A DNA stretch of 64,000 bases from positions 1-64,000 of the forward strand of contig CADBYT010000010.1 of the NCBI GenBank assembly GCA_902798975.1, given 5' to 3'. Origin of the DNA: an uncultured Bacteroidia bacterium. Its GTDB lineage: Bacteria > Bacteroidota > Bacteroidia > Bacteroidales > UBA932. Positions 1-64,000 of the stretch are shown here, piece after piece; the stretch's first letter is position 1, and the number at the start of each line of letters is the position of its first letter. The notes under the pieces are model-generated. The model did not search any database. It saw only the letters and a program-made list of their open reading frames with translations, and was not told the origin of the DNA. A program made the position numbers and the translations under genes.

Positions 1-657
1 GTCGAGAAGATGTCCTTCCACTGGGAGGCTGACCTCGACCTCAGCGGCCGCAGCACCCTCGCCATCCGTCCGATCATCTGGAAGAACGGTTGGCCGGAGG
101 CCGGCGAGATCCTCGCTGACGGCAACTACAAGATCCTCTCCCGCCGTCGTGGCTACGCGCTGGAGCTCACCGTCGACTTCGTCCGCGCTGCGGGCGGTAT
201 GCGCGGTTTCGGCCGTCAGGCCAACGAGACCGTCGTCAAGGTGGAGAACCAGAAGCTTGAGGAAGTGATCGGTGGCTGGCCGGAGGGTAACATCCCCGTG
301 CGCGCCAACGACTACATGGCCCGCCCGCACCAGGCATGGACGATCGAGGCCGTTCCCGAGGCCGGTGGCTATCTCGGTGGCCCGTACTACAAGATCGTGA
401 TCCAGGGCACCAACCGTGCTCTCGCCGCCGCTGAAGGCCACGAACTGATCACCGTGCCGGAGTTCACCGGCGCTGACGAGCAGCTCTGGAAGATCGAGCA
501 GCTGACCGACGGCACCTGGCGCATCGCGCCGAAGGCCATCCCCGGCTGCGGTCATCCCGAGAAGTTCTGCCTCTACTCCGTGGCTGACAGCACCCCGACC
601 CTGGCGAAGTTCGATTTCAACAACGACAACGCCAAGTGGGACATCAAGGCCCGCTAG
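1..657 (+). CDS. C-terminal part of a GH43-type arabinan hydrolase with ricin-like tail (5' end outside window)
   Basis: The reading frame is open to base 1, so the gene begins upstream; the ATG at 10 is probably internal. The first ~40 residues contain an I-R-P-I-I-W-x-N-G-W-P-x-A-G segment, which I recognise as the end of the GH43 arabinan endo-1,5-alpha-L-arabinosidase fold. The remaining ~170 residues look like a ricin-type beta-trefoil (repeated Q-A-W-T-I / E-Q-L-W-K-I, Y-Y-K-I-x-x-x-G-T-N-R-A-L). The likely role is periplasmic or surface hydrolysis of arabinan, with the trefoil binding sugar. The catalytic residues are not in the window, so the exact specificity is unproved. A strong palindrome (677-716) follows the stop. 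Confidence 0.6.
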   Translation, partial: VEKMSFHWEADLDLSGRSTLAIRPIIWKNGWPEAGEILADGNYKILSRRRGYALELTVDFVRAAGGMRGFGRQANETVVKVENQKLEEVIGGWPEGNIPVRANDYMARPHQAWTIEAVPEAGGYLGGPYYKIVIQGTNRALAAAEGHELITVPEFTGADEQLWKIEQLTDGTWRIAPKAIPGCGHPEKFCLYSVADSTPTLAKFDFNNDNAKWDIKAR

Positions 658-676
658 ACTGAAAGATCTCATTTTA

Positions 677-716
677 AATAATTCGGCAACATCCAGCTGG
701 ATATTGCCGAATTATT
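677..716. terminator. Long near-perfect palindrome after the GH43 gene
   Basis: Forty bases form a hairpin of 13 + 6 paired bases per arm, with a single C/A mismatch at 690/703 and the centre at AGCT. It begins 20 bases after the stop and ends 28 bases before the ATG of the next gene. The AT-rich outer stem would allow it to terminate the upstream transcript. Its closeness to the next start also permits an operator role. Confidence 0.6.
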
Positions 717-743
717 ATTATATTGCGTCCAAAAAGAAAAAGT

Positions 744-1691
744 ATGCGAAGCGTTGGTGTCGAAAAGGAAATGGCTGGATTGCTGGCGCAGGGAAGGGTC
801 CTCTCGGTTGCAGATTTTATGGGCGCCTGCCCGGGGGTTCCTGCGGCTACCGTGTATTCCAGAATCAGGGGACTGCTGCAAGCTGGGGTCATTTCCCAGA
901 CAGGCAGAGGGTTGTATGTCGCAGTACGTAAACCCAAATATGCTGTTCCTGTCACGGACTGGATGCTCCGAGTCAATGCCGTTTTGCTTGATTCTTGTGA
1001 GGGAATCAACCACTGCATTTACGAAAAGGCGCGCAATCTGATCGTAGAGGTCCCGAGAAGAGAGATTAATCAGGTTTTGGAAAGCCTCAAGGGCCATTTC
1101 CCTAAAGCGGTGTCACAAAAAGATGCGGACCGCTTTCCTGTTCCGTTGGAGGATTATATCATCGTAGGTGCACTGGTGTCCGATGCGCCCATCGCAGAAG
1201 ATGGTGAATTGTGCGTTCCTTCTTTGGAAAAGAACCTGATAGATGGGTTATGCCGGACAGGGAATGATCGTTTGGCTGTTCAACATGAGTTTCAGAAGGC
1301 GTTGGACGTATATCCCGTCAATATGAACCGCCTGCACAGGTATGCGGCAAGACGGGGCGTGGCGGAAGAACTGTCTTCCTGCCTTTCTTCCATGGATGCC
1401 GGAAGGACAGAGATGTTTTCCAGAGTCCAGCAATATTTTGCCCAGGCGCCCATTGCCAGGGCCTGGGTTTTTGGCTCCTTTGCAAGGGGAGAGGAGACGG
1501 AGACGAGTGATTTGGATCTTCTGGTCGATTATCTCCCCGAAAGCCAGGTCTCCTTGCTTGATATCATCCGGCAGCGCCTGGATCTGGAAAAGATTGTAGG
1601 CAGGGCGGTCGACTTGGTAGAAAACGGTAACCTCAGGCCATTTGCCGCCGCCTCGGCGGAACGGGATAAATACTTGATCTATGAGAGATAA
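744..1691 (+). CDS. Fusion antitoxin: AbiEi-like winged-helix region + MNT nucleotidyltransferase
   Basis: The protein has 315 aa from ATG 744; an in-frame TTG at 723 is less likely. Residues ~5-60 resemble a winged helix, and residues ~60-215 look like the body of AbiEi/DUF6577-type proteins. The C-terminal ~90 residues are a minimal nucleotidyltransferase with an exact G-S-x10-D-x-D motif (G244, S245, D256, D258) and a candidate third Asp at D290. The stop overlaps the start of a HepT-like gene by 11 bases, the layout of HepT/MntA type VII systems, where MntA AMPylates the HEPN toxin. The long AbiEi-like N-terminus is not part of ordinary MntA (~100-140 aa). Inference: it adds DNA binding or autoregulation. 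The nucleotidyltransferase call is firm; the N-terminal family call is tentative. Confidence 0.75.
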   Translation: MRSVGVEKEMAGLLAQGRVLSVADFMGACPGVPAATVYSRIRGLLQAGVISQTGRGLYVAVRKPKYAVPVTDWMLRVNAVLLDSCEGINHCIYEKARNLIVEVPRREINQVLESLKGHFPKAVSQKDADRFPVPLEDYIIVGALVSDAPIAEDGELCVPSLEKNLIDGLCRTGNDRLAVQHEFQKALDVYPVNMNRLHRYAARRGVAEELSSCLSSMDAGRTEMFSRVQQYFAQAPIARAWVFGSFARGEETETSDLDLLVDYLPESQVSLLDIIRQRLDLEKIVGRAVDLVENGNLRPFAAASAERDKYLIYER

Positions 1692-2031
1692 GTTAAACGA
1701 CGAAGCCCGGCTTGATTTAATACGGGAGGCGATTGCCAACATAGAATCATTTCTTGACGGCACGACAAATTGCGAAGCTTTCGTAGCAAATAAACTGCTC
1801 TGCCATGCCGTTATCTACAACCTGCAATGCATAGGAGAGTGTGCTTATAAACTCTCCAGAGATTATGTGGTGGAGCATCCGGAGATGGATTGGGAAGCCA
1901 TAGAGGGCCTGCGGCACGTTCTTGTACACGATTACTACACTGTCAATATGAACAAAGTCTGGGCAATCCTGGAGAAAGATGTCCCGGAATTGAAAGAATA
2001 TTTGTCCTCCGAACAACTTTCGACGCAGTAA
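1681..2031 (+). CDS. HepT-like HEPN ribonuclease toxin
   Basis: This is a 116-aa all-helical protein of the DUF86/HepT size. It carries the HEPN signature R-x4-H-x-Y as R78, H83, Y85 (motif R-H-V-L-V-H-D-Y-Y). In the family R and H form the RNase active site, and the Tyr is the residue modified by the partner MntA. It overlaps the upstream MNT fusion gene by 11 bases and is surely co-translated with it. Predicted role: RNA-cleaving toxin neutralised by nucleotidylation. The key residues are intact, so it should be functional. Confidence 0.85.
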   Translation: MRDKLNDEARLDLIREAIANIESFLDGTTNCEAFVANKLLCHAVIYNLQCIGECAYKLSRDYVVEHPEMDWEAIEGLRHVLVHDYYTVNMNKVWAILEKDVPELKEYLSSEQLSTQ

Positions 2032-2059
2032 TTACGCTGAGGCGTAGTTATAATACAAG

Positions 2060-2161
2060 ATGGACGAGCGGGAACTGGCGAAGCGCTGTGCCCGGGGGGA
2101 CAACGAGGCGCGGAGGGTTGTATGGATTGATAAAAAAACGCTACCTTTGAAGGAGGTATGA
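2060..2161 (+). pseudogene. Remnant of an ECF sigma factor N-terminus
   Basis: A 33-codon frame opens with M-D-E-R-E-L-A-K-R-C-A-R-G-D-N-E-A-R-R. This matches the start of Bacteroidota ECF sigma factors, which usually continue into E-L-Y-x-x-Y. After 19 residues it diverges, with no region 2 or 4, and runs into the start of the PstS-like gene, whose ATG (2158) it overlaps. I read it as the stub left after deletion of a sigma-factor gene whose promoter area now serves the lipoprotein gene. It could be a translated leader, but the sigma-like start argues for a relic. Confidence 0.5.
2142..2149 (+). promoter_or_regulatory. Bacteroidota -7 box (TACCTTTG) before the PstS-like gene
   Basis: TACCTTTG matches the TAnnTTTG consensus and is followed after one base by AGGAGGT and then the ATG at 2158. 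A TTG lies at 2118-2120 (21-base gap, slightly long). If used, the leader is only about 10 bases and contains a Shine-Dalgarno-like run unusually close to the start. Confidence 0.45.
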
Positions 2162-3180
2162 AAAAGATCATCTTGTTATTCCTTTTTTTGCTGCCGGTCG
2201 CCTGCGGGAAGATTGCGGAACCATACGTCGATCCCTATGCGGAAAACGATTTTGCCATCACGGGGCTGACCCTGGACAATTTCCCGTTCATGGACTGCTC
2301 GACGAGCACGTCGCCGCTGCGGGACATGGTCATGTATCATCTCCTGGACATTCCTTACGCCTGGGGCCTTAATGTGGTGAGCGGGTCGCAATACGCCGTA
2401 ACTTTCCTGTTGCCCGAAGGGGTGGAACAGGGGAGCGAGGAGCACAAGAGGATGGCCGATATCCTGAACATGCGCCTGCGGCGGAGCAGCGGCTCTCACG
2501 GAGCGTTTGTCAACCTGATCGACGGCACGACGGGCGTGATCATCGATTCGCGCGACATTTCGCGCAACGAAAGCCAATACGCCCGGCAGGCAGGCGTGAC
2601 GGTCGAGACGAAGCCGCTGGCTTGGGATGCGCTGGTCTTCATCGTACATCCTGCCAACAAGGTCAAATCATTGACACAGGAACAGATACGTAATATCTAC
2701 ACGGGCAGGATCACCAATTGGAAACAGGTGGGCGGGCCCGATCACGAAATCCATGCTTACACCCGGGATCCGGATTCCGGAAGCCAGGAGAAGATGGAGA
2801 CGCTTGTGATGCAGGGCCAGAAAATGCTGGACCTTCCGGAAATGCAGGGAAATACGATGCTGTCTCCCTATCTCTCGATCGAGATGGACGAGTGGGGGAT
2901 CGCCTACACGCCGTATTACTTCTGCGAACGGATGATCAGCGACCTTCGCAGCGTGAAGGTGCTGGCCGTTGACGGGACATCCCCGACGCCGCGGTCCATC
3001 ATGAACGCCGTCAACGGGCAGAAAAAGGACGCCTATCCCTTCTTTTCGCATATCTATGCCGCCATCCGCTCCGACGCTCCGGCAGATTCGTTCGAGCGGC
3101 AGATCTATCGGTGGCTGTCTACCCCGAAAGCCAAGGACATCATCGACGAAAGCGGATATATTTCCCTTCGTTCGAAATGA
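2158..3180 (+). CDS. PstS-like phosphate/anion-binding lipoprotein
   Basis: This 340-aa protein has a lipoprotein signal (M-K-K-I-I-L-L-F... L-P-V-A-C, lipobox Cys at residue 16), so it should sit on the periplasmic face of a membrane. The body is a type 2 periplasmic binding fold of the PstS-like kind. Characteristic stretches are A-L-V-F-I-V-H-P-x-N, L-T-x-E-Q-I-R-N-I-Y-T-G-R-I-T-N-W and the anion-loop region T-R-D-P-D-S-G-S-Q. No pstCAB transporter genes are adjacent, so it may act in sensing or with a distant transporter. Phosphate as ligand is inferred from the family, not shown. Confidence 0.75.
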   Translation: MKKIILLFLFLLPVACGKIAEPYVDPYAENDFAITGLTLDNFPFMDCSTSTSPLRDMVMYHLLDIPYAWGLNVVSGSQYAVTFLLPEGVEQGSEEHKRMADILNMRLRRSSGSHGAFVNLIDGTTGVIIDSRDISRNESQYARQAGVTVETKPLAWDALVFIVHPANKVKSLTQEQIRNIYTGRITNWKQVGGPDHEIHAYTRDPDSGSQEKMETLVMQGQKMLDLPEMQGNTMLSPYLSIEMDEWGIAYTPYYFCERMISDLRSVKVLAVDGTSPTPRSIMNAVNGQKKDAYPFFSHIYAAIRSDAPADSFERQIYRWLSTPKAKDIIDESGYISLRSK

Positions 3181-3218
3181 TACCCGCCGGGGGTCGAGGA
3201 CATATAGGGATTTTTTGT

Positions 3219-3226
3219 TACATTTG
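3219..3226 (+). promoter_or_regulatory. -7 box (TACATTTG) for the aspS operon
   Basis: TACATTTG fits TAnnTTTG and lies 27 bases before the aspS ATG (3254). No clear TTTG is seen ~19 bases upstream. It is the best promoter candidate for the whole aspS-mur-dap run, which has no gap over 50 bases until after dapB. Confidence 0.5.
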
Positions 3227-3253
3227 TAATTTGGAACAAAAGATCCTCAAACT

Positions 3254-4969
3254 ATGTACAGAACCCACACTTGCGGCGAGTTGCGTCTCGCCGACCAAGG
3301 CAAGACAGTCACCCTCGCGGGATGGGTGCAAAAATCCCGTAAACTCGGCGGCATGACCTTTATCGACCTGCGCGACCGCTACGGCATCACGCAGCTGGTC
3401 GTGGAGGCGGACGCCGACCCGGCGCTGGTGGAGACCGCCGCCGGCCTGGGCCGTGAATTCGTGATCCAGGCCACGGGCGAAGTGCTCGAGCGCCAGAGCA
3501 AGAATCCCAAGATGCCGACCGGCGATATTGAAATCAAATTGAACGCCATCCGCATCCTGAATAAATCTTCCGTTCCGCCTTTCACCATCGAGGAGCAGAG
3601 CGACGGCGGCGAGGATCTGCGGGCCAAGTACCGCTACCTCGACCTGCGCCGTCCGCCCCTCCAGCGCGCCCTTGCGCTGCGTCACCGCCTGGCGCAGGAA
3701 GTCCGCAGCTATCTGGACGCCCAGGGCTTCATGGAGATCGAGACCCCGTACCTGATCAAGTCCACCCCGGAGGGCGCCCGCGACTTCGTGGTGCCTTCCC
3801 GCATGAACCCCGGCACTTTCTACGCCCTGCCGCAGAGCCCCCAGACCTTCAAGCAGCTGCTCATGGTCGCGGGCTATGACCGCTACTTCCAGATCGTGCG
3901 CTGCTTCCGCGACGAGGACCTGCGCGCCGACCGTCAGCCGGAATTCACGCAGATCGACTGCGAGATGAGCTTCGTGGAGCAGGAAGACGTGCTGAACACC
4001 TTCGAAGGCATGATGCGCCAGATGTTCAAGAACGCCGTGGGCGTGGACATCCCCAACCCGCTGCCGCGCATGAGCTGGTACGACGCGATGGACTTCTACG
4101 GCTCCGACAAGCCGGACATCCGTTTCGGCATGAAGATCCATGAGGTAACGAAGCTGGTCCAGGGCTGCGGCTTCTCCGTCTTCGACGGCGCCGAGTACAT
4201 CGGCGGCATCGCCGTGAGCGGCTGCGCCGAATACACCCGCAAGCAGCTGGACGAACTGACCGAATGGGTCAAGCGCCCGCAGGTGGGCGCCAAGGGCCTG
4301 GTCTATATCAAAGTCGCCGCCGACGGCACCCTCAAGTCCAGCGTCGATAAATTCTACAGCCCCGAGCAGCTGAAGGCCGTGGCCGACGCCTGCGAGGCCA
4401 AGGCCGGCGACCTGGTGCTCATCCTCTGCGGTCCCAAGCGCAAGACGCAGACCCAGCTGGGCGTGCTCCGCATCGAGATGGGAGGCCGTCTCGGCCTGCG
4501 TGACCCGAAGGTCTTCGCCCCGCTGTGGATCGTGGACTTCCCGCTCCTCGAGTGGAGCGACGAGGACCAGCGCTTCTACGCCATGCACCACCCCTTCACG
4601 GCCCCCAAGCCGGAGCATGAGCAGTGGTTCTACTCCGACAGGAAAGAGGACCTGGAGCGCGTCTGCGCCAATGCCTACGACTTCGTGCTGAACGGCACCG
4701 AACTCGGCGGCGGCTCCATCCGTATCCACGACGCCGCGATGCAGAGCCGCATGTTCGACGTGCTCGGCATCAGCAAGGAGGACGCCGAATACAAGTTCGG
4801 CTTCATCATCAACGCCTTCAAATTCGGCGCCCCGCCCCACGGCGGCCTGGCGTTCGGCTTCGACCGCGTCTGCGCCCTCTTCGGCGGGCAGGAGACGATC
4901 CGCGACTACATCGCGTTCCCGAAGAACAACCAGGGCCTGTCTTCCACCTACGTAGAGCCGCAGCCGTGA
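3254..4969 (+). CDS. aspS: Aspartyl-tRNA synthetase
   Basis: This 571-aa class II synthetase is of bacterial type. It has an N-terminal OB-fold for the anticodon (residues ~1-110) and the class II core with motif 2 [18 protein letters not shown] at 218-235. A GAD insertion domain lies roughly at 290-420, and motif 3 is near G-G-L-A-F-G-F-D-R. It charges tRNA-Asp with aspartate in the cytoplasm. Length is normal for the family. Its stop overlaps the GTG start of murB by four bases, so translation is coupled. Heading an operon of aspartate-derived lysine/DAP genes with the aspartate charging enzyme is a sensible metabolic grouping. Confidence 0.97.
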
Positions 4970-5988
4970 GGATACAACTGAACTACGATTTGCTCGCGCA
5001 GAATACCTTCCGGATGAAGGTGTCCTGCGCGTGCTATGTCGAGTACGAGACCGTGAAGGAGCTGGAGGGGCTCAATTTCGACCGCCTGCCGCAGCCGCTG
5101 CTGCACATCGGCGCCGGGAGCAACCTCCTCTTCACCGGGGATTTCCCGGGGACGGTCCTGCATTCGAACATCGAGTTCATCAAATACGTGGACGTGGGCC
5201 TCGACGAGGTGCCCGTCATGGTCGGCGCGGGCGTGGTCTGGGACCACTTCGTCGAAGAGGCCTGCCGCCACGGCCTCTGGGGTGCGGAGAACCTCTCGCT
5301 CATCCCGGGCGAAGTCGGGGCGGCCGCCGTGCAGAACATCGGCGCCTACGGCGTGGAGGTGAAGGACATCATCTCCGGCGTCGTGGCCTTCGACCTGCAG
5401 GAGCGCAGGAAAGTCAAGTTTTCCCGCGAGGAATGCCGCTACGGCTACCGCGATTCCCTCTTCAAGCAGCCGGAGTCCAAGGGCCGCTACGTGGTCACGA
5501 GCGTGCTTTTCCGCCTCACGCGCAAGCACAGCCCGCGCCTGGAGTACAAGGGCGTCCGCGACGCGCTGGCCGCCGTCATGGCCGACCCGATCGGCCATCT
5601 CACGCCGCAGGCGGTGCGCGACGCCATCGTCCGCATCCGGCGGCAGAAGCTGCCCGATCCGGAGGAGGTCGGCAGTGCCGGGAGCTTCTTCAAGAATCCG
5701 GTCGTGAGCCGCGAAGAATTCGCGCGCATTTCCCCGGACGGGAGCGCCCCGCACTACGATCTGCCGGACGGCAGCGTCAAGGTGCCGGCGGCCTGGATGA
5801 TCGACCAGTGCGGCTTCAAAGGGGCGGCGGAAGGCGGTGCGGCGGTGTATGAGAAGCAGCCGCTCGTCATCGTCAATGCCAGCGGCGCGGCCTCTCCGCA
5901 GGAGGTCCTCGCGCTCGAACAACGCATCATCAACGGGGTACAGGAGCGCTTCGGCGTCACCCTGCACCCGGAAGTAGAGCATATATGA
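4966..5988 (+). CDS. murB: UDP-N-acetylenolpyruvoylglucosamine reductase (MurB)
   Basis: The protein has 340 aa from the GTG at 4966; the open frame runs further upstream but inside aspS. It reduces UDP-GlcNAc-enolpyruvate to UDP-MurNAc with NADPH and FAD. Visible motifs are the FAD-binding I-G-A-G-S-N-L-L (48-55), the L-I-P-G[14 protein letters not shown] block, the Y-G-Y-R-x-S-x-F Tyr-loop of type I MurB, the [10 protein letters not shown] motif with the proton-donor Ser, and a C-terminal H-P-E-V-E. It overlaps aspS upstream and murA downstream by 4 bases each. Confidence 0.96.
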
Positions 5989-7292
5989 GCAGTTTTGTCA
6001 TCGAAGGCGGACACCGCCTCAGCGGCGAGATTACCCCCCAGGGAGCGAAGAACGAGGCCCTGGAGGTGATCAGCGCCGTCCTCCTCACCCCGGAGCCGGT
6101 CACCCTCACCAACGTCCCGGAGATCCTGGATGTCAAGAACCTCATCGACCTGCTGCGCGGCATGGGCGTGGGCGTGGAGCGCCACGCCAAAGGGGAGTAC
6201 ACCTTCACGGCGAGCCATGTCAACGAGTTCTACATCCGCAGCGCGGAATTCGTGAAGAAATGCGCCCAGCTGCGGGGTTCGGTGCTCGTCGTGGGACCGC
6301 TCCTCGCGCGCTTCGGCAACGCCTTCTTCCCCAAGCCGGGCGGCGACAAGATCGGCCGGCGCCGCGTGGACACGCACATCGAGGGCTTCATGCGCCTGGG
6401 CGCGAAATGCTCCTACGACACCGCCAAGCGGGCCTACAACCTCTCCTCGGGCCGCACGATGAAGGGCTGCTACATGCTGCTGGACGAGGCTTCCGTGACC
6501 GGTACGGCCAACATCGTGATGGCCGCCGTCCTCGCCGAGGGCACCACCACCATCTACAACGCCGCCTGCGAACCCTACGTGCAGCAGCTCTGCAAGCTGC
6601 TCACGGCGATGGGCGCCAAGATCGAGGGCGTCGGGTCCAACCTGCTCACCATCCACGGCGTGAAGGCACTGCACGGCGCCACCCACACCATCCTGCCGGA
6701 TATGATCGAGGTCGGCTCCTTCATCGGCATGGCCGCCATCACGCAGAGTGAACTTACCATCAAGAACGTGTCCTGGGCCAACCTGGGCATCATTCCGGAG
6801 CACTTCCGCCGCCTCGGCGTGAAGCTTGAGCAGCGCGGAGACGACATCTACGTCCCCGCACAGGAGAGCTACGAGATCGAATCCTTCATCGACGGCTCCA
6901 TCATGACCATCGCCGACGCCCCCTGGCCGGGCATGACCCCGGACCTGCTGAGCGTGCTGCTGGTCGTGGCCACGCAGTGCAAGGGCAGTGTCCTCATCCA
7001 CCAGAAGATGTTCGAGAGCCGCCTCTTCTTCGTGGACAAGCTCATCGACATGGGTGCGCAGATCATCCTCTGCGACCCGCACCGCGCCGTGGTCATCGGC
7101 CACGACCATAAACTCAGCCTCCGCGCCGGGCGGATGACCTCCCCGGATATCCGTGCCGGTATCGCGATGCTGCTGGCGGCCATGTCCGCCAAAGGCACCT
7201 CCACCATAGACAACATCGAGCAGATCGACCGCGGCTACGAAGACATCGAAGGCCGCCTGAACGCGCTCGGAGCCCATATTGAACGAAAATAA
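5985..7292 (+). CDS. murA: UDP-N-acetylglucosamine 1-carboxyvinyltransferase (MurA) with Asp at the active-site Cys position
   Basis: The protein has 435 aa and an ATGA overlap with murB. It transfers enolpyruvate from PEP to UDP-GlcNAc, the first committed step of peptidoglycan synthesis. The K-N-E-A substrate motif is at 22-25. The catalytic loop reads P-G-G-D-K-I-G-R-R-R-V-D-T-H, so the residue equivalent to E. coli Cys115 is Asp (D121). Asp at this site is known from Mycobacterium and Chlamydia MurA, which stay active but cannot be alkylated by fosfomycin. Its position immediately after murB supports a true MurA and not AroA. Confidence 0.95.
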   Translation: MSSFVIEGGHRLSGEITPQGAKNEALEVISAVLLTPEPVTLTNVPEILDVKNLIDLLRGMGVGVERHAKGEYTFTASHVNEFYIRSAEFVKKCAQLRGSVLVVGPLLARFGNAFFPKPGGDKIGRRRVDTHIEGFMRLGAKCSYDTAKRAYNLSSGRTMKGCYMLLDEASVTGTANIVMAAVLAEGTTTIYNAACEPYVQQLCKLLTAMGAKIEGVGSNLLTIHGVKALHGATHTILPDMIEVGSFIGMAAITQSELTIKNVSWANLGIIPEHFRRLGVKLEQRGDDIYVPAQESYEIESFIDGSIMTIADAPWPGMTPDLLSVLLVVATQCKGSVLIHQKMFESRLFFVDKLIDMGAQIILCDPHRAVVIGHDHKLSLRAGRMTSPDIRAGIAMLLAAMSAKGTSTIDNIEQIDRGYEDIEGRLNALGAHIERK

Positions 7293-7298
7293 CAGGCT

Positions 7299-9467
7299 AT
7301 GCAGGTACTCAAATTCGGCGGCAGTTCGGTGGCGGACGCCACCCGCATGTCCCAGGTCATCGACATCGTGCAGGCAGCCGTGGCGCGCGACCGGACCATC
7401 CTGGTCAGTTCCGCCATCAGCGGCTGTACGGACGCGCTGATCGCCATCGGGAAGGAAAGCGACCCGGCGGCGAAGGCGCAGCAGATCGACGTGCTCCGCC
7501 GCAGGCACCACGCCATCGCCCGGCGCCTCTTCACCGGCGCCGAGCGCCGGGAAATGATCACTGAGCTGGACGGCCTCTTCGAGGAACTGGCCGCCGCGGA
7601 GCCGGAGGCCTGCGTGACCTTCGGCGAGCTCTTCTCCACGCGCATCCTGGCGCGCAAATTCGCCTGCGAGGATGTGCCCACGCAGTGGCTGGATTCCCGC
7701 CAGCTGGTGCGCACCCTCGGCGGAGTGGTGGCCGAAGGACTGACCTACGCGAACATATTCGCCGCCGTGCAGGCGGCTCCGGAAGCACGCCTCTTCGTGG
7801 CGCCGGGTTTCATCGCCTCCGACGGCGACGGCCGCGTGACCACGCTCGGTCGCGGCGGTTCCGACTATAGCGCCGCCCTCTTCGCCGCAGGCGCCAAGGC
7901 CTCCGTGCTTGAGATCTGGACCGACGTGCCCGGCATGATGACCGCCAACCCCAAGGTCGTCCCGGCCGCCGTGAGCATTCCCGACATTTCCTACAAGGCC
8001 GCCCTGGCCCTGGCGGAGAACGGCGCCAAGGTGCTTTACGCGCCCACCGTCAAGCCGGCCATGGAGGCGGGCATCGCCTTCTCCATCCGCAACACCTTCG
8101 ATCCGCGCCATCCCGGCACGCTCGTTTCCGGCCGTCCGGCCGTGAAGGAAGGCGAATGGATGGGTGTGACCAGCCGCACGCTCGCCGACAGGGGCGAGTC
8201 GGTGGTCTGCCTGGTCGGCGAGGGCATTGCGTCCCGCGCTTCGGCCGCCGGCCGCATCCGCGCCGCGCTGTCCGAGGCCGGCATCCAGCCGCTGGGCGAG
8301 GTCACGGGTGAGGGCGACGTCTTCTTCATCCGCGTCCGTCCGACCGTCGAGCAGGCGGCCGTGGGCGCCATCCATCACGAATTCTTCGAGTCCCGCGCCG
8401 TGACCGTGATACCGGTCTTTATCGCGGGCTACGGGGCCGTGGGCCACGAACTGGTGCGCCTGATCGGCCTGAGCGCCGACCGCATCGCGACCCGGCGCGC
8501 CCGCTCCATCCGCATCATGGGCCTGTCCAACAGCCGCCGCTTCACCGTCGACCTCCGGGGCATCAATCCGGAAGAGGCCGAAGCCCGGCTGGAGAAGGGC
8601 GAGAACGCCGCCGACGGTGCCTTTATCGACGCCGTGCTCGCCTGTGCGCCGCGCGGTGCCGTGTTCGTGGACTGCACGGGCGATGAGCAGCTGCACGACC
8701 GCTACGCGGAACTCTTCCGCGGCGGCCTCAGCATCGTCACCTCCAACCGCCGCTCCCTGGCGCTGCCCTTCGTGCAGTACGCCGCCCTGAAGGCGGAGGC
8801 CCGCCAGAACGGCGCCTTCTTCCGATACGACACCACGGTGGGCAACTCCCTCCCGATCCTCGAGTCCATCGCCAGCGACGCCAACTGCAGCGACGGCATC
8901 GAGGCCATTGAGGCGGTGGTTTCCTGCACGCTGAACTATATCATCACGGGCTACGACGGCGCCAAGCGCGACAGTCTCGCCACGCTCCTGCGCCGCGCGC
9001 AGGACGAAGGCCTGACCGAAGCCGACCCCCGTACCGACCTGGGCGGCAAGGACGTGCTGCGCAAGCTGCTCATCCTCGCCCGCGAGGCCGGCGTTCCCCT
9101 GGAGGCGGACGACGTGGAGATCACCCCCATGCTCGGCCCGGAATTCTTCGGCTGCCCGCTGGACGAATTCTACCGCAAACTGGCGGAATACGAGCCGCAG
9201 TTCATCGCCCGCGAGGCGGAACTGGACGCGGTGGACGAGCGCCAGCGTTTCGTGGCTTCGCTGCGGCGCGACCCGTCCGCGCGGCACGGCTACCGCGCGG
9301 AGATCAAGATGCAGCGCGTCGGGCCCGACAGCCCCTTCTACTGGATCAGCGGCACGGAGAACGTGACCGTGGTCCGGAGCGAATATTCCGCCCCGCTCGT
9401 CATCAAGGGTGCGGGCGAGGGCGTCCGCCTGGCCGCAACCGGCATCATCAAAGACATCCTGATGTAG
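7299..9467 (+). CDS. thrA: Bifunctional aspartokinase/homoserine dehydrogenase, short form
   Basis: This 722-aa fusion enzyme phosphorylates aspartate and, in its second half, reduces aspartate semialdehyde to homoserine. The kinase half opens K-F-G-G-S-S-V (5-11) and has the G-R-G-G-S-D-Y-S loop. The dehydrogenase half starts near residue 368 with G-Y-G-A-V-G and has D-L-x-G-x-D-x-x-R-K. E. coli ThrA is ~820 aa. Here the sequence passes from the kinase end (N-T-F-D-P-R-H-P-G-T-L) to a single ACT-like unit (about 300-360), apparently missing the first ACT domain. Feedback control by threonine may therefore differ. It lies six bases after murA. Confidence 0.92.
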   Translation: MQVLKFGGSSVADATRMSQVIDIVQAAVARDRTILVSSAISGCTDALIAIGKESDPAAKAQQIDVLRRRHHAIARRLFTGAERREMITELDGLFEELAAAEPEACVTFGELFSTRILARKFACEDVPTQWLDSRQLVRTLGGVVAEGLTYANIFAAVQAAPEARLFVAPGFIASDGDGRVTTLGRGGSDYSAALFAAGAKASVLEIWTDVPGMMTANPKVVPAAVSIPDISYKAALALAENGAKVLYAPTVKPAMEAGIAFSIRNTFDPRHPGTLVSGRPAVKEGEWMGVTSRTLADRGESVVCLVGEGIASRASAAGRIRAALSEAGIQPLGEVTGEGDVFFIRVRPTVEQAAVGAIHHEFFESRAVTVIPVFIAGYGAVGHELVRLIGLSADRIATRRARSIRIMGLSNSRRFTVDLRGINPEEAEARLEKGENAADGAFIDAVLACAPRGAVFVDCTGDEQLHDRYAELFRGGLSIVTSNRRSLALPFVQYAALKAEARQNGAFFRYDTTVGNSLPILESIASDANCSDGIEAIEAVVSCTLNYIITGYDGAKRDSLATLLRRAQDEGLTEADPRTDLGGKDVLRKLLILAREAGVPLEADDVEITPMLGPEFFGCPLDEFYRKLAEYEPQFIAREAELDAVDERQRFVASLRRDPSARHGYRAEIKMQRVGPDSPFYWISGTENVTVVRSEYSAPLVIKGAGEGVRLAATGIIKDILM

Positions 9468-9470
9468 CGT

Positions 9471-10448
9471 ATGGATCTGTTTCGTCAAATATTGTCCTAC
9501 GATTCCACTTCCGGCGGGGAACGGGAGCTGGGCAAGTGGCTCGCGGAGCACCTGGATGCGCCGTACGTGCAGACATTCGATGTCGGCGACGGCACGCTGA
9601 ACGTCCTGCTGCGCTGGAGCAACTATCCCCGCGTGGTCTACTGCTCGCACATGGACACCGTCCCGCCCTACATCCCGCCGACCTTCCTGGAGGACCGGGT
9701 GCTGGGCCGCGGGACCTGCGACGCCAAGGGGCAGTTCTACGCCATGTACCGGGCTTGCCAGCGCCTGGCCGCGGCCGGCCATCAGGATTTCGCGCTGCTC
9801 ATCGTGAGCGGTGAGGAGACGGGCTCCTGGGGCGCCAAGGCCTTCTCCCGGCTCGGCTTCCACGCGCCGCTGCTGGTTGTGGGCGAGCCCACGGACAACT
9901 GCATGGTGAGCGCCTCCAAGGGTACCAAGCGCTTCAACCTGACCTTCCGCGGGAAGGCCTTCCACTCCGGCTATCCGGAGCATGGGCTGAGCGCCGTGGA
10001 GCTGTTCGTCGACTTCATGAACGAGCTGCGCGCGGCCGCCTTCCCGGAGGATCCGGAGCTGGGCAACACGACCTGGAACGTCGGACAGCTGCACAGCGAC
10101 AACGCGCAGAACATCCTCAGCCCCGAACTGAGCTGCCGCCTGTATTTCCGCACCACCTTCGCCTCCGACGCGCAGGTGGTGGATTGGGTGCGCGCCCGGG
10201 CCTGCGATACCCTGCAGGTGGAGGAGTTCGGCGGTGACGCGCCGGCGCATTACTACACGATGCCGGGCTTCCCGACCAAGCCGGTCGCCTTCGGCAGCGA
10301 CGCCCCGCACCTGAACGATTTCACGCACAAGATTATCTGCGGGCCGGGCTCGATCACCGTCGCGCACCGCGACGACGAGTTCCTGTCCCTGTCCGATTTC
10401 CAGCAAGCCATCAACAATTACGTCAAGATCTATGAAAGTTATCATTAG
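9471..10448 (+). CDS. dapE: M20 metallohydrolase, probable succinyl-diaminopimelate desuccinylase
   Basis: This 325-aa M20-family enzyme has all expected metal ligands: S-H-M-D-T-V-P-P, G-R-G-T-C-D-A-K-G, the catalytic pair S-G-E-E-T-G, the next Glu in V-G-E-P-T, and a late His in V-A-H-R-D-D-E. The family includes DapE, ArgE and LysK. The choice of DapE rests on the neighbours: dapB, dapA, dapD and dapF follow directly, and DapD makes the succinylated intermediate. It is shorter than E. coli DapE (375 aa), so ArgE-like specificity remains possible. It starts 3 bases after thrA and overlaps dapB by 17 bases. Confidence 0.82.
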   Translation: MDLFRQILSYDSTSGGERELGKWLAEHLDAPYVQTFDVGDGTLNVLLRWSNYPRVVYCSHMDTVPPYIPPTFLEDRVLGRGTCDAKGQFYAMYRACQRLAAAGHQDFALLIVSGEETGSWGAKAFSRLGFHAPLLVVGEPTDNCMVSASKGTKRFNLTFRGKAFHSGYPEHGLSAVELFVDFMNELRAAAFPEDPELGNTTWNVGQLHSDNAQNILSPELSCRLYFRTTFASDAQVVDWVRARACDTLQVEEFGGDAPAHYYTMPGFPTKPVAFGSDAPHLNDFTHKIICGPGSITVAHRDDEFLSLSDFQQAINNYVKIYESYH

Positions 10449-11094
10449 CGGATACGGCAAGATGGGCCACATGATCGAGGCCGTCCTGCAGCGCCGCGGC
10501 ATCGAGCTCGTGTGCGCCTCTGAAGACATCTGCGCCATCCCGAAGGAAGTGGCGCGCGAGTGCGTCTGCATCGATTTCACGACCCCGGAGGCCTTCCGGG
10601 CCAATTATAAGACCCTTGCCGCCAACTTCAAGGCCGTGGTGGTCGGGACCACCGGCTGGTACGACATGAAGGAGGATGTTTTCGCCGCCTTCGAGGCAGC
10701 CGGTACCCCGATGATCTGGGGCTCCAACTTCTCCGTGGGCGTAATCGCCCTCTTCGCCGGCATCGCGCGCGCCTGCCAGGTTCTCAAGGGCCACGGCTAT
10801 ACCCCGCACGTGGAGGAGATCCACCACATTCACAAGCTGGACGCGCCCAGCGGCACGGCCAAGAGCATCGGCGTCCTGATCGAAGATTTCCTCGGGGAGA
10901 AGCCCGAAATCGGCTCCCAGCGCATCGGGGAGGTCCCCGGCACGCATATCGCGGAATTCACTTCCGGGGTGGACAAGCTGACCTTCACGCACGAGGCCTT
11001 CTCCCGCCAGGGCTTCGCCGAGGGCGCCGTGGACGCGGCCCTCATGACCGAAGGCCTGAGCGGCGTCCATGAATTCAAAGACCTCATTTTGTGA
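10432..11094 (+). CDS. dapB: 4-hydroxy-tetrahydrodipicolinate reductase
   Basis: At 220 aa this is a compact form of DapB (E. coli 273 aa), as seen in some Bacteroidota. It has the Rossmann loop G-Y-G-K-M-G (7-12), the V-G-T-T-G-W segment and the DapB signature E-I-H-H-I-H-K-L-D-A-P-S-G-T-A with the catalytic His and Lys. It reduces the DapA product to tetrahydrodipicolinate with NAD(P)H in the cytoplasm. The start lies 17 bases inside dapE, indicating coupled translation. A gap of 45 bases to dapA is the longest in this part of the operon. Confidence 0.95.
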   Translation: MKVIISGYGKMGHMIEAVLQRRGIELVCASEDICAIPKEVARECVCIDFTTPEAFRANYKTLAANFKAVVVGTTGWYDMKEDVFAAFEAAGTPMIWGSNFSVGVIALFAGIARACQVLKGHGYTPHVEEIHHIHKLDAPSGTAKSIGVLIEDFLGEKPEIGSQRIGEVPGTHIAEFTSGVDKLTFTHEAFSRQGFAEGAVDAALMTEGLSGVHEFKDLIL

Positions 11095-11105
11095 GAATTA
11101 TTTCG

Positions 11106-11113
11106 TATCTTTA
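11106..11113 (+). promoter_or_regulatory. Possible internal promoter (TATCTTTA) before dapA
   Basis: A TAnnTTTA box lies in the only sizeable intercistronic gap (11095-11139). A TTTG occurs at 11088-11091, too close for canonical spacing. It may let dapA-dapD-dapF-aminotransferase be expressed separately; this is weak evidence. Confidence 0.3.
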
Positions 11114-11139
11114 CGGCGTTAGTTAAATAGTGTAGCATT

Positions 11140-12024
11140 ATGAAACCTCTTGTCCTGCAAGGATGCGGCACGGCGCTGGTGACCCCGTTCACCCCCGACG
11201 GAGCCGTGGATTATGAAGCCTACGCCCGCATGGTGGACCGTCAGGTCGCCAGCGGCGTACATTTCCTCGTCCCCCTCGCCACGACCGGCGAGACCCCGAC
11301 CCTTTCCGCCGGGGAGAAGACCGCCATCTACCAGCTTGTCAAGGAGCACGCCAAGGGTCTTCCCCTCATGCCCGGCGTGGGCGTGAACAGCCTTCCCGAC
11401 ACCCTCGGCAACATCCGTCTGCTCGAGCCCCTCGGCGCCGACGCGCTGCTCGTGGTGGTGCCTTATTACAACAAGCCTACCCAGCAGGGCCAGTATGAAT
11501 ATTTCAAGGCCGTGGCGGCCGAGACCTCCCTTCCGATCATCATCTACAATGTTCCGGGCCGCACCGGGGCCAACATGCTGCCCGACACGGTGATCCGCCT
11601 CGCGAACGATGTCCCCAACATCCGGGGCATCAAGGAGGCCTCCGGCAATTACGACCAGGTCAGCGAGATCATCCGCCGCGCCCCCGAGGGCTTCACGGTC
11701 CTCAGCGGTGACGACGACATGACCCTCGCCTTTATGGCTACGGGTGCCCACGGCGTCATCTCCGTGGCGTCCAACATTGCCCCGAAGGAGGTCACGCAGA
11801 TGGTCGAGGCCATGCAGCGCGGCGAGCTGGAGAAGGCCCGCGCCCTGCACCACCGCCTCTTCCCGCTCTTCAAGGCCTGCTTCGTGGAGTCCAACCCGAT
11901 TCCGGCCAAGGCGGCCCTCGCGCAGCTCGGCGTGATCGGCGGCACGGTGCGCCTGCCGCTTGCGGCCGCGTCGGATGCGACCCAGGCGCTGATGCAGAAA
12001 GTTATGGCAGAATTATGGAAATAA
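11140..12024 (+). CDS. dapA: 4-hydroxy-tetrahydrodipicolinate synthase
   Basis: This 294-aa class I aldolase condenses aspartate semialdehyde with pyruvate, the entry step of the DAP/lysine branch. The catalytic triad is visible: T48/T49 in A-T-T-G-E-T-P-T-L, Y136 in I-I-Y-N-V-P-G-R-T-G with R141, and the Schiff-base K165 in G-I-K-E-A-S-G. Length matches E. coli DapA (292 aa). It overlaps dapD by 10 bases. The flanking genes confirm it is DapA and not N-acetylneuraminate lyase. Confidence 0.96.
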   Translation: MKPLVLQGCGTALVTPFTPDGAVDYEAYARMVDRQVASGVHFLVPLATTGETPTLSAGEKTAIYQLVKEHAKGLPLMPGVGVNSLPDTLGNIRLLEPLGADALLVVVPYYNKPTQQGQYEYFKAVAAETSLPIIIYNVPGRTGANMLPDTVIRLANDVPNIRGIKEASGNYDQVSEIIRRAPEGFTVLSGDDDMTLAFMATGAHGVISVASNIAPKEVTQMVEAMQRGELEKARALHHRLFPLFKACFVESNPIPAKAALAQLGVIGGTVRLPLAAASDATQALMQKVMAELWK

Positions 12025-12788
12025 CGCTTGATCAATTCGAAGGCGTCATCGCCGATCTCGAGGCCGGCCGCCTGCGCGTCGCCGAGAAGGTGGACGGAGT
12101 CTGGCAGGTTAACACTTGGGTCAAGGAGGTGATTCTGGCGGGCTTCAAGCTCGGCCGCATCGCCGACATGTCCCAGGGGCAGTTCCCGTTCTTCGACAAG
12201 GACAGCTACCCGGTGCGGAAGTTCTCCGCCGATGACGGCGTGCGCATCGTTCCCGGTGGCACGAGCATCCGCCGCGGCGCCCACGTGGCCTCTGGCGCCA
12301 TTGTGATGCCTCCGTCCTACATCAATGTGGGCGCTTTCGTGGACAGCGGCACGATGGTGGACAGCCATGTGACCATCGGTTCCTGCGCCCAGATCGGCAA
12401 GCACATCCACATCTCCGCCGCCACGCAGATCGGCGGTGTGCTGGAGCCGGCCGGCGCCATGCCGACCATCATCGAGGACGGTGCCTTCGTGGGCGGCAAC
12501 TGCGGCATCTACGAGGGCACCATCGTGCAAGAGGGAGCCGTGATCGCCTCCGGCGTCATCATCACCGCTTCCACGGCCATTTTTGACGCCACGACGGGCG
12601 AGTTCGTGCCGCGCAATGCGGACGGTCGCGTGGTCGTGCCGCGCGGTGCCGTGGTGGTGTCCGGCAGCAAGCCGCTCAGACGCGGTCCCGGCGCCGACAG
12701 CGGCGTTTCGCTTTATTGCCCGGTCATCGTCAAGTACCGTGACGAGAAGACGGCCGGGTCGGTGGTTCTCGAAGACCTGCTTCGCTGA
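12015..12788 (+). CDS. dapD: Tetrahydrodipicolinate N-succinyltransferase
   Basis: This 257-aa protein (E. coli 274) has a short helical N-terminus and a left-handed beta-helix of hexapeptide repeats from about residue 75 (G-G-T-S-I-R-R-G-A-H-V-A and following, through V-I-A-S-G-V-I-I-T-A-S). It succinylates tetrahydrodipicolinate using succinyl-CoA. The M-V-D-S-H-V-T-I-G-S-C-A-Q-I-G-K segment is the usual DapD core. Its presence sets the pathway as the succinylase variant, which needs DapC and DapE; both candidates are in the operon. The stop shares one base with the dapF start. Confidence 0.95.
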   Translation: MEITLDQFEGVIADLEAGRLRVAEKVDGVWQVNTWVKEVILAGFKLGRIADMSQGQFPFFDKDSYPVRKFSADDGVRIVPGGTSIRRGAHVASGAIVMPPSYINVGAFVDSGTMVDSHVTIGSCAQIGKHIHISAATQIGGVLEPAGAMPTIIEDGAFVGGNCGIYEGTIVQEGAVIASGVIITASTAIFDATTGEFVPRNADGRVVVPRGAVVVSGSKPLRRGPGADSGVSLYCPVIVKYRDEKTAGSVVLEDLLR

Positions 12789-13690
12789 TGTTGCAATTGC
12801 ATAAATATTCAGGCGCGGGCAACGATTTCATGGTGCTCGACGGGCGGACGGAGGATGTTTCTCCCTACCGCTCTCCGGCGAGCATTTCCGCCATCTGCGG
12901 GAAGTTCGGGACGGACGGGATGATGATCCTGACCGGAGACGACGACTACGACTTCCGGATGGAATATTACAATTCCGACGGTTCCGGAGGCATGATGTGC
13001 GGCAACGGCGGGCGCTGCATCGTGGCTTTCGCCGACGCGCTGGGCATCCGGCCGCGCGACGGTCAGACGTATTATTTCCTCGCGGCCGACGGGCCCCACA
13101 CGGGGGAGATCCTCGCCCGGGACGGCAAGCGCAAGACCGTGCGCATCCGCATGATCGATGTGCACACGTTCCATCCCGCGCTGGACGGCTGGTTCCTGGA
13201 CACGGGCACGCGTCATTTCGTGCGCTTTGTGCCGGACGTGGAGGCCGTGGATGTGGAGGAGGAGGGGCGCCGGGCGCGCTGGGATCCGGCTTTTGCGCCG
13301 ATCGGCGCGAATGCAAATTTCGTGTCCGTCGATCCGGACGGCCTGCTGCATGTGCGGACGTTCGAGAAGGGGGTCGAGGGGGAGACGCTCGCGTGCGGCA
13401 CCGGCATCACCGCCTCGGCAATAGCGTTCTACCTGGCGGATGCTGGCCAGCGCGCCGGGGGTCCGGATTTTTCCGGGCCAGACAAAATGGCCCGGAAAAT
13501 ATCCGGACACCCCGGCTCCACAACGCCCTCGCACGCATCCGCCGACCCGTCATTCGCCGGCGTGACCGGCGAATCTCCCGTCCACTATGACATCCAGGCG
13601 CGGATCGCGCGGCTGGCGGTGGATTTCCGTCCGACCGACGGGGGCTTTACTGACGTTTATCTGACCGGCCCTGCCGATGAAGTACGATAA
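12788..13690 (+). CDS. dapF: Diaminopimelate epimerase with an in-frame repeat insertion
   Basis: DapF converts LL-DAP to meso-DAP. Both catalytic cysteines are present: C71 in G-G-M-M-C-G-N-G-G-R-C and C203 in E-T-L-A-C-G-T-G-I-T-A-S. The protein has 300 aa against 274 in E. coli. The excess is about 43 residues (about 222-264), lying between the helix after C203 and the last beta strands, a surface position. That stretch is encoded by two palindromic repeat elements (13455-13515 and 13549-13580) and is rich in Gly, Pro and Ser. The frame is kept, so the enzyme is probably functional. The last 14 bases overlap the aminotransferase gene. Confidence 0.94.
   Translation: MLQLHKYSGAGNDFMVLDGRTEDVSPYRSPASISAICGKFGTDGMMILTGDDDYDFRMEYYNSDGSGGMMCGNGGRCIVAFADALGIRPRDGQTYYFLAADGPHTGEILARDGKRKTVRIRMIDVHTFHPALDGWFLDTGTRHFVRFVPDVEAVDVEEEGRRARWDPAFAPIGANANFVSVDPDGLLHVRTFEKGVEGETLACGTGITASAIAFYLADAGQRAGGPDFSGPDKMARKISGHPGSTTPSHASADPSFAGVTGESPVHYDIQARIARLAVDFRPTDGGFTDVYLTGPADEVR
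13455..13515. repeat. 61-bp palindrome inside dapF (CCGGAnTTTTCCGG family)
   Basis: Arms of 26 and 28 bases pair perfectly apart from two single-base bulges, around a 7-base loop (GACAAAA). The core CCGGATTTTTCCGG ... CCGGAAAATATCCGG resembles the palindrome in prmC (60367-60410). It encodes part of the extra segment of DapF. The length and near-perfect pairing are not expected from ordinary coding sequence. Confidence 0.8.
13549..13580. repeat. REP-like palindrome inside dapF
   Basis: ATTCGCCGG-CGTGA-CCGGCGAAT forms a 9-bp stem, preceded by GTC and followed by CTCCCG. The same unit (GTCATTCGCCGACCTGATCGGCGAATCT) is intergenic at 16818-16844. Stem bases differ in a paired way (CCGG/CCGG against CCGA/TCGG). 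Confidence 0.8.
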
Positions 13691-14813
13691 ATTCTTTTCC
13701 GCGGACGTTCCGTCCTTCATGCGCTCTCCGGTGCGCGAGATCTTCAAGAAAGTGGATCTCTCGGCCATTTATTCTTTTGCCGGGGGCTATCCCGACGCGG
13801 CGACTTTTCCCATCGAGGATATCCGCCGCATCAGTGCGCAGGTGCTGGAGAAATACGGCGCCAAGGCGCTCCAGTACGGGGCGACGCAGGGGGTGCCGGA
13901 GCTGCGCGAGGTCATCGCGCGGCGCTACGGCGTCCCGGTGGAGAATGTCCAGATCACGACCTCGTCGCAGCAGGGTATCGATGTCTGCACGCGCGTGTTC
14001 GTGGATCCGGGCGATGTCATTCTGACCACGGCTCCGACCTATCTCGGCGCCCTGCAGTCTTTCAAGTCCTACCGTGCAGCAGTCCGCACGCTCGGCACCG
14101 GAGACGCATTGCCCCCGGACAGAAGGATAAAGTTCTGCTACGTGATTCCGGATTTCCAGAATCCGAGCGGGGAGACGATGACGCTCGAGGAGCGGAAGAA
14201 GCTGGTGGCGATGGCGCGGGAACAGGATTTCCTGATCGTGGAGGACAGTCCGTACCGGGAGCTGCGCTACAGCGGCGAGCCAGTGCCGACAATTTATTCC
14301 CTCGCGCCGGAGCGCACGATCCACCTGGGGAGCTTCTCCAAGATTTTCGCCCCGGGTTTCCGCCTGGGCTGGATGCTCGGACCGGTGGAGCTGCTGGACC
14401 AGATTTATGTCTGCAAGCAGTCGCTGGATCTCTGCCCGCCCATTCTGGATCAGTACATGGCCGCGGAGTTCATGGGCAGCGGCGCGCTCGACGCCAACCT
14501 GCAGAAGAGCATCGCGCTCTACCGCACCAAGAGGGACAAGATGCTCTCCCTGCTGGAGCAGTACATGCCGCAGGGCGTGTCCTGGACGCATCCGGAGGGG
14601 GGCCTCTTCCTTTTCCTGAACCTGCCGGATGGCTTCGACACCGTCGCACTCTACGACCGCGCCCTGTCCGCAGGCGTCGCCTATGTGGCGGGCTCGTTCT
14701 TCTATCCCGACGGCTCGCACCGCAATACGATGCGTCTCAATTTTTCCTTCCTCGATGCTTCGCGCATGGAGGCGGGGATCAAGTTGCTCGCTGAAGTAAT
14801 CAACCAAAAATGA
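13677..14813 (+). CDS. PLP-dependent class I/II aminotransferase, candidate DapC
   Basis: This 378-aa fold-type I aminotransferase opens with F-A-G-G-Y-P-D-x-x-x-F-P, as in the 2-aminoadipate/MocR-like branch. Visible are the Y-G-A-T-Q-G-x-P-E-L-R motif, N-P-S-G (162-165), the D-x-x-Y pair near 190 and the PLP lysine K222 in G-S-F-S-K-I-F-A-P-G-F-R. The succinylase route needs an N-succinyl-LL-DAP aminotransferase. No argD-like gene is nearby, and this gene overlaps dapF by 14 bases, so the DapC role is a strong contextual inference. Substrate specificity cannot be read from sequence alone. Confidence 0.85.
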   Translation: MKYDKFFSADVPSFMRSPVREIFKKVDLSAIYSFAGGYPDAATFPIEDIRRISAQVLEKYGAKALQYGATQGVPELREVIARRYGVPVENVQITTSSQQGIDVCTRVFVDPGDVILTTAPTYLGALQSFKSYRAAVRTLGTGDALPPDRRIKFCYVIPDFQNPSGETMTLEERKKLVAMAREQDFLIVEDSPYRELRYSGEPVPTIYSLAPERTIHLGSFSKIFAPGFRLGWMLGPVELLDQIYVCKQSLDLCPPILDQYMAAEFMGSGALDANLQKSIALYRTKRDKMLSLLEQYMPQGVSWTHPEGGLFLFLNLPDGFDTVALYDRALSAGVAYVAGSFFYPDGSHRNTMRLNFSFLDASRMEAGIKLLAEVINQK

Positions 14814-14818
14814 TAGTT

Positions 14819-15532
14819 ATGAAAAAGAGCTATTTGCTGCTGGCCGTCCTGGCCGTAGCCGCCTGCCAGCCCAAGCAGGACAACAAACCTTCCGATGCCC
14901 GTTCCTTCGGCCTGCTCGGCGATGTGAAGGAAGTGTATCTCACCCAGACGACGCTGTCTTCCACCAACGAGATGTATGAGGTGGTGGACGAACCCGGCGT
15001 GGAGAACCTGGAGTTTACTTTCGATGCCCAGGGCCGTGTCACGCTGGATATGTATGGCAGCGTCTATGAGTACAACGACGCCGGCGAGTTCATTCTGGGC
15101 GACAGCGAGTTTACCGAGCTGGAACGCGATGAGAAGGGCCGGCTTGCTGCTTACGACAACACCAATCTGGAATGGGACGAGCTGGAAGAGTTTGACATCG
15201 AGCACTTCTTCGCCTATCGCTTTGGCTATGATGACCAGAACCGTGTCATTTCGGAGGAGCTCACCGGCTGGGAATGGATCAACGTCTGCGAGTACACGTT
15301 TGACGGCAATAAGGTCTATCCGGCCAGCGGCACTTTCGAGAGCGATGCCGAAGGTTGGACGGAGGAAGGTACAATCAGCTTCGAGTACACCGCCTTCGAC
15401 GCCAAGGGCAACTGGACCGAGCGCATCAAGACCGTGAATACCAAGGGTTACGATTTTGACGATGAGGAGAATGCGCAGACTTGGACCGACGTGGTCAAGC
15501 AGGTCCGCCGCTTCGTCTACTGGTCTGAATAA
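14819..15532 (+). CDS. Putative lipoprotein with RHS/YD-like repeats
   Basis: From the ATG at 14819 the protein begins M-K-K-S-Y-L-L-L-A-V-L-A-V-A-A-C, a clear lipoprotein signal; a second ATG at 14810 overlaps the previous stop. The mature ~220 residues are acidic and contain Y/F-D-x-x-G/N-R-V-T/I units (F-D-A-Q-G-R-V-T, D-E-K-G-R-L, Y-D-D-Q-N-R-V-I, F-D-A-K-G-N-W). These resemble the YD/RHS-type beta-sheet repeats common in Bacteroidota lipoproteins. Function is unknown. It follows the dap operon without a gap and may ride on the same transcript. Confidence 0.75.
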   Translation: MKKSYLLLAVLAVAACQPKQDNKPSDARSFGLLGDVKEVYLTQTTLSSTNEMYEVVDEPGVENLEFTFDAQGRVTLDMYGSVYEYNDAGEFILGDSEFTELERDEKGRLAAYDNTNLEWDELEEFDIEHFFAYRFGYDDQNRVISEELTGWEWINVCEYTFDGNKVYPASGTFESDAEGWTEEGTISFEYTAFDAKGNWTERIKTVNTKGYDFDDEENAQTWTDVVKQVRRFVYWSE

Positions 15533-15544
15533 TTGATTTCCGGG

Positions 15545-16114
15545 ATGCCGGTTTTCCGCATACGGACCGCTTTGCTGGCGTCACTCCTGGTGCTGCTGGC
15601 GGCCTGCTCGCGCGGGCCGTCGCTCCAGCAGCAGGTCATGCAGCGGCTCTCCGTGCTGAGCCGTACTGCGGAGCTGGGGACGGTCGAGTATACCGTCCGC
15701 AAGGCGGTCCGCGCCCGGGACGAGGGCGACTGGTTCAAGATCGGCAACCGCCGCATCCTTTTCTCCTGCACCGCCTACATCAAGGCCGGCATCAATCTGG
15801 AGCGCCTGCCGCTCGACAAGATCGTGGTGGACGAGAGCTCGCGTTCCGTCTCGCTGGTCCTGCCGCACGCGACGGTCCTCTCCATCAACCTTCCGCCGGA
15901 AGAAATACGCCTCGAGTACGAGGACGTGACCGGCTTCCGCCAGAAGTTCAGCGATCAGGAGCGCCAGGCCCTGCTTAAGCAGGGGGAGCGTGACATCGTG
16001 CGGGACATCCCTTCGCTGGGGATCCTCGCCGAGGCGGAGCAGAATGCGCTTGAGTTTTTCCGCCCGATGCTGGAGCAGATGGGTTTCGAGAACGTCCAGA
16101 TCAGTTTCGAATGA
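15545..16114 (+). CDS. DUF4230 family lipoprotein
   Basis: The protein is ~189 aa from ATG 15545 (the TTG at 15533 is less likely). It starts with a lipoprotein signal, L-L-A-S-L-L-V-L-L-A-A-C. The body has the DUF4230 pattern: a short alpha-helical lead, then strands around L-G-T-V-E-Y-T-V-R-K, R-R-I-L-F-S-C-T-A-Y-I-K-A-G-I-N-L and V-V-D-E-S-S-R-S-V-S-L-V-L-P. Function of the family is not known. A second DUF4230 protein overlaps it by four bases, so the two were probably made by tandem duplication and may act together at the envelope. Confidence 0.75.
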   Translation: MPVFRIRTALLASLLVLLAACSRGPSLQQQVMQRLSVLSRTAELGTVEYTVRKAVRARDEGDWFKIGNRRILFSCTAYIKAGINLERLPLDKIVVDESSRSVSLVLPHATVLSINLPPEEIRLEYEDVTGFRQKFSDQERQALLKQGERDIVRDIPSLGILAEAEQNALEFFRPMLEQMGFENVQISFE

Positions 16115-16752
16115 GCAAGGGCATCCGCATACCGCTTCGCTACCTGCTGCCGCTTGCGCTGCTGCTGGCCATCATCCTGGTGCTGCTGCTTGCGCCCCGG
16201 CGGAGGCAGCGCGAGCGTGAACTGGAGATCGAGCGCACGGCCGCCGTCGTGGAGCAGGTGCGCAGCATCGGCGAATTGTCCACCGCCGGCTTCTACGAGG
16301 AGCTGGTGCTGACCGACCGGGACGAGTCTTACCTCGGCGAGCTGAAGCGTGCCAGCGGCCTGAGCCGCCTGACCGGCAGCGGGGATTTCGTCATCATCTG
16401 CAAGGGGCGCGTGCGCGCCGGTTTCGACCTGACCCGGATCCAGGGGAGCGACTTCTCCATCTCCGGCGACACCCTGCGCCTGATCCTCCCGCCCGTAGAG
16501 ATCCTGGACGTCGTGCTCAACCCGGCCGACTACGAGCTGTTCTCCGGCCACCGGACGCACGAGGAGACGACGGGCATCCTGCTCCAGGCCAAGCAGCGCC
16601 TGCAGGCCGACGCCATCCGCGAGGGCATCCTGGACCAGGCGGAGCTCTCCGCCGAAGCCCAGCTCCGGCGCCTGCTGTCCGCCATGGGCTACCGGGAGGT
16701 CCTCATCACCTTCAGCAAAGAATACCCCCTCCGCCCTCAGGGTGGCAATTAA
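16111..16752 (+). CDS. DUF4230 family membrane-anchored protein
   Basis: This 213-aa protein has one N-terminal transmembrane helix (residues ~9-28, L-L-P-L-A-L-L-L-A-I-I-L-V-L-L-L) and no lipobox Cys, then a DUF4230-like domain. It shares with its upstream neighbour the order T-x-G-F-Y-E-E-L-V-L / G-D-F-V-I-I-C-K-G-R-V-R-A-G-F-D-L / L-R-L-I-L-P-P-V-E-I-L-D-V. It is paired with the lipoprotein version through an ATGA overlap. Function unknown. Confidence 0.75.
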   Translation: MSKGIRIPLRYLLPLALLLAIILVLLLAPRRRQRERELEIERTAAVVEQVRSIGELSTAGFYEELVLTDRDESYLGELKRASGLSRLTGSGDFVIICKGRVRAGFDLTRIQGSDFSISGDTLRLILPPVEILDVVLNPADYELFSGHRTHEETTGILLQAKQRLQADAIREGILDQAELSAEAQLRRLLSAMGYREVLITFSKEYPLRPQGGN

Positions 16753-16763
16753 CCATCGCACTA

Positions 16764-16844
16764 GTCATCCCCGACCTGATCGGGGATCTCCCCCGTCATT
16801 CGCCGACTTGCGGTTCCGTCATTCGCCGACCTGATCGGCGAATC
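16764..16844. repeat. Cluster of three REP-like palindromic units
   Basis: Units of the form GTCAT-(CCCCGA/TCGCCGA)-CCTGA-(TCGGGG/TCGGCG)-A-TC occur in tandem: 16764-16790, a half unit at about 16796-16815, and 16818-16844. Stem sequences differ but keep pairing. The unit also occurs inside dapF at 13549-13580. The cluster lies between the DUF4230 gene and the tRNA promoter and may help end the long upstream transcript. Confidence 0.8.
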
Positions 16845-16846
16845 TT

Positions 16847-16876
16847 TTTGCATATTCAAAAAAAGTTGTATCTTTG
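16847..16876 (+). promoter_or_regulatory. Promoter of the tRNA-Val gene
   Basis: TTTG at 16847-16850 and TATCTTTG at 16869-16876 are separated by 18 bases, close to the Bacteroidota sigma consensus TTTG-N19-TAnnTTTG. The tRNA begins 12 bases after the -7 box. Confidence 0.8.
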
Positions 16877-16887
16877 CAATCCCAAAC

Positions 16888-16965
16888 GAGGCTTTAGCTC
16901 AGTTGGTTCAGAGCGCTTGCTTGACAGGCAAGAGGTCAGCAGTTCAAATCTGCTAAGCCTCACCA
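16888..16965 (+). tRNA. tRNA-Val, anticodon GAC
   Basis: The 78 bases fold as a complete cloverleaf: acceptor GAGGCTT/AAGCCTC, D-arm with AGCTCAGTTGGTTCAGAGC, anticodon stem CTTGC/GCAAG with loop TTGACAG (anticodon GAC, read with U33), and T-arm with GTTCAAATC. The 3' CCA is encoded. It stands alone. It marks the change from GC-rich core genes on its left to a lower-GC accessory region on its right. Confidence 0.96.
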
Positions 16966-17542
16966 AATGAAAATCAGAGACTTACAGCGGTCTCTGATTA
17001 TTGTTTTTATGACAAGGGACGTGAAAAAGGTGTGATTCCTTCTTCATAAGGCACTTTGTTAAATGATTCCATCGGCATTAGTGTCCAATAGCCCTAGTTT
17101 TCAGGCTTACTCCAGAGCCTATGTATAAAAAGAAAGTGTGGAGCATTATTCGTTTATCTGATTCGAGGCTCTGGCAAGCCCTAGTACAAATAAACAATAC
17201 CCCACACCCGTATGGAGACTGTGCTGAACGCACGGTACACCAAACAAGGTGATGAATGCATTGCTCTATCCCTGAACACTTGAAATTTACCAGATTTCCA
17301 GCAAGGATAAAAGCGAAAACACTTTCATCAATATGTCTTTGTCCCGAAGGACAATGACAAATATAGAAAATGTTTTTCATTCATTGATGGGGTGTTGCGA
17401 AGAAAGACGATGAAGGGTGAAGATGTGAATCAATTCGTTTCAGCAGATTTGCAATGATATCGATCTGATTCTTCTCGCGTCAGGCAGGATTCCCGCCCTC
17501 CCCGAAAATGTCATCTAATTTCGTCCCTAAAATGGCGTTAAT
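16966..17542. other. Gene-poor stretch downstream of tRNA-Val with one long inverted repeat
   Basis: I see no convincing gene. The 100-codon minus-strand frame at 17078-17380 has no recognisable motif. The region contains an imperfect inverted repeat, 17104-17120 (GGCTTACTCCAGAGCCT) against 17166-17180 (AGGCTCTGGCAAGCC). Outside it is a weaker pairing between GTGTGG...TTTAT (17137-17157) and the sequence around 17189-17208. It could be a decayed insertion element or a structured RNA; base composition is AT-richer than the operon before it. Confidence 0.4.
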
Positions 17543-17563
17543 CGTTTACGATAATTGTAAACG
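17543..17563. promoter_or_regulatory. Perfect 7-bp palindrome upstream of the Rpn-type gene
   Basis: CGTTTAC-GATAATT-GTAAACG is an operator-like dyad 115 bases before the ATG at 17678. No regulator gene is adjacent, so its partner is unknown. Confidence 0.35.
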
Positions 17564-17677
17564 AGTAATATTTCACAATTTTTCGCGTGCGTTTTTTTCA
17601 GGTTCTTGGACGTTCGGAAGGCCTTTCGCATCTTCGCCGTCGTGACCGGTGTCAACATTTCCGGTCCGAGAAAGATT

Positions 17678-18550
17678 ATGGATAAGAAAAAAGAGAGCAT
17701 TCTTTACATCGACCCGATGGTTGACTACGGGTTCAAGAAGATTTTCAAAGAATCTGGCAACAAGGAACTGTTAATGCGTCCACTGAACGTTATCTTTGAC
17801 CTGAATATCATCGACATTGATATTCAGGAGAGTGAGCATTCGGGTGAAACAGAGGAGGATCGTCGTGCTTGCTTTGACCTCTATTGCATGACGGCTGACA
17901 AACGGAAGTTCATCATAGAGGTGCAGCTAGCGTCGCAACCGTATTTCCCGGAGCGGTCTCTCTACTATATGACGTTTCCTATTTCGGAATCTGCTCCCAA
18001 GGATAATGGTGTTTTGAAAAAGTGGAACTATAATTATCCCCCGGTATTCTTCATGGGCTTGCTGAATTTCAACATGCGTCATTTGGTCCCGGAGTTGGCC
18101 GATTCGGAACAGTATATTCATTTGTTCTCGCTACGTGACGAGCATACCGGAGAATTACTGACGGATCGTTTGCGCTTCGCGTTCCTGGAGGTGGCGCGCT
18201 TTGAAAAGCGTAAGGAAGACTGTGTATCCTTTGAAGATCGTTTCTTGTTTATGATGAAGAATTTACCTACCTTCGCGAAGAAACCTGCCCTATGGGATGA
18301 TCCATATTTCGAGATGTTGCTTTGTGAAGCTGAGTATGCCCGGATGGACAGGACGCAACGACGGAAATATAGAAATTCGCTGAAGATGAAATACGACTAC
18401 GTGAATACCGTGGAGTATGCCGAGCAGCGGGGCCGGGAACAACAGGCTCTTGAGACGGCCCGGCGGATGCTGGCGAAAAATAGAGAAATCGGTGAGATCA
18501 TCGAATTCACAGGTCTCACGGAAAAACAAATCAAGGCTCTTGCCGCATAG
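17678..18550 (+). CDS. Rpn family PD-(D/E)XK nuclease (recombination-promoting nuclease/putative transposase)
   Basis: The protein is 290 aa from ATG 17678. The start I-D-P-M-V-D-Y-G-F-K-K-I-F and the core F-D-L-Y-C-M-T...K-F-I-I-E-V-Q-L are typical of the PDDEXK_2/Rpn family, with D67 and E81-x-Q83 as the active-site set. The C-terminus has the usual helical tail, ending in a predicted two-helix segment (G-R-E-Q-Q-A-L-E-T-A-R-R-M-L) and a short T-G-L-T-E-K-Q-I-K-A-L motif. In E. coli such proteins nick DNA and promote recA-independent recombination; some act in phage defence. It stands alone on an AT-rich stretch, consistent with mobility. Confidence 0.85.
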   Translation: MDKKKESILYIDPMVDYGFKKIFKESGNKELLMRPLNVIFDLNIIDIDIQESEHSGETEEDRRACFDLYCMTADKRKFIIEVQLASQPYFPERSLYYMTFPISESAPKDNGVLKKWNYNYPPVFFMGLLNFNMRHLVPELADSEQYIHLFSLRDEHTGELLTDRLRFAFLEVARFEKRKEDCVSFEDRFLFMMKNLPTFAKKPALWDDPYFEMLLCEAEYARMDRTQRRKYRNSLKMKYDYVNTVEYAEQRGREQQALETARRMLAKNREIGEIIEFTGLTEKQIKALAA

Positions 18551-19013
18551 CAGGAGCCGCACCCGCTTTCAAAACAACTTTCGCTTCCTTCTTCTCCCTT
18601 CTCCACGTGCTCGTTGCAGTTTACGGCATTGAGCACCGAGAAAACAGAGTTCTCTTGCATAGATGATTTGATTAAAGGGTTATACAAAACGAGCCGCCCT
18701 CGATGATGAGAACGGCTCTTCAAGAATCCCGTAATTAAGAAAACATTCTTTTCCAAATCTGCTGGAGAAAAGTGCTCAGGGAAATGATTACCCATAGCCC
18801 TATAGGGAGGGGGGCTTAATACAGTGTGATTGTACGCGAGGTAAGCATCCGACCAAATGCATATTGTAGCGTGGAGAGATCCGCGCTACATTTGCATAAA
18901 AAGGAGAGGACGGAAATGGCCGCAGCGGGGTCCAGACATCCTCGGTGCTCACGCCGCCGGGATAGCGGCGGGACACCTGCACTCCGGTGTGAGATACTGG
19001 TCCTTTTTGCTTT
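18551..19013. other. Intergenic stretch with a GC-rich hairpin and possible transposase stub
   Basis: No complete gene is seen. A minus-strand frame around 18640-18795 contains M-Q-E-N-S-V-F-S-V-L-N-A-V-N, which faintly resembles the start of IS4-type transposases, but it breaks down at once. CCGCCG-GGATAG-CGGCGG at 18954-18971, with neighbouring CACACCGGAGTG-type pairing, forms a stem downstream of the fimbrillin-like gene that ends at 19014 and may terminate it. Confidence 0.35.
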
Positions 19014-20744
19014 TTACGGCTGATAGGTGTACGGGCTATCGCTGATTTCGCCGGTCTCTGTGCCGCCGATGGTGATGGTGCCGCAAAATTGATTGCCACC
19101 ATTTGTCGCCCCCTCGCCGATGCTGTAGGGGGAGTCCGAGCCCTTCGTGGCGGTTACACTGGTGACGCCGGAGGTGATGGTGATGTTGCCGCAACCGGCG
19201 CGGAAATAATCATTATATCTACCAGAGTTATAACCGCATCCGATGCCGGCAGCTTTTGTGCCGCCTTTGGCAGTCACCGTGCCGCCCGTGATAGTGATGT
19301 CGCCGCAATCATTAGAAGCACTGGTACTATCAGACATCTTAAAGAAAACATAAGCACTGCCGATACCTGCGCCAAATTGGCCGCCCGTGGCTGTGACGTT
19401 GCCGCCTGTGATGGTGATGGCGCCGCATTTGCTAGAACCTTTAGAAATTCTGTCGTAGGCACCGCTGCCGATGCCAGCGGAGCCTTTGCCGCCCCGGGCC
19501 GTGATGGTGCCGCCGGTAATCACGATATTGCCGCAAGTGTCATGAGTATTACCGCCGATGCCCGCGCCGCCGTATTCGCCGTTGCCGCAGCCAGTGGCGG
19601 TAAGCGTGCCGGCGCCGCTGATGGTAAGCGTCCTGTCTTGATCGATGAAGATGCCGGCATTCCCTCTATAGTTTGCCGTCACATAGTTTACGGATCCATC
19701 GACCAGCACGAGGTCTGTGTTTCCCTGACAATAGATTCCGGGAGCATTGATGGAACTACTGACGTTGATGTCCACGCCATCGAGCGTCACCGTTATGGGT
19801 TCACCGTTTTTCTTAGTTTCGGCGGTTGCGATTTTGGTCGTCCCTAGCAGCGTGCCCGAGAGCGTCTCGCCGTTCTGCACAGTATAGGTTTTTCCGGTCA
19901 CTAACTCCAGTGCCGTGCCGGTGCTCTCGGCTGTCGTGAGGCGAACGGGGTAGATGTTGTTCCTGTCGAGGGTCTTGCCCGTAACCGACTTTCGGTAGTT
20001 TTTCGTGCCGTCGGTGGCGCAGAAGGCAATGGTCTGCTCACTGCTCACAGGCCACAGGGCCACGTAGATAGATTCGTCGGCCGGTGTGCGGCTGATAAGA
20101 TAGTAGTTCGTGCCATCATATACACTCAGCTTCGTCACGTCGCCGTTCACGCTGGTGCCCGATGCGTTTTTCACCGTCAGCTCGAGGATGGCCAAGCGGT
20201 TCTGGAGCGTCACGCTGGCGGGCAGTGTCGCGCCATCAGTCAGCGTGCCGTCATAGACCGCGAGGTCGAAGTTGGCGGCAAGGGTGGCAAGTGTGCCGTC
20301 CTGCGAGTTAGTAAGGTTGCTCGTGGCGATGGTATAATTATCGTTGGCGGGGTCGGCGCTCGTGGGGTCAAGGGCCATCGCGGCGGGATAGACGTATCGC
20401 ACGGCTCCACCGGCTGAAGGATTGATCAGCGTCACGGTGAAGTCGGCTTTCTTGCCACTCTCGCGGATGTCTGCGTCGGTCAGGGCCACGCTCACGGCTT
20501 TAGCCGTCGTGCCGCCTTCCTGCTTGTAGAAGACGGCTATCTGCTCGCCCACGGCGAAGGTCTTCACGCCGGCCGCTGTCAGCGCCTTCGTGGAGGCATC
20601 CAGTCCAATGGTAGTGGTAAGGGTGACGGTCTTGTCACCATCCTGCGACTGTTTCGGATCGTTGAGCTGATCGACGCAGCCGGTGGCCAATGTGCCCGCG
20701 AGAACGAGGGCGGCAATGTTCAGAATCTTGCTAATCTGTTTCAT
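19014..20744 (-). CDS. Fimbrillin-like surface lipoprotein with Cys-laddered beta-helix C-terminus
   Basis: This 576-aa protein has lipoprotein signal ...L-V-L-A-G-T-L-A-T-G-C (Cys at 23). Residues ~35-300 are fimbrillin/Mfa-like: T-K-A-L near the start, Y-V-Y-P-A-A, an L-Q-N-R-L-A-I-L-E-L strand and N-I-Y-P-V. From ~330 on the protein changes to repeats of about 35-40 residues, G-x-A-G-I-G-x-G...C-G-x-I-x-I-T-G-G-x-V-T-A-x-G-G, five of them with Cys at the same place; this suggests a right-handed beta-helix. It is a close paralogue of the gene at 39458-41488. Directly upstream (23-base gap) is a 43-aa peptide gene. Predicted location is the outer surface, in adhesion or sugar binding. Confidence 0.8.
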   Translation of the reverse strand: MKQISKILNIAALVLAGTLATGCVDQLNDPKQSQDGDKTVTLTTTIGLDASTKALTAAGVKTFAVGEQIAVFYKQEGGTTAKAVSVALTDADIRESGKKADFTVTLINPSAGGAVRYVYPAAMALDPTSADPANDNYTIATSNLTNSQDGTLATLAANFDLAVYDGTLTDGATLPASVTLQNRLAILELTVKNASGTSVNGDVTKLSVYDGTNYYLISRTPADESIYVALWPVSSEQTIAFCATDGTKNYRKSVTGKTLDRNNIYPVRLTTAESTGTALELVTGKTYTVQNGETLSGTLLGTTKIATAETKKNGEPITVTLDGVDINVSSSINAPGIYCQGNTDLVLVDGSVNYVTANYRGNAGIFIDQDRTLTISGAGTLTATGCGNGEYGGAGIGGNTHDTCGNIVITGGTITARGGKGSAGIGSGAYDRISKGSSKCGAITITGGNVTATGGQFGAGIGSAYVFFKMSDSTSASNDCGDITITGGTVTAKGGTKAAGIGCGYNSGRYNDYFRAGCGNITITSGVTSVTATKGSDSPYSIGEGATNGGNQFCGTITIGGTETGEISDSPYTYQP

Positions 20745-20766
20745 GCTTTCTTCGTTTTACGGGTTA

Positions 20767-20898
20767 CTACCAGTTGAGTGGGGAATTCTTGTTGTAGTCT
20801 TCCGTCCCTCCGGAGCCGCAGATGATGCCCTCGGAGCGCACCGGCACGATCTCGACGGCCGGGGCCTCGTAGGGTTGCCTGGTGGATTGGATTTCCAT
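20767..20898 (-). CDS. 43-aa peptide of the Y-x-x-P...EGIIC(G/A)SG family
   Basis: The sequence begins M-E-I-Q-S-T-R-Q-P-Y-E-A-P-A-V-E and continues R-S-E-G-I-I-C-G-S-G-G-T, ending P-L-N-W. It has no signal peptide. It is one of five such peptides in the window, each first gene of a pair with a fimbrillin-like lipoprotein. A TATATTTG box lies 33 bases upstream on the same strand. The conservation across loci that have otherwise diverged suggests it is translated and selected. Function unknown. Confidence 0.7.
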   Translation of the reverse strand: MEIQSTRQPYEAPAVEIVPVRSEGIICGSGGTEDYNKNSPLNW

Positions 20899-20930
20899 AA
20901 GACTACACATGCTGTTTCAATCGATCACGT

Positions 20931-20938
20931 CAAATATA
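20931..20938 (-). promoter_or_regulatory. -7 box TATATTTG of the 20.9-19.0 kb peptide/fimbrillin pair
   Basis: On the minus strand TATATTTG matches TAnnTTTG and lies 32 bases before the peptide start. The same box and surroundings (TATATTTGA) precede the paralogous pair at 41668-41675. Confidence 0.6.
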
Positions 20939-21030
20939 AGCAGAATTCTCCAAACATTTGTCCTGTAGAGTCTTCGCATCACAGTTTTTGTGTCTGGGTG
21001 ACTCCGCTCCGCTTCATGTTTCAATTCGTT

Positions 21031-21060
21031 TTGTGTTATTACGGGTAATGTGTACCTTTA
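21031..21060 (+). promoter_or_regulatory. Promoter of the GH2 gene
   Basis: TTG (within TTTTG) at 21031-21033 and TACCTTTA at 21053-21060 are spaced by exactly 19 bases, fitting the Bacteroidota consensus. The gene starts at 21083. Confidence 0.7.
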
Positions 21061-21082
21061 GACCGATAAACCAAAATTTGTG

Positions 21083-23428
21083 ATGAAAATAATGGCGTGT
21101 ATTCTTGCTCTGGCCGGGATGGCGGTTTGCTATACGGCCAAGGCGACTCCTCAGGGGGAGTTGTTTGACAGCGGTTGGAAGTTTCAACTTGACGCCCCGC
21201 AGGAGGCGTCCGAGCTTGGCTATGATGATTCAGGATGGCGCGATGTGGACCTCCCTCATGATTGGAGCATAGAGGCCGTCCCGGACAAGGATGCACCCGC
21301 CGGGAATGCCGGCGGATACTACCCCACCGGCTTGGGATGGTACAGGAAAACCTTCACGTATCCGCTTTCCCCAAATAAAAAGTTCCTGTACTTTGAGGGA
21401 GTATATATGAATTCCGAGGTTTATGTCAACGGCCAACTCGCTGGTGGACACCCTTACGGATTCACCTCATTCCGCGTCGACATCACTCCGTACCTGAAAG
21501 AAGGCGCGAACACCATAGCCGTCAAGGTGGACAATTCCGCCCAGCCTAATTGCCGCTGGTACTCCGGTTCAGGAATCTATCGTCACGTATGGCTGATGGA
21601 AGAACCTCTGATCCATTTTGAGCATCAAGGGACCTTTGTTTCAACGATTGAAGCCTCTCCGGACCGCGCCGTGGTGCGTGTCCAGTCGAAACTGATAAAC
21701 GAAGGCATTGCCACCTATACCGGTAATGTCGCCATTGTACTGCGTCTTGAAGGAGAAACAGTAGCCCGGATCCAGGTACCGGTTACTTCCCGCCCGGAAC
21801 AAACCATAGACATCTGCGAAGACATAACCATAGACGCTCCACGCCTGTGGAGTCCTGAATCCCCCGCACTTTACGAGGCCTCGCTCGAAGGAGGCATAGC
21901 CACCGCTGAAACACACTTCGGCATACGCACCATTCGTTGGAATTCGTCCGAAGGCTTCATCCTAAATGGGAAGAGCATCCTGCTTAACGGGAGTTGTATC
22001 CACTCTGACAACGGCATCCTTGGCGCAGCCGCGTTCGATGCCGCAGAGTATCGCAAGGCTCGGCTGCTCAAGGACGCCGGATTCAATGCCGTTCGCACAA
22101 GCCACAATCCTCCTGCTCCGGCATTCCTTGATGCCTGTGACGAACTCGGGCTCCTTGTCATCGATGAGAGTTTCGACGGCTGGCGAGAGCAGAAGAATCC
22201 CAACGACTATAGCATTTTCTTTGATGAATGGTATAAAGAAGACGTTCAGAGCATGGTCCGACGCGACAGGAACCACCCTTCCGTCATTATGTGGAGCACT
22301 GGCAATGAAGTGATCGAACGCAAGTCCATCGGTGTGATCACAACGGCCAGAAGGCTGTCTGACGCAATCCGCGAAGAAGACACAACGCGCCCCATCACGT
22401 CAGCCCTGGCATCTTGGGATCGTGATTGGGAAATCTACGACCCGCTTGTGGATGTGTTTGAGATAGCAGGTTACAACTACCTCATCCAACACGCAGGGCG
22501 AGACCATCTGCGCGACCCCCGAAGGGTGATAGCGCAAACGGAGAGCTATCCAAACGATGCTTTCCGGAATTGGGCTTACTGCCAGGACAATGACTATATT
22601 ATCGGGGACTTTGTCTGGACCGGGTTGGATTATTTAGGCGAGAGCGGCATAGGCAAATACTATTATGTGGGCGATCCCCGAAACTCCTTCCATCTTGCGG
22701 ACCAGTATCCCTATCACGGCGCTTATTGCGGAGACATAGACCTCACGGGATGGCGTAAACCTATAAGCCACTATAGGGAAATGCTTTGGAACGGGAAGGA
22801 AGATTATCTGTACCTGTGTGTCAGGGAGCCTGACGGCTATCACGGCCAGATAAAGACCACGGGTTGGGCTGTTTATCCTGCATGGGAGAGCTGGGACTGG
22901 CCCGGATGGGAGGGAAAGCCCGCATTTGTAGAGGTATATACCAAGGCTCCGGAAGTTAAGCTTTACTTGAATGACCGCCTTGTAGGAACCAAGCAGGTTG
23001 ACCGGTCGACGCAATACAAGGCCGTTTTCGAAGTCCCTTACGAGCCAGGTACTTTACGGGCCGAGGCTTCCGGTCAGACACGCATACTGTCCACGTCTGG
23101 CAAGCCCTATGCCATCCGGCTTTCTCAGGAGCCGGGATCGGCGAAAGCGAAAGATGTCACTTTTATCGTCATTGAGGTGATTGACAAGGATGGGCGCCTC
23201 TGCCCTGACGCCCAGGTGGAGGTACGCGTGTCCGCAAGCGCAGGATCCGTCAAGGCGGTTGGCAACGCCAACCTGGAGGATACGGGATCCTACTCCGATG
23301 CGCTTCATACAACTTGGAAGGGCAGAGCTCTTGCGGTGGTGCGCAACTCCGGCAAGGTTGGCAAATGCCGGCTTACCGTCTCATCTCCGGGTCTCCGGAC
23401 GGCCAGCATCCCCATCGCAAACAGATGA
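21083..23428 (+). CDS. Glycoside hydrolase family 2 (beta-galactosidase-type)
   Basis: The protein is ~781 aa with signal peptide (M-K-I-M-A-C-I-L-A-L-A-G-M-A) and probably periplasmic. Order: sugar-binding jelly roll (W-x-D-V-D-L-P-H-D-W-S, ~50-180), immunoglobulin-like domain, TIM barrel from ~290, then Ig-like C-terminal domains. The barrel shows G-x-x-x-H (S-C-I-H-S-D-N-G), R-T-S-H-N-P-P, the acid/base Glu in S-T-G-N-E-V and a candidate nucleophile Glu in A-Q-T-E-S-Y. The C-terminal region with Y-V-Y-T-x-A-x-x-V-x-L-Y-L-N-x-x-like sequence is the usual DUF4982 type. It removes beta-linked sugars from plant or host glycans; the exact linkage cannot be read. Confidence 0.9.
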   Translation: MKIMACILALAGMAVCYTAKATPQGELFDSGWKFQLDAPQEASELGYDDSGWRDVDLPHDWSIEAVPDKDAPAGNAGGYYPTGLGWYRKTFTYPLSPNKKFLYFEGVYMNSEVYVNGQLAGGHPYGFTSFRVDITPYLKEGANTIAVKVDNSAQPNCRWYSGSGIYRHVWLMEEPLIHFEHQGTFVSTIEASPDRAVVRVQSKLINEGIATYTGNVAIVLRLEGETVARIQVPVTSRPEQTIDICEDITIDAPRLWSPESPALYEASLEGGIATAETHFGIRTIRWNSSEGFILNGKSILLNGSCIHSDNGILGAAAFDAAEYRKARLLKDAGFNAVRTSHNPPAPAFLDACDELGLLVIDESFDGWREQKNPNDYSIFFDEWYKEDVQSMVRRDRNHPSVIMWSTGNEVIERKSIGVITTARRLSDAIREEDTTRPITSALASWDRDWEIYDPLVDVFEIAGYNYLIQHAGRDHLRDPRRVIAQTESYPNDAFRNWAYCQDNDYIIGDFVWTGLDYLGESGIGKYYYVGDPRNSFHLADQYPYHGAYCGDIDLTGWRKPISHYREMLWNGKEDYLYLCVREPDGYHGQIKTTGWAVYPAWESWDWPGWEGKPAFVEVYTKAPEVKLYLNDRLVGTKQVDRSTQYKAVFEVPYEPGTLRAEASGQTRILSTSGKPYAIRLSQEPGSAKAKDVTFIVIEVIDKDGRLCPDAQVEVRVSASAGSVKAVGNANLEDTGSYSDALHTTWKGRALAVVRNSGKVGKCRLTVSSPGLRTASIPIANR

Positions 23429-23989
23429 TGACCGCTTTCCGTCTGACATGAAAGAGCACATCCACTTGAAGACCTCTTCAACAAATCTAACCTCAATATT
23501 GACAAAGAACTTGACGGGTTCTATGAACCCACGTTGTTTGATTTTTAACTTTTTCGGATAGTCCCTAATTAACCGAAGTCGCGGCACGATAAGATGAAAG
23601 TAACGACAACCTTCAGGTCATCCCCTGTCGGTTGCTGTTCTTTTGGCTAACCGCAAAAAATGGTTGGATTTCTTACTAGACGTAGAAAGAGAAAAAGGTG
23701 TTTGATTGCAATTTGAAGTTGAAATTACGAGGAAATGCCTTGCCCTCATTTCGCAATATGTAGTTGGAATCCCACCCAACAAGGGTAGAGCGCAGAACTT
23801 CCACGACGGATGCCCCATCGACAAGTTCGCAAAGAACGTTCCGAACATTCGTAATCAAAAAAAATATAATGGCAATATTACCATCGCATTCTGCGACTGA
23901 CATCCCACAAAGAAATCTGCACAAAGTCCGTCAGGAAACCCTGGCGGACTTTTCAATATTTCAAAACATTTGCAAAAATGATATATTAT
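23429..23989. other. Long intergenic stretch with IS-end-like sequence and a hairpin
   Basis: No credible gene is seen in about 560 bases. GGGTTC-TAT-GAACCC at 23517-23531 is a perfect 6-bp hairpin after the GH2 gene. TTTTTCGGATAGTCCC at ~23549-23564 resembles the sequence around the transposase stop at 27787 (CTCTTCGGATAGTCTCCC on the minus strand), so it may be the worn end of a related insertion sequence. Frames at 23676-23924 (-) and 23706-23900 (+) have no recognisable motif. Confidence 0.35.
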
Positions 23990-24005
23990 CGCTAATATTG
24001 TAGCG
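23990..24005. promoter_or_regulatory. Candidate HipB operator
   Basis: CGCTA-ATATTG-TAGCG is an inverted repeat just 24 bases before the hipB-like ATG. HipB-type regulators bind short dyads at their own promoter. A TTTG lies at 23970-23973 on the + strand, so the dyad would overlap the promoter. Confidence 0.45.
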
Positions 24006-24029
24006 TAACACATAACGATTGCATATATT

Positions 24030-24347
24030 ATGACCGACCCAACCTGGCTTTCCGACAACCAAATTCTACAAAAGATCGGAGAAAAAATCAAGGAATGGAG
24101 ACTTGAGAACAACCTCTCCCAGGCCGAGGCCGCAAAACAGACCGGCCTTGCCCTGATCACGTATCAAAAGTTCGAGTACGGAAAAGCCGGAAGCCTCAAG
24201 AATTTCCTGCGGATTCTGCGCATCCTCGGCCGGCTCGACCTTATCGCTCCCTTTGTACAGGAACGTGAACTCTCTCCCATCCAGTACCACGAATTCGAGA
24301 AAACCCTGAAGTTCCCTCAAAGGGCATCAAAAAAACACCAGAGATGA
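24030..24347 (+). CDS. hipB: HipB-like HTH antitoxin
   Basis: This 105-aa protein has a Cro/CI-type helix-turn-helix (residues ~14-65: I-G-E-K-I-K-E-W-R-L-E-N-N-L-S-Q-A-E-A-A and L-I-T-Y-Q-K-F-E-Y-G-K). It should repress its own operon and bind the HipA-like kinase encoded directly downstream, whose start it overlaps by four bases. The C-terminal ~25 residues are basic and may contact the kinase. Confidence 0.88.
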   Translation: MTDPTWLSDNQILQKIGEKIKEWRLENNLSQAEAAKQTGLALITYQKFEYGKAGSLKNFLRILRILGRLDLIAPFVQERELSPIQYHEFEKTLKFPQRASKKHQR

Positions 24348-25729
24348 TACAAACTATCAAAGTATTCCTTTTCGGAATGAACATAGGTATAGTCCAGCTC
24401 AAGGAAGATGGTTTCTGTGCATTCCAGTACACCCCGGAGTTCTGCCGGACCGGACTGCAACCCGCACCACTCATGATGCCCACTCTGCCAGAAAGGATAT
24501 ACACCTTCCATAATATCAATACGCAGACCTTCAACGGCCTGCCCGGAATGATCGCCGACTCCCTCCCCGACAGCTTCGGACAAGCACTGCTCAACCAATG
24601 GCTCACCCTGCAGGGAAGGTCCGAGGGCGAAGCCAACGTCATCGAAAAGCTCTCCTACCAGGGACAACGTGCCATGGGCGCCCTCGAGTACGTCCCGGCA
24701 AGAGAACAATACCTTCAGGAAAGCTCCCGAATCGAAATCGAATCACTGATCGACACAGCCCGCGAGGCACTTGAATCCAAAGAGAAATTCAAATCCTGCT
24801 TCGACGACAAGGAACAGGCCATCTACGATATCCTCAAGATCGGCACTTCCGCCGGCGGACAACGCGCAAAAGCTGTCATCGCCATCAATCCCGCGACAAA
24901 AGAAATCCGCTCCGGACAGGTCGCGGCCCCGGACGGATTCGAATACTGGATCATCAAATTCGACGGATTCGACTCCAACGCCAAACCTGTCGACCCCGCC
25001 AACTACGGTCGGCGCGAATACGCCTTCCATAAATGCGTGCTGGATGCCGGAATATCCATGTCCCCATGCCGCCTCCTTGAAGAGAACGGCCGGGCACACT
25101 TCATGACCAAACGCTTCGACAGGACTGACTCGGGAAAACTCCACATGCAGACTCTCTGTGCGCTCGGACATTTCGACTTCAGAAGCCCCGGGGCCTACTC
25201 TTACGAACAGGCATTTTCCCTGCAGAGAAGACTCGGCCTCGCCTACCCCGAAGCGGAACAGCTCTTCAGGCGGATGCTCTTCAATATCTTTTCCGTCAAT
25301 ATGGACGACCACACCAAGAACATCTCCTACCTGATGGACAAAAACGGCAAATGGTCCCTCTCCCCCGCCTACGACATGGGATTAAGCTACAACCCCAACG
25401 GGCAGTGGGCAAACAAGCACCAGATGACAATAAACGGAAAATCCGATGACTTCGAATACAAAGACCTCGTCGCCGTCGCATGGAAAGCCGACATCGAAAA
25501 GCCAGCCCACATCATCGACTGCGTCGAAACAGCTATACACAACTTCCCCAAATACGCCGACGAAACCGGGATCCCCAAACAGGAGACCGAAATGATAATG
25601 AAAATCATTGACAACAAAACCTTATCCCTTCGCAAGAAACTCTTCCTTTCCGATAATCCTCAAAAGGAAACCGCCAAAACACTCCTTGACAACGATCTTC
25701 ATCGAAGGAAAAAACGTTTTTCAACCTAA
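24344..25729 (+). CDS. hipA: HipA-like serine/threonine kinase toxin
   Basis: The protein has 461 aa, full length for single-chain HipA (E. coli 440). The N-terminal HipA-N1 domain covers ~1-110 (including L-P-G-M-I-A-D-S-L-P-D-S-F-G). The kinase part has the S-A-G-G-Q-R-A-K glycine-rich loop near 170, the catalytic N-M-D-D-H-T-K-N motif and a downstream D-M-G-L-S-Y-N-P metal-binding motif, all intact. Known HipA enzymes phosphorylate aminoacyl-tRNA synthetases such as GltX and cause growth arrest. The upstream HTH gene is its antitoxin. The third, small HipS component of split HipBST systems is not present. Confidence 0.9.
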   Translation: MIQTIKVFLFGMNIGIVQLKEDGFCAFQYTPEFCRTGLQPAPLMMPTLPERIYTFHNINTQTFNGLPGMIADSLPDSFGQALLNQWLTLQGRSEGEANVIEKLSYQGQRAMGALEYVPAREQYLQESSRIEIESLIDTAREALESKEKFKSCFDDKEQAIYDILKIGTSAGGQRAKAVIAINPATKEIRSGQVAAPDGFEYWIIKFDGFDSNAKPVDPANYGRREYAFHKCVLDAGISMSPCRLLEENGRAHFMTKRFDRTDSGKLHMQTLCALGHFDFRSPGAYSYEQAFSLQRRLGLAYPEAEQLFRRMLFNIFSVNMDDHTKNISYLMDKNGKWSLSPAYDMGLSYNPNGQWANKHQMTINGKSDDFEYKDLVAVAWKADIEKPAHIIDCVETAIHNFPKYADETGIPKQETEMIMKIIDNKTLSLRKKLFLSDNPQKETAKTLLDNDLHRRKKRFST

Positions 25730-25751
25730 TATTTCGGATAGCCGTTCTTTT

Positions 25752-27416
25752 TTACATCCTTCTCTCCGTCGTGACGCTGGTCATGGTCCGGGTGTCAAGG
25801 AGCATCCGGTCCGTGATCTTGAGCTCGGGGATAACGGGAAGGCACATGAACGAGATGGTCATGAAGGGCGCCTGCATCGGGCAGCCGATCTGCCGGGCCG
25901 TATCGAGCAACTGTTCCATGCGCTCGGCTACCTCCGGGAAAGGCCGGTCAGACATGATGCCGGCGATGGGGAGGGGGAGATCCACGATTCCGTCGGGACT
26001 GACGGCTACCCGCGCACCCTTCAGGGCGATTACGCGGTTGATGGCCTGCACCAGCGTCAGGTCGTTGGAACCCACGGCGACAATATTGTGGCAGTCATGG
26101 GCGATCGATCCGGCGATGGCACCGTCCCGGATCCCGAAGCCGCGCACCCAACCCACGACGGGACGGGCGCCTTTGCGGTAGCGGTTCAGGACTACGATTT
26201 TCTGCACGTCAGGCAGGGGGTATCCGCCGGAAACGCACATCTGCTCGCTCAACATCACTTTTTCGTGTCCGGTCGTGAGGGCATAGTCCGTCGCCACGAT
26301 GACGTTCAGCAGCTCGCCGGCCTTCAGGGGAAATGCGATGTCGGAAACGGTGATGGGCGAAGCCTCGAAGCGGTTGACGGGGGATTCTTCCGCCGGCTGC
26401 AGGAAGAGGGCATCGGTCACGCCGTCCGGATGCCGGAACACTTCCTGACCCTGGATGAAGGTCTGCACCACGCGCCCCTCCGGGCTCAGGGTATCCACGG
26501 CGATGAACGTGGCGGGATCGCCTTCCTGCAGGAGGCCCCAGCGGACGCCGTAATGCTCCTGCGGATTGACGCAGGCGACCTGCAGCACGTCCCATAGATT
26601 GAGTTTCTTGGCGAGGGCCATGCCGACGAGCCAGTTGATGTGGCCCCAGTACAGCTCGTCCGGCTCCTGGTCGTCCGTGCAGAGCATGACGCGGTCCGGG
26701 TGTTCAGTGATGAGCGGGAACAGCGCTTTGAAACTCTTGGCGGCACTGCCTTCGCGGATCATGACTTTCAGGCCGGCGTTGATGTTGGTGCGCCCTTCAT
26801 CCAGGGTCATGCATTCGTGATTGGTGGTGATTCCGGCCGCCGCGTATCGGCGGAGTTCGTCGGCGGACAGGCCGGGGGCGTGGCCGTCTATCGCTTTGCC
26901 CGCCGCGCGGGCGGCTTCGATCTTGCGCATCAGTTCCGGATCGCCGGCGAGCACGCCCGGGTAGTTCATCACTTCGCCCAGGTAGCCGATGTCGTCCCGA
27001 CGCATGAGCTGCTCAATGTCGTCGGCGTTGATCTCGGCGCCGGCGGTCTCGAATTCTCCGCCGACCGCGGGCACGCAGCTGGGTGCGCTGAAGAGGAAAT
27101 TGAAGCGCACCTGCCGGCCGCTCCGAATCATGAAGTCGATGCCCTCCACGCCCAGCACGTTGGCGATCTCGTGCGGATCGCAGACTACGCCGATGGTGCC
27201 GTGGCCCACCACCACGCGGGCATACTCGCGCGGCGTGAGCATGGAACTCTCGATATGGACGTGGCTGTCGATAAAGCCCGGCATCAGATAGGGCCAGCGT
27301 TGGCTGTAGGATAGCGGGCAACGGCGAATTTTCCCAATCTTCCCGTTTCTGACCGTGATTTCCCCGTCATAGATTTCCCGGGCGGTCACGTCAAGAATAT
27401 GTCCTTTGATGGTCAT
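25752..27416 (-). CDS. ade: Adenine deaminase
   Basis: This 554-aa enzyme of the amidohydrolase superfamily (Ade/AdeC type) deaminates adenine to hypoxanthine in purine salvage. Metal-site motifs include P-G-F-I-D-S-H-V-H-I-E-S-S (the H-x-H pair), a G-H-A-P-G-L segment and T-N-H-E-C-M near 235. The order L-Y-W-G-H-I-N-W-L-V and the C-terminal A-H-D-C-H-N region complete the family pattern. It starts 28 bases after a small relic frame (27445-27540) and converges with hipA. Confidence 0.93.
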   Translation of the reverse strand: MTIKGHILDVTAREIYDGEITVRNGKIGKIRRCPLSYSQRWPYLMPGFIDSHVHIESSMLTPREYARVVVGHGTIGVVCDPHEIANVLGVEGIDFMIRSGRQVRFNFLFSAPSCVPAVGGEFETAGAEINADDIEQLMRRDDIGYLGEVMNYPGVLAGDPELMRKIEAARAAGKAIDGHAPGLSADELRRYAAAGITTNHECMTLDEGRTNINAGLKVMIREGSAAKSFKALFPLITEHPDRVMLCTDDQEPDELYWGHINWLVGMALAKKLNLWDVLQVACVNPQEHYGVRWGLLQEGDPATFIAVDTLSPEGRVVQTFIQGQEVFRHPDGVTDALFLQPAEESPVNRFEASPITVSDIAFPLKAGELLNVIVATDYALTTGHEKVMLSEQMCVSGGYPLPDVQKIVVLNRYRKGARPVVGWVRGFGIRDGAIAGSIAHDCHNIVAVGSNDLTLVQAINRVIALKGARVAVSPDGIVDLPLPIAGIMSDRPFPEVAERMEQLLDTARQIGCPMQAPFMTISFMCLPVIPELKITDRMLLDTRTMTSVTTERRM

Positions 27417-27444
27417 ATACTGTTATATTCTGCAAATATCCGGA

Positions 27445-27540
27445 CTAGCGCCGCCTGCGGGAGAAGACGAAATCTTCCAGCTCGCAGAGCGACTGGTCCG
27501 GCGTGTCCGATTCGAAGACTTTTTTGTTAGTTACTTCCAT
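27445..27540 (-). pseudogene. Relic of the 3' end of a GH43 gene
   Basis: A 31-codon frame ends in F-E-S-D-T-P-D-Q-S-L-C-E-L-E-D-F-V-F-S-R-R-R-R. The last ~23 residues match the C-terminus of the GH43 protein at 43507-45147 almost exactly, and the DNA is also highly similar (TTCCAG-TCGCAGAGCGACTGG block). The first residues (M-E-V-T-N-K-K) are unrelated. It lies between ade and an IS relic. An ancestral GH43 paralogue upstream of ade was probably cut away, leaving its tail. Confidence 0.7.
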
Positions 27541-27786
27541 ATGGTAATACACTATTAGACACGTCAAAACTGTTGAATATTAAATCATTACGACACCCTC
27601 CCCTAAGACCTGAGAGGGAATGATAGAGATTGCTTTCGTATGAGGTAAAGACTCTCATTACTAACTCTTTAAAACCGTGCAAAAGTAGTGAATCTTCAGT
27701 GAATACACAAGATAGCTTATTGATTTCTAGTCCACGGAAGGTTGCAGCAGATCCATTATGGCTCACCTGCAAAGTTCCGTGGGAGA
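27541..27786. other. Stretch between GH43 relic and transposase relic
   Basis: No gene is recognisable. It follows the transposase stop on the minus strand and likely contains the former insertion-sequence end. AT-rich, with no clear terminal inverted repeat visible. Confidence 0.3.
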
Positions 27787-28331
27787 CTATCCGAAGAGCC
27801 TGCATAGCCTGAACATGAAGAATGGTAGATCTGATACACCTCGAAGCTGAGCACGAAAGGCTTTCATCTTGGAGTTGAGAGATTCTGCTGATGCATTCGT
27901 TGAACGGGCGATGAAGTAGTTCAGGACGTTGTCCTCCCTGGACTTGATGGCATCCCTTGCCGACTTGACCTCACGTATAGTGCATCGGTTGACGGTCTTG
28001 TACCAGCCGTGAAGCTTTTTCCCTCTGGTGTAAGCCATCTGCGGCGGCGGATGTGCAAGGTCAGTTTTTTGTCCCGGACAGGAAAATCACTGATGACTGT
28101 CACCTCCGTGAAGCCGTTAGGACGCAATTCTTGCAGGTCATCGGGCCGATTGTCCCGTTCATCCAGGTAGATGTGAAGGGAAGAACTATATAGGATGTCC
28201 TTCTTGCTCTCACGTGAGTCCAGGGACTGTGTCTCCATCCATACGGGTTCGAAGAAGTCCACGATACCCTCCGGCATAAAGAAGCTAAGAAAGTGCTGAT
28301 AGAGTTGAAGTTGTGATGTGTCTTTGTCCAT
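27787..28331 (-). mobile_element. Internally deleted ISAon1/ISL3-type transposase relic
   Basis: Two minus-strand frames make up the two ends of one transposase. The first (28331 to ~28040, M-D-K-D-T-S-Q-L... ending L-T-L-H-I-R-R-R-R-W) is the N-terminal region typical of ISAon1-type elements. The second (28038-27787) has I-A-R-S-T-N-A-S-A-E-S-L-N-S-K-M-K-A-F-R, the C-terminal helix of DDE transposases. They meet at R-R-W/Y-T-R-G-K with a frame change, and most of the catalytic middle is gone. It cannot be active. Confidence 0.75.
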
Positions 28332-28353
28332 GTTGATTGGCGCTAATAAATAG

Positions 28354-28379
28354 CAAAAGCGGCCCGAAGACCGCTTTTG
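28354..28379. terminator. Hairpin terminator after the FISUMP lipoprotein gene
   Basis: CAAAAGCGG-CCCGAAGA-CCGCTTTTG is a perfect 9-bp stem with T- and A-rich flanks, 24 bases after the lipoprotein stop. Its symmetry lets it work in both directions. Confidence 0.75.
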
Positions 28380-28402
28380 TACTTAGATTGATATCGTCCA
28401 CG

Positions 28403-29815
28403 TTAATTCTGGACGGGGCGAACAGAGTACCCGTAGGCACGGTCGTAGTTGACCGGGTTGATGCCCCCGTCACCGAAGTTCAGGCCGTAGGCGTTGTAGG
28501 AACCGTTAGGTGTAGATGACCAATAGCGACCGCCGACACCCGCATTGACGAGATTTCCACTGCTGTAGGAGTAGTTGCCTGCAGCCGCAAAGAACAACGA
28601 AATGCCGTTTGCTTTGCTGGTGATGAAACGACCGCCCCCGGTGGAGCCGATATACGTCCAGCCGGTTACCCACTCATTCGTGGTGTTGCTGCTATTGATA
28701 AGGGCATCGAACTGATCCTTGGTGGGAATACGCCAGGCATCGGTCACGGCATATGCGACGTCGGCAGAAGTAGGAAGAGGATTATCCGTTCCCGTGTAGT
28801 ATGATTCAGAAGCTGAGAAAGGTGTCGTCTTACCATACCTGAAATACTCTCCCGCTTCAAGCGGATCGACAATCTTGCTGTTGGTCTTGTCCAAGTTACC
28901 CGTAGCCCAGAGGGGACCGCCTGCATAACCGAGGCTCACGAACTTGCCGTTGTCGGTAAGGCCGCTGAGTTTGATGGCCACGTTGTCACCTACGGTTTTG
29001 TCGGTCACGCTCTTGGACTTGGAAGAGATGGCATATTTCTTCTCGGCATTGCGCTCCACCAGCTGGAAGGTGAAATCATACGTGCCGGCACCTTCCAGGA
29101 TACCCCAGCAGTAAATCCCGTTACCACTTACATCACTGCCGAAATAGCCGAAATAGGGAGTCAAGGGGAAGCCGGAGGTGCCCGTGGTGTAGGAGGCGGC
29201 ACCACCCGGAGCGATACCATTGAATGTGATGGGTTTGATGTGGGAGGCTGTAAGGACAATCTCATTGCCCAATCCGAGCATTGAATAGCCCTCGTCGGAA
29301 GGAATGAAAACCTGCGAAATCCCGGCCGGTGCGGTTAGGCTGAGGGTGGCGCTGAGCGTGGTGACATCAGAAATGGTAGTTACGGTGTACGCTACGCTTT
29401 CGGCCGTCTGGAAGTAACCACCAATACTTCCAAAAGTCCACTTGCCGGCATCAGTATCATAAGTGGGCGCCGAATAATTGACAAAGCCAGGCATAAACAC
29501 AGCGCTTAACTTCTTCCCGGAAGCAGCGAGGGTAAGGCCTGTGAAGGAGGTATCGTAGTCTTTGTCTGTGTAGGTCCAGGATGTGCCATCGTAGGTCATG
29601 ATGACATACTGGGCAGTGTTGTCCTCAAAGAAGAGATAGACCTCGTCATATTTTTCCCAAACGGTCTTGACGGCCTTGGTGGCGTCGGCGTTCTCTAACT
29701 TGATGTCAAACACAATTTTGGAGGCATCGATGGGGCCTTCTTCAGATACGGGGTTCTCTTTGGAACAGGCGGCCAGTGCAAGGACGGCCGCAGCGAACAA
29801 TAAAGTCTTTTTCAT
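28403..29815 (-). CDS. Fimbrillin-like lipoprotein with C-terminal FISUMP (C-type-lectin-like) domain
   Basis: The protein is 470 aa from ATG 29815, chosen because A-A-G-G-A-G-G lies a few bases upstream and the sequence then reads M-K-K-T-L-L-F-A...A-L-A-A-C (lipobox). The N-terminal ~300 residues are fimbrillin-like (A-T-K-A-V, D-E-V-Y-L-F-F, K-K-L-S-A-V-F-M-P). The last ~150 form a FISUMP-type domain: W-R-I-P-T-K-D-Q-F-D-A-L, F-F-A-A-A-G-N-Y, R-Y-W-S-S-T and a final G-Y-S-V-R-P-V. This lectin-like fold suggests ligand binding at the tip of a pilus. It is co-transcribed with a 44-aa peptide gene 19 bases upstream. Confidence 0.82.
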   Translation of the reverse strand: MKKTLLFAAAVLALAACSKENPVSEEGPIDASKIVFDIKLENADATKAVKTVWEKYDEVYLFFEDNTAQYVIMTYDGTSWTYTDKDYDTSFTGLTLAASGKKLSAVFMPGFVNYSAPTYDTDAGKWTFGSIGGYFQTAESVAYTVTTISDVTTLSATLSLTAPAGISQVFIPSDEGYSMLGLGNEIVLTASHIKPITFNGIAPGGAASYTTGTSGFPLTPYFGYFGSDVSGNGIYCWGILEGAGTYDFTFQLVERNAEKKYAISSKSKSVTDKTVGDNVAIKLSGLTDNGKFVSLGYAGGPLWATGNLDKTNSKIVDPLEAGEYFRYGKTTPFSASESYYTGTDNPLPTSADVAYAVTDAWRIPTKDQFDALINSSNTTNEWVTGWTYIGSTGGGRFITSKANGISLFFAAAGNYSYSSGNLVNAGVGGRYWSSTPNGSYNAYGLNFGDGGINPVNYDRAYGYSVRPVQN

Positions 29816-29834
29816 GGTTCTTTCCTCCTTCTTG

Positions 29835-29969
29835 TTACCAGGACTGTTCGTCGCCAAATGGATTGGAATAGGGTTTAGGGTCACCGCTGGCGCAGATGAT
29901 GCCTTCGTTTTTCACCTCCAGGACATCTGTCGTGGGAGGTTCGTAGAGTTCTTTTTGTTTTGTCTCCAT
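29835..29969 (-). CDS. 44-aa peptide of the Y-x-x-P...EGIIC(G/A)SG family
   Basis: M-E-T-K-Q-K-E-L-Y-E-P-P-T-T-D-V-L-E-V is followed by K-N-E-G-I-I-C-A-S-G and a polar tail ending E-Q-S-W. It fits the same template as four other peptides here. The longer upstream frame starts before the promoter box at 30014-30021, so the M at 29969 is preferred. First gene of a pair with the FISUMP lipoprotein; no signal peptide; function unknown. Confidence 0.7.
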   Translation of the reverse strand: METKQKELYEPPTTDVLEVKNEGIICASGDPKPYSNPFGDEQSW

Positions 29970-30013
29970 TATTGTAGTGTTATTATTGGTTGGCGGACAA
30001 TTATGTGGTGTCG

Positions 30014-30021
30014 CAAAGTTA
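30014..30021 (-). promoter_or_regulatory. -7 box TAACTTTG of the peptide/FISUMP lipoprotein pair
   Basis: TAACTTTG on the minus strand lies 44 bases before the peptide start at 29969. The palindrome array (30112-30303) begins ~90 bases further upstream. Confidence 0.55.
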
Positions 30022-30111
30022 GTGAATGTTCCGCTAAAACACAACGTGCCCTATTGTATTCTTATCCACGGATAACATGTTTGTCGGATTTTGTTCTTCC
30101 GATGTTCTTTC

Positions 30112-30303
30112 AGGACCTCGTAACCAAGTAATGAGGTCAATTTAGAACCTCGCATCATAGTATTCAGTACATTTTAGAACCCCGAAACACTGTTTTCAGG
30201 TTCTTTATTGTACTCGTTTACATGTTTTCATGTTCTTTAAAGTACTTGTGCGCACGTTTTCGAGTACTTTAATGAACTCGTTTACTTTGTTTCCAGGTAC
30301 AAA
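30112..30303. repeat. Six tandem degenerate ~32-nt palindromic units
   Basis: Units begin at about 30112, 30144, 30176, 30210, 30241 and 30273, each 31-34 bases long. Each has the plan (A)G-WAC-YTCG...A-C-x-GTTTTC-x-(A)G-GTWC-TTTA, so each is itself an imperfect inverted repeat (for example AGTACTTG...CGAGTACT). There are no unique spacers and no cas genes, so it is not a CRISPR. It fills the space between the terminator of the frameshifted fimbrillin gene and the promoter of the next peptide/fimbrillin pair. A lone related unit lies at ~39426-39450. Confidence 0.7.
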
Positions 30304-30330
30304 AAAGCCCCGAAGCTAAACTCCGAGGCT
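30301..30330 (-). terminator. Rho-independent terminator of the frameshifted fimbrillin gene
   Basis: Read on the minus strand, AGCCTCGGAG-TTTAG-CTTCGGGGCT forms a 10-bp stem with two mismatches and is followed by TTTTTT. It lies 27 bases after the gene ending at 30357. Confidence 0.7.
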
Positions 30331-30356
30331 GCGAACATTAATATATGTCAGGGAAA

Positions 30357-31323
30357 CTATATGGTCATGGTGAAACCATAAATCTTGCCCTTCTCGAGCG
30401 TTCTCTTTTCGGTGACGATCTTGTTCTGCACGCATCCGCCGCCGAACGTCTCGACACTTTCCCACGAAGTGCCCGATCCTTCCTTGGAACGGCCGCCATA
30501 ATGGAAACGGAGCGTATAACCTTCCTCCAGGTCTCCTTCGGAAAAGATTGGGGCATAGAACACTTGCGTTTTGGGGCCGCCACTGGTGTTCAGGTCACTG
30601 TCGAAGAAGTCGTTGAGCGTGTATTTGATGGTCCCGTAGGCGGTAGCGGCGAACGATCCGGTGTAAGTGTCCGTCTTCACGCCGAGCGCGCCGGCGGTCG
30701 CGATGACGGCCGGGGTGCCGCTGTTGTCCACGGAAATCTTGACGGTGCTGACCCGCTGGTAATAGTCGTCATACCACGCCGTCGTCGAGCAGGTCACCGT
30801 GAGCCGGAACACGCAGATCTGGCGGACCAGCTCCACGTGAGCTGTGCTTTCGGAAATCACGACGTCGCCCACCATCACGTCGGCGCCCGCCAGGCTGGAC
30901 GGGGTGTCCTTGACGAGCGTTCCCAGGGAATTCGGCAGGGAGTTCAGCGAGATGGAAGCGTCTCCCTCGGAGACGGTGCCGAACAGCTTGCTTCCCGCCG
31001 AGGTGGAAAGGGCCGGATAAAGGCAGATCACCCGGTCGCCCGGATCACCGTTCCAGGCGCCGATAAAATCAGCTTTCTCGCGGCCGTTTTCTCCAGTAGA
31101 CATAAAATCGTCAATAGCAGTGATGCCGGATTCATCGAACGAGATCATCCATCTCCTTGGATTCTGGATCATAGGAATAGGCGGTCTTGGTCGGCGCGCC
31201 GACCGTGGCGCTGATCGTCAACGGGGTCCCTTCCCGGCTGACCGGGAGCTGCTGCTTGTCGCAGGCGTTGAAAGCGAGGATGGCACTTGCCATTAAAACG
31301 ATGGAAAATAACGTATTTCTCAT
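30357..31323 (-). pseudogene. Fimbrillin-like lipoprotein gene broken by a 4-bp duplication
   Basis: The gene starts at 31323 with signal I-L-A-F-N-A-C and reads through T-K-T-A-Y-S-Y-D-P-E-S-K-E-M, then stops at 31132. The natural continuation F-D-E-S-G-I-T-A-I-D-D-F-M is in another frame that runs to 30357. The break coincides with a tandem duplication GATG-GATG (31146-31153, CATCCATC on +). Removing one copy restores K-E-M-I-S-F-D-E-S-G and a ~320-aa fimbrillin-like protein ending K-I-Y-G-F-T-M-T-I. It could be a phase-variable switch, a recent mutation or an assembly error. The upstream peptide gene is intact. Confidence 0.8.
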
Positions 31324-31344
31324 GATTCTGTCTCTTTTGATTGA

Positions 31345-31473
31345 TTAAAAATCCCAATCCCATCCCCTGGGCATATCCGGAACCTCGCCGGAGGCTGCTA
31401 TTATTCCCTCTGGTTTAATCACCAGCACCTCGCACTCCGGCGAGATGTAGTGTTCTTTTGTTTGGGTAATCAT
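31345..31473 (-). CDS. 42-aa peptide of the Y-x-x-P...EGII(C/A)ASG family
   Basis: From the ATG at 31473: M-I-T-Q-T-K-E-H-Y-I-S-P-E-C-E-V-L-V-I, then K-P-E-G-I-I-A-A-S-G-E-V and a tail ending W-D-W-D-F. Ala replaces the Cys found in the other members. An ATG three codons upstream (31482) is also possible. The start was chosen to match the spacing to Y-x-x-P in the family. It precedes the frameshifted fimbrillin gene by 21 bases. Confidence 0.65.
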   Translation of the reverse strand: MITQTKEHYISPECEVLVIKPEGIIAASGEVPDMPRGWDWDF

Positions 31474-31609
31474 AAGAGTCATAAGCGGTAATACACATTC
31501 GGTATGTAAAGAAATGAATAATCCCACAGAAATCCAAATGCACTACAACATTTTAAATACTCTTCCCGTTTGTCATAGACTGGCACAGTAAGTTTGTACC
31601 TTGCGGGCC

Positions 31610-31774
31610 ATGACGACTTATTACTTCAAGAATCCGGAAGAAGCCCTCAAACGGGCTAAGGCGGCAGGCAAAAGACCTGGTTGCTGGTATGGTGGCATCA
31701 CCTTGCGCAGCGGCAAGAAGGGCTGGGCGATCTATCGCGGCAGCAAGGAAGTGGAGCGGTATGCGGTGATGTGA
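31610..31774 (+). CDS. 54-aa basic hypothetical protein
   Basis: Translation: M-T-T-Y-Y-F-K-N-P-E-E-A-L-K-R-A-K-A-A-G then C-W-Y-G-G-I-T-L-R-S-G-K-K-G-W-A-I-Y-R-G. It is basic, with a likely helix followed by beta strands, and coding-like third positions. TTTG and TACCTTGC lie 8-20 bases upstream. I do not recognise the family. It sits 54 bases before the type IIG restriction-modification gene and could be transcribed with it. Confidence 0.5.
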   Translation: MTTYYFKNPEEALKRAKAAGKRPGCWYGGITLRSGKKGWAIYRGSKEVERYAVM

Positions 31775-31790
31775 AGTAGTGGTTTTCGCG

Positions 31791-31798
31791 TATTTTTG
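31791..31798 (+). promoter_or_regulatory. -7 box TATTTTTG of the type IIG restriction-modification gene
   Basis: TATTTTTG fits TAnnTTTG and lies 30 bases before the ATG at 31829. No TTTG is seen at the expected -33 distance. Confidence 0.5.
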
Positions 31799-31828
31799 CT
31801 AAATTTACACGATTGGAAATCATTTAAT

Positions 31829-34800
31829 ATGGAGTTAAAAGATTATATAGCAGCAATAAACCTGCAGTTCCAAACCGGTATAGCGCGAGAACACTCCTAT
31901 AGGCCAGCTCTCCAACAATTACTGTCTTCTTTGATGCCTTTCGCTGTGGTGACAAACGAACCGGCAAGGGTGGCTTGTGGTGCACCTGATTTCATCGTTT
32001 CAGAAAAAAAGACAGGGCAGCCAATCGCATTCTTCGAGGCCAAAGATATTGATGATTCCGATCTTGACGGCCGTAAATCTCACAAAGAACAGTTCTCTCG
32101 TTACAAGAACTCACTTGACACGATTGTTTTTACCGACTATCTTGATTTTCACCTCTATGAGTTTGGAGAGTGGGTAGAGAACGTCCGGATAGGTGAGATC
32201 CGTGGGAACAAGATTGTTCTCGTTAAAGAGAACGAAGCAAAGTTTCTGGAGCTTATTTCCTACGTTGGGAACTCTCATCCTCAGAAGATAACATCTGCTT
32301 CAAAGCTTGCTGCCATGATGGCATCAAAGGCTCGTCTACTCGCTGAGACCATCAAGAAATCCTTCAGCGAGGAGAACAACAGTTATGACAACCGCCAGTT
32401 GCAAGGACGATATGAAGCATTTAAAAAGGTCCTGATACACGACCTCACAACAGATGCCTTCTCCGATATTTATGCCCAGACTATCGCCTACGGCATGTTT
32501 GCCGCGAGACTTCATGACACTACTCCGGACGACTTCTCTAGGATGGAAGCAGCAACACTGATACCCAAGTCCAATCCGTTCCTGCGGCAAGTATTCCAGA
32601 GTATAGCTGGCTTCAATATCGATGATAGGATTTCGTGGATTGTAGATGACCTGGTGGCAACATTCCAGTCTACGGACATTGAAAAAATTATGGGGACCTA
32701 CTCCAAGGATGAGATCCACAATGACCCCATGATTCACTTCTACGAGGACTTCCTTGCAGCATACGATCCACAGCTCAGGAAAGCCAAGGGGGTATGGTAC
32801 ACCCCGCAACCGGTCGTGCAGTTCATCGTCAAGAGCGTTGATGAAATCTTGCAGAAGGAATTCGGGCTGCCGATGGGACTGGCTGATTCCGGCAAAATCC
32901 ACTGGGATGTCGTCAACGACCAGTACACGGGAAAGAAGGGAGAGACCAAAACCATCTCGAAAGATTTTCACCGCGTTCAGATTCTCGACCCGGCAACGGG
33001 AACGGGCACTTTCCTTGCTGAAGTCATTCGGCAGGTCTATTCCAAATTCGAGAATATGAAAGGGATGTGGCAAGGCTATGTGGAAGACAGCTTGTTGCCG
33101 CGTTTGAATGGCTTTGAAATATTGATGGCATCATATGCAGTAGCCCATCTGAAACTAGACATGCTGCTTAAGAATACCGGCTATAATCATGTTAAGGATA
33201 GCCGCTTTAAAGTTTTCCTCACTAATTCGTTGGAAGAATGCGACCCAGATACCGGAACGCTCTTCTCTACCTGGCTTTCCGATGAAGCAACTGAGGCTAA
33301 CTACATCAAGCGGGATTGCCCGGTGATGGTGATGCTTGGCAACCCTCCCTATTCTGGTATTTCGTCAAATAATGGCGAATGGATTACCAATCTAATCGAG
33401 GAATATAAGAAAGAACCTGGTGGAAAGGAAAAGTTGCAAGAGCGTAAAATATGGCTGAATGACGATTATGTCAAATTCTTGCGCTTAGCCCAAATGTATG
33501 TAGATCGCACTGGTTCAGGTGTTGTAGCATACATAAACAACAATGGCTTCCTAGACAATCCTACCTTCCGTGGAATGCGTTGGAATCTTATGCGCTCTTT
33601 TGATAAGATTTACGTTCTTAACCTCCACGGCAATAGTCAGAAAAAAGAGACAGCTCCCAATGGTGGCAAAGATGAAAATATCTTTGACATTATGGTTGGG
33701 ACGAGCATTAACATTTTTGTAAAGACTGGAAAGAAAGGGAAAGATGAGTTAGCAGAGGTTTGCTATGCTGACATCTATGGCGAACGAGATTTTAAATACG
33801 ACTTCCTTAGAGCTAATAGTTGTTCTTCGGTTGATTATCAGGCGGTTTCTCCCGTTCCTCCTTTCTATTTTTGGAACAAAAATGATTATTCAGCCAAAAC
33901 TGAATATGACGCAGGTTTTTCAGTAGAGGAGTTATTCTGCTGCAATGTTATGGGTGTCACAACAGCTCGTGACCGAATGGTGATAGATACTGATCGCAAT
34001 CGATTGCTTGAAAGAATACGTCGTTTTGCCGACCCTAATTACACTGATGACGAAACAAGGCAGTATTTCTTTGGCAACAAAACCGCAGGGAAATACCTTC
34101 CTGGTGATTCTCGTGGATGGAGTATGTCGAAAGCTCGCAACAGCATCAGAGGTTTTGACCACAATTCAGTTATTATCCCTATAACATATCGGCCATTTGA
34201 CAACGAATTCATTTATTATTGCCAAGAAATGGTTGACTGGCCACGTATGTCCATTATGAGGCATCTGCAAGAAGAGAATGTGGGGTTCTGCTCTGTCCGG
34301 ATTAATAGTCGTGATAATGAGCATACATATTTTGTCACTGACAATATTATGGACAAGACGCTTCTTTCTTCTAAAGATAATGCCAACGTATTTCCGCTTT
34401 ATCTTTATGAAAACGATGAAAAGCGCCCTAATCTTGATAAGGACATCTGGAGTAGGATTAATGCATCCGTTGGTAGAGAGGTGAGGCCTGAAGAGATTCT
34501 TGGTTATATCTACGGTGTCCTTTATAGCACGAAGTATCGTGAGAAATATAAAGAGTTCCTCAAGGTAGACTTTCCACGTGTACCGTATCCATCTAGTACA
34601 GAACAGTTCCAGATGATTGCCGAAAAAGGCAATGAATTGATACGCCTTCACTTGATGAAGGAGGCGGACCGCTGGCCGACTAGCGTCACCTTCCCGGAGA
34701 ACGGCGACAACATAATTGAAGAACTCACTTGGTCGCCCGAAGAAGGTGGTCGTGTCAAGATTAATAAGACACAATACCTTGGCAACGTTTCCGCTACTGC

Positions 34801-34966
34801 TTGGAATGCCTACATCGGTGGCTACCAGCCCGCCCAGAAATGGCTCAAAGACCGCAAAGGACGTACTCTTGACTACCAGGACATCCTGCATTATGGGCAC
34901 ATCATCTATGCCTTGGGGGAAACAGATAGGATAATGAAAGAGATTGATGAAATTGGTGTAGTTTAG
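31829..34966 (+). CDS. Type IIG (type ISP-like) single-chain restriction-modification enzyme
   Basis: The protein is 1045 aa from ATG 31829. Residues 1-~160 hold a PD-(D/E)XK nuclease (A-P-D-F-I at 52-56 with D54; F-F-E-A-K with E70 and K72). A helical connector follows. The N6-adenine methyltransferase has motif I D-P-A-T-G-T-G-T-F at 387-395 and motif IV N-P-P-Y at 505-508. The C-terminal half resembles the LlaBIII-type specificity domain (E-I-L-G-Y-I-Y-G-V-L-Y-S, F-P-R-V-P-Y-P). Unlike true type ISP enzymes there is no helicase. It should methylate and cleave at one asymmetric site, defending against phage. Base composition is AT-richer than the flanks, as expected for transferred DNA. Confidence 0.88.
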   Translation: MELKDYIAAINLQFQTGIAREHSYRPALQQLLSSLMPFAVVTNEPARVACGAPDFIVSEKKTGQPIAFFEAKDIDDSDLDGRKSHKEQFSRYKNSLDTIVFTDYLDFHLYEFGEWVENVRIGEIRGNKIVLVKENEAKFLELISYVGNSHPQKITSASKLAAMMASKARLLAETIKKSFSEENNSYDNRQLQGRYEAFKKVLIHDLTTDAFSDIYAQTIAYGMFAARLHDTTPDDFSRMEAATLIPKSNPFLRQVFQSIAGFNIDDRISWIVDDLVATFQSTDIEKIMGTYSKDEIHNDPMIHFYEDFLAAYDPQLRKAKGVWYTPQPVVQFIVKSVDEILQKEFGLPMGLADSGKIHWDVVNDQYTGKKGETKTISKDFHRVQILDPATGTGTFLAEVIRQVYSKFENMKGMWQGYVEDSLLPRLNGFEILMASYAVAHLKLDMLLKNTGYNHVKDSRFKVFLTNSLEECDPDTGTLFSTWLSDEATEANYIKRDCPVMVMLGNPPYSGISSNNGEWITNLIEEYKKEPGGKEKLQERKIWLNDDYVKFLRLAQMYVDRTGSGVVAYINNNGFLDNPTFRGMRWNLMRSFDKIYVLNLHGNSQKKETAPNGGKDENIFDIMVGTSINIFVKTGKKGKDELAEVCYADIYGERDFKYDFLRANSCSSVDYQAVSPVPPFYFWNKNDYSAKTEYDAGFSVEELFCCNVMGVTTARDRMVIDTDRNRLLERIRRFADPNYTDDETRQYFFGNKTAGKYLPGDSRGWSMSKARNSIRGFDHNSVIIPITYRPFDNEFIYYCQEMVDWPRMSIMRHLQEENVGFCSVRINSRDNEHTYFVTDNIMDKTLLSSKDNANVFPLYLYENDEKRPNLDKDIWSRINASVGREVRPEEILGYIYGVLYSTKYREKYKEFLKVDFPRVPYPSSTEQFQMIAEKGNELIRLHLMKEADRWPTSVTFPENGDNIIEELTWSPEEGGRVKINKTQYLGNVSATAWNAYIGGYQPAQKWLKDRKGRTLDYQDILHYGHIIYALGETDRIMKEIDEIGVV

Positions 34967-35070
34967 TTGTTATATGGAGAACGAAGTTGGCCAAAGCACA
35001 ATTGAGCTTTATTAAGACTCCGGGGACTCTGATTTATAATTCCTTGAGGGAGGTATATTCTTAAAGTGAC

Positions 35071-35544
35071 ATGTTAATGATAGATACAGGAAGTAGTTTT
35101 GTCTTACCGGAAGTTGAAAAGCACGGTCAAAGTGAATTGTGCGCTTTGGTAAAGGTTCTTGATAAAGAACTTTTTGATTTACGGCTCGAAGCGCTGACAA
35201 TGATTCTTAATCATTTCAAAAACAAACCTACACATAGGTATCGTTTTATCTGTCTGGATGAGTGTATCAAGTATAGAGAAGCTGCTTATTCTATGCCTTT
35301 GGTCCGCTTTACATACACCGATAGTGATTATAATATTGCAGTTTATACTGAAAATATTACAGAGGCGTTTGTGGATGACGATGGAATTATCAAGGTGAGG
35401 GTTAGTAGGGCTCGATATGATTCCATACCGTTAGGTGATGTTAAAAATCCGGAAGCTGTTCTTGATTTCATTTCAATGGTAAAAAACAGATCTTCCATTA
35501 TCGGTTCCAATACGGAAGGATGTGTTATTTGTGAGACGCGATGA
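35071..35544 (+). CDS. Hypothetical protein downstream of the restriction-modification gene
   Basis: This 157-aa soluble, mixed alpha/beta protein has no signal peptide, and I do not recognise it. Segments such as Y-R-F-I-C-L-D-E-C-I-K-Y-R-E-A and V-R-F-T-Y-T-D-S-D-Y-N-I-A-V-Y suggest a compact domain. The start may be ATG 35071 or 35077. It lies 105 bases after the type IIG gene and shares its low GC content, so it was probably acquired with it. A defence-related role is only a guess from position. Confidence 0.6.
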   Translation: MLMIDTGSSFVLPEVEKHGQSELCALVKVLDKELFDLRLEALTMILNHFKNKPTHRYRFICLDECIKYREAAYSMPLVRFTYTDSDYNIAVYTENITEAFVDDDGIIKVRVSRARYDSIPLGDVKNPEAVLDFISMVKNRSSIIGSNTEGCVICETR

Positions 35545-35658
35545 TTAAGTGACAACGACGGAATCAATGCCCCACCCACAGCGCAATGAAATGTGCCGTT
35601 ACGGAGCATCACCACCCGGAGAAACAAGGACAAGGCCATCCCAGTAAAGGGTGAATCC

Positions 35659-35688
35659 TTGTCCTTATTTGAATTATCAGTACATTTG
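35659..35688 (+). promoter_or_regulatory. Promoter of the 35.7-37.6 kb peptide/fimbrillin pair
   Basis: TTG at 35659-35661 and TACATTTG at 35681-35688 are spaced by 19 bases, a good match to the Bacteroidota consensus. The peptide gene starts at 35713. Confidence 0.75.
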
Positions 35689-35712
35689 CAACAATGCAGG
35701 TTAGGAACAGAT

Positions 35713-35829
35713 ATGGAGCCCAAAGAATTCTACGAATCACCCTTGACGCAGTTGATCGAGGTGGAGCAGGAGGGTGTGGTGTGCGCCAGCGGCGGTGATT
35801 ATCCCAAATGGCCCGGGGAAGACATTTAA
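35713..35829 (+). CDS. 38-aa peptide of the Y-x-x-P...EGVVCASG family
   Basis: M-E-P-K-E-F-Y-E-S-P-L-T-Q-L-I-E-V is followed by Q-E-G-V-V-C-A-S-G-G-D and a short tail ending G-E-D-I. It is the only plus-strand member. The frame is open upstream, but the good promoter at 35659-35688 makes 35713 the start. It is followed after 18 bases by a fimbrillin-like gene that has its own AGGAGG. Confidence 0.7.
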   Translation: MEPKEFYESPLTQLIEVEQEGVVCASGGDYPKWPGEDI

Positions 35830-35847
35830 TTTCAGGAGGACAGTGCG

Positions 35848-37620
35848 ATGAAAAAAGCAATCTTACTTCTTTGCATGACAGCGGGCCTGATGTCCTGCGC
35901 CAAGGGGCTTCTTTACCCTCAAGAGGAAAGCGCCCGGAACGAGGGCGTTCCCATGACCTTCGACGTGACCGTACTTGAAACCAAGGCAGCCAAGACCGGC
36001 TGGGCCGACGGCGACAAGATTTATGTCTTCTTCAACGGACTGGAGACCAAATACCTGGTAATGACTTACAGCATCGGCACCGGCTGGTCCGATGCCTCGG
36101 GCGGAGGCGACTTGCTGGATACCGATTTCAGCGGCCTGGGCACGAAGAAGCTCTCCGCCGTTCATTTCCCCGTGGCAGTGGACGTAACCTATTCAGACAG
36201 CAAGTTCTCCTTCACCAGCGGCAACAAACCGGTGTATAACTACTACCTCTTTGAAGAAGGCAAAGACTACACCGTGGACGGCACCACGGTAAGCGCCACG
36301 CTGTCGATGGGTAAGCCCGCAGATATGGTGCAGATTCACGTGGCCGGCATCGAAAGCAGCGTGGCCGCTTATACTTTTTGCTGTTCGAAGATCAAGCCCG
36401 TGGCTTGTACCAGCGTAGGTGTCGACGGATCCGTCACCGAGAGCGTCCTGCAAGCCGGTGCCCGGCTGAGCGGTATCGCCGACAGCGACGGCGGCATCTT
36501 CGCAGGACGGCTCACCAGTCCGGATGTGCCTGCCGATTATGAATTCACGGTGACCGACGGCACCGAGATCTACACCCTGACCCGCACGGGCAAAACCCTC
36601 ACGGCAGGCACGATGTATAATTTCCCGGCATTGAGCGTGACCGGCGGTGCCAACTGGACCGTCACTGCGGCTTCCAACCTGCGGGGCGGCTTGGACATCC
36701 GCGAAGGCTACGATCCGGACAAAGGTTTCCCGATCCAGGTCACGGCCAATGCCTCCACGGCGAGCGCCAAGGCGAAATATTACACGGTCAGATGGCGCAA
36801 CCTGGACGATCCGGATGACACCGGCGAGGAGCGCGTCACGATCCAGGATCCCGCGCAGGAGTACACTGCCACCTATTACTGGAAGCCGGGCTGGCTGACC
36901 GACGACGCGCTGATCGAGAACATCCGGTATTCGTTCGACGTCATCCTCGAAAACGACAACGAGAAGGTGCTGCTGAACGATCCACAGTCGATGGACTTTG
37001 TCAAGATCCACTACGATCCCAACCCGGGCCCCTGGACGGCCGCCAACAAGCCGCAGGTATCCTGGCCGCCGCAGAAAGTGACCGACCTCGACTTCTCGGC
37101 GGGCGACTTCCTGGATTCCTACATGGACGTGTCCAACTGCTACTATCAGATGCGCGGCTCCTCGCCGAATTCTACCAACGACCTAGGCATGGACAACCTG
37201 TTCACCATTGGTTCAAAGAATAACCTCGAGTGGAACAGCGGCACGATGTTCCTCTATTATCCGGCCCACGACAACCTCACGGGCATCGACAGGTTGCAGG
37301 TTTCCACGCGCGGATCCGAGACCAACCGCGTCCAGCCGTGCGAACTGTCGGCCGACATCCTGTGGTTCTGCCTCAAGAGAGATCTGACGGAAGACCGCGG
37401 CGTGTTCCGGATGAGCAACGGCGACGGGTTTGACCAGGAGCCGGACTGGACGAAGGACATCCGCGGCAACGGCAACGTCACCGGAGCCAGCACGCTCGAG
37501 CGCCTGGATTTCCTCACCGGCCAGTCGACCCTGTATATCGGGTCCACGGAAAGCCAGCACCGCTCCCGCGCGAAGTATCTCTACATCCGCGTGGTGCGCA
37601 AGCACGATTTCACATCATAG
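35848..37620 (+). CDS. Fimbrillin-like surface lipoprotein
   Basis: This 590-aa protein has an AGGAGG 10 bases before the ATG and lipoprotein signal L-L-L-C-M-T-A-G-L-M-S-C. The first ~270 residues parallel the FISUMP lipoprotein (D-K-I-Y-V-F-F-N-G / L-V-M-T-Y / T-K-K-L-S-A-V-H-F-P), so both share a fimbrillin-like N-domain. The C-terminal ~300 residues differ, rich in W, Y and D (Y-Y-W-K-P-G-W, L-S-A-D-I-L-W-F-C-L-K-R), and I do not recognise them. They may be a binding head. Second gene of a peptide/lipoprotein pair. The last 11 bases overlap the 3' end of the convergent gene at 37610. Confidence 0.75.
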   Translation: MKKAILLLCMTAGLMSCAKGLLYPQEESARNEGVPMTFDVTVLETKAAKTGWADGDKIYVFFNGLETKYLVMTYSIGTGWSDASGGGDLLDTDFSGLGTKKLSAVHFPVAVDVTYSDSKFSFTSGNKPVYNYYLFEEGKDYTVDGTTVSATLSMGKPADMVQIHVAGIESSVAAYTFCCSKIKPVACTSVGVDGSVTESVLQAGARLSGIADSDGGIFAGRLTSPDVPADYEFTVTDGTEIYTLTRTGKTLTAGTMYNFPALSVTGGANWTVTAASNLRGGLDIREGYDPDKGFPIQVTANASTASAKAKYYTVRWRNLDDPDDTGEERVTIQDPAQEYTATYYWKPGWLTDDALIENIRYSFDVILENDNEKVLLNDPQSMDFVKIHYDPNPGPWTAANKPQVSWPPQKVTDLDFSAGDFLDSYMDVSNCYYQMRGSSPNSTNDLGMDNLFTIGSKNNLEWNSGTMFLYYPAHDNLTGIDRLQVSTRGSETNRVQPCELSADILWFCLKRDLTEDRGVFRMSNGDGFDQEPDWTKDIRGNGNVTGASTLERLDFLTGQSTLYIGSTESQHRSRAKYLYIRVVRKHDFTS

Positions 37621-38224
37621 CAGCTTGAACCCCTAATCCTCCGCAGCCGCCGCCAATACCGGCGCCGCCGGCTTCATAGAGTATATTGGCAACAGGACCA
37701 CCGGTAGCGTCAATCACACCATCGTAGATATTGATATTTCCATAATTGTGCGTATTCTTGCCTGCACCGATACCTGCCGAGGCATCTCCTCCTACCACCT
37801 TGATGTGGCCGTCGAAGATGCTTATATCCCCAACGCTTTGTGTATAGTTTCCACCGATGGCCGCACAATCGTTCCCGCCGTATAAATCCAGGTTTCCGCC
37901 GTGAATCTCTATGTTTCCACCTCTTTCTACTTCCATGTTATCATCACTGCCGCCCAGCCCGCCAGACTCGTCGTTATCACTGTTGTTGACCAGTTTCCCC
38001 ATAGAGGATCCTGAAGACTGGGCGTGAATATAGATGGTATGTCCTTCGTACGCCTTGATTTCCTTCTCGAAATGAAGCTTGGCCCCGTCGCAGAGGATGA
38101 TATGCACATTCGGCCCCCGGACAAACAGCGATTTTACGTTCGCTTCTTCTTCGTCCACCACATAAAACTCGTCCACTTCGCTGTTCTCCGTGCCCAAATA
38201 CAACAAGTCATCCAAAGATAGCAA
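37610..38224 (-). CDS. Beta-helix repeat protein, probably a truncated fimbrillin tail
   Basis: This 204-aa frame has no signal peptide. Its second half carries G-G-N-I-E-I-H-G-G, G-D-I-S-I-F-D-G and G-N-I-N-I-Y-D-G turns with A-A-I-G-G / A-G-I-G-A-G segments. This is the repeat type of the two large fimbrillin-like lipoproteins but without the laddered cysteines. The N-terminal half has the R-G-P-N-V-H-I-I-L-C-D-G-A-K-L-H strand pattern that begins such domains. No peptide gene or lipoprotein signal precedes it, so it is likely the detached tail of a lost gene. Confidence 0.55.
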   Translation of the reverse strand: MLSLDDLLYLGTENSEVDEFYVVDEEEANVKSLFVRGPNVHIILCDGAKLHFEKEIKAYEGHTIYIHAQSSGSSMGKLVNNSDNDESGGLGGSDDNMEVERGGNIEIHGGNLDLYGGNDCAAIGGNYTQSVGDISIFDGHIKVVGGDASAGIGAGKNTHNYGNINIYDGVIDATGGPVANILYEAGGAGIGGGCGGLGVQAAMM

Positions 38225-38297
38225 TCTTTAATTATGCATGCGTACAAAACGGCACCCTCGCCTCCGGAATCCCCGGCAATCCTGAAACTGTCGGCAC

Positions 38298-39374
38298 TTA
38301 CTGAAGCAGGCCGGAAAGGATGGCGTCCAGGTCCGGCTGGGATTCGTGGACCAGGATCTCCCCGGTTTGGCAGTCGATCAGAAAAACCCTCGGGATAAAC
38401 TCGATGCCATAATCCTTATAAACTTTGCTGTCGCTGCTGGCCAACACGTTGATCCAGCTCATCCCATTCTCCTCTACATAGGATTTCCACTCCTTGGCCT
38501 TGGAATCCTGGGATATGCTGTATATCTCCAGCCCCTTGTCATGATACTTGGCATAGACCTCCTTCATCGTGGGGATGGATTTTACGCAATTCAGGCACCA
38601 GGTCGCCCAGAAATCCAGGATGACATAGCGGTTGTCCGGATCGTCAATGACAGCGCTCAGGCGGACAGGAACGTCGTCCACATTCGGATACTCCATATCG
38701 ATGTAACGCTGACCAACGAGATTGACCTCCTCTTCGAGGGCCTTATCCCGGCGCTCTGCCGCTTCCGCCCTGCGGACCAGGTTTTTTTTCAAGGTCGAGA
38801 TATACCGCTTATAGGTCTTGGCCAGGTCCGGGGACAATCGGTCAAGGGTTTCCGATGCCCGGGCGAGATCGTCCGGGTAATCGTCAGCATGTACCAAAGC
38901 CAGGAGATTCGTTCGTTCTTCACCGATCGCCTCTTCCCAAAGAGCCTCCCGGGCGTCAGGATCCGCCGCCAGAATCTTATGGTAAGCATCGTTCAGGGCC
39001 GTTCCTGTCGCGCCCGTGCCCATGTCACGCTCATCTTCGGCATGGACATCGACGATGATGGTGCCGGCCTCCAGGAAGAAATCCTTCAGCTGGCCCCCGT
39101 CATACGGATTGGCAAATACATCGTCGGGATTACTGGCATACAGATACACGTGGGTCGGAGCCGCGATCCGGGGATGAAATTCGAAGGTCCCATTCTCGAC
39201 CGTAGTAGTAGAAATGGTTTTCCATTCGTTCCACTCGTCCTGCAAAACGAGTTCAGCCCCGTCCTTGACACCTTGGACGGTGCCTTTGACGGTACAGGAT
39301 TCGATATGGGGCTGACAGGCGCTGAAGCCGGTCAGCAACGAGACGAAAAAGGTAAACAGGGTCTTGCCGTTCAT
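38298..39374 (-). CDS. TlpA-like thioredoxin-fold lipoprotein with N-terminal DUF4369
   Basis: The protein is 358 aa from ATG 39374 (15 codons inside the longest frame), giving signal L-F-T-F-F-V-S-L-L-T-G-F-S-A-C. An N-terminal beta-rich DUF4369-like domain (C-T-V-K-G-T-V-Q-G-V-K-D-G-A-E-L) is followed by a helical linker. Then comes a thioredoxin domain with redox pair W-A-T-W-C-L-N-C and the cis-Pro in E-F-I-P-R-V-F-L-I-D. It likely reduces or isomerises disulfides in the periplasm. Neighbouring surface proteins with many cysteines (39458-41488) are possible clients; that link is inference. Confidence 0.85.
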   Translation of the reverse strand: MNGKTLFTFFVSLLTGFSACQPHIESCTVKGTVQGVKDGAELVLQDEWNEWKTISTTTVENGTFEFHPRIAAPTHVYLYASNPDDVFANPYDGGQLKDFFLEAGTIIVDVHAEDERDMGTGATGTALNDAYHKILAADPDAREALWEEAIGEERTNLLALVHADDYPDDLARASETLDRLSPDLAKTYKRYISTLKKNLVRRAEAAERRDKALEEEVNLVGQRYIDMEYPNVDDVPVRLSAVIDDPDNRYVILDFWATWCLNCVKSIPTMKEVYAKYHDKGLEIYSISQDSKAKEWKSYVEENGMSWINVLASSDSKVYKDYGIEFIPRVFLIDCQTGEILVHESQPDLDAILSGLLQ

Positions 39375-39457
39375 ACTAACCAACGATTTGTCGAAACGAA
39401 GATAAGCATTTCCACACAAAATAATAACCTCGCAACACTGTTTTCGGGATCTCCTCC

Positions 39458-41488
39458 CTACTTATGCGTCAGCATCCAAGTCTTGCCGTCGGCGCTGAGC
39501 GTGGAGTTGAAGTGCTCGAACATGCTCGCGGGGGTAGGGTTCGTGACGCCGTCGATGGTGATTGTGCCGAGGGTGATGCCACTGAGATCGGTGCTGCTAC
39601 CACCGTAGCCAATGCAATCGTGGGTATTGTAGATGCCTTTGGTGGCTGTGACGCTGGTAACGCCGCTCTCAATCTTAATCTCGCCGCAGGCCCTTGCCCC
39701 AGCCGCAAGGCCGATACCTGCTGAAAAACTTCCTCCCGTAGCAATGATGATCCCGGAACTGATGGTGATTTTTCCACATTTGCCGTAGATGGCATCAGCA
39801 GAGCCACCGCTGCCGATGCCCGCTCCATCGCTTCCGCCCGTTGCGGTCACTGTCCCGCTCGTCGAAATGCAAATGTCGCCACAGGTTTTATTAATAGTTT
39901 GACAGCCGCTGCCGATTCCGGCACCTCCTTCTGCGTGGGTATAGGCGGTCACGCTGGCCGATTCACTAATAGTGATGGTGCCGCAGCTGGCCCGACGACC
40001 ACTGCCGATTCCGGCCGCCAGATAACCGCCATAAGCCGTCACATTGGCTGATCCCTTGATGAGAATGTTGCCGCAACTCGAGTTGTAACTCCCGTTGGTG
40101 TCACCGCCGCTGCCTATGCCAGCGCCTCCGGTACCGGCATGAGCCTCCACCGTGCCGCCGCTGATGGTAATATTACCGGTCGTTGTCTTTTCACACCCGC
40201 CGATACCGGCAGCATTGGCGCCACCGATTGCCGTGACATTTCCTCCGGAGATGGTGATGGCTCCGCAATTGAGGTTTTGGCCGCCGCCGATGCCAGCGGC
40301 GTGTCTATAATACTCATCACCGTTGCAGCGGGCGTCGAGCGAACCCTTTCCGCTGATGGTCAGCATCTTGTCAGAGGGAACGTAGACTCCGGGCCACTTG
40401 CCGTCGCCCGAAGAATCCATGCCTCCTGTCACTTTGTTTGTTCCATACAGGAAAATCGTGGCGTCGCCCAGGCAGGTGATGCCTGGGTATTCGCTGCCAT
40501 TCGCAAGATTGGTAATGTCCACATTGAGCAGTGCCACTATCGCTTTGTCAGCTACACTGATGTGGGTGACGGAACCGCCCGTCCCGGTGATGGCATCTCC
40601 ACTCACGAGGGTAAGATCTCCTGTCGAGGCGGTGATCGTTATCAGGTGGAACATAAAGACATCGGCGGGATAAAAGTTGTTCGCCTCCAGGGCTTGGCCG
40701 GTGAGTTCCTTCCAATAGTGGTTCGTGCCGTCGGTGGCCGTGAAAGTGACAGTTTTGTCGTCGGCCACGGGAAGCATGGCCACGTAGATGGGTGCGTCGG
40801 GGAAGACCGTTGCAGGTGCTTCGGGTGTGACGGTGTAGGTGTTTGTCCCGTCAGTGACCGTGAGGCTGGTCAATTTCTTGTTGATTTCCGTGCCGCCCCA
40901 GACCTTGGCGGTGAATTCGCCGATGGCCAGGCGGTTGGAGAGCGTCGCCGTGGCGGGCAGTTCGCCGCCGCCGGTAAGACTGCCGTCAAAGACAGCCAGG
41001 TCGTAGTTCTCGGCAAGCGTGGCCAGCGTCCCATCCTGCGCAGCGAGCTTGGATAAATCGACGGTCGCAGCATCGCTGTTGACGGTCGCGTCCGTTGCCA
41101 CCGCGGCCAGGGCCATTGCGGCGGGATAGATGTAGCGTACGGCGCCACCGGCTGCCGCGTCAGTCAACGCTGCGGAAAAAGTGGCGTAATGGCCGTCAGT
41201 GCTGATGTCTGTCCCTATGCCTGTCAGGGCATTGCTCAAAACCTTCTTGGTCTGGCCGCTTGTATTCTTATAGATGACCGCGATCTGGTCGCCAGCGGCG
41301 AAGGTCTTTACACCGCCCGCCGTGAGCGCCTTCGTGGCGCCTTCCAGCCCGACGGTGGTGGTCAGGGTGACGGTCTTGCCGCCGTCCTGCGGGTGCTGCG
41401 GATCGTTGAGTTGATCGGTGCAGCCGGTGGTTAATGCGCCCGCGAGAACGAGGACGGCGATGCTCAGAATGTTGTAGATCTGTTTCAT
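39458..41488 (-). CDS. Fimbrillin-like surface lipoprotein with Cys-laddered beta-helix C-terminus
   Basis: The protein is 676 aa from ATG 41488 (the frame is open 9 codons further). Lipoprotein signal L-V-L-A-G-A-L-T-T-G-C. The N-terminal fimbrillin-like domain is closely similar to the 19014-20744 product (shared D-Q-L-N-D-P, K-T-V-T-L-T-T-T, A-T-K-A-L-T-A). The C-terminal ~350 residues hold at least seven turns (C-G-A-I-T-I, C-G-N-I-L-I, C-G-T-I-T-I, C-G-D-I-C-I, C-G-K-I-T-I, C-G-E-I-K-I and one without Cys), each flanked by A-G-I-G-x-G. Two more turns than its paralogue, so repeat number varies. Paired with a 46-aa peptide gene upstream. Confidence 0.8.
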   Translation of the reverse strand: MKQIYNILSIAVLVLAGALTTGCTDQLNDPQHPQDGGKTVTLTTTVGLEGATKALTAGGVKTFAAGDQIAVIYKNTSGQTKKVLSNALTGIGTDISTDGHYATFSAALTDAAAGGAVRYIYPAAMALAAVATDATVNSDAATVDLSKLAAQDGTLATLAENYDLAVFDGSLTGGGELPATATLSNRLAIGEFTAKVWGGTEINKKLTSLTVTDGTNTYTVTPEAPATVFPDAPIYVAMLPVADDKTVTFTATDGTNHYWKELTGQALEANNFYPADVFMFHLITITASTGDLTLVSGDAITGTGGSVTHISVADKAIVALLNVDITNLANGSEYPGITCLGDATIFLYGTNKVTGGMDSSGDGKWPGVYVPSDKMLTISGKGSLDARCNGDEYYRHAAGIGGGQNLNCGAITISGGNVTAIGGANAAGIGGCEKTTTGNITISGGTVEAHAGTGGAGIGSGGDTNGSYNSSCGNILIKGSANVTAYGGYLAAGIGSGRRASCGTITISESASVTAYTHAEGGAGIGSGCQTINKTCGDICISTSGTVTATGGSDGAGIGSGGSADAIYGKCGKITISSGIIIATGGSFSAGIGLAAGARACGEIKIESGVTSVTATKGIYNTHDCIGYGGSSTDLSGITLGTITIDGVTNPTPASMFEHFNSTLSADGKTWMLTHK

Positions 41489-41508
41489 GCTTTCTTCGTT
41501 TAGCGGGG

Positions 41509-41649
41509 TTACCAACTGTAAGGAGTGCTGGGAACATTGTAATCCTGCGTGCCTCCGGAGCCGCAGATGATGCCTTCATACTTCACTTCGAGGACCTCGA
41601 CAGACGGGGCCTCGTAGGGTAGTCTATTGTTCACTTGATGGGAATACAT
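41509..41649 (-). CDS. 46-aa peptide of the Y-x-x-P...EGIIC(G/A)SG family
   Basis: M-Y-S-H-Q-V-N-N-R-L-P-Y-E-A-P-S-V-E is followed by K-Y-E-G-I-I-C-G-S-G-G-T-Q-D-Y-N, ending P-Y-S-W. It is the closest relative of the peptide at 20767-20898, matching the close relation of their downstream lipoproteins. It ends 20 bases before the lipoprotein start. No signal peptide. Confidence 0.7.
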   Translation of the reverse strand: MYSHQVNNRLPYEAPSVEVLEVKYEGIICGSGGTQDYNVPSTPYSW

Positions 41650-41667
41650 TTTTCCTATCTAACACCT

Positions 41668-41675
41668 CAAATATA
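41668..41675 (-). promoter_or_regulatory. -7 box TATATTTG of the 41.6-39.5 kb peptide/fimbrillin pair
   Basis: TATATTTG on the minus strand lies 18 bases before the peptide start at 41649. It resembles the box at 20931-20938. Confidence 0.6.
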
Positions 41676-41796
41676 GGCAGATTTCCCCAATCAAGTGTCA
41701 TGTTTGCGTCCACAAGTTGTCATGTGAGAGTCAAAAGGAGGCAAGACGTATCCGTACCTTGCCGCCATGACACTTTTGTGATATGACTTTAATATT

Positions 41797-41937
41797 ATGC
41801 CCAGGGACGTCTTGGAGTTATTCTCCCCGGAGGCGCTGACTGATTTGTGCAATGCCCGGCAGATCAAAACACGTGGAAATCTTGTAGAGAATATTCTTGT
41901 TCAAGAAGATCGCATAATAAGAGCGCTAAAAAAATAA
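41797..41937 (+). CDS. 46-aa SAP-like small protein
   Basis: From ATG 41797: L-E-L-F-S-P-E-A-L-T-D-L-C-N-A-R-Q-I-K-T, then R-G-N-L-V-E-N-I-L-V-Q-E. This matches the two-helix SAP motif (L...L...C...R-x-L-K-T-x-G-x-K-x-x-L-x-x-x-L), a DNA/RNA-binding element. The window between it and the TA promoter is short. Upstream at 41767-41784 is ACACTTTTGTGATATGAC, similar to the reverse of the sequence at the TA promoter, so both may share a regulator. Small size keeps confidence moderate. Confidence 0.5.
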   Translation: MPRDVLELFSPEALTDLCNARQIKTRGNLVENILVQEDRIIRALKK

Positions 41938-41965
41938 ACGATAGCTGTTATCTCCCTCGTTTTTG

Positions 41966-41997
41966 TTTGCACATGTCATAAAAGTGTTATACATTTG
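41966..41997 (+). promoter_or_regulatory. Promoter and possible operator of the RelB/YafQ-type operon
   Basis: TTTG at 41966-41969 and TACATTTG at 41990-41997 are 20 bases apart. Between them ATGTCATAAAAGTGTTATACAT is a near-palindrome (ATGT...ACAT, CATAA...TTAT) overlapping the -7 box, as expected for autorepression by the antitoxin. The antitoxin ATG is at 42018. Confidence 0.7.
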
Positions 41998-42017
41998 CAA
42001 CACAAAATATAACGATT

Positions 42018-42269
42018 ATGCCTACTCTGACGAATACCACTAAAGTTCAGACCGCTTTTCGGTTTGACAAAGAACTGATCCGTCGCCTGAAGATCAAGGC
42101 GAAGCAGGAGAATCGCAGCCTCAACAACTATGTGGAGACTGTCCTGATGGATGTGGTCTATGACGAGCCGAACGAGGAGACCATCGAGGCTATCCGCGAA
42201 GCCAAGAGCGGCAAGAACTTGGAGCGACTCAATCTGGACAAGTTAGATGATCTTGTAGCCGCCCTCTGA
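42018..42269 (+). CDS. RHH-type antitoxin (RelB/DinJ-like)
   Basis: In this 83-aa protein the first half (T-A-F-R-F-D-K-E-L-I-R-R-L-K-I-K-A-K) is a ribbon-helix-helix DNA-binding domain. The acidic second half (E-P-N-E-E-T-I-E-A-I-R-E-A-K) would wrap the toxin. One base separates its stop from the toxin start. It should neutralise the YafQ-type RNase and repress the operon. Confidence 0.85.
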   Translation: MPTLTNTTKVQTAFRFDKELIRRLKIKAKQENRSLNNYVETVLMDVVYDEPNEETIEAIREAKSGKNLERLNLDKLDDLVAAL

Positions 42270-42270
42270 T

Positions 42271-42543
42271 ATGTGGGAGCTTAACTATACCACCAAGTTC
42301 AAAAAAGACCTGAAACGCTATCAGAGGAGTGCCTCCAAATTGGCAGCGTTAAAGACTGTTTTGGGACAGCTTCAGCAGACGGGAACCGTACAAGCATCCT
42401 ATAAGCCACATCACTTGGCGGGAGAGTATATTGGCTGTATGGAATGCCACATTGAGAATGACTTCCTTCTTATTTGGATCAATGCGGCCGAGAAAACCAT
42501 TTCCCTCGTTCGCCTTGGTTCCCATTCGGAATTGTTCAAATAA
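42271..42543 (+). CDS. YafQ-type mRNA interferase toxin
   Basis: This 90-aa protein of the RelE/YafQ fold opens with Y-T-T-K-F-K-K-D-L-K-R. Residues corresponding to the YafQ active site are visible: H48 (in K-P-H-H-L), H60 (E-C-H), D64, H85 (G-S-H-S-E-L-F) and F89. It cleaves mRNA on translating ribosomes when free of antitoxin. Length and motifs are complete. Confidence 0.9.
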   Translation: MWELNYTTKFKKDLKRYQRSASKLAALKTVLGQLQQTGTVQASYKPHHLAGEYIGCMECHIENDFLLIWINAAEKTISLVRLGSHSELFK

Positions 42544-42600
42544 GAGTCGGGGTTGCTTCACTTAATGGTAAAGGATAGATAGTTCTACATATAACCAATC

Positions 42601-43491
42601 ATGAAAAAAGCAATACTCATTTCCATGGCAATTTTGTTTGGCGCAGCCGTTTCCCTGGCCCAGAACGGGCGCCCGGCCTTCCGTTTCCCGCAACCGGACA
42701 TCTTGATCGACCTCTGGCCCGACGGGGCTCCGAGCGACAACGGCCTGACCGGCGAAGAGATCGACTACGGCAACCATGTCTCCAACGTGACCAGGCCCAC
42801 CCTGGCCGTCTTCCTGCCCAAGAAGCCCAACGGGGTGGCTGTCCTCATCTGCCCGGGCGGCGCCTACGTGGACGTCTGGGACAAGACGGAAGGATATCTC
42901 AATTCCAAATGGTTCACCGACCAGGGCATCGTCTTCGCGGTGCTTAAGTACCGCCTCCCGAACGGACATCACCAGGTCCCGCTGGAGGACGTCCATGAGG
43001 CGATGCGTATCCTGAAATCCCATGCGGACGAATACGGTTTCAAGAAGCTGGGCATCGCGGGCTGCTCTGCCGGCGGGCACCTTGCCGCCACGGCCGCCAC
43101 GCACTTCAAGACCTTCGACGAGCGTCCGGATTTCCAGATTCTCTTCTATCCGGTCCTCTCCATGGATCCGGCCATCACCCACGGCGGCACCTCTTTCTAC
43201 CTGCTGGGCGAGAATCCCCCGCAGGCGCTGATAGACTACTATAGCAACGAGAAGCAGGTTTGCTCCCACACGCCGCCCGCCTTCATCATGGCCAATTCTG
43301 ACGATACGGCGGTCCCGTGCGAGAACAGCATCCGCTACTACGAGGCCCTGCGGGCCAACGGCGTCTCCGCCGCCCTGCACATCTATCCCGAGGGCGGCCA
43401 CGGCTGGGCCGACCACACGGATTTCATTTACCGGGAGGCCTGGATGCACGATCTGGGCATCTGGCTCTCCAAGATCGCCGCGGAGAAATAA
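42601..43491 (+). CDS. Alpha/beta-hydrolase, probable secreted carbohydrate acetyl esterase
   Basis: This 296-aa protein has a cleavable signal peptide (M-K-K-A-I-L-I-S-M-A-I-L-F-G-A-A-V-S-L-A-Q). The fold shows the oxyanion segment C-P-G-G-A-Y, the nucleophile elbow G-C-S-A-G-G-H-L-A, the acid in N-S-D-D-T-A-V-P and the His in E-G-G-H-G-W. This is the pattern of Bacteroidota acetyl-xylan/feruloyl esterase-like enzymes. It should remove acetyl groups from hemicellulose in the periplasm. A GH43 gene follows in convergent orientation after 15 bases, fitting a shared role in plant cell-wall breakdown. Confidence 0.85.
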   Translation: MKKAILISMAILFGAAVSLAQNGRPAFRFPQPDILIDLWPDGAPSDNGLTGEEIDYGNHVSNVTRPTLAVFLPKKPNGVAVLICPGGAYVDVWDKTEGYLNSKWFTDQGIVFAVLKYRLPNGHHQVPLEDVHEAMRILKSHADEYGFKKLGIAGCSAGGHLAATAATHFKTFDERPDFQILFYPVLSMDPAITHGGTSFYLLGENPPQALIDYYSNEKQVCSHTPPAFIMANSDDTAVPCENSIRYYEALRANGVSAALHIYPEGGHGWADHTDFIYREAWMHDLGIWLSKIAAEK

Positions 43492-43506
43492 TCCGCTTTT
43501 CGCGAA

Positions 43507-45147
43507 CTAGCGCCGCTTACGGGCGAAGACAAAGTCTTCCAGGTCGCAGAGCGACTGGTCCGGCGTGTCCGATTCGAAGACGAAATAGAGGGCGTGCTTG
43601 CCCGTCATCTTCGTGGCCTTGGGCACGCGGGCGCACTTCTGCACGATTTCCTGCGGTTCGCGGCCGCTGAGCTTGATCACGCCGAGGCGTGTGCCGTGGC
43701 GCGGATGGTCCGCCATGATGACGATGCGGCCCTTGACGCCCCGGGGCAGCAGGCGCACCAGCAGCTTGTTTGCCGCCAGGCGGGGACTGCGTCTCATCGC
43801 CAGGGCGGGGTACAGGCGGTCGAAATCGAAGTATTTATAGCCGACAATGGATCCGGCGGTGTTGTTCACCACCGGATTGTGGTTGATGCTGAGGTCGTAG
43901 GGGTCGCCCGTGCCGTTCCATTCAGCCCGGGTGGGCTGGACGTAGGAGCCGGAGTACTTGTTGCCGAGGTAATCCTTCTCCGCCGGGCGGGGACCGGTGA
44001 ACCAGCAGGCGATGCCGGCGGAATGGCGCTCCCGCGGGTCGAGGCCGGCGAGTTCGAAACCTTCGGAGGTGTACTCCGCCTCGGAGATCTCCACCTTGCC
44101 GTCCGGACCCTCCGTGACCTTTACCTCGATCGGGGCCACCATGGCTTGCCGGTCGAAGCCGCCGAGGCCCGCCTGGCGGTGGTAGAAGATGTACCACTGG
44201 CCGTTGATCTGGCAGATGCTGCCGTGCGTGTTGCCGCCCGGAGCGGCTGTGCAGATGGGATTCCCTGCCTCGTCCACGTCGCGCCCGCGGGCGTCGATGA
44301 CGGTGCCGCCGTAGGTCCAGGGACCCAGCGGGGAGTTGCTCCAGGCCCAGGCGAGGGTGTTGTTGGCCTCGGGCAGGCCGAAGTCTCCGTTGGCCGTCCA
44401 GCGGCTGTAGACGAAGACGTATTTGTCCTTGATCTTGCGGATCGAGGAGGCCTCGAAGAAGCGGAATTCGCCCGGCTGGTTGAGGTTGGACACCATGTCC
44501 TTGACGGGCTGGGTGCCCTTCTTGACCGTGCACATCGTCTCCGGGTCCAACTCGGCGCCCCAGGACTCCTGGAAGCCCCAGTAGCCGTAAACGCGACCGT
44601 CGTCGTCGATGAAGGCCGCCGGGTCGAAGCCCAGCGTGCCGACGGTCCGGGTCGGGTCTTTGGGATCCCAGTTGCAGACGGTGAAGGGGCCGTCCGGCCG
44701 GTCGGAACGGGCGATCATCGAGTTGCGGCCCGGCGCCTGGGTGTTCGGATAGAGATAATAGGTCTTCTTGCCGTCGGGGCTGATTCGCTCGACCACGTCG
44801 GGGGCGTAGAGGATGTCGCCCTTGCCGTCGGGATTGAGCGGCTTCCCGTTCGCGTCGTACACCGAGGAGAAGATCACGCCGTCGTAGCGCCATTGCTGCA
44901 GGTCGTCCACGGCGGCCGACCACACGACCTGGTTGCGGCCGCAGTAGGCGCTGATCTCGATGTCGTGGGAGCCGTACACATAGACGCGGTACTGCCCGGG
45001 GTTGTCCGGGTCCTCGAAGATGTAGGGTTCGCCGTCGGGAATGTATTCCCAAAGGGGAAGGTAGGGGTTGGCCGCACTGGCGGCGAATCCGATCAGGCAG
45101 GCGCCGCCCAGCAGGGCTGCCAAACGGGAAAAGAGGCGCATAGGCAT
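43507..45147 (-). CDS. Glycoside hydrolase family 43 (arabinofuranosidase/xylosidase-type)
   Basis: The protein is 546 aa from ATG 45147, with signal peptide (A-A-L-L-G-G-A-C-L-I-G-F-A-A-S-A-A). The five-bladed propeller starts near Y-I-P-D-G-E-P-Y-I-F and continues with L-Y-A-P-D-V-V-E, G-F-D-P-A-A-F-I-D-D-D-G and F-F-E-A-S-S-I-R-K, which supply the Asp/Asp/Glu triad usual for GH43. After ~residue 370 a beta-sandwich (carbohydrate-binding type) follows, ending F-V-F-A-R-K-R-R. Predicted to trim arabinose or xylose from plant polysaccharide. A 3'-terminal relic of a relative is at 27445-27540. Divergent promoters separate it from the NlpC/P60 gene. Confidence 0.88.
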   Translation of the reverse strand: MPMRLFSRLAALLGGACLIGFAASAANPYLPLWEYIPDGEPYIFEDPDNPGQYRVYVYGSHDIEISAYCGRNQVVWSAAVDDLQQWRYDGVIFSSVYDANGKPLNPDGKGDILYAPDVVERISPDGKKTYYLYPNTQAPGRNSMIARSDRPDGPFTVCNWDPKDPTRTVGTLGFDPAAFIDDDGRVYGYWGFQESWGAELDPETMCTVKKGTQPVKDMVSNLNQPGEFRFFEASSIRKIKDKYVFVYSRWTANGDFGLPEANNTLAWAWSNSPLGPWTYGGTVIDARGRDVDEAGNPICTAAPGGNTHGSICQINGQWYIFYHRQAGLGGFDRQAMVAPIEVKVTEGPDGKVEISEAEYTSEGFELAGLDPRERHSAGIACWFTGPRPAEKDYLGNKYSGSYVQPTRAEWNGTGDPYDLSINHNPVVNNTAGSIVGYKYFDFDRLYPALAMRRSPRLAANKLLVRLLPRGVKGRIVIMADHPRHGTRLGVIKLSGREPQEIVQKCARVPKATKMTGKHALYFVFESDTPDQSLCDLEDFVFARKRR

Positions 45148-45169
45148 AGGTATCAAAATGTGATTGGAA

Positions 45170-45208
45170 CAAAGATACAAAAAACGTGGTATGTTTTTAG
45201 TATATTTG
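45170..45208. promoter_or_regulatory. Divergent -7 boxes between GH43 and NlpC/P60 genes
   Basis: On the minus strand TATCTTTG (45177-45170) serves GH43, 23 bases before its ATG. On the plus strand TATATTTG (45201-45208) lies 7 bases before the NlpC/P60 ATG at 45215. The very short plus-strand leader suggests near-leaderless translation. Confidence 0.65.
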
Positions 45209-45214
45209 CAATTG

Positions 45215-46093
45215 ATGAGACTGATCCGTTTGATTGCAGCTGTTGTATGCTTCTGGGGGGCCGCTTCCTTTGCCGCCGCGCAGGAGCATCCCGACGCGGC
45301 GAAGGAAAACCCGCGCAAGGTGGCCGACGCCATCATCAAGGAGGCCGGAAAGCATCTCGGCAAGCCGTATCTGTACGGCGGCAACGGCCCGCAGAGCTTC
45401 GACTGCACGGGTTTTACCTGCTATGTTTTCAACAAGTTCGACTACAAGCTTTCCCGCTCCTCCGCCGACCAGGCGCATGACGGACGCGAGATCAGGGGCG
45501 GCATCGAGAAATACCAGAAAGGCGATATCATCATCTTCGGCGGCCGCGCCAACAAGAAAAGCCCCGGCCACGTGGGCATCTTCATTGCCGCGGACAGCCT
45601 GAACAAGACTTTCACCTTCATCCACGCCTGCAACTCGGGCGTGACCATCTCCCATAGCGACGAGCCGTACTACGCGCAGCGCTTCATCGGCGTGCGCCGC
45701 ATCCTGCCGGATTTCCCGCCGGAGGAGCGGGCCCAGCGGGGCCATTTCAACCTGCTTGAGCTGCTCGGCGGCAAGACGGGCGCGGCGCGGGATTCCGTGC
45801 TGAATGCCGTGCAGGAGCGCCGCCTGGTGCTCTTCCCGGACGGCACCTGGGCCTTCGTCGGCGAGGACGGCAAGTACACCGAGCCGGCGGGCGACCGCGA
45901 CTTCATCCTGAATGCGGACGGAACCTGGCGCAGCGAGGAGGCCACCTCGGCGGAATTCTACACCGTCCGGGCGGGAGACACCATCGCCAAGATCGCCAGG
46001 AAATTCGGCGTCTCCGTGGATTCCCTGCTGGAGATGAACGGGCTGACGAAGAAATCCGTCATCCGTCTCGGCGACCGTCTCCGCGTGCGGTAA
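45215..46093 (+). CDS. NlpC/P60 peptidoglycan endopeptidase with C-terminal LysM
   Basis: The protein is 292 aa from ATG 45215 (17 codons inside the longest frame), with signal peptide. The NlpC/P60 domain (~35-165) shows Y-L-Y-G-G-N-G-P, the nucleophile Cys in S-F-D-C-T-G-F, S-A-D-Q, G-H-V-G-I-F-I with the catalytic His and F-I-H-A. A linker of ~75 residues precedes a LysM domain (Y-T-V-R-A-G-D-T-I-A-K-I-A-R-K-F, ~247-292) that binds glycan. It would cut stem peptides between D-Glu and meso-DAP in the periplasm, consistent with the DAP pathway encoded here. Confidence 0.92.
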   Translation: MRLIRLIAAVVCFWGAASFAAAQEHPDAAKENPRKVADAIIKEAGKHLGKPYLYGGNGPQSFDCTGFTCYVFNKFDYKLSRSSADQAHDGREIRGGIEKYQKGDIIIFGGRANKKSPGHVGIFIAADSLNKTFTFIHACNSGVTISHSDEPYYAQRFIGVRRILPDFPPEERAQRGHFNLLELLGGKTGAARDSVLNAVQERRLVLFPDGTWAFVGEDGKYTEPAGDRDFILNADGTWRSEEATSAEFYTVRAGDTIAKIARKFGVSVDSLLEMNGLTKKSVIRLGDRLRVR

Positions 46094-46110
46094 GATCCGC
46101 AGATTTTTAC

Positions 46111-46118
46111 TACCTTTG
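46111..46118 (+). promoter_or_regulatory. -7 box TACCTTTG of the aminopeptidase P gene
   Basis: TACCTTTG lies 9 bases before the ATG at 46127, so the transcript would have an extremely short leader. Confidence 0.6.
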
Positions 46119-46126
46119 TCTTTACT

Positions 46127-47539
46127 ATGTTTGAGAAGGAAGTCTATATCGCGCGTCGCAAGGAATTGCTGAAGCGCATGGAGGGACAGCAGGGCGTCGC
46201 CCTCTTCCTCGGTAACGTGGAATCTCCCGCCCAATACCGGGACAACTGCTACAAATGGCGCCAGGACAGCAACTGGATCTATTACTTCGGCATCGACGAG
46301 CCGCGCTTTGCGGCCACCATCGACCTCGAGAGCGGGGAAGAGACCCTCTACGCCGACGATTTCGGCATTGATGACATCATCTGGATGGGTCCCATGCCGT
46401 CCGTCCGCTCGCTGGCGGACCGTGTCGGCGTGGCGAAGACCGCCCCGTACGACGCGCTCGCGAAGGCGCTGCAGGGCCGCCAGGTCCATTTCCTGCCGGC
46501 ATCCCGGCACTACAACCAGCTACTGCTCTCCCGGCTCCTCGGGCTTGCTCCGGAAGAAACGGTGATTGCCGGCAAGGCCGGCTGCGTCAAGGCTTCCGAA
46601 GCGCTCGTGCGCGCTGTCATCGGGATGCGCCTGGTCAAGGAGCCGCGCGAGATCGCGGCCATCGACGCAGCCTGCAACCTCGGCTATGAGATGCATACCA
46701 TCGCCCGCCGCGGCATCCGCCCGGGCCGCATCGAGCAGGAGATTGTCGGCGAAATGGAAGGCCTCGCCCTCGCCAAGGGCTGGGGTGTCAGCTTCGCCAC
46801 CATCCTCACGCAGCACGGCGAGATTTTTCATTGCCACAGCCACGAGATGCCCGTCGAGCCGGGCAAGCTGATGGTGGTGGACGCCGGCGTGGAGGCGAAC
46901 GACCACTACGCTTCCGACTTCACCCGCACCTATCCGACCGCCAGCCGCTTCACGCAGCGGCAGCGCGATATCTACCAGACCGTCTATGAGTGCAACGAAC
47001 TGGCATTCAGCATGACCCGTCCGGGCGTGGCATACCGCGACGTGCACCTGGCCGTGGCCGCCCACATGCTGGACAATCTCCGGCAGCTGGACCTCGTGCG
47101 CGGCGACCTCGACGGCATGGTCGCGGACGGCATCGCCGGCCTGTTCATGCCGCACGGACTCGGCCACAACATGGGCCTGGACGTGCACGACATGGAGGAT
47201 CTGGGCGAGAACCTGGTCGGTTACGACGAGGACCAGACCCGTTCGCCGCAGCTCGGCCTGGGCAGCCTGCGCATGGCGCGCGTGCTGCAACCGGGCCACG
47301 TGGTCACCGATGAGCCGGGCATCTACTTCATCCCGGCCCTCATCGAGCAGTGGAAACGCGAGGGCACGGACGGCGGCCGCGTGAATTACGCGAAGCTGAA
47401 AGATTATTACGACTTCGGCGGCATCCGTCTCGAAGACGATGTCCTCGTGACGGAGGGCGGCGCGCGCCGGCTCGGCGCCAGGCGTCTGCCCATCGCCCCG
47501 GACGAGATAGAAACCATTATGCAAAACGAACAACTATAG
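46127..47539 (+). CDS. pepP: Xaa-Pro aminopeptidase (M24)
   Basis: This 470-aa protein has an N-terminal creatinase-like domain (~1-165) and a C-terminal pita-bread metallopeptidase. The five metal ligands are visible: D in V-V-D-A-G, D in S-D-F-T-R-T-Y-P, H in P-H-G-L-G-H-N-M-G-L-D-V-H-D, E in D-E-P-G-I-Y-F and E in V-T-E-G-G. It removes N-terminal residues preceding proline, in the cytoplasm (no signal peptide). It is followed after two bases by a FabG-like gene. Confidence 0.92.
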   Translation: MFEKEVYIARRKELLKRMEGQQGVALFLGNVESPAQYRDNCYKWRQDSNWIYYFGIDEPRFAATIDLESGEETLYADDFGIDDIIWMGPMPSVRSLADRVGVAKTAPYDALAKALQGRQVHFLPASRHYNQLLLSRLLGLAPEETVIAGKAGCVKASEALVRAVIGMRLVKEPREIAAIDAACNLGYEMHTIARRGIRPGRIEQEIVGEMEGLALAKGWGVSFATILTQHGEIFHCHSHEMPVEPGKLMVVDAGVEANDHYASDFTRTYPTASRFTQRQRDIYQTVYECNELAFSMTRPGVAYRDVHLAVAAHMLDNLRQLDLVRGDLDGMVADGIAGLFMPHGLGHNMGLDVHDMEDLGENLVGYDEDQTRSPQLGLGSLRMARVLQPGHVVTDEPGIYFIPALIEQWKREGTDGGRVNYAKLKDYYDFGGIRLEDDVLVTEGGARRLGARRLPIAPDEIETIMQNEQL

Positions 47540-47541
47540 AA

Positions 47542-48279
47542 ATGAGTTTACTGGAAGGAAAAGTCGCCCTGATCACGGGCGCATCCCGGGGCATCGGCAA
47601 GGCCATCGCCCTGCAGTTCGCCTCCGAAGGAGCTGACATCGCATTCACCGATATCAAGATCATCGACGAGACCGTCAAGGAACTGGAAGCCTTCGGCGTC
47701 AAGGTACGCGCTTATGCGTCCAACGCCGCCGACTTCGCGCAGACCCACGAGACCGTGGAGCAGATCCTCGCCGACTTCGGCCACATCGACATCCTGGTCA
47801 ACAACGCCGGTATCACCCGCGACGGCCTGATGCTCCGCATGGAAGAAGCCCAGTGGGACGCCGTCATCAATGTCAACCTCAAGTCGGCCTACAATTATAT
47901 CCACGCCGTCACGCCCATCATGGCGCGCCAGCGCGGGGGCAGCATCATCAACATGTCCTCCGTGGTGGGTGTCAGCGGCAACGCCGGCCAGTGCAACTAT
48001 TCCGCTTCGAAGGCGGGCCTGATCGGCCTGGCGAAGTCCATCGCCAAGGAGATGGGTCCCCGCGGCATCCGCGCCAACTGCATCGCGCCGGGCTTCATCA
48101 TTTCCGACATGACCGCCGCCCTGCCCGAGGAGGTGCGCGAGGCCTGGGTGAAGCAGATTCCGCTGCGCCGCGGCGGCACCCCGGAAGACGTCGCCAAGGT
48201 GGCGCTCTTCCTCGCCAGCGATCTGTCCTCCTATGTCAGCGGACAGGTGATCCACTGCTGCGGTGCGATGAACTGCTAG
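47542..48279 (+). CDS. fabG: 3-oxoacyl-[acyl-carrier-protein] reductase-like SDR
   Basis: The protein is 245 aa from ATG 47542. A classical short-chain dehydrogenase: cofactor loop T-G-A-S-R-G-I-G-K-A, N-N-A-G-I-T-R-D, catalytic Ser (N-M-S-S-V-V-G) and Y-x-x-x-K (Y-S-A-S-K). The R in A-S-R-G-I-G and the I-T-R-D-G-L-M-L-R-M stretch are typical of FabG, which reduces 3-oxoacyl-ACP with NADPH. The final residues (H-C-C-G-A-M-N-C) replace the usual D-G-G-M and are unusually Cys-rich. It stands outside any fatty-acid gene cluster, so another SDR substrate is possible. Confidence 0.88.
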   Translation: MSLLEGKVALITGASRGIGKAIALQFASEGADIAFTDIKIIDETVKELEAFGVKVRAYASNAADFAQTHETVEQILADFGHIDILVNNAGITRDGLMLRMEEAQWDAVINVNLKSAYNYIHAVTPIMARQRGGSIINMSSVVGVSGNAGQCNYSASKAGLIGLAKSIAKEMGPRGIRANCIAPGFIISDMTAALPEEVREAWVKQIPLRRGGTPEDVAKVALFLASDLSSYVSGQVIHCCGAMNC

Positions 48280-48280
48280 T

Positions 48281-49048
48281 ATGAAAGCCACCCTCTCGGC
48301 GTTGCTGGACCTCGTCCTGCCGAGGGTGTGTGTGGTGTGCGGACGCCCCCTGATCCCGCAGGAGCAGCATCTCTGCATGTTCTGCCAGGCCGATCTGCCG
48401 GAGACCCGCTATGCCCCCCTCGGACACAATCCGATGGCCGACCGCTTCAACGCGAAGATTCAGGTCGATGAATATGAGCCGTATGCGTATGCTGCGGCTC
48501 TATATCATTATCGGGCGGAGTCCGGCTACAAGAAGATTTCCCAGGCGCTCAAGTACCACCGCGATTTCGGGACGGGACGCTGGGCGGCTCAGCTGCTCGG
48601 CGAACGCCTGTCCGCCTCGCCGCTTTATGCCGACGTGGACCTGGTGGTGCCCGTTCCGCTGCACTGGACGCGGCGCTGGCAGCGGGGCTACAACCAGGCG
48701 GCGGTCATCGCCCGCGAGGTGGCGCGGGTGCTGGGGGCACCGTGCGCCGAGCGGCTGCTGAAACGCCGGCGCCGCACCCGCAGCCAGGCGCACCTGCATG
48801 GCGGCGATGCCAAGGCCGCCAATGTGACCGGCGCCTTCGTCCTGCGGCGCGCCTCCGGCCCGGGCGCCTTTTTCCGTCGCTTTTTTGGCTTGTCGCCGAA
48901 GTCCGTCCCTGCCGCGCGGCATATCCTGCTGGTGGATGATGTATTCACCACCGGCGCGACGCTGGCGGCTTGTCACCGGGCCCTGCGCAGCGCCTATGGC
49001 CCGCAGGTCCGCATTTCCGTCGCCACCCTCGCCGCCGTAGGAGAATAG
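48281..49048 (+). CDS. comF: ComF-family phosphoribosyltransferase-like protein
   Basis: This 255-aa protein has a four-Cys N-terminal zinc finger (C-V-V-C-G-R-P...C-M-F-C) and then a PRTase-like domain. The PRPP-loop is H-I-L-L-V-D-D-V-F-T-T-G-A-T-L near 212-226, and the R-G-Y-N-Q-A segment near 142 is typical of ComF. In naturally competent bacteria ComF helps process incoming single-stranded DNA; its role elsewhere is unclear. It begins one base after the FabG-like stop and is the last gene before a hairpin terminator. Confidence 0.92.
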   Translation: MKATLSALLDLVLPRVCVVCGRPLIPQEQHLCMFCQADLPETRYAPLGHNPMADRFNAKIQVDEYEPYAYAAALYHYRAESGYKKISQALKYHRDFGTGRWAAQLLGERLSASPLYADVDLVVPVPLHWTRRWQRGYNQAAVIAREVARVLGAPCAERLLKRRRRTRSQAHLHGGDAKAANVTGAFVLRRASGPGAFFRRFFGLSPKSVPAARHILLVDDVFTTGATLAACHRALRSAYGPQVRISVATLAAVGE

Positions 49049-49107
49049 CCGGCGTCGCTCAACGTGTTGTGAGCTGTAAAGTGATGATTATTAGTTAGTA
49101 ACAATTA

Positions 49108-49136
49108 TATACTCCCCCTGTTTTCGGGGGAGTATA
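49108..49136. terminator. Bidirectional hairpin terminator between comF and hemW
   Basis: TATACTCCCCC-TGTTTTC-GGGGGAGTATA is a perfect 11-bp stem with a 7-base loop, flanked by A/T-rich sequence and placed between two convergent genes. Confidence 0.85.
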
Positions 49137-49171
49137 AAACGATAAATATCTGAAAACTAATAAAATACAGA

Positions 49172-50509
49172 TCACAGAAGATCGGCGATGATGTCGTCGC
49201 TGACGAACCAATGGTCTTCGGGGATGCGGAGCCGCCCTTCGCCGGTGCGCACCAGGCGCCCGTCCGAGAGCATTTCTGCTGCAGCGGCCGGGTCCAGCAG
49301 CCCTTCCGCCACGCCCCGCGCCGTCCGCAGGCCCAGCATCACCTCTTCTTCCCGCGCCTCCGCCTCAGTTAACTGTTCACTGCCTCCGTCGCAAGCGGCA
49401 ACTGCCTCTGGAAACCGTGCCACCCTCGGCATCGTAAGAGGGAGGGGCCCATCGTCAGATGGGAGGGGTCCGGCGCAGCCGGACGTTTCAGGAGGCAGTA
49501 GGCCGCTTGGACGGAGAGTTGCAGCGTTCCAGGAGCGGGTGTGACCGTCGAAGCTGTGGGCTCCGGGGCCGAGGCCGACGTAGGGGTGGCGGGACCAGTA
49601 GGCGCTGTTGTGGATGGCTACGCGGCCGGGGAGGGCCCAGTTGGATATCTCGTAATGGAGATATCCGGCTTCGCGGAGCGCATCGCAGAGCAGCCGGTAC
49701 TGTGCCGCGCACTGCTCCTGGGAGGCCTCGGCATAGCGCCCTTCGCGCACCATGCGCCCCAGCGTGCTGCCCTCCTCGATACTGAGCTGATAGGCGCTGA
49801 TGTGCTCCGGCCGCCAGGCGACGATTTCCCGGACAGTCTCCGACAGAATGGCTTCCGACAGCTGCGAGAGCCCGAAAATCAGGTCCACACTGATGTTTTC
49901 CACCCCGGCCCGGCGCAGGATTTCAAAGGCCTGCCGCGCATGGGCTGCGTCGTGACGGCGGTTCATCCAGCGGAGGATCCCGTCGTCGAGACTCTGCACC
50001 CCCATGCTGATGCGGTTTACGCCCAGCTCCAGCAGCCCCCGCACATACGCCTCCCCCTTCTCCACGATATCCTCCGGATTCACTTCGACCGTAAACTCGG
50101 AAAACGCCTCCCCGCCGCGCGCAGGCGTCGTGGAGGGCGGAGCGGAAATTGGTTTTTCGGCAAGCCTGTCCGGAACGAAGTGACTCAGGGGGTCCGGGGG
50201 GAACGCCCCACGGTCATGGAGTCCGTCCGCCCGCCGGGCCGCGGCGGATTGCGCCGCTATGGAAGAAACGGCTGCTACAAGCCGGCGCAAAAACACCGGC
50301 GGCAACACACTGGGTGTGCCGCCGCCGATATAGAGCGTATTCAGATCGCGGGTCGCCTCGATCTCGTCCCGCCGCCGGGACGCCTCGGCGCAAACCGCTG
50401 CCGTATAGGCTTCGAACAATTGCGCATCCCGTCCCTGACAGGCGATTTCCGAATAGAAATCGCAATAGGTGCAGAAACTCCTGCAGAACGGGACGTGCAG
50501 ATAAATCAT
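49172..50509 (-). CDS. hemW: HemW-type radical SAM heme chaperone with two repeat insertions
   Basis: The protein is 445 aa; HemW is usually ~375-390. The radical SAM cysteines are C9, C13 and C16 (C-R-S-F-C-T-Y-C), followed by Y-I-G-G-G-T-P-S at 60-67 and V-N-P-E-D near 143. M-G-V-Q-S-L-D-D, H-Y-E-I-S-N-W-A and G-L-G-P-G-A-H-S-F are HemW/HemN-family signatures. The extra length sits in two places, residues ~95-136 (DNA 50102-50227) and a ~33-codon piece (DNA 49401-49499). Both are made of palindromic repeat sequence found elsewhere in the window. HemW inserts heme into proteins; true HemN activity is less likely. It starts one base after its upstream neighbour's stop. Confidence 0.9.
   Translation of the reverse strand: MIYLHVPFCRSFCTYCDFYSEIACQGRDAQLFEAYTAAVCAEASRRRDEIEATRDLNTLYIGGGTPSVLPPVFLRRLVAAVSSIAAQSAAARRADGLHDRGAFPPDPLSHFVPDRLAEKPISAPPSTTPARGGEAFSEFTVEVNPEDIVEKGEAYVRGLLELGVNRISMGVQSLDDGILRWMNRRHDAAHARQAFEILRRAGVENISVDLIFGLSQLSEAILSETVREIVAWRPEHISAYQLSIEEGSTLGRMVREGRYAEASQEQCAAQYRLLCDALREAGYLHYEISNWALPGRVAIHNSAYWSRHPYVGLGPGAHSFDGHTRSWNAATLRPSGLLPPETSGCAGPLPSDDGPLPLTMPRVARFPEAVAACDGGSEQLTEAEAREEEVMLGLRTARGVAEGLLDPAAAAEMLSDGRLVRTGEGRLRIPEDHWFVSDDIIADLL
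49401..49499. repeat. Family C multi-hairpin element inside hemW
   Basis: Outer arms (49402-49415 and 49485-49498) pair. Within are CCCTC-GGCATCGTAA-GAGGG, CCCATC-GTCA-GATGGG and GTCCGGC-GCA-GCCGGAC. The same order and much of the same sequence occur intergenically at 59859-59977, where stem bases are changed on both sides (CCCGC/GCGGG; CCCAACC/GGTTGGG). Length is 99 bases, a multiple of three, so the frame is kept. Confidence 0.85.
50137..50174. repeat. Family B element core inside hemW
   Basis: GCGGAGCGGAAATTGGTTTT and the following TCGGCAAGCCTGTCCGGA match prmC 60361-60397 with only a few differences. It lies in the ~42-residue extra segment of HemW (50102-50227). Its right arm is more worn than in prmC. 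Confidence 0.8.
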
Positions 50510-51424
50510 TTAGCGGAGCAGAAGCTCTCCGTGGCCGAGCTGCGCCTGCGTCGTGTAGGCGTTGACAGTATAGACACCCTTCTGGAAGGAGCCGATATTG
50601 TTGATATAGATGCCCAGATCCACTTCCTTGCCCTGATAGTCCACCTCGCGGGAAGCCGTGGCCTCCAGCGTCTCGCCGTTGAACTGGAAGGTGGTGCCGT
50701 GGCCGTCGGAAAGCAGGTTGCCCTCCGGATCCGTCACACGCACGTAGACGCGCACCGGGCCGCGCTCGGCAAGCTCATTCTCCACGAGGGTGAGGTTCAC
50801 CAGGAAGCGGGCCACGCGGTTGGCCTTGTCCGTGATCTTGTCGTTGTTGTTGTAGGCATACATCACGAAGTTATGGGCCTTGATGATGGAGCCGGCCGTC
50901 ACGCGGCTGGTCAGGGTTTCGACCTGCTGGGTCAGCTGGGTATTGATCTGCTTGGTCTGCTCAGCCTCCTTGCGGGCGGTCGCCGCCTCTTCGGCAAGCT
51001 GATGGTTCAGCGTGTTGAGGGAATCGATCTGGTTGATATAGCCGCGCATGATGGAACGCAGGGTGCCGAGCTCCTTCTCATACTGACGGATCTTGGCGCG
51101 GTCCGTCGCCTCGGACTTCTTGACGCGTTCGAGCAGCTGGGCGATCTCCTCGCGGGACGAATCCAGCTGGGCGTTGATGGAATCGTACTCGGACGAGAGA
51201 TTCTCATAATCGCTCTGCAGCGCCTGGATCTGCTCGGTGAGGTCAATCTTCTCCTCATTCAGTTCATTGACGAGTTTGCCCTTGGAGCTCCACACATAGT
51301 AGAGGGCGGCGGCAAGCGCGAGTGCGACGACGGCCAGGACGATCATGATGATTCTCAGACCACCGTTGGCCTTCTTTTCTGCCTGCTGTCTTTCCAGTTT
51401 CTCGATAGGATCTTCTCTTTCCAT
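50510..51424 (-). CDS. Inner-membrane protein with long periplasmic coiled coil
   Basis: In this 304-aa protein residues ~1-20 are a charged cytoplasmic tail and ~22-46 a transmembrane helix (I-I-M-I-V-L-A-V-V-A-L-A-L-A-A-A-L-Y-Y). Residues ~50-180 are a heptad-rich coiled coil, and ~185-304 a beta-rich C-terminal domain (V-R-V-Y-V-R-V-T-D-P-E-G, G-V-Y-T-V-N-A-Y). Such proteins are widespread in Bacteroidota with no settled function. It is the first gene before hemW and probably co-transcribed with it. Confidence 0.75.
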   Translation of the reverse strand: MEREDPIEKLERQQAEKKANGGLRIIMIVLAVVALALAAALYYVWSSKGKLVNELNEEKIDLTEQIQALQSDYENLSSEYDSINAQLDSSREEIAQLLERVKKSEATDRAKIRQYEKELGTLRSIMRGYINQIDSLNTLNHQLAEEAATARKEAEQTKQINTQLTQQVETLTSRVTAGSIIKAHNFVMYAYNNNDKITDKANRVARFLVNLTLVENELAERGPVRVYVRVTDPEGNLLSDGHGTTFQFNGETLEATASREVDYQGKEVDLGIYINNIGSFQKGVYTVNAYTTQAQLGHGELLLR

Positions 51425-51449
51425 TTTGTTTGAGTTTTATAAAATCAAG

Positions 51450-51478
51450 CAAAAATAGTAATTTTTATGCTAATTTTG
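51450..51478. promoter_or_regulatory. Divergent -7 boxes
   Basis: TATTTTTG on the minus strand (51457-51450) serves the coiled-coil gene starting at 51424. TAATTTTG on the plus strand (51471-51478) ends only 5 bases before the ATG at 51484, so that mRNA is likely leaderless or nearly so. Confidence 0.6.
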
Positions 51479-51483
51479 TAATT

Positions 51484-51945
51484 ATGAAATATATAATCCG
51501 CTCACTGAAGTATTATTGCTACCTGATCATCATTCTGGCGCTCATCATTCTGGCGCTGGTGCTGACGGGTTTTGTCGAGGCCGACTTGTCCAAAATGTTC
51601 GTCAACGGCTATGACTCGCTCTGGCAGATCGCCCTGATCATGCTGGCTTTCGCGTTGATCTACCCGCGTTTCGGCTTCTCGAAGCGCATGGCCCATATCA
51701 CCGGTTCTCCGGAGGAGCTCCGCCCCGATATCCTGCGGGTGATGGAGGTGCTGGGTTACAAGTTGGAGTCGGAGAAAGAGGGCACCTTCTGTTTCCGGCG
51801 CCGTTCCGCCCTGTCCCGGGTGCTCAAGATGTGCGAAGACCGCATCACGATTTCGCCCTCGGCGGGAGGCATGGAGGTGGAGGGGCTGACGCGCGACCTC
51901 ACGCGCATCGTGTCCGCGCTCGACGCTACCCAAGAACGTGTGTAG
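51484..51945 (+). CDS. Small membrane protein with two transmembrane helices
   Basis: The protein is 153 aa from ATG 51484; the longer frame starts upstream of the promoter box. Helix 1 spans ~10-30 (Y-L-I-I-I-L-A-L-I-I-L-A-L-V-L), helix 2 ~48-64 (I-A-L-I-M-L-A-F-A-L-I-Y). The C-terminal ~80 residues form a soluble alpha/beta domain (G-Y-K-L-E-S-E-K-E-G-T-F-C-F-R-R-R). I do not recognise the family. Its last 20 bases overlap the convergent DUF3109 gene. Confidence 0.7.
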   Translation: MKYIIRSLKYYCYLIIILALIILALVLTGFVEADLSKMFVNGYDSLWQIALIMLAFALIYPRFGFSKRMAHITGSPEELRPDILRVMEVLGYKLESEKEGTFCFRRRSALSRVLKMCEDRITISPSAGGMEVEGLTRDLTRIVSALDATQERV

Positions 51946-52522
51946 CGGCGGCGCTCAGCGCCTCGTAGAAATCCTCTCCGAATGCCTTCGTGAGGGGATT
52001 TTTCAGAAATTGATATACCCGTATCCCTTCGCGGGCGCCTTTCTCGAAAGCGGGCTTGCAGATGTCCCAGTGGTGCACGTTGAGGGCCAGTCCGCCGCCG
52101 GTCAGTTTGGTGATGCGGATGGGATAGAGTGAGCAGGAGGCGGGCTTGGTGCGCCCGGCCATCTCGATGGAGCAGAGGCATTCCCCGGCTGCGCCGAAAT
52201 GGCAGAACGCGCAGGGGCAGTCCTGCGAATCGGGCAGGGGCGGCATCAGGGGCGTGACGATGTCGTCGTCCCGGTCCACCTCGAAGAATCCTTTCGCGTC
52301 CACGGCGGCCCGGCCCGCGTCCGTCATGAAGCCGTTGTAGGCGGGGTAAGCCCGCTCCAGACCCTCCAGTTCCGCTTCGTCGAGCGGGGCCCCGCTGTCG
52401 CCCGCAATGCAGCAGGCGCCGCGGCAGACGGCATAATCACAGGCAAAATACTCCATCACGACATCCTCCGACACGAGGATGTCCCCAATCTGGATAATCG
52501 TTCCGAAACGTCCCTTTCCCAT
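51926..52522 (-). CDS. DUF3109 family Cys-rich protein
   Basis: This 198-aa protein carries the C-x3-C-C motif D-Y-A-V-C-R-G-A-C-C and later C-P-C-A-F-C, C-L-C and C-S-L-Y-P residues. These are typical of DUF3109/YkgJ-like proteins thought to bind a metal or Fe-S centre. Cytoplasmic by absence of signal. Its start shares bases with the stop of the M16-like gene upstream (ATGA), so the two are co-translated. Function unknown. Confidence 0.85.
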   Translation of the reverse strand: MGKGRFGTIIQIGDILVSEDVVMEYFACDYAVCRGACCIAGDSGAPLDEAELEGLERAYPAYNGFMTDAGRAAVDAKGFFEVDRDDDIVTPLMPPLPDSQDCPCAFCHFGAAGECLCSIEMAGRTKPASCSLYPIRITKLTGGGLALNVHHWDICKPAFEKGAREGIRVYQFLKNPLTKAFGEDFYEALSAAATHVLG

Positions 52523-55092
52523 CAGTAAATCGTGTATTCGACCTCCCCGCCGCCGGAGAGGAGTTTGAGTACTTCCTGGACACCTGCCACGGACACGCGC
52601 TGCACGGCCGCCTTGTAATCCGAGACCAGGTCCTTGCCCTCGCTGTAGCGGATCAGGACATCCTCGATCAGGGTTTCCGGGGCGGCGTAGCGGTTTTCAA
52701 GCTCTTTGAGCAGGCTGGCCCTGGCGGCCCGGACGGCGCTTTCAGTCACGGGAATCGCGTCCAGGCGGCGCGTGACGCTGCGCACGGCGTCCAGCAGTTC
52801 GGCCTGGCTGCCCGGGCTGACGCCGGCCGGCAATCCGCTCTCGGGGCAGGGATGGCAGTTGATATAAATCGTGAACCGTTCGTCCGGGAAGAGCTCCAGC
52901 CGTGTGCTCAGGTCCGCGCTGGCACCCTGGTCGGCCAGCGCGCCGGCCAGCTGCTGCCGGATCAGCGAACAGGCCACCTGGAACGACAGGTACGTGTCGA
53001 GCTTGAAGGGAACGGCCGCGGTCCGGGCCACGTTCACGCCGATCTCCCGGCCGCCGGTCACGCCCGCGGCCGCGGGCTCCATACGCGAGACGCTGCCGGT
53101 GATGAAACGGCTCTCCACGCGCGGACGGGTGGAGAAGCGTTTCGACGTGCCGAATGCGTCCAGGATGCGGGGGAGTTCCTTCTTGACGGCTTCCTCGTCG
53201 AGGTCGCCGGCCAGCATGAGGATGCCGTCGCCGACCTTGTCGAAGAGGGAAGCGAAATACTGCTCCGCCCGGGCGGGCAGGTCGTCGGACAGGCGGTCCA
53301 TGCGCTTGCGCTCCGGGTAGAAGAACTCCGGCCGCAGGAGACTGTCCATCTGGGCATTGACGTCGCGCGGCGAGCTGGCCTCGCGGTCCAGCCGCAGCGA
53401 TTCTTCCGTCTTGTAGGCCGCAAACGCGTCCGGATCCGCTTGCCGGCCGTTTGCAAGCGCCAGCAGGGTCTGCATGAGCTGGGAGAACTCCGTGGACGGC
53501 GCGCGTCCGGTGATGCGCAGGTCAGAGAGCGAGGCGGCTGCCTGCAGGGTAATGCCGCTCGCGTCGAGCCGTTCGCGGAATTCGGCAGCGTTCATGCCGG
53601 CCACGCCGCTCAACGTCAGCATGTCGCCGACAAAGGCGCTTTCGCCCGCCTGCAGCCCCGGTACGTCGGCCACGCCGCCGCGCAGCAGCAGGGCGTAATG
53701 GAACTCGTGCGGCGTATCCATCTTCTTGAAAATGACCTTGATGCCGTTGGAGAAGGTCCAGAGGCGGCCGCCGGAGAGGGGCTCCGAAGCCTCGTTGCTC
53801 AGGCGGATCCGTCGCGCGGGGAAATGCAGCTCCGGCAATCCGGCCACGGCCGGCGCGGGGCTGTCGCCCGCCGCCCAGGCCTCCGTGAAGGCCTGTTTGA
53901 GCTGCTGCCGGTCGACCACCTCCCGGCCGGGCAGGTCGAGCCGCAGGATGAGGTTGCGGTTTGCATCCAGCAGCGCCCGGGCGAAGCCGTTGAACAGGGC
54001 CAGCTCGCGCTCGTCGTCCAGGCGGCGCGTGCCGATGAAGGCGCTCAGCATTTCGCCGGAGGCGAGGTGGGCGCCATACAGATAAGACGCGACGCAGCGG
54101 TCGAGGTATTCGTCATTGTGCAGGCGCCGCGTCGCGTCCCGGCGGGCGTCGGCGATCTGGTGGTCGCGCGCCTCGAGGAATTCGTCCATCGCGGCACCGT
54201 CCCGGTCCAGGCCGGCGAGCGCGGAGGCAAGGCAGCGCAGGGCACTTTCCAATTGACCGGCGGCAGTGCAGACCGTCAGGATATAGCGCTCGTCTCCGGG
54301 GCCCTGGGCGCTGTCTTCGTAGCGGAAACGGAAATCGGCCAGGGGGATGCCCGCGCTGCGGAACGCCCGCTCCACGCGCCGCCCGGCGATGCGGCCGAGC
54401 TGTTCGGCGTAGGCTTGCGTGACCAGCGGCTGCGGGGTGTTCATCATCTGCCGGGGCAGCCGTTCGGTGCGGTAGATGGCGTTGATGGCGGCCACGTTCC
54501 CGCCCGACTGCTGCGAGACGAGCAGCGAAAGCGAATCCTGCGGCGTCCAGGCGTAGCCGTCGCCGCGGAAATTGTATTCCAGCGCGGGAACCATCATCGA
54601 CAGCAACCCCATGCGCTCCTGGATTTTTTTGGCGTCGATGTCGCCGCAGATGATGACGGCCTGCGGCTTGCGGTAGGCCGCCGCGATATCGAAGAGCATC
54701 AGCAGGGTGGAGTCCGCGACGCTCTCGTCGTGAGTGGGTACGTCGTGGAAGGAAAACAACGCCGCGTCCGCGGGCAGGGAGATGAAGCCCTGCTCGCCAT
54801 AGCCGATGCCGTGTTCGGCCAGGAAACGGTAGGGGGCGCGCTTCCCGAAATGCGGCAGCTCCCGCAGCAGGTCGCGCGTCTGGGCGGCATTTCTCCGGCC
54901 GCGCTGCACCAGCGCGAAATCGGCGTAACCCTTTTTGTCCGGGTTGGTGACCAGGTAGAACTGGATGCCGTCCGGCAGGCTGCCGCGCTTGATTTCCGGA
55001 GCGGTGCCAAGGGACGGAAGCTCCTGTCCGTGCATCATAAAAGAAACAAGGAGGAGGATTAGGCACGATATGTGCTTGATTAACTTCCGCAT
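52522..55092 (-). CDS. M16-type (pitrilysin-like) protein lacking the HxxEH zinc motif
   Basis: The protein is 856 aa from ATG 55092 (20 codons inside the longest frame), with signal peptide (H-I-S-C-L-I-L-L-L-V-S-F-M-M-H-G-Q). The layout is two M16 pairs: G-S-L-P-D-G-I-Q-F-Y-L-V near the start and S-N-G-I-K-V-I-F-K-K-M near residue 475, then the usual helical and beta segments. In active M16 enzymes H-x-x-E-H follows the first strands; here that place reads L-R-E-L-P-H-F-G-K-R-A-P with no such motif, and the second half also lacks it. It is probably a non-catalytic periplasmic homologue with a binding or chaperone role. Confidence 0.75.
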   Translation of the reverse strand: MRKLIKHISCLILLLVSFMMHGQELPSLGTAPEIKRGSLPDGIQFYLVTNPDKKGYADFALVQRGRRNAAQTRDLLRELPHFGKRAPYRFLAEHGIGYGEQGFISLPADAALFSFHDVPTHDESVADSTLLMLFDIAAAYRKPQAVIICGDIDAKKIQERMGLLSMMVPALEYNFRGDGYAWTPQDSLSLLVSQQSGGNVAAINAIYRTERLPRQMMNTPQPLVTQAYAEQLGRIAGRRVERAFRSAGIPLADFRFRYEDSAQGPGDERYILTVCTAAGQLESALRCLASALAGLDRDGAAMDEFLEARDHQIADARRDATRRLHNDEYLDRCVASYLYGAHLASGEMLSAFIGTRRLDDERELALFNGFARALLDANRNLILRLDLPGREVVDRQQLKQAFTEAWAAGDSPAPAVAGLPELHFPARRIRLSNEASEPLSGGRLWTFSNGIKVIFKKMDTPHEFHYALLLRGGVADVPGLQAGESAFVGDMLTLSGVAGMNAAEFRERLDASGITLQAAASLSDLRITGRAPSTEFSQLMQTLLALANGRQADPDAFAAYKTEESLRLDREASSPRDVNAQMDSLLRPEFFYPERKRMDRLSDDLPARAEQYFASLFDKVGDGILMLAGDLDEEAVKKELPRILDAFGTSKRFSTRPRVESRFITGSVSRMEPAAAGVTGGREIGVNVARTAAVPFKLDTYLSFQVACSLIRQQLAGALADQGASADLSTRLELFPDERFTIYINCHPCPESGLPAGVSPGSQAELLDAVRSVTRRLDAIPVTESAVRAARASLLKELENRYAAPETLIEDVLIRYSEGKDLVSDYKAAVQRVSVAGVQEVLKLLSGGGEVEYTIY

Positions 55093-55100
55093 CACAATTG

Positions 55101-55130
55101 CAAAAGTAAAAAAGAAAATGATTACATTTG
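55101..55130. promoter_or_regulatory. Divergent -7 boxes between the M16-like and TPR genes
   Basis: TACTTTTG on the minus strand (55108-55101) lies 8 bases before the M16-like ATG. TACATTTG on the plus strand (55123-55130) lies 39 bases before the TPR ATG at 55170. Confidence 0.65.
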
Positions 55131-55169
55131 CAATCACGCGTTTTGAAACCAATAAAAACTAATAGCATT

Positions 55170-56099
55170 ATGAAAAAGTTGATTGCTACTCTTGCAACGC
55201 TTGCTGTTGCTCTCGGTTCCGCTTTTGCCCAGGATCTGGCTGCGGTGACTGAACTTTACAATGCTGGTGCCGAGTCTATCTCCATCAACAAGGAAAGTGC
55301 CCTGAAATCATTTGAAGAAGCGCTCAAGCAAGCCGAAGCTCTTGGCGAGGAAGGCCAGGAGGTCGTGGCGAACTGCAAGAATATCATCCCCAACCTGAAG
55401 CTCTCCATCGCGAAGGATCTCGTGAAGGCCTCCAAATTCGACGAGGCCATCGAGGCCCTGAAGGAGGTCGAGAAGGTCGCCGACGCGTATGACGCTGAGG
55501 AAGTGGAGGCCGAGGCCGAGTCCCTGATTCCGCAGATCAAGATGTCCAAGGCGAACAACCTCTACAAGGCAAAGGATTACGAGGCCGCCGCCGCTGCCTT
55601 CAAGGAAATCCTCGATGAGGAGCCCACCAACGGCAACGCCGCCTTCTACATGGGCGCTGCGCTGGTCGGCGCCGGCAAGAACAAAGAGGCCATCGCCGCT
55701 TTCGAGATTGCTGCCGCCAACGGCCAGGAGGCCAAGGCCAACCAGCAGATCGGCAACATCTACCGCAACGATGCCGCCAATGCCCTGAAGGCCAAGAAAT
55801 ATGCCGACGCCGTGGCCGCCGCCACCAAGGTGAACGACTACAAGGAGGATGCCCAGGCATGGCAGATCGCCGGACAGGCATCCCAGCTCGCCGGCAAGAA
55901 CAACGACGCCATCAAGTACTTCGAGAAGTACCTGGAGGCCGCCCCGACTGCCAGCAACGCCGGTGCCGTCGCCTACACCGTGGGTGCCCTCTATCAGGGA
56001 GCGAAGAACAACGCCAAGGCCAAGGAGTTCTACAACAAGGCCCTGAGCGATCCCAAGTACGGCGCCGAGGCCAAGAAGATGCTTGACGCCCTCAAGTAA
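55170..56099 (+). CDS. Secreted TPR-repeat protein
   Basis: The protein is 309 aa from ATG 55170, with a signal peptide (M-K-K-L-I-A-T-L-A-T-L-A-V-A-L-G-S-A-F-A-Q) and probably periplasmic. The rest is helical repeats of TPR type: L-Y-N-A-G-A-E-S-I...A-L-K-S-F-E-E-A-L, A-N-N-L-Y-K-A-K-D-Y-E-A-A-A-A-A-F, A-I-A-A-F-E-I-A, A-I-K-Y-F-E-K-Y-L-E and a last A-K-E-F-Y-N-K-A-L. It is likely a scaffold for protein contacts. The stop overlaps the U32 start by one base. The high use of Lys/Ala/Asn codons suggests good expression. Confidence 0.85.
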   Translation: MKKLIATLATLAVALGSAFAQDLAAVTELYNAGAESISINKESALKSFEEALKQAEALGEEGQEVVANCKNIIPNLKLSIAKDLVKASKFDEAIEALKEVEKVADAYDAEEVEAEAESLIPQIKMSKANNLYKAKDYEAAAAAFKEILDEEPTNGNAAFYMGAALVGAGKNKEAIAAFEIAAANGQEAKANQQIGNIYRNDAANALKAKKYADAVAAATKVNDYKEDAQAWQIAGQASQLAGKNNDAIKYFEKYLEAAPTASNAGAVAYTVGALYQGAKNNAKAKEFYNKALSDPKYGAEAKKMLDALK

Positions 56100-57898
56100 T
56101 GCAGGCGCTCGAGCTGCTGGCTCCCGCCAGAAACAAGGAAATCGGCATCGCAGCCATTGACTGCGGTGCCGATGCCGTATATATCGCGGGTCCCGATTTC
56201 GGGGCGCGCAAGGCGGCGGGCAACAGCTTCGAGGATATCGGCGAACTCTGTACCTACGCCCACCGTTTCGGGGTGAAGGTTTTTGTGACCTACAACACCC
56301 TGTGGCGGGACGGCGAGGAAGAGGAAGCCCACGCGCAGATGCTCCGGACCCAGGAGGCCGGCGCGGACGCGTTCATCATCCGGGAACCCCGGATCGCCGC
56401 GTGGGAAGACATCACCATTCCCATTCACGCCTCCACCCAGTGCGCCATCCGGGACGTGGAACGCGCCCGCTGGTTCGAGTCGCTGGGTTGCGAACGCATC
56501 ATTCTGGAGCGCGAGCTCTCGCTGGAGCAGATCCGGGCCATCTGCGCCGCCGTGCAGTGCGAGGTGGAATTCTTCGTGCACGGCGCGCTCTGCGTCTGTT
56601 ACAGCGGCGACTGCCGCCTGTCGGAGTACCTGGACGGGCGGAGCGCCGACCGCGGCGAATGCATCCAGGCCTGCCGTTCGCTCTACGATCTCGTGGACGG
56701 GGACGGCCGGGTGCTGCTGCGCAACAAGGCCATCCTTTCGCTGAAAGATTTCAACCTGAAGGCCCGGCTGGAGGAGCTGGCGGATGCCGGCGTGTCCTCC
56801 TTCAAGATCGAGGGGCGGCTCAAGAACGCTTCCTATGTCAAGAACGTGGTGCGGGACTATTCGCTGGCGCTGGACGCGCTGGTGGCGAAGTATCCCGAGC
56901 GCTATTGCCGCGCCTCCTGGGGCGAGGTGATGGGCGGTTTCGTGCCCGACACCGGCAAGACCTTCAACCGCGGCTACACGGAGCTGTTCCTAGACGGCAA
57001 GCGGGGTAGGTGGTCGTCGATGGATGCGCCCAAGTCGATGGGCGAGGCTGTCGGCACCGTCTCCCGCATCCGGCGCAACGCCGCAACCCGCACGATGGAG
57101 TTTTCCGTCAAGCCGACCCGCGCCGGAGTGGAGCTGCGCAACGGCGACGGTTTCGCGTTTGCGACCGCCGACGGGGTGACCGGCTTCCGCGGTGATGTCT
57201 GCGAGGGCCTGCAGGTGCGCTGCAAGGACGTGCCCGACCTGCGCGAGGGGATGACGCTCTACCGCAATATCAGCGCGGCCTTCGAGAAGACGCTCGAGAC
57301 GCAGGTCTGCCGCCGGGAGATCCCGGTGCGGCTTTCCGTGCGGGTGCACGGGAAATATGTGCTGGAGCTGCATGCCGTGACGCAGGACGGCCGCGAGGTG
57401 CTGAGTCCTTTCCACACCGACGTGGAGACGGCCGAGAACCGCGAGCGTGCCGAGGCGATGTTGCGGGAGCAACTGGGCAAGCGCAGCGGCGTGTATCGCT
57501 TCTCTGTCGGGGAACTCCTGATCGAAACGGCGGGGGGCGCGCTTCCGCTCCTCAGCGCCGCCACCCTCAACGCAATGCGCCGCCTTGTCGCCGATGACTT
57601 AGATCAGGTCGGCGTCAGCAGGCAACCGAATGTCCGCTGCCGGTCCCGCGAGGTTGGTGCGTGGGCGCCGGATCGCGTTAGCGATTATCCGGCCATCCCC
57701 CTTGAGGGGGCGCAGGGGGTGAAGGCGTATCAGAGCGCATCTCTGATGCGATCCAAGTATTGTGTCCGCTACGAACTCGGCCTTTGCCCGAAATACCAGG
57801 GCGCGAAACCACCGCAAGAACTCTTCCTGCTGAACAACGGCCGCCGCCTCGCCCTTCACTTCGACTGCGCCGCCTGCGAAATGACTGTCACCGCATGA
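56099..57898 (+). CDS. U32 family peptidase-like protein (RlhA/TrhP type)
   Basis: This 599-aa protein starts with the U32 pattern E-L-L-A-P-A...G-A-D-A-V-Y. It carries the U32 signature F-F-V-H-G-A-L-C-V-C-Y-S-G-D-C-R and R-G-E-C-I-Q-A-C-R, whose cysteines hold a 4Fe-4S cluster in characterised members. Those members (RlhA, TrhP) hydroxylate rRNA or tRNA and are not peptidases. A C-terminal extension has M-R-S-K-Y-C-V-R-Y-E-L-G-L-C-P with two more cysteines. Just before it, DNA 57650-57735 looks like a repeat insertion (A-W-A-P-D-R-V-S-D-Y-P-A-I-P). Confidence 0.9.
   Translation: MQALELLAPARNKEIGIAAIDCGADAVYIAGPDFGARKAAGNSFEDIGELCTYAHRFGVKVFVTYNTLWRDGEEEEAHAQMLRTQEAGADAFIIREPRIAAWEDITIPIHASTQCAIRDVERARWFESLGCERIILERELSLEQIRAICAAVQCEVEFFVHGALCVCYSGDCRLSEYLDGRSADRGECIQACRSLYDLVDGDGRVLLRNKAILSLKDFNLKARLEELADAGVSSFKIEGRLKNASYVKNVVRDYSLALDALVAKYPERYCRASWGEVMGGFVPDTGKTFNRGYTELFLDGKRGRWSSMDAPKSMGEAVGTVSRIRRNAATRTMEFSVKPTRAGVELRNGDGFAFATADGVTGFRGDVCEGLQVRCKDVPDLREGMTLYRNISAAFEKTLETQVCRREIPVRLSVRVHGKYVLELHAVTQDGREVLSPFHTDVETAENRERAEAMLREQLGKRSGVYRFSVGELLIETAGGALPLLSAATLNAMRRLVADDLDQVGVSRQPNVRCRSREVGAWAPDRVSDYPAIPLEGAQGVKAYQSASLMRSKYCVRYELGLCPKYQGAKPPQELFLLNNGRRLALHFDCAACEMTVTA
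57650..57735. repeat. Palindrome-rich insertion in the U32 gene
   Basis: GCCGGAT-CGC-GTTA-GCG-ATTATCCGGC (57668-57694 region) and CCCCCTTGAGGGGG (57699-57712) are adjacent palindromes. The encoded residues are not expected in the family. No second copy is in the window, so this one rests on structure alone. Confidence 0.55.
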
Positions 57899-57901
57899 GT
57901 G

Positions 57902-58306
57902 TCAGAGAATCAGCGTCAAGCGTTTGCTGATGGACTGGATTCCTTCGAGGATGCGGCGGCGGGTGTCAGGGCGGGGTGTTTTCCGTCCATTGGCGTAGTG
58001 GCAGAGCTGCTGCTCGTTGATACCTGTTTCACGCGCCAGTGCCTTGCGGGTGATGTAAGCATCCGCGTAACGGAGTTGCGCCCGGGTCGTCAAATGGAAA
58101 TCCGGGGTCCAGTCTTCCAGGAACCCAGGGGGGACAGGATCGCCATCCAGGATCATACCTTCCAGATGGAATTTTAAGGCGTCGATGATATTGCGCTCCA
58201 CCTCATCCAACGTTTTCCCGGTGGCCACGCAGGCCATCCGCTCATCGGCAACCGCCGCTCCGAAGTTCTTGTCCACCCAATCAATATTGATATCAATCGT
58301 TGTCAT
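57902..58306 (-). CDS. hicB: HicB-type antitoxin with C-terminal HTH
   Basis: The protein is 134 aa from ATG 58306, placed 11 bases after hicA; an ATG at 58342 would overlap hicA. The N-terminal HicB fold (I-D-I-N-I-D-W-V-D-K-N-F-G-A, T-G-K-T-L-D-E-V-E-R-N-I) is a degraded RNase H-like domain that caps HicA. Residues ~75-130 hold a helix-turn-helix (A-L-A-R-E-T-G-I-N-E-Q-Q-L-C-H-Y-A-N-G) for DNA binding. It is convergent with the U32 gene, with only 3 bases between the stops. Confidence 0.88.
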   Translation of the reverse strand: MTTIDINIDWVDKNFGAAVADERMACVATGKTLDEVERNIIDALKFHLEGMILDGDPVPPGFLEDWTPDFHLTTRAQLRYADAYITRKALARETGINEQQLCHYANGRKTPRPDTRRRILEGIQSISKRLTLIL

Positions 58307-58317
58307 AGGCAACTCGT

Positions 58318-58512
58318 TCATTTCCATCCGGCTTGTTTCCAAATGCTGTTCAATAGCTCCTGGCTCAAATTGTCCCGGAGCTTTCCATTAACGGTTACCG
58401 TTCCGGGCTTATTCTCATTTGTAAATTGACGGTGGTCGCCTCTTGTACGATTAAGCCTCCAGCCGTCTTTTTGCAGCAGGTTTATTACCTGCCGTACTTT
58501 GTATTTTTTCAC
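58318..58512 (-). CDS. hicA: HicA-type mRNA interferase toxin
   Basis: The protein is 64 aa starting at GTG 58512 (V-K-K-Y-K-V-R-Q-V-I-N-L-L), since the -7 box at 58515-58522 makes the upstream ATG (58545) unlikely. The catalytic His is H27 in R-T-R-G-D-H-R-Q-F, and the double-stranded RNA-binding-like fold is complete (T-V-T-V-N-G-K-L). A leaderless GTG start would be notable. It forms an operon with hicB, toxin first, as usual. Confidence 0.88.
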   Translation of the reverse strand: MKKYKVRQVINLLQKDGWRLNRTRGDHRQFTNENKPGTVTVNGKLRDNLSQELLNSIWKQAGWK

Positions 58513-58514
58513 GG

Positions 58515-58522
58515 CAAAGGTA
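58515..58522 (-). promoter_or_regulatory. -7 box TACCTTTG of hicAB
   Basis: TACCTTTG on the minus strand is separated by only two bases from the GTG of hicA, implying a leaderless message if used. Confidence 0.55.
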
Positions 58523-58579
58523 TATAATAATTTACCATTTAGCAACCCCTTTCGCTAAAGAAGCAATGAATAATCTTTT

Positions 58580-59761
58580 TTATTCCAGGGAGAAGGTGAC
58601 TTCGACGTCGCCGAGGCGGCCGCAGAGGGTGCCGCCACCCTTCTCGATGACATCCTTGAAGTAATTGCGGGTGAGCTGGCCGCGCCAGACGATATCGTCC
58701 TTGTCCTTGTAGGGAATCTCCAGCTCGAAGCCATATTGTTTGGAGTTATATTTGACCACGGCGCTGCATTTCCAGCTTGTCGTCGTGCCGCCGTCGTCCT
58801 CAATCACCATGAAGGCGATTTTTTCCATCTGTTCCGTGAAATTCGTCAGCAGGATGGCGTTGAACGGGATCTTTTTGCCCACCTGGCTGCGCTTGACGAC
58901 GATCATCAGGTCCGTCAGGCTGGGCGAATAGTTCTTCAGGTCCTCATCTTTGGTGGCCTTGAAGCCGTCCACGGCGCCTGTCTTGATGAAAAATTCGCTC
59001 GCGCCCCCGAACCAGGAGTCATAGTTGCGCAGCATCTTGAAATCCTTGATGCTGAAGATGAATTCCTTTTCGTCCACGGGGGTCTTGTCCTTGCCGCCCT
59101 TGGTGGGGATGGGCTCCTCGAAAAGCTCCAGCGGGGTGAAGGCTGCGTCGCCGTTGCGGTTGATTACCCAGACGGGCCGTTCCATCGCCACCTGCTCGGT
59201 CACGATCACGGAGTCTACTACATGGGCGCCCTGCGCGTCGATACGCACTTCATAGCCGTAATTGGATTCGGCGCCGTAACCCGGGTCGAAGGTCACGATG
59301 GGGAAACTCTTGCCGTCCCATTCTTCGGAATAGGGCCAGTAGATCTGCATATCGGATTCGCTGAGGGCATTGATATATCGCTCCACATCGGCCGCACCGG
59401 CTTTGGTGCCGTATCGGTTGGCGAGGTAATCGGAGAGCAGGTCCCGCAGCGGCGTCTTGTAGCCGGCGGCCTTGGTCGCACGGGTCTGCGGCGAATCGCC
59501 CACGCCCGCCCCCGGTGCGGTGAAGAGTTCGGTGAGGCGGTATTCTTCGTCGTAACCGTGTCCGGAAGAGGAACTTACGGCATCAAAGACCTCGTCGAGA
59601 TGTTCCGTCTCGAGCGGAAGGTCGGAGAGAATCTTGGCGACGTCCGACAGGGAAAACAGATCCTGGGTCTCTTCGGAAAGGTCCAGCTGGTCTTTCTGCC
59701 CGGCGCAGGAGGCGAGGGCAAGGGCGCACAGCAGCCCGGATAACAGTTGATTCGCTTTCAT
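58580..59761 (-). CDS. Hypothetical Bacteroidota lipoprotein
   Basis: This 393-aa protein has lipoprotein signal L-L-S-G-L-L-C-A-L-A-L-A-S-C. The mature part is acidic at first (D-L-S-E-E-T-Q-D-L-F-S-L), then mixed alpha/beta with many aromatic residues (Y-W-P-Y-S-E-E-W-D-G-K-S-F-P) and a beta-rich end (D-D-G-G-T-T-T-S-W-K-C-S-A). I do not recognise the family and see no catalytic motif. It stands alone between hicAB and the repeat element at 59859-59977. Confidence 0.7.
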   Translation of the reverse strand: MKANQLLSGLLCALALASCAGQKDQLDLSEETQDLFSLSDVAKILSDLPLETEHLDEVFDAVSSSSGHGYDEEYRLTELFTAPGAGVGDSPQTRATKAAGYKTPLRDLLSDYLANRYGTKAGAADVERYINALSESDMQIYWPYSEEWDGKSFPIVTFDPGYGAESNYGYEVRIDAQGAHVVDSVIVTEQVAMERPVWVINRNGDAAFTPLELFEEPIPTKGGKDKTPVDEKEFIFSIKDFKMLRNYDSWFGGASEFFIKTGAVDGFKATKDEDLKNYSPSLTDLMIVVKRSQVGKKIPFNAILLTNFTEQMEKIAFMVIEDDGGTTTSWKCSAVVKYNSKQYGFELEIPYKDKDDIVWRGQLTRNYFKDVIEKGGGTLCGRLGDVEVTFSLE

Positions 59762-59858
59762 TTTTGCAAACAGTTTGGTTCTGCCTGCAAAGTGACGGAC
59801 ATTTATCCGATTACATTTCCGATTAATCGTTTAATTTTTTTCCGCCTGTCTTACTGAC

Positions 59859-59977
59859 GCCGGCAGGCTGCCCCCCAGCAAAACCGTAGCCACCCGCGGC
59901 TTCGTAAGCGGGAGGGGCCCAACCGCAGGTTGGGAGGGATGAGCGAAGCGAAGTTTTGTCGGGGAGCAGCCTGCGGC
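59859..59977. repeat. Family C multi-hairpin element, intergenic copy
   Basis: Outer arms GCCGGCAGGCTGCCCCCCAG (59859-59878, extending to AAAAC) and GTTTTGTCGGGGAGCAGCCTGC (59953-59974) pair over about 22 bases. Inside lie CCCGC-GGCTTCGTAA-GCGGG and CCCAACC-GCA-GGTTGGG (59918-59934). It ends 4 bases from the prmC stop. See 49401-49499 for the copy within hemW. Confidence 0.85.
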
Positions 59978-59981
59978 GCAG

Positions 59982-60932
59982 TCAGGCGGAAAACCGAACG
60001 AATCGTATTTTTTTGTAGAAATCGGGCAGCGTTTGTACGTTTTTATATCCCGCGGTGCTGAAGACAGCGGCGGTATCGGGCCCGAGCGCCTCGTTGATTT
60101 CGACCAGACCGACCCCGCCCGGCCGGAGAAAACGCTGCGCCCAGCGGGCAATGGCGCGGTAAAAACGGAGCGGATCGTCGTCCGGAACGAAAAGAGCCAG
60201 CTCCGGCTCCCACTCCAGGACATTGGGACGCATCTGCGCCCGCTCCTGCTCCATCACATACGGCGGATTGCTGACAATCAAGTCGAACTGCCCGCCCTCG
60301 AACTCCTGCTCCGTATCGAGGACGTCGGCCTGCAGAAAGGTAGGCGAAGGCGGCGGAAAGGCGGAGCCGGAATTGGTTTTCCGGCAAACCTGTCCGGAAA
60401 ATAATTCCGGGCCGCCCCGTCTGGAAGACTCCGCCGCCTCGACGTTAACCGGGAATTGTTTCCGCGCGTAGTCCAACGCAGTTTCCGACAAATCGACGCC
60501 GACGACCTCGGCATCGCGGATCTCCAGCGCAATGCTCCAGGCAATGCACCCGGAGCCGGTGCAGAGATCCAACACCCGCGGCGGCCGGTCGAGATCCATC
60601 TCCCGCAGCGTCCGGACGGCTTCAGCGACCAACAGCTCCGTCTCCGGCCGCGGAATCAACACCCCCGGCCCCACGGCGAACCGCCGGTCGCAAAACTCCG
60701 TATAACCCAGCACATACTGGATCGGCTCCCCGGCACACAGGCGCGCCAGCGCATCGGAAAGCTCCGCCACCTGTTCCGCCGGCACCAGCGTCTGCGGCTC
60801 GACGATGTGCGTATAATTCGTCACGCCCAGCAGTTCGCGGCAGAGCATCAAAACCAAACCCCTCGCCTCAGGCGAAGGGTACAGGTTCTCGAGGCGGGCG
60901 GCGCCGTCGCGGATGAAATCGGACAGCAGCAC
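59982..60932 (-). CDS. prmC: Peptide chain release factor N5-glutamine methyltransferase with repeat insertion
   Basis: The protein is 316 aa (usual ~280), starting at GTG 60932. It methylates the Gln of the GGQ motif in release factors RF1/RF2. Visible are the N-terminal helical domain, R-P-E-T-E-L-L-V (95-102), motif I L-D-L-C-T-G-S-G-C-I (121-130), V-D-L-S-E and the diagnostic N-P-P-Y-V (222-226). Residues ~167-198 (S-S-R-R-G-G-P-E-L-F-S-G...P-P-P-S-P) are extra and coded by the family B palindrome at 60361-60413. The site lies between beta strands 2 and 3 of the methyltransferase, a surface loop. Confidence 0.92.
   Translation of the reverse strand: MLLSDFIRDGAARLENLYPSPEARGLVLMLCRELLGVTNYTHIVEPQTLVPAEQVAELSDALARLCAGEPIQYVLGYTEFCDRRFAVGPGVLIPRPETELLVAEAVRTLREMDLDRPPRVLDLCTGSGCIAWSIALEIRDAEVVGVDLSETALDYARKQFPVNVEAAESSRRGGPELFSGQVCRKTNSGSAFPPPSPTFLQADVLDTEQEFEGGQFDLIVSNPPYVMEQERAQMRPNVLEWEPELALFVPDDDPLRFYRAIARWAQRFLRPGGVGLVEINEALGPDTAAVFSTAGYKNVQTLPDFYKKIRFVRFSA
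60361..60413. repeat. Family B palindrome inside prmC
   Basis: CCGGAATTGGTTTTCCGG (60367-60384) and CCGGAAAATAATTCCGG (60394-60410) pair apart from GG opposite A at the centre. The first 37 bases match the copy inside hemW (50137-50174). The dapF palindrome (13455-13515) has the same core. Confidence 0.85.
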
Positions 60933-61948
60933 TAGCAGTTCTCGATGATGGTGCTCAGGAAAGCGGTCATGTCCAGCCCCGCGGTGCGGACCATCTTCGG
61001 CACGAGCGAAGCGCTGGTCATCCCCGGAATGGTATTGATTTCAAGGAAGTAGAGACCGTCCTCGGCGAGGATCCAGTCCATGCGGACGACGCCCCGGCAG
61101 CCCAGGCGGAAATAGATCTTGGCCGTGGTGCGCTGCACCAGGTCCCGGACCTCGTCGGAGACGGGAGCGGGGCAGATCTCCTGGCTGTGCCCGTTGTACT
61201 TGGCGTCGTAGTCGAAATACTCGTTGTCGGTGACAATTTCGATCAGCGGCAGCGTGCGCACCTCTTTGCCGTCGAAATAGGCCGCGCAGGTCAGCTCGCG
61301 CCCTTTGACGCCCTGCTCAATGAGCACGGTGTGATTCTCGCTGAAAGCGAACTGCACGGCGGGGCCGACATCCTCCGGCCGCGTCACGCGCGTGACGCCG
61401 AAGCTGGAACCACCCTGCGTGGGCTTCACGAACACGGGGAACTGCAGCTTGCGCGCCACTTCGTCCTGCGCCTCCTGGTGGTCCATGCCGTGGCGGATGA
61501 AGACGTCAGGAGCGCATTTCGCGAGCCCCAGCTCGCGGATGTAGCACTTACAGGCGTATTTGTCGAAGACGATGGAGCAAGTGCTTGAATCGCAGGTGCT
61601 GCACGGAATGCCGAGCATCTCGAGATAGCCCTCGATCTGGCCCGTTTCGCCCGGAGCGCCGTGCTGCACGATGTAGGCGAAGTCGAACTTGATATGCTCG
61701 CCCAGCACCTGGACGGAGAAATCGTTCTTCTCCACCTCGGGGCGGGCGCCTTCCGGGAAGGTGACGCGCATCGAATTGCGCTTCTTGGCGGCAACGAGCT
61801 GCCAGCGGCCGAAACGGGCGAAAATCTCATAAACGTCGTATTCGTTGCCGTCGATGCGGGAAGCGACGAATTCGCCGCTGCGGCAGGACACTTCCCATTC
61901 GGACGAGTCGCTGCCGTACACCACGGCGATGGTCTTGTACTTGCTCAT
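60932..61948 (-). CDS. ddl: D-alanine--D-alanine ligase
   Basis: This 338-aa ATP-grasp enzyme forms D-Ala-D-Ala for peptidoglycan stem peptides. Visible are the N-terminal E-x-E-V-S (S-E-W-E-V-S), H-G-A-P-G-E-T-G-Q-I-E-G-Y-L-E, the ATP-grasp lysines in V-F-V-K-P, G-G-S-S-F-G-V, and at the end R-M-D-W-I and L-E-I-N-T-I-P-G-M-T with the metal-binding Glu/Asn. The stretch I-P-C-S-T-C-D-S-S-T-C-S replaces the more usual I-P-Y-T-x-x and is Cys-rich. It overlaps prmC by one base and follows the PBP gene by 3 bases. Confidence 0.94.
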   Translation of the reverse strand: MSKYKTIAVVYGSDSSEWEVSCRSGEFVASRIDGNEYDVYEIFARFGRWQLVAAKKRNSMRVTFPEGARPEVEKNDFSVQVLGEHIKFDFAYIVQHGAPGETGQIEGYLEMLGIPCSTCDSSTCSIVFDKYACKCYIRELGLAKCAPDVFIRHGMDHQEAQDEVARKLQFPVFVKPTQGGSSFGVTRVTRPEDVGPAVQFAFSENHTVLIEQGVKGRELTCAAYFDGKEVRTLPLIEIVTDNEYFDYDAKYNGHSQEICPAPVSDEVRDLVQRTTAKIYFRLGCRGVVRMDWILAEDGLYFLEINTIPGMTSASLVPKMVRTAGLDMTAFLSTIIENC

Positions 61949-61951
61949 ATC

Positions 61952-64000
61952 CTAATTGAAATAATAATCTTCTTCCTGGTTGCGCGCATTGTCCCCGTCC
62001 TGGCCGGCATAGTCGTCGCCGTAGCCGCCGAGGAAGGTGCCGTCCGTGGCGCAGTTGTACTCGAGCGCGCCGCCGGTCGGAGCGAGGAAATGATCGTTGT
62101 CCATGGACCAGCCGATGGTCGGGTCCGCGAGGCATTTCTTCATCCAGATACCCCAGATCGGGAGCGCGGCGTTGGCGCCCTGGCCGAGGGCCGTGGAGGT
62201 GAAGTGGACGTTGCGGTCCTCGCCGCCCACCCAGGCGCCGGCGGTGATGTTGGGCGTGTAGCCGATGAACCAGCCGTCGGAGTTGTCATTGGTCGTACCG
62301 GTCTTGCCGGCAATCTCGCCGCGCAGGCCGTAGACGGAGCGCAGGCGGTTGCCCGTGCCCTCGTTGACCACGCCGCGCATCATGTTCACCATGAGGTAGG
62401 CCGTCTGCTCGGAGATGGCGTCACGCTTCTGGTTGGTGAACTCGTCGATCACGCGTCCGTCGTTGTCCGTAATCTTGTAGACGTACTGGGGCGTAATGTA
62501 GGTGCCGTGGGACGGGAAGGTGTTGTAGGCGGCGACCATGTCGAACACCGGCACTTCCGCCGCGCCGACGCAGAGGGAATACACCTCGTCGAGGTGCGTC
62601 TGGACGCCCATCTGGTGGACCATGCGGACCAGCGCGGCCGGGCCGAGTTCCTTCATCAGGAAGGCCGAGGCGTTGTTGGAACTGTGGGCGAGACCCCAGC
62701 GCAGGGTGACGGTCTGGCCGATCATCTCCGCCTTGTCGGTGCTTCGCGGCGTCCATACGTCGCCGTTCGGCAGGACGAAGGTCTGCGGGAGCAGCACGAT
62801 GCGGTCGCAGGGGGTCATGCCCTCCTGCATGGCCAGGGTATAGAGGTACGGCTTGATGGTCGATCCGACCTGGCGCTTGCCCTGCCGGACGTTGTCATAC
62901 TTGAAATAGCGGTAATTCGGGCCGCCCACGTAGGCGCGGATGTAGCCCGTGTTGGGTTCGATGGCCATGAAGCCGCAGCGCAGAAAGCTCTTGTAGTAGC
63001 GGATGGAGTCGTCGGGCGTCATCGTGGTGTCGATGTAGCCCTTGGCGTTCCATGAGAAGACGCGCATCTTCTCGGGCTTGGAGAACTGGGCCATGATCTC
63101 GGCGTCGCTCTTCCCGGCGCGGTGCTGCAGGCGGTAGCGGTCGCTCCAGCGGCGGGCCTGGTTCATCAGGGTCTCGGCCATCTTGGGCGTCACGTCGTTG
63201 GCGAACGGACGGTTGCGCTTGCCCTTCAGCTCGCGGTCGAAGGCCTTCTGGAGGCTGCCGCCCATGTGCTCGACCACGGCTTCTTCGGCGTACTGCTGCA
63301 TCTTATAGTTGATGGTGGTATAGATGCGCAGGCCGTCCCGGTCAAGGTCGTAGGAGCTGCCGTCGCTCTTCTTGTGCTTGTTGAGCCAGCCGTAGATGGG
63401 ATCGTCGCGCCAGCGCAGGGAGTCGTGCGTGAAGTCCTCCGGCCACTGGTAGTCGGAGCGCTTGGGACGCTGGGCCTGCATGTCGCGGCGGAGCATGTCG
63501 CGGAAATACGGCGCGTGGCCGGCGTTGTGGTCCTGCACCTGGAAGTTGAGGGTGATGGGGACCTGGCGGATGGAATCGCGCTCCGCCTTGGTCAGGTAGC
63601 CGCTCTTCTCCATCTGGCCGATCACGAAATTGCGGCGCTCCAGGGAGCGTTCGGGATTGAGGACGGGATTGTAGCGGGTGGGCTTGTTGACCATGCCCAC
63701 CAGCAGGGCGGCCTCCTCGACCGTAAGGTCGGCCGGCTCCTTCGCGAAATAGGTCTCCGCGGCGGCCTTGACGCCGTAGGCGCTGCTGCCGAAGAAGATG
63801 GAGTTGAGGTACATGTCCACGATCTCGTTCTTGGTGTAGTCCCGCTCGATCTTGACGGCGGTGATCCACTCCTTGAGCTTGATGACGATCATCTGGAACT
63901 TGTTGCGTATCTCGTTGCGCGGGTAGAGCGTCTTGGCGAGCTGCTGCGTGATGGTACTGCCGCCGCCCTGGCTGGAATCCCGCATGAGCAGGGTCTTCAC
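61952..64000 (-). CDS. Class A penicillin-binding protein, 3' part (5' end outside window)
   Basis: The 682 codons seen run off the window end, so the N-terminal membrane helix and first part of the glycosyltransferase are missing. The GT51 region shows G-G-G-S-T-I-T-Q-Q-L-A-K and L-N-S-I-F-F-G. The transpeptidase has S-T-I-K (catalytic Ser), S-S-N and K-T-G-T-T. It polymerises glycan and cross-links DAP-type peptides in the periplasm. The gene order PBP-ddl-prmC places two wall genes together, apart from the dap/mur operon. Confidence 0.93.
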   Translation of the reverse strand: MKTLLMRDSSQGGGSTITQQLAKTLYPRNEIRNKFQMIVIKLKEWITAVKIERDYTKNEIVDMYLNSIFFGSSAYGVKAAAETYFAKEPADLTVEEAALLVGMVNKPTRYNPVLNPERSLERRNFVIGQMEKSGYLTKAERDSIRQVPITLNFQVQDHNAGHAPYFRDMLRRDMQAQRPKRSDYQWPEDFTHDSLRWRDDPIYGWLNKHKKSDGSSYDLDRDGLRIYTTINYKMQQYAEEAVVEHMGGSLQKAFDRELKGKRNRPFANDVTPKMAETLMNQARRWSDRYRLQHRAGKSDAEIMAQFSKPEKMRVFSWNAKGYIDTTMTPDDSIRYYKSFLRCGFMAIEPNTGYIRAYVGGPNYRYFKYDNVRQGKRQVGSTIKPYLYTLAMQEGMTPCDRIVLLPQTFVLPNGDVWTPRSTDKAEMIGQTVTLRWGLAHSSNNASAFLMKELGPAALVRMVHQMGVQTHLDEVYSLCVGAAEVPVFDMVAAYNTFPSHGTYITPQYVYKITDNDGRVIDEFTNQKRDAISEQTAYLMVNMMRGVVNEGTGNRLRSVYGLRGEIAGKTGTTNDNSDGWFIGYTPNITAGAWVGGEDRNVHFTSTALGQGANAALPIWGIWMKKCLADPTIGWSMDNDHFLAPTGGALEYNCATDGTFLGGYGDDYAGQDGDNARNQEEDYYFN

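Follow-up and report, generated by a model that had tools for sequence, protein, structure and literature searches.

The palindrome embedded in hemW is probably one copy of a short, non-autonomous palindromic DNA insertion family, here element A, of a rumen and gut Bacteroidales genus, in which template switching between the inverted arms plausibly keeps the arms matched and flips the core enclosed by them. Judged from open frames, the copies are best read as a new family of protein-coding palindromic elements that would work like Rickettsia palindromic elements (RPE) or intragenic REPs. Two copies lie in the window, the whole stretch of 64,000 nucleotides that was analysed.

Architecture, pairing and distribution of element A

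As the sequence-only reading had noticed, the copy in hemW and the copy near 59.9 kb show on inspection the same three hairpins in the same order, and their stem differences are paired on both arms (CCCTC/GAGGG versus CCCGC/GCGGG and CCCATC/GATGGG versus CCCAACC/GGTTGGG). The extent originally given for the hemW copy, 49401-49499, proved too short, as by eye the palindrome pairs imperfectly from about 49386 to 49516 (forward strand), the approximate limits of the whole element with its imperfect outer arms. The left outer arm (49386-49411) and its partner, the right outer arm (49490-49516), enclose, likewise on the forward strand, the conserved lead-in CCGTGCC with hairpin 1 (49415-49442; CCCTC at 49423-49427 pairing with GAGGG at 49438-49442), hairpin 2 followed by AGGGG (49448-49463; CCCATC at 49448-49453 pairing with GATGGG at 49458-49463) and hairpin 3 with the stem TCCGGC/GCCGGA (49469-49483). 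The second copy has long outer arms and spans 59840-59993 (forward strand, limits approximate and set by eye) at the 3' end of an open reading frame that ends in prmC-like sequence and whose stop codon (59982-59984) falls within the right arm; its core (59884-59934, forward strand) comprises CCGTAGCC, hairpin 1 (CCCGC at 59893-59897 with GCGGG at 59908-59912) and hairpin 2 (CCCAACC at 59918-59924 with GGTTGGG at 59928-59934). The common layout is CCGTnGCC, hairpin 1, AGGGG, hairpin 2, AGGGG and hairpin 3, enclosed by inverted arms of roughly 15-36 bp, with a core of about 75-80 nt in window-like copies. Upon folding, both copies on both strands beat 200 of 200 dinucleotide shuffles (z -3.8 to -5.3). 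At the Rfam 15 gathering score the window gives a tRNA alone, so that element A matches no known structured RNA family at that score, and a search of a plasmid collection gave no match to the element.

A covariance model of the core (R1), built from 13 core sequences, recovers 24 matches at E<=0.01 in the 2.09-Mb draft genome of origin, where blastn gives 19 matches; as one interrupted blastn copy (C1:96025, L015) is absent from the 24, the genome holds at least 25 copies. Among 101 genomes searched, the own genome plus 100 relatives, 52 matched in all, namely 51 of the 61 of the same genus, the own one included (10 are without a detectable copy), and 1 of the 40 outside it. An order-wide sample of 295 genomes, searched at 1e-5, yielded five matching genomes, which are the own one, one from another genus of the family and three from other families, while one congener and one further family member in this sample gave no match. 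All genomes compared are draft assemblies, apparently MAGs, and the relatives of hemW bear titles such as Bacteroidales bacterium from rumen samples and, at about 50% identity, Candidatus Cryptobacteroides. The earlier reservation that further copies might be missing or might not keep their pairing thus falls away.

The pairing predicted from the two window copies is borne out across 100 distinct sequences, in which the helices covary: 89.6% of the cells pair, compared with 76.1% after shuffling, and the covariation score is 0.316 against 0.110. These figures carry a bias towards the structure as the alignment was fitted to the model. For four of five pairing measures no shuffle out of 500 came up to the observed value, and 20 did so for the fifth, further pair types (29 versus 25.7); when the partner columns are slid by 1-3 positions, the covariation score drops to 0.02-0.08. 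Changes on both sides are seen in two of the seven pairs of helix 1 and in all eight pairs of helix 2, where 80.7% of cells are paired.

In-frame copies in hemW and other genes

The hemW gene (49172-50509, reverse strand; 445 codons) retains its Radical_SAM Pfam match despite the inserts, and its frame is open through element A as well as through a different repeat, element B (50110-50235, forward strand), of which the own genome contains 46 matches counting this one. The stretch between two conserved motifs in which element A resides was parsed in 80 of 81 hemW loci (L077 being unparsed) and varies from 96 to 354 nt, in frame and stop-free in 80 of 80, so that splicing or translational bypass is not favoured. 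With 216 nt in the window compared with 102-105 nt, the lengths most often found where relatives lack the core, about 37-38 codons have been added rather than the 33 first counted. The core occupies this site in 12 of the 80 parsed loci, seven times in sense and five times, including the window, in antisense orientation (13 cores were flagged, of which L035, with 105 nt and without insert, was discounted), and by eye the arm sequence of the window copy is recognisable in close relatives despite the opposite orientation of the core. Over the 80 hemW loci the model R1 gives 18 matches, some at a different hemW site. In the AlphaFold model of HemW (mean pLDDT 80.8; 32 sequences) the two long stretches with pLDDT below 50 are residues 335-373, at the element A insert, and residues 100-132, at the element B insert. 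Element A would act at the DNA level and the peptide, a low-confidence loop in HemW, would be a by-product; the family explains unusual additional loops in the predicted proteins of these genomes. A third in-frame repeat, with the peptide GGVPPEPPASLRSGG occurring twice, was observed in the hemW of locus L022 near the site that holds element B in the window.

In the genome of origin, 19 of the 24 copies are situated within Pfam-supported open reading frames of 16 different genes and are read through stop-free, a proportion biased towards in-frame copies as intragenic means that an open frame was found and gene-breaking copies count as non-coding; no Pfam-supported frame surrounds the five other copies (L103, L105, L107, L109 and L110). 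The hosts, named from their Pfam matches, are an HI0933-like flavoprotein, DsbD, DnaX (two copies), a PUA/SAM methyltransferase, a THUMP-like methyltransferase (two copies), TrmB (two copies), a tyrosine recombinase, HemW, PolA, RNase R (RNB), an rRNA adenine dimethylase, a YgiQ-type radical SAM protein, RecG, TldD, UvrD/PcrA and a SpoU methylase. Placed in frame in several unrelated genes, this palindromic repeat shows the arrangement of an RPE-like protein-coding palindromic element; out-of-frame insertions would have been purged. Eleven of the 16 host genes seem to encode proteins that work on nucleic acids (DnaX, PolA, RecG, UvrD, the tyrosine recombinase, RNase R and five methyltransferases); the accessible text on REPs reports a similar bias of their host genes and their occurrence inside DNA repair genes of several species (PMC3733652).

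An alternative is that selection preserves the fold for a host function at the RNA or protein level, such as an mRNA structure, a binding site or a useful peptide. The strong covariation and a core that looks more conserved than its flanks at several orthologous sites would be in line with such a function, which is nevertheless very improbable given that the core is read in both orientations and in five of six frames (17 phased copies of 19 examined) in 16 different genes, that 10 of 61 genomes of the same genus are without a detectable copy and that the hemW site holds the core in just 12 of the 80 parsed loci.

Locus-specific arms, core inversion and template switching

Folded with 120-nt flanks, 18 of 18 copies of the own genome show a long enclosing stem, the sequence of which, by reading, varies among the copies. 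In 91 of the 92 copies first used out of 108 matches, the match between the left arm and the reverse-complemented right side of the same copy exceeds the 99th percentile of 3000 mismatched pairs. Among the remaining 16, six are second views of copies already in, L150 and L261 are cut at contig ends, and L139, L144, L229, L230 and the second hits in L126 and L159 pass; after addition of the rows first omitted, 97 of 100 usable copies pass the same threshold, the failures being L125, with a core split by another insertion, the fragment L269 and the second hit in L257. While core identity averages 74.6% (276 pairs of own copies), the left arms of own copies are on average 55.5% identical compared with 49.4% for shuffled arms, and in two pairs whose cores are 98% identical the arms reach 38% and 58%. 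By eye, an alignment of inner arms is possible among related copies, and some paralogues share arms (L131/L223, and by eye an inner arm ACTGCCTCCGG), as two copies of genome G016 do.

Two sister species, G023 and G047, with flanks 79-94% identical at shared sites, provide a natural experiment on the origin of such elements, as they differ in presence, orientation and arms. Seven of 13 aligned occupied pairs have the same core orientation and homologous arms, four have an inverted core between homologous arms, and in the remaining two (L248/L260 and L240/L262) the core is inverted and the arms are unrelated. A second alignment set comprised 11 pairs from 14 unmatched copies, with L231 and L267 unqueried and L236 without counterpart. 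It contributed the clean empty site L253/L292 taken up below, the three same-orientation shared elements L250/L289, L239/L291 and L249/L285 (the latter without hairpin 2), a complex site with duplications (L257/L293), a core-less palindrome (L268/L288), an internal deletion (L263/L286) and a partial element (L269/L284), with L246/L287 too decayed to read and L244/L283 and L261/L290 without conclusion. Over both sets, 6 of the 16 shared sites that could be read have an inverted core. At three coding flips, in RsmE, TrmB and a phosphatase-like gene (names by reading), the frame is open in both orientations. At L242/L266 a block of about 8 bp is altered in both arms simultaneously, and at L241/L264 the left arm of one species has acquired the right host flank as an inverted copy (both by eye).

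The main caveat for the flips is that short-read assembly of drafts could misplace the orientation of the core where inverted arms have been collapsed. Draft genomes, short arms and repeated cores favour such an artefact, which we nevertheless hold to be unlikely, as the frames are open both ways at the three coding flips and the hemW orientations vary over many separate assemblies, neither of which is decisive.

Template switching between the arms of inverted repeats homogenises the arms and inverts the spacer (PMC8604942) and is able to generate and maintain stems in RNA genes (PMC8794818); multi-base paired changes, arm homogenisation and loop or spacer inversion are described as its footprints in the accessible text of both. 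Arm homogenisation and core inversion are also seen in element A, for which template switching is a plausible mechanism. A strand would fold back at the palindrome during replication and the polymerase would switch template between the arms, which would keep the arms paired, sometimes extend them into host sequence, make them locus-specific with time and invert the core. Like the published template-switch repeats, which lie partly in coding DNA, element A combines arm homogenisation with multi-base paired changes and inversion, but the published cases, as far as the accessible texts go, are local repeats in yeast genes, RNA genes and mitochondria, coding palindromes having been described from the mitochondria of Nematomorpha (PMC6649704, accessible part), whereas element A is a family dispersed across many genes.

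For the stems, selection on the fold, as originally read from the paired substitutions, does not follow from them, as orthologous sites show simultaneous changes in both arms, arm extension and core inversion. Paired changes by themselves are no proof of selection on the fold because template switching makes them by mutation alone. Templated mutation rather than selection can yield covariation that resembles a conserved RNA structure, and covariation in repeats should not be taken as proof of a functional fold.

The two of 13 aligned sister pairs with unrelated arms at the same site are not easily given by switching between arms. A more far-reaching reading, which we regard as unlikely, is a self-rewriting mobile palindrome, in which each insertion, or later replication through it, builds its own 25-36-bp arms by fold-back synthesis. 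If true, such an element would have no fixed ends, its arms would be locus-specific and core flips routine, and it would feed multi-codon in-frame changes to core genes.

The origin of the arms can be approached at a methyltransferase gene (L253/L292), where G047 carries an element and G023 a cleanly empty site. Since G011 and G004, relatives of G047, also carry an insert there, the difference may stem from either a gain in G047 or a loss in G023. In 20 of 59 matched genomes examined, 19 orthologs were parsed (L364 was not), all in frame, nine with 36-42 nt and without insert; by reading, the others include element A with three different arm pairs (G047, G011 and G004), element B (G048, G058 and G008) and another palindrome (G027), and G045, G010 and G037 show intermediate lengths. 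The arm at the G047 site occurs at <=3 mismatches solely as its own two arms in G047 and is absent from G023, and one G016 arm is likewise found nowhere else in its genome (<=3 mismatches); because neither occurs elsewhere in its genome, these arms derive from no surviving genomic donor. Only the outermost 5-7 bp of the arms at the G047 site look host-derived. Inverted target duplication by snap-back priming of the left flank was rejected for the arms, which the empty site shows to be mostly non-host, and is kept for the outer edges only.

Arms could alternatively represent the target, the core inserting into or replacing pre-existing palindromes as proposed for IS1272 in PMC5678879; both would then insert at stem-loops that need not be related in sequence. 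Two observations could be so explained: in G023 the prmC site, occupied in G047, has a palindrome with 11-bp arms but no core (by eye), and the elements at L240/L262 and L248/L260 share a site but not their arms. This is nonetheless distinctly unlikely, as no palindrome is apparent by eye at the empty G023 site or in the nine short orthologs, and the palindrome without a core could just as well be what a deletion left behind (compare L263/L286). IS1272 has a transposase gene of its own, for which element A is too short, and its clean empty site lacks a stem-loop by eye.

Mobilization and relation to known palindromic elements

Copies of element A would arise through insertion by some enzyme; mobility is what we infer because neither a transposase nor a target duplication has been identified for the element. 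Terminal inverted repeats, in classical MITEs common to the copies, are not so here with the exception of a G016 subfamily, and the one clean empty site shows no direct target-site duplication, the outermost 5-7 bp being, by eye, maybe an inverted host copy.

With regard to the suggestion of a REP-type element with a Y1 transposase encoded elsewhere (RAYT), two Y1_Tnp matches in the own genome lie just above the cut-off; both adjoin element B (L020 and L021), and element A is not enriched in the Y1 loci searched. Moved in trans by RAYT-like Y1 transposases, element A would carry GTRG before hairpin 1 as its tag, and this motif is indeed present in 81 of 94 listed starts (36 GTAG, 45 GTGG; 6 of 100 unlisted). 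The presence of element A and Y1_Tnp agrees in 54 of 61 genomes (45 with both, 9 with neither, 6 with A only and 1 with Y1 only; Fisher p 2.6e-6, a statistic that ignores phylogeny). On the other hand, element A is absent from the 32 Y1_Tnp loci searched (98 kb, flanks up to 1.5 kb), which shows a lack of enrichment and no more because only about 0.4 matches were expected there by chance; the own Y1 genes adjoin element B instead and the tag is located inside the arms, not at a terminus. Cumulatively, mobilization by RAYT-like enzymes appears possible though somewhat doubtful.

REPs are described in the accessible text of PMC3733652 as 20-40-bp hairpins with an unpaired terminal tag, mostly intergenic, with some families inserted inside larger palindromes; the CGTC superfamily, with an unpaired CGTC tag, an 8-9-bp stem and a CCA tail, is reported there in Bacteroidetes. 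Element A differs from the GTAG and CGTC superfamilies by its internal tag-like GTRG, enclosed by the arms where the GTAG superfamily has an unpaired terminal GTAG, and by its 19 of 24 intragenic own copies. Nor was a RAYT gene flanked by the repeat found in the 32 Y1_Tnp loci. At the right end, CGTC, CGTT, AAGTT and others are found by inspection, the GTC of CGTC usually pairing with the left arm.

Element B is positioned beside both own Y1_Tnp genes as a REP would be beside its RAYT. In 30 Y1 loci fetched from relatives, the long element B pattern was found in none and the short pattern in three; a further partial match to element B is located within the prmC-like reading frame of the window (60344-60399, forward strand).

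Among the closest known systems by description are the RPEs, palindromes of about 150 bp that, according to the accessible part of PMC10969869, are inserted in frame into numerous genes without relation to each other. Element A shares the palindrome and the in-frame position in many unrelated genes, but belongs to another phylum and possesses three hairpins, locus-specific arms and core inversion, features unmentioned for RPEs in that part of the source. In-frame palindromic elements have been described above all from Rickettsia, while the present family lies in housekeeping genes of gut Bacteroidales; the literature searched, which covered few subscription papers, yielded no description of such elements from Bacteroidetes.

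In G016, 13 of 20 fetched copies (L211, L214-L222, L224, L226 and L227) share by eye the arms and further flanks, suggestive of a recent amplification, and the subfamily comprises 15 copies when two shorter relatives are counted; this amplification could reveal the transposition unit. The L240/L262 pair has an identical 79-nt core stretch in opposite orientation between unrelated arms, beside the palindrome TTCCACGTGGAA, which we take to be parS-like. Nested insertions, finally, are seen at L247 (G023, in a KsgA-like gene), L125 and L291, where other stretches have entered the hairpins of element A itself.
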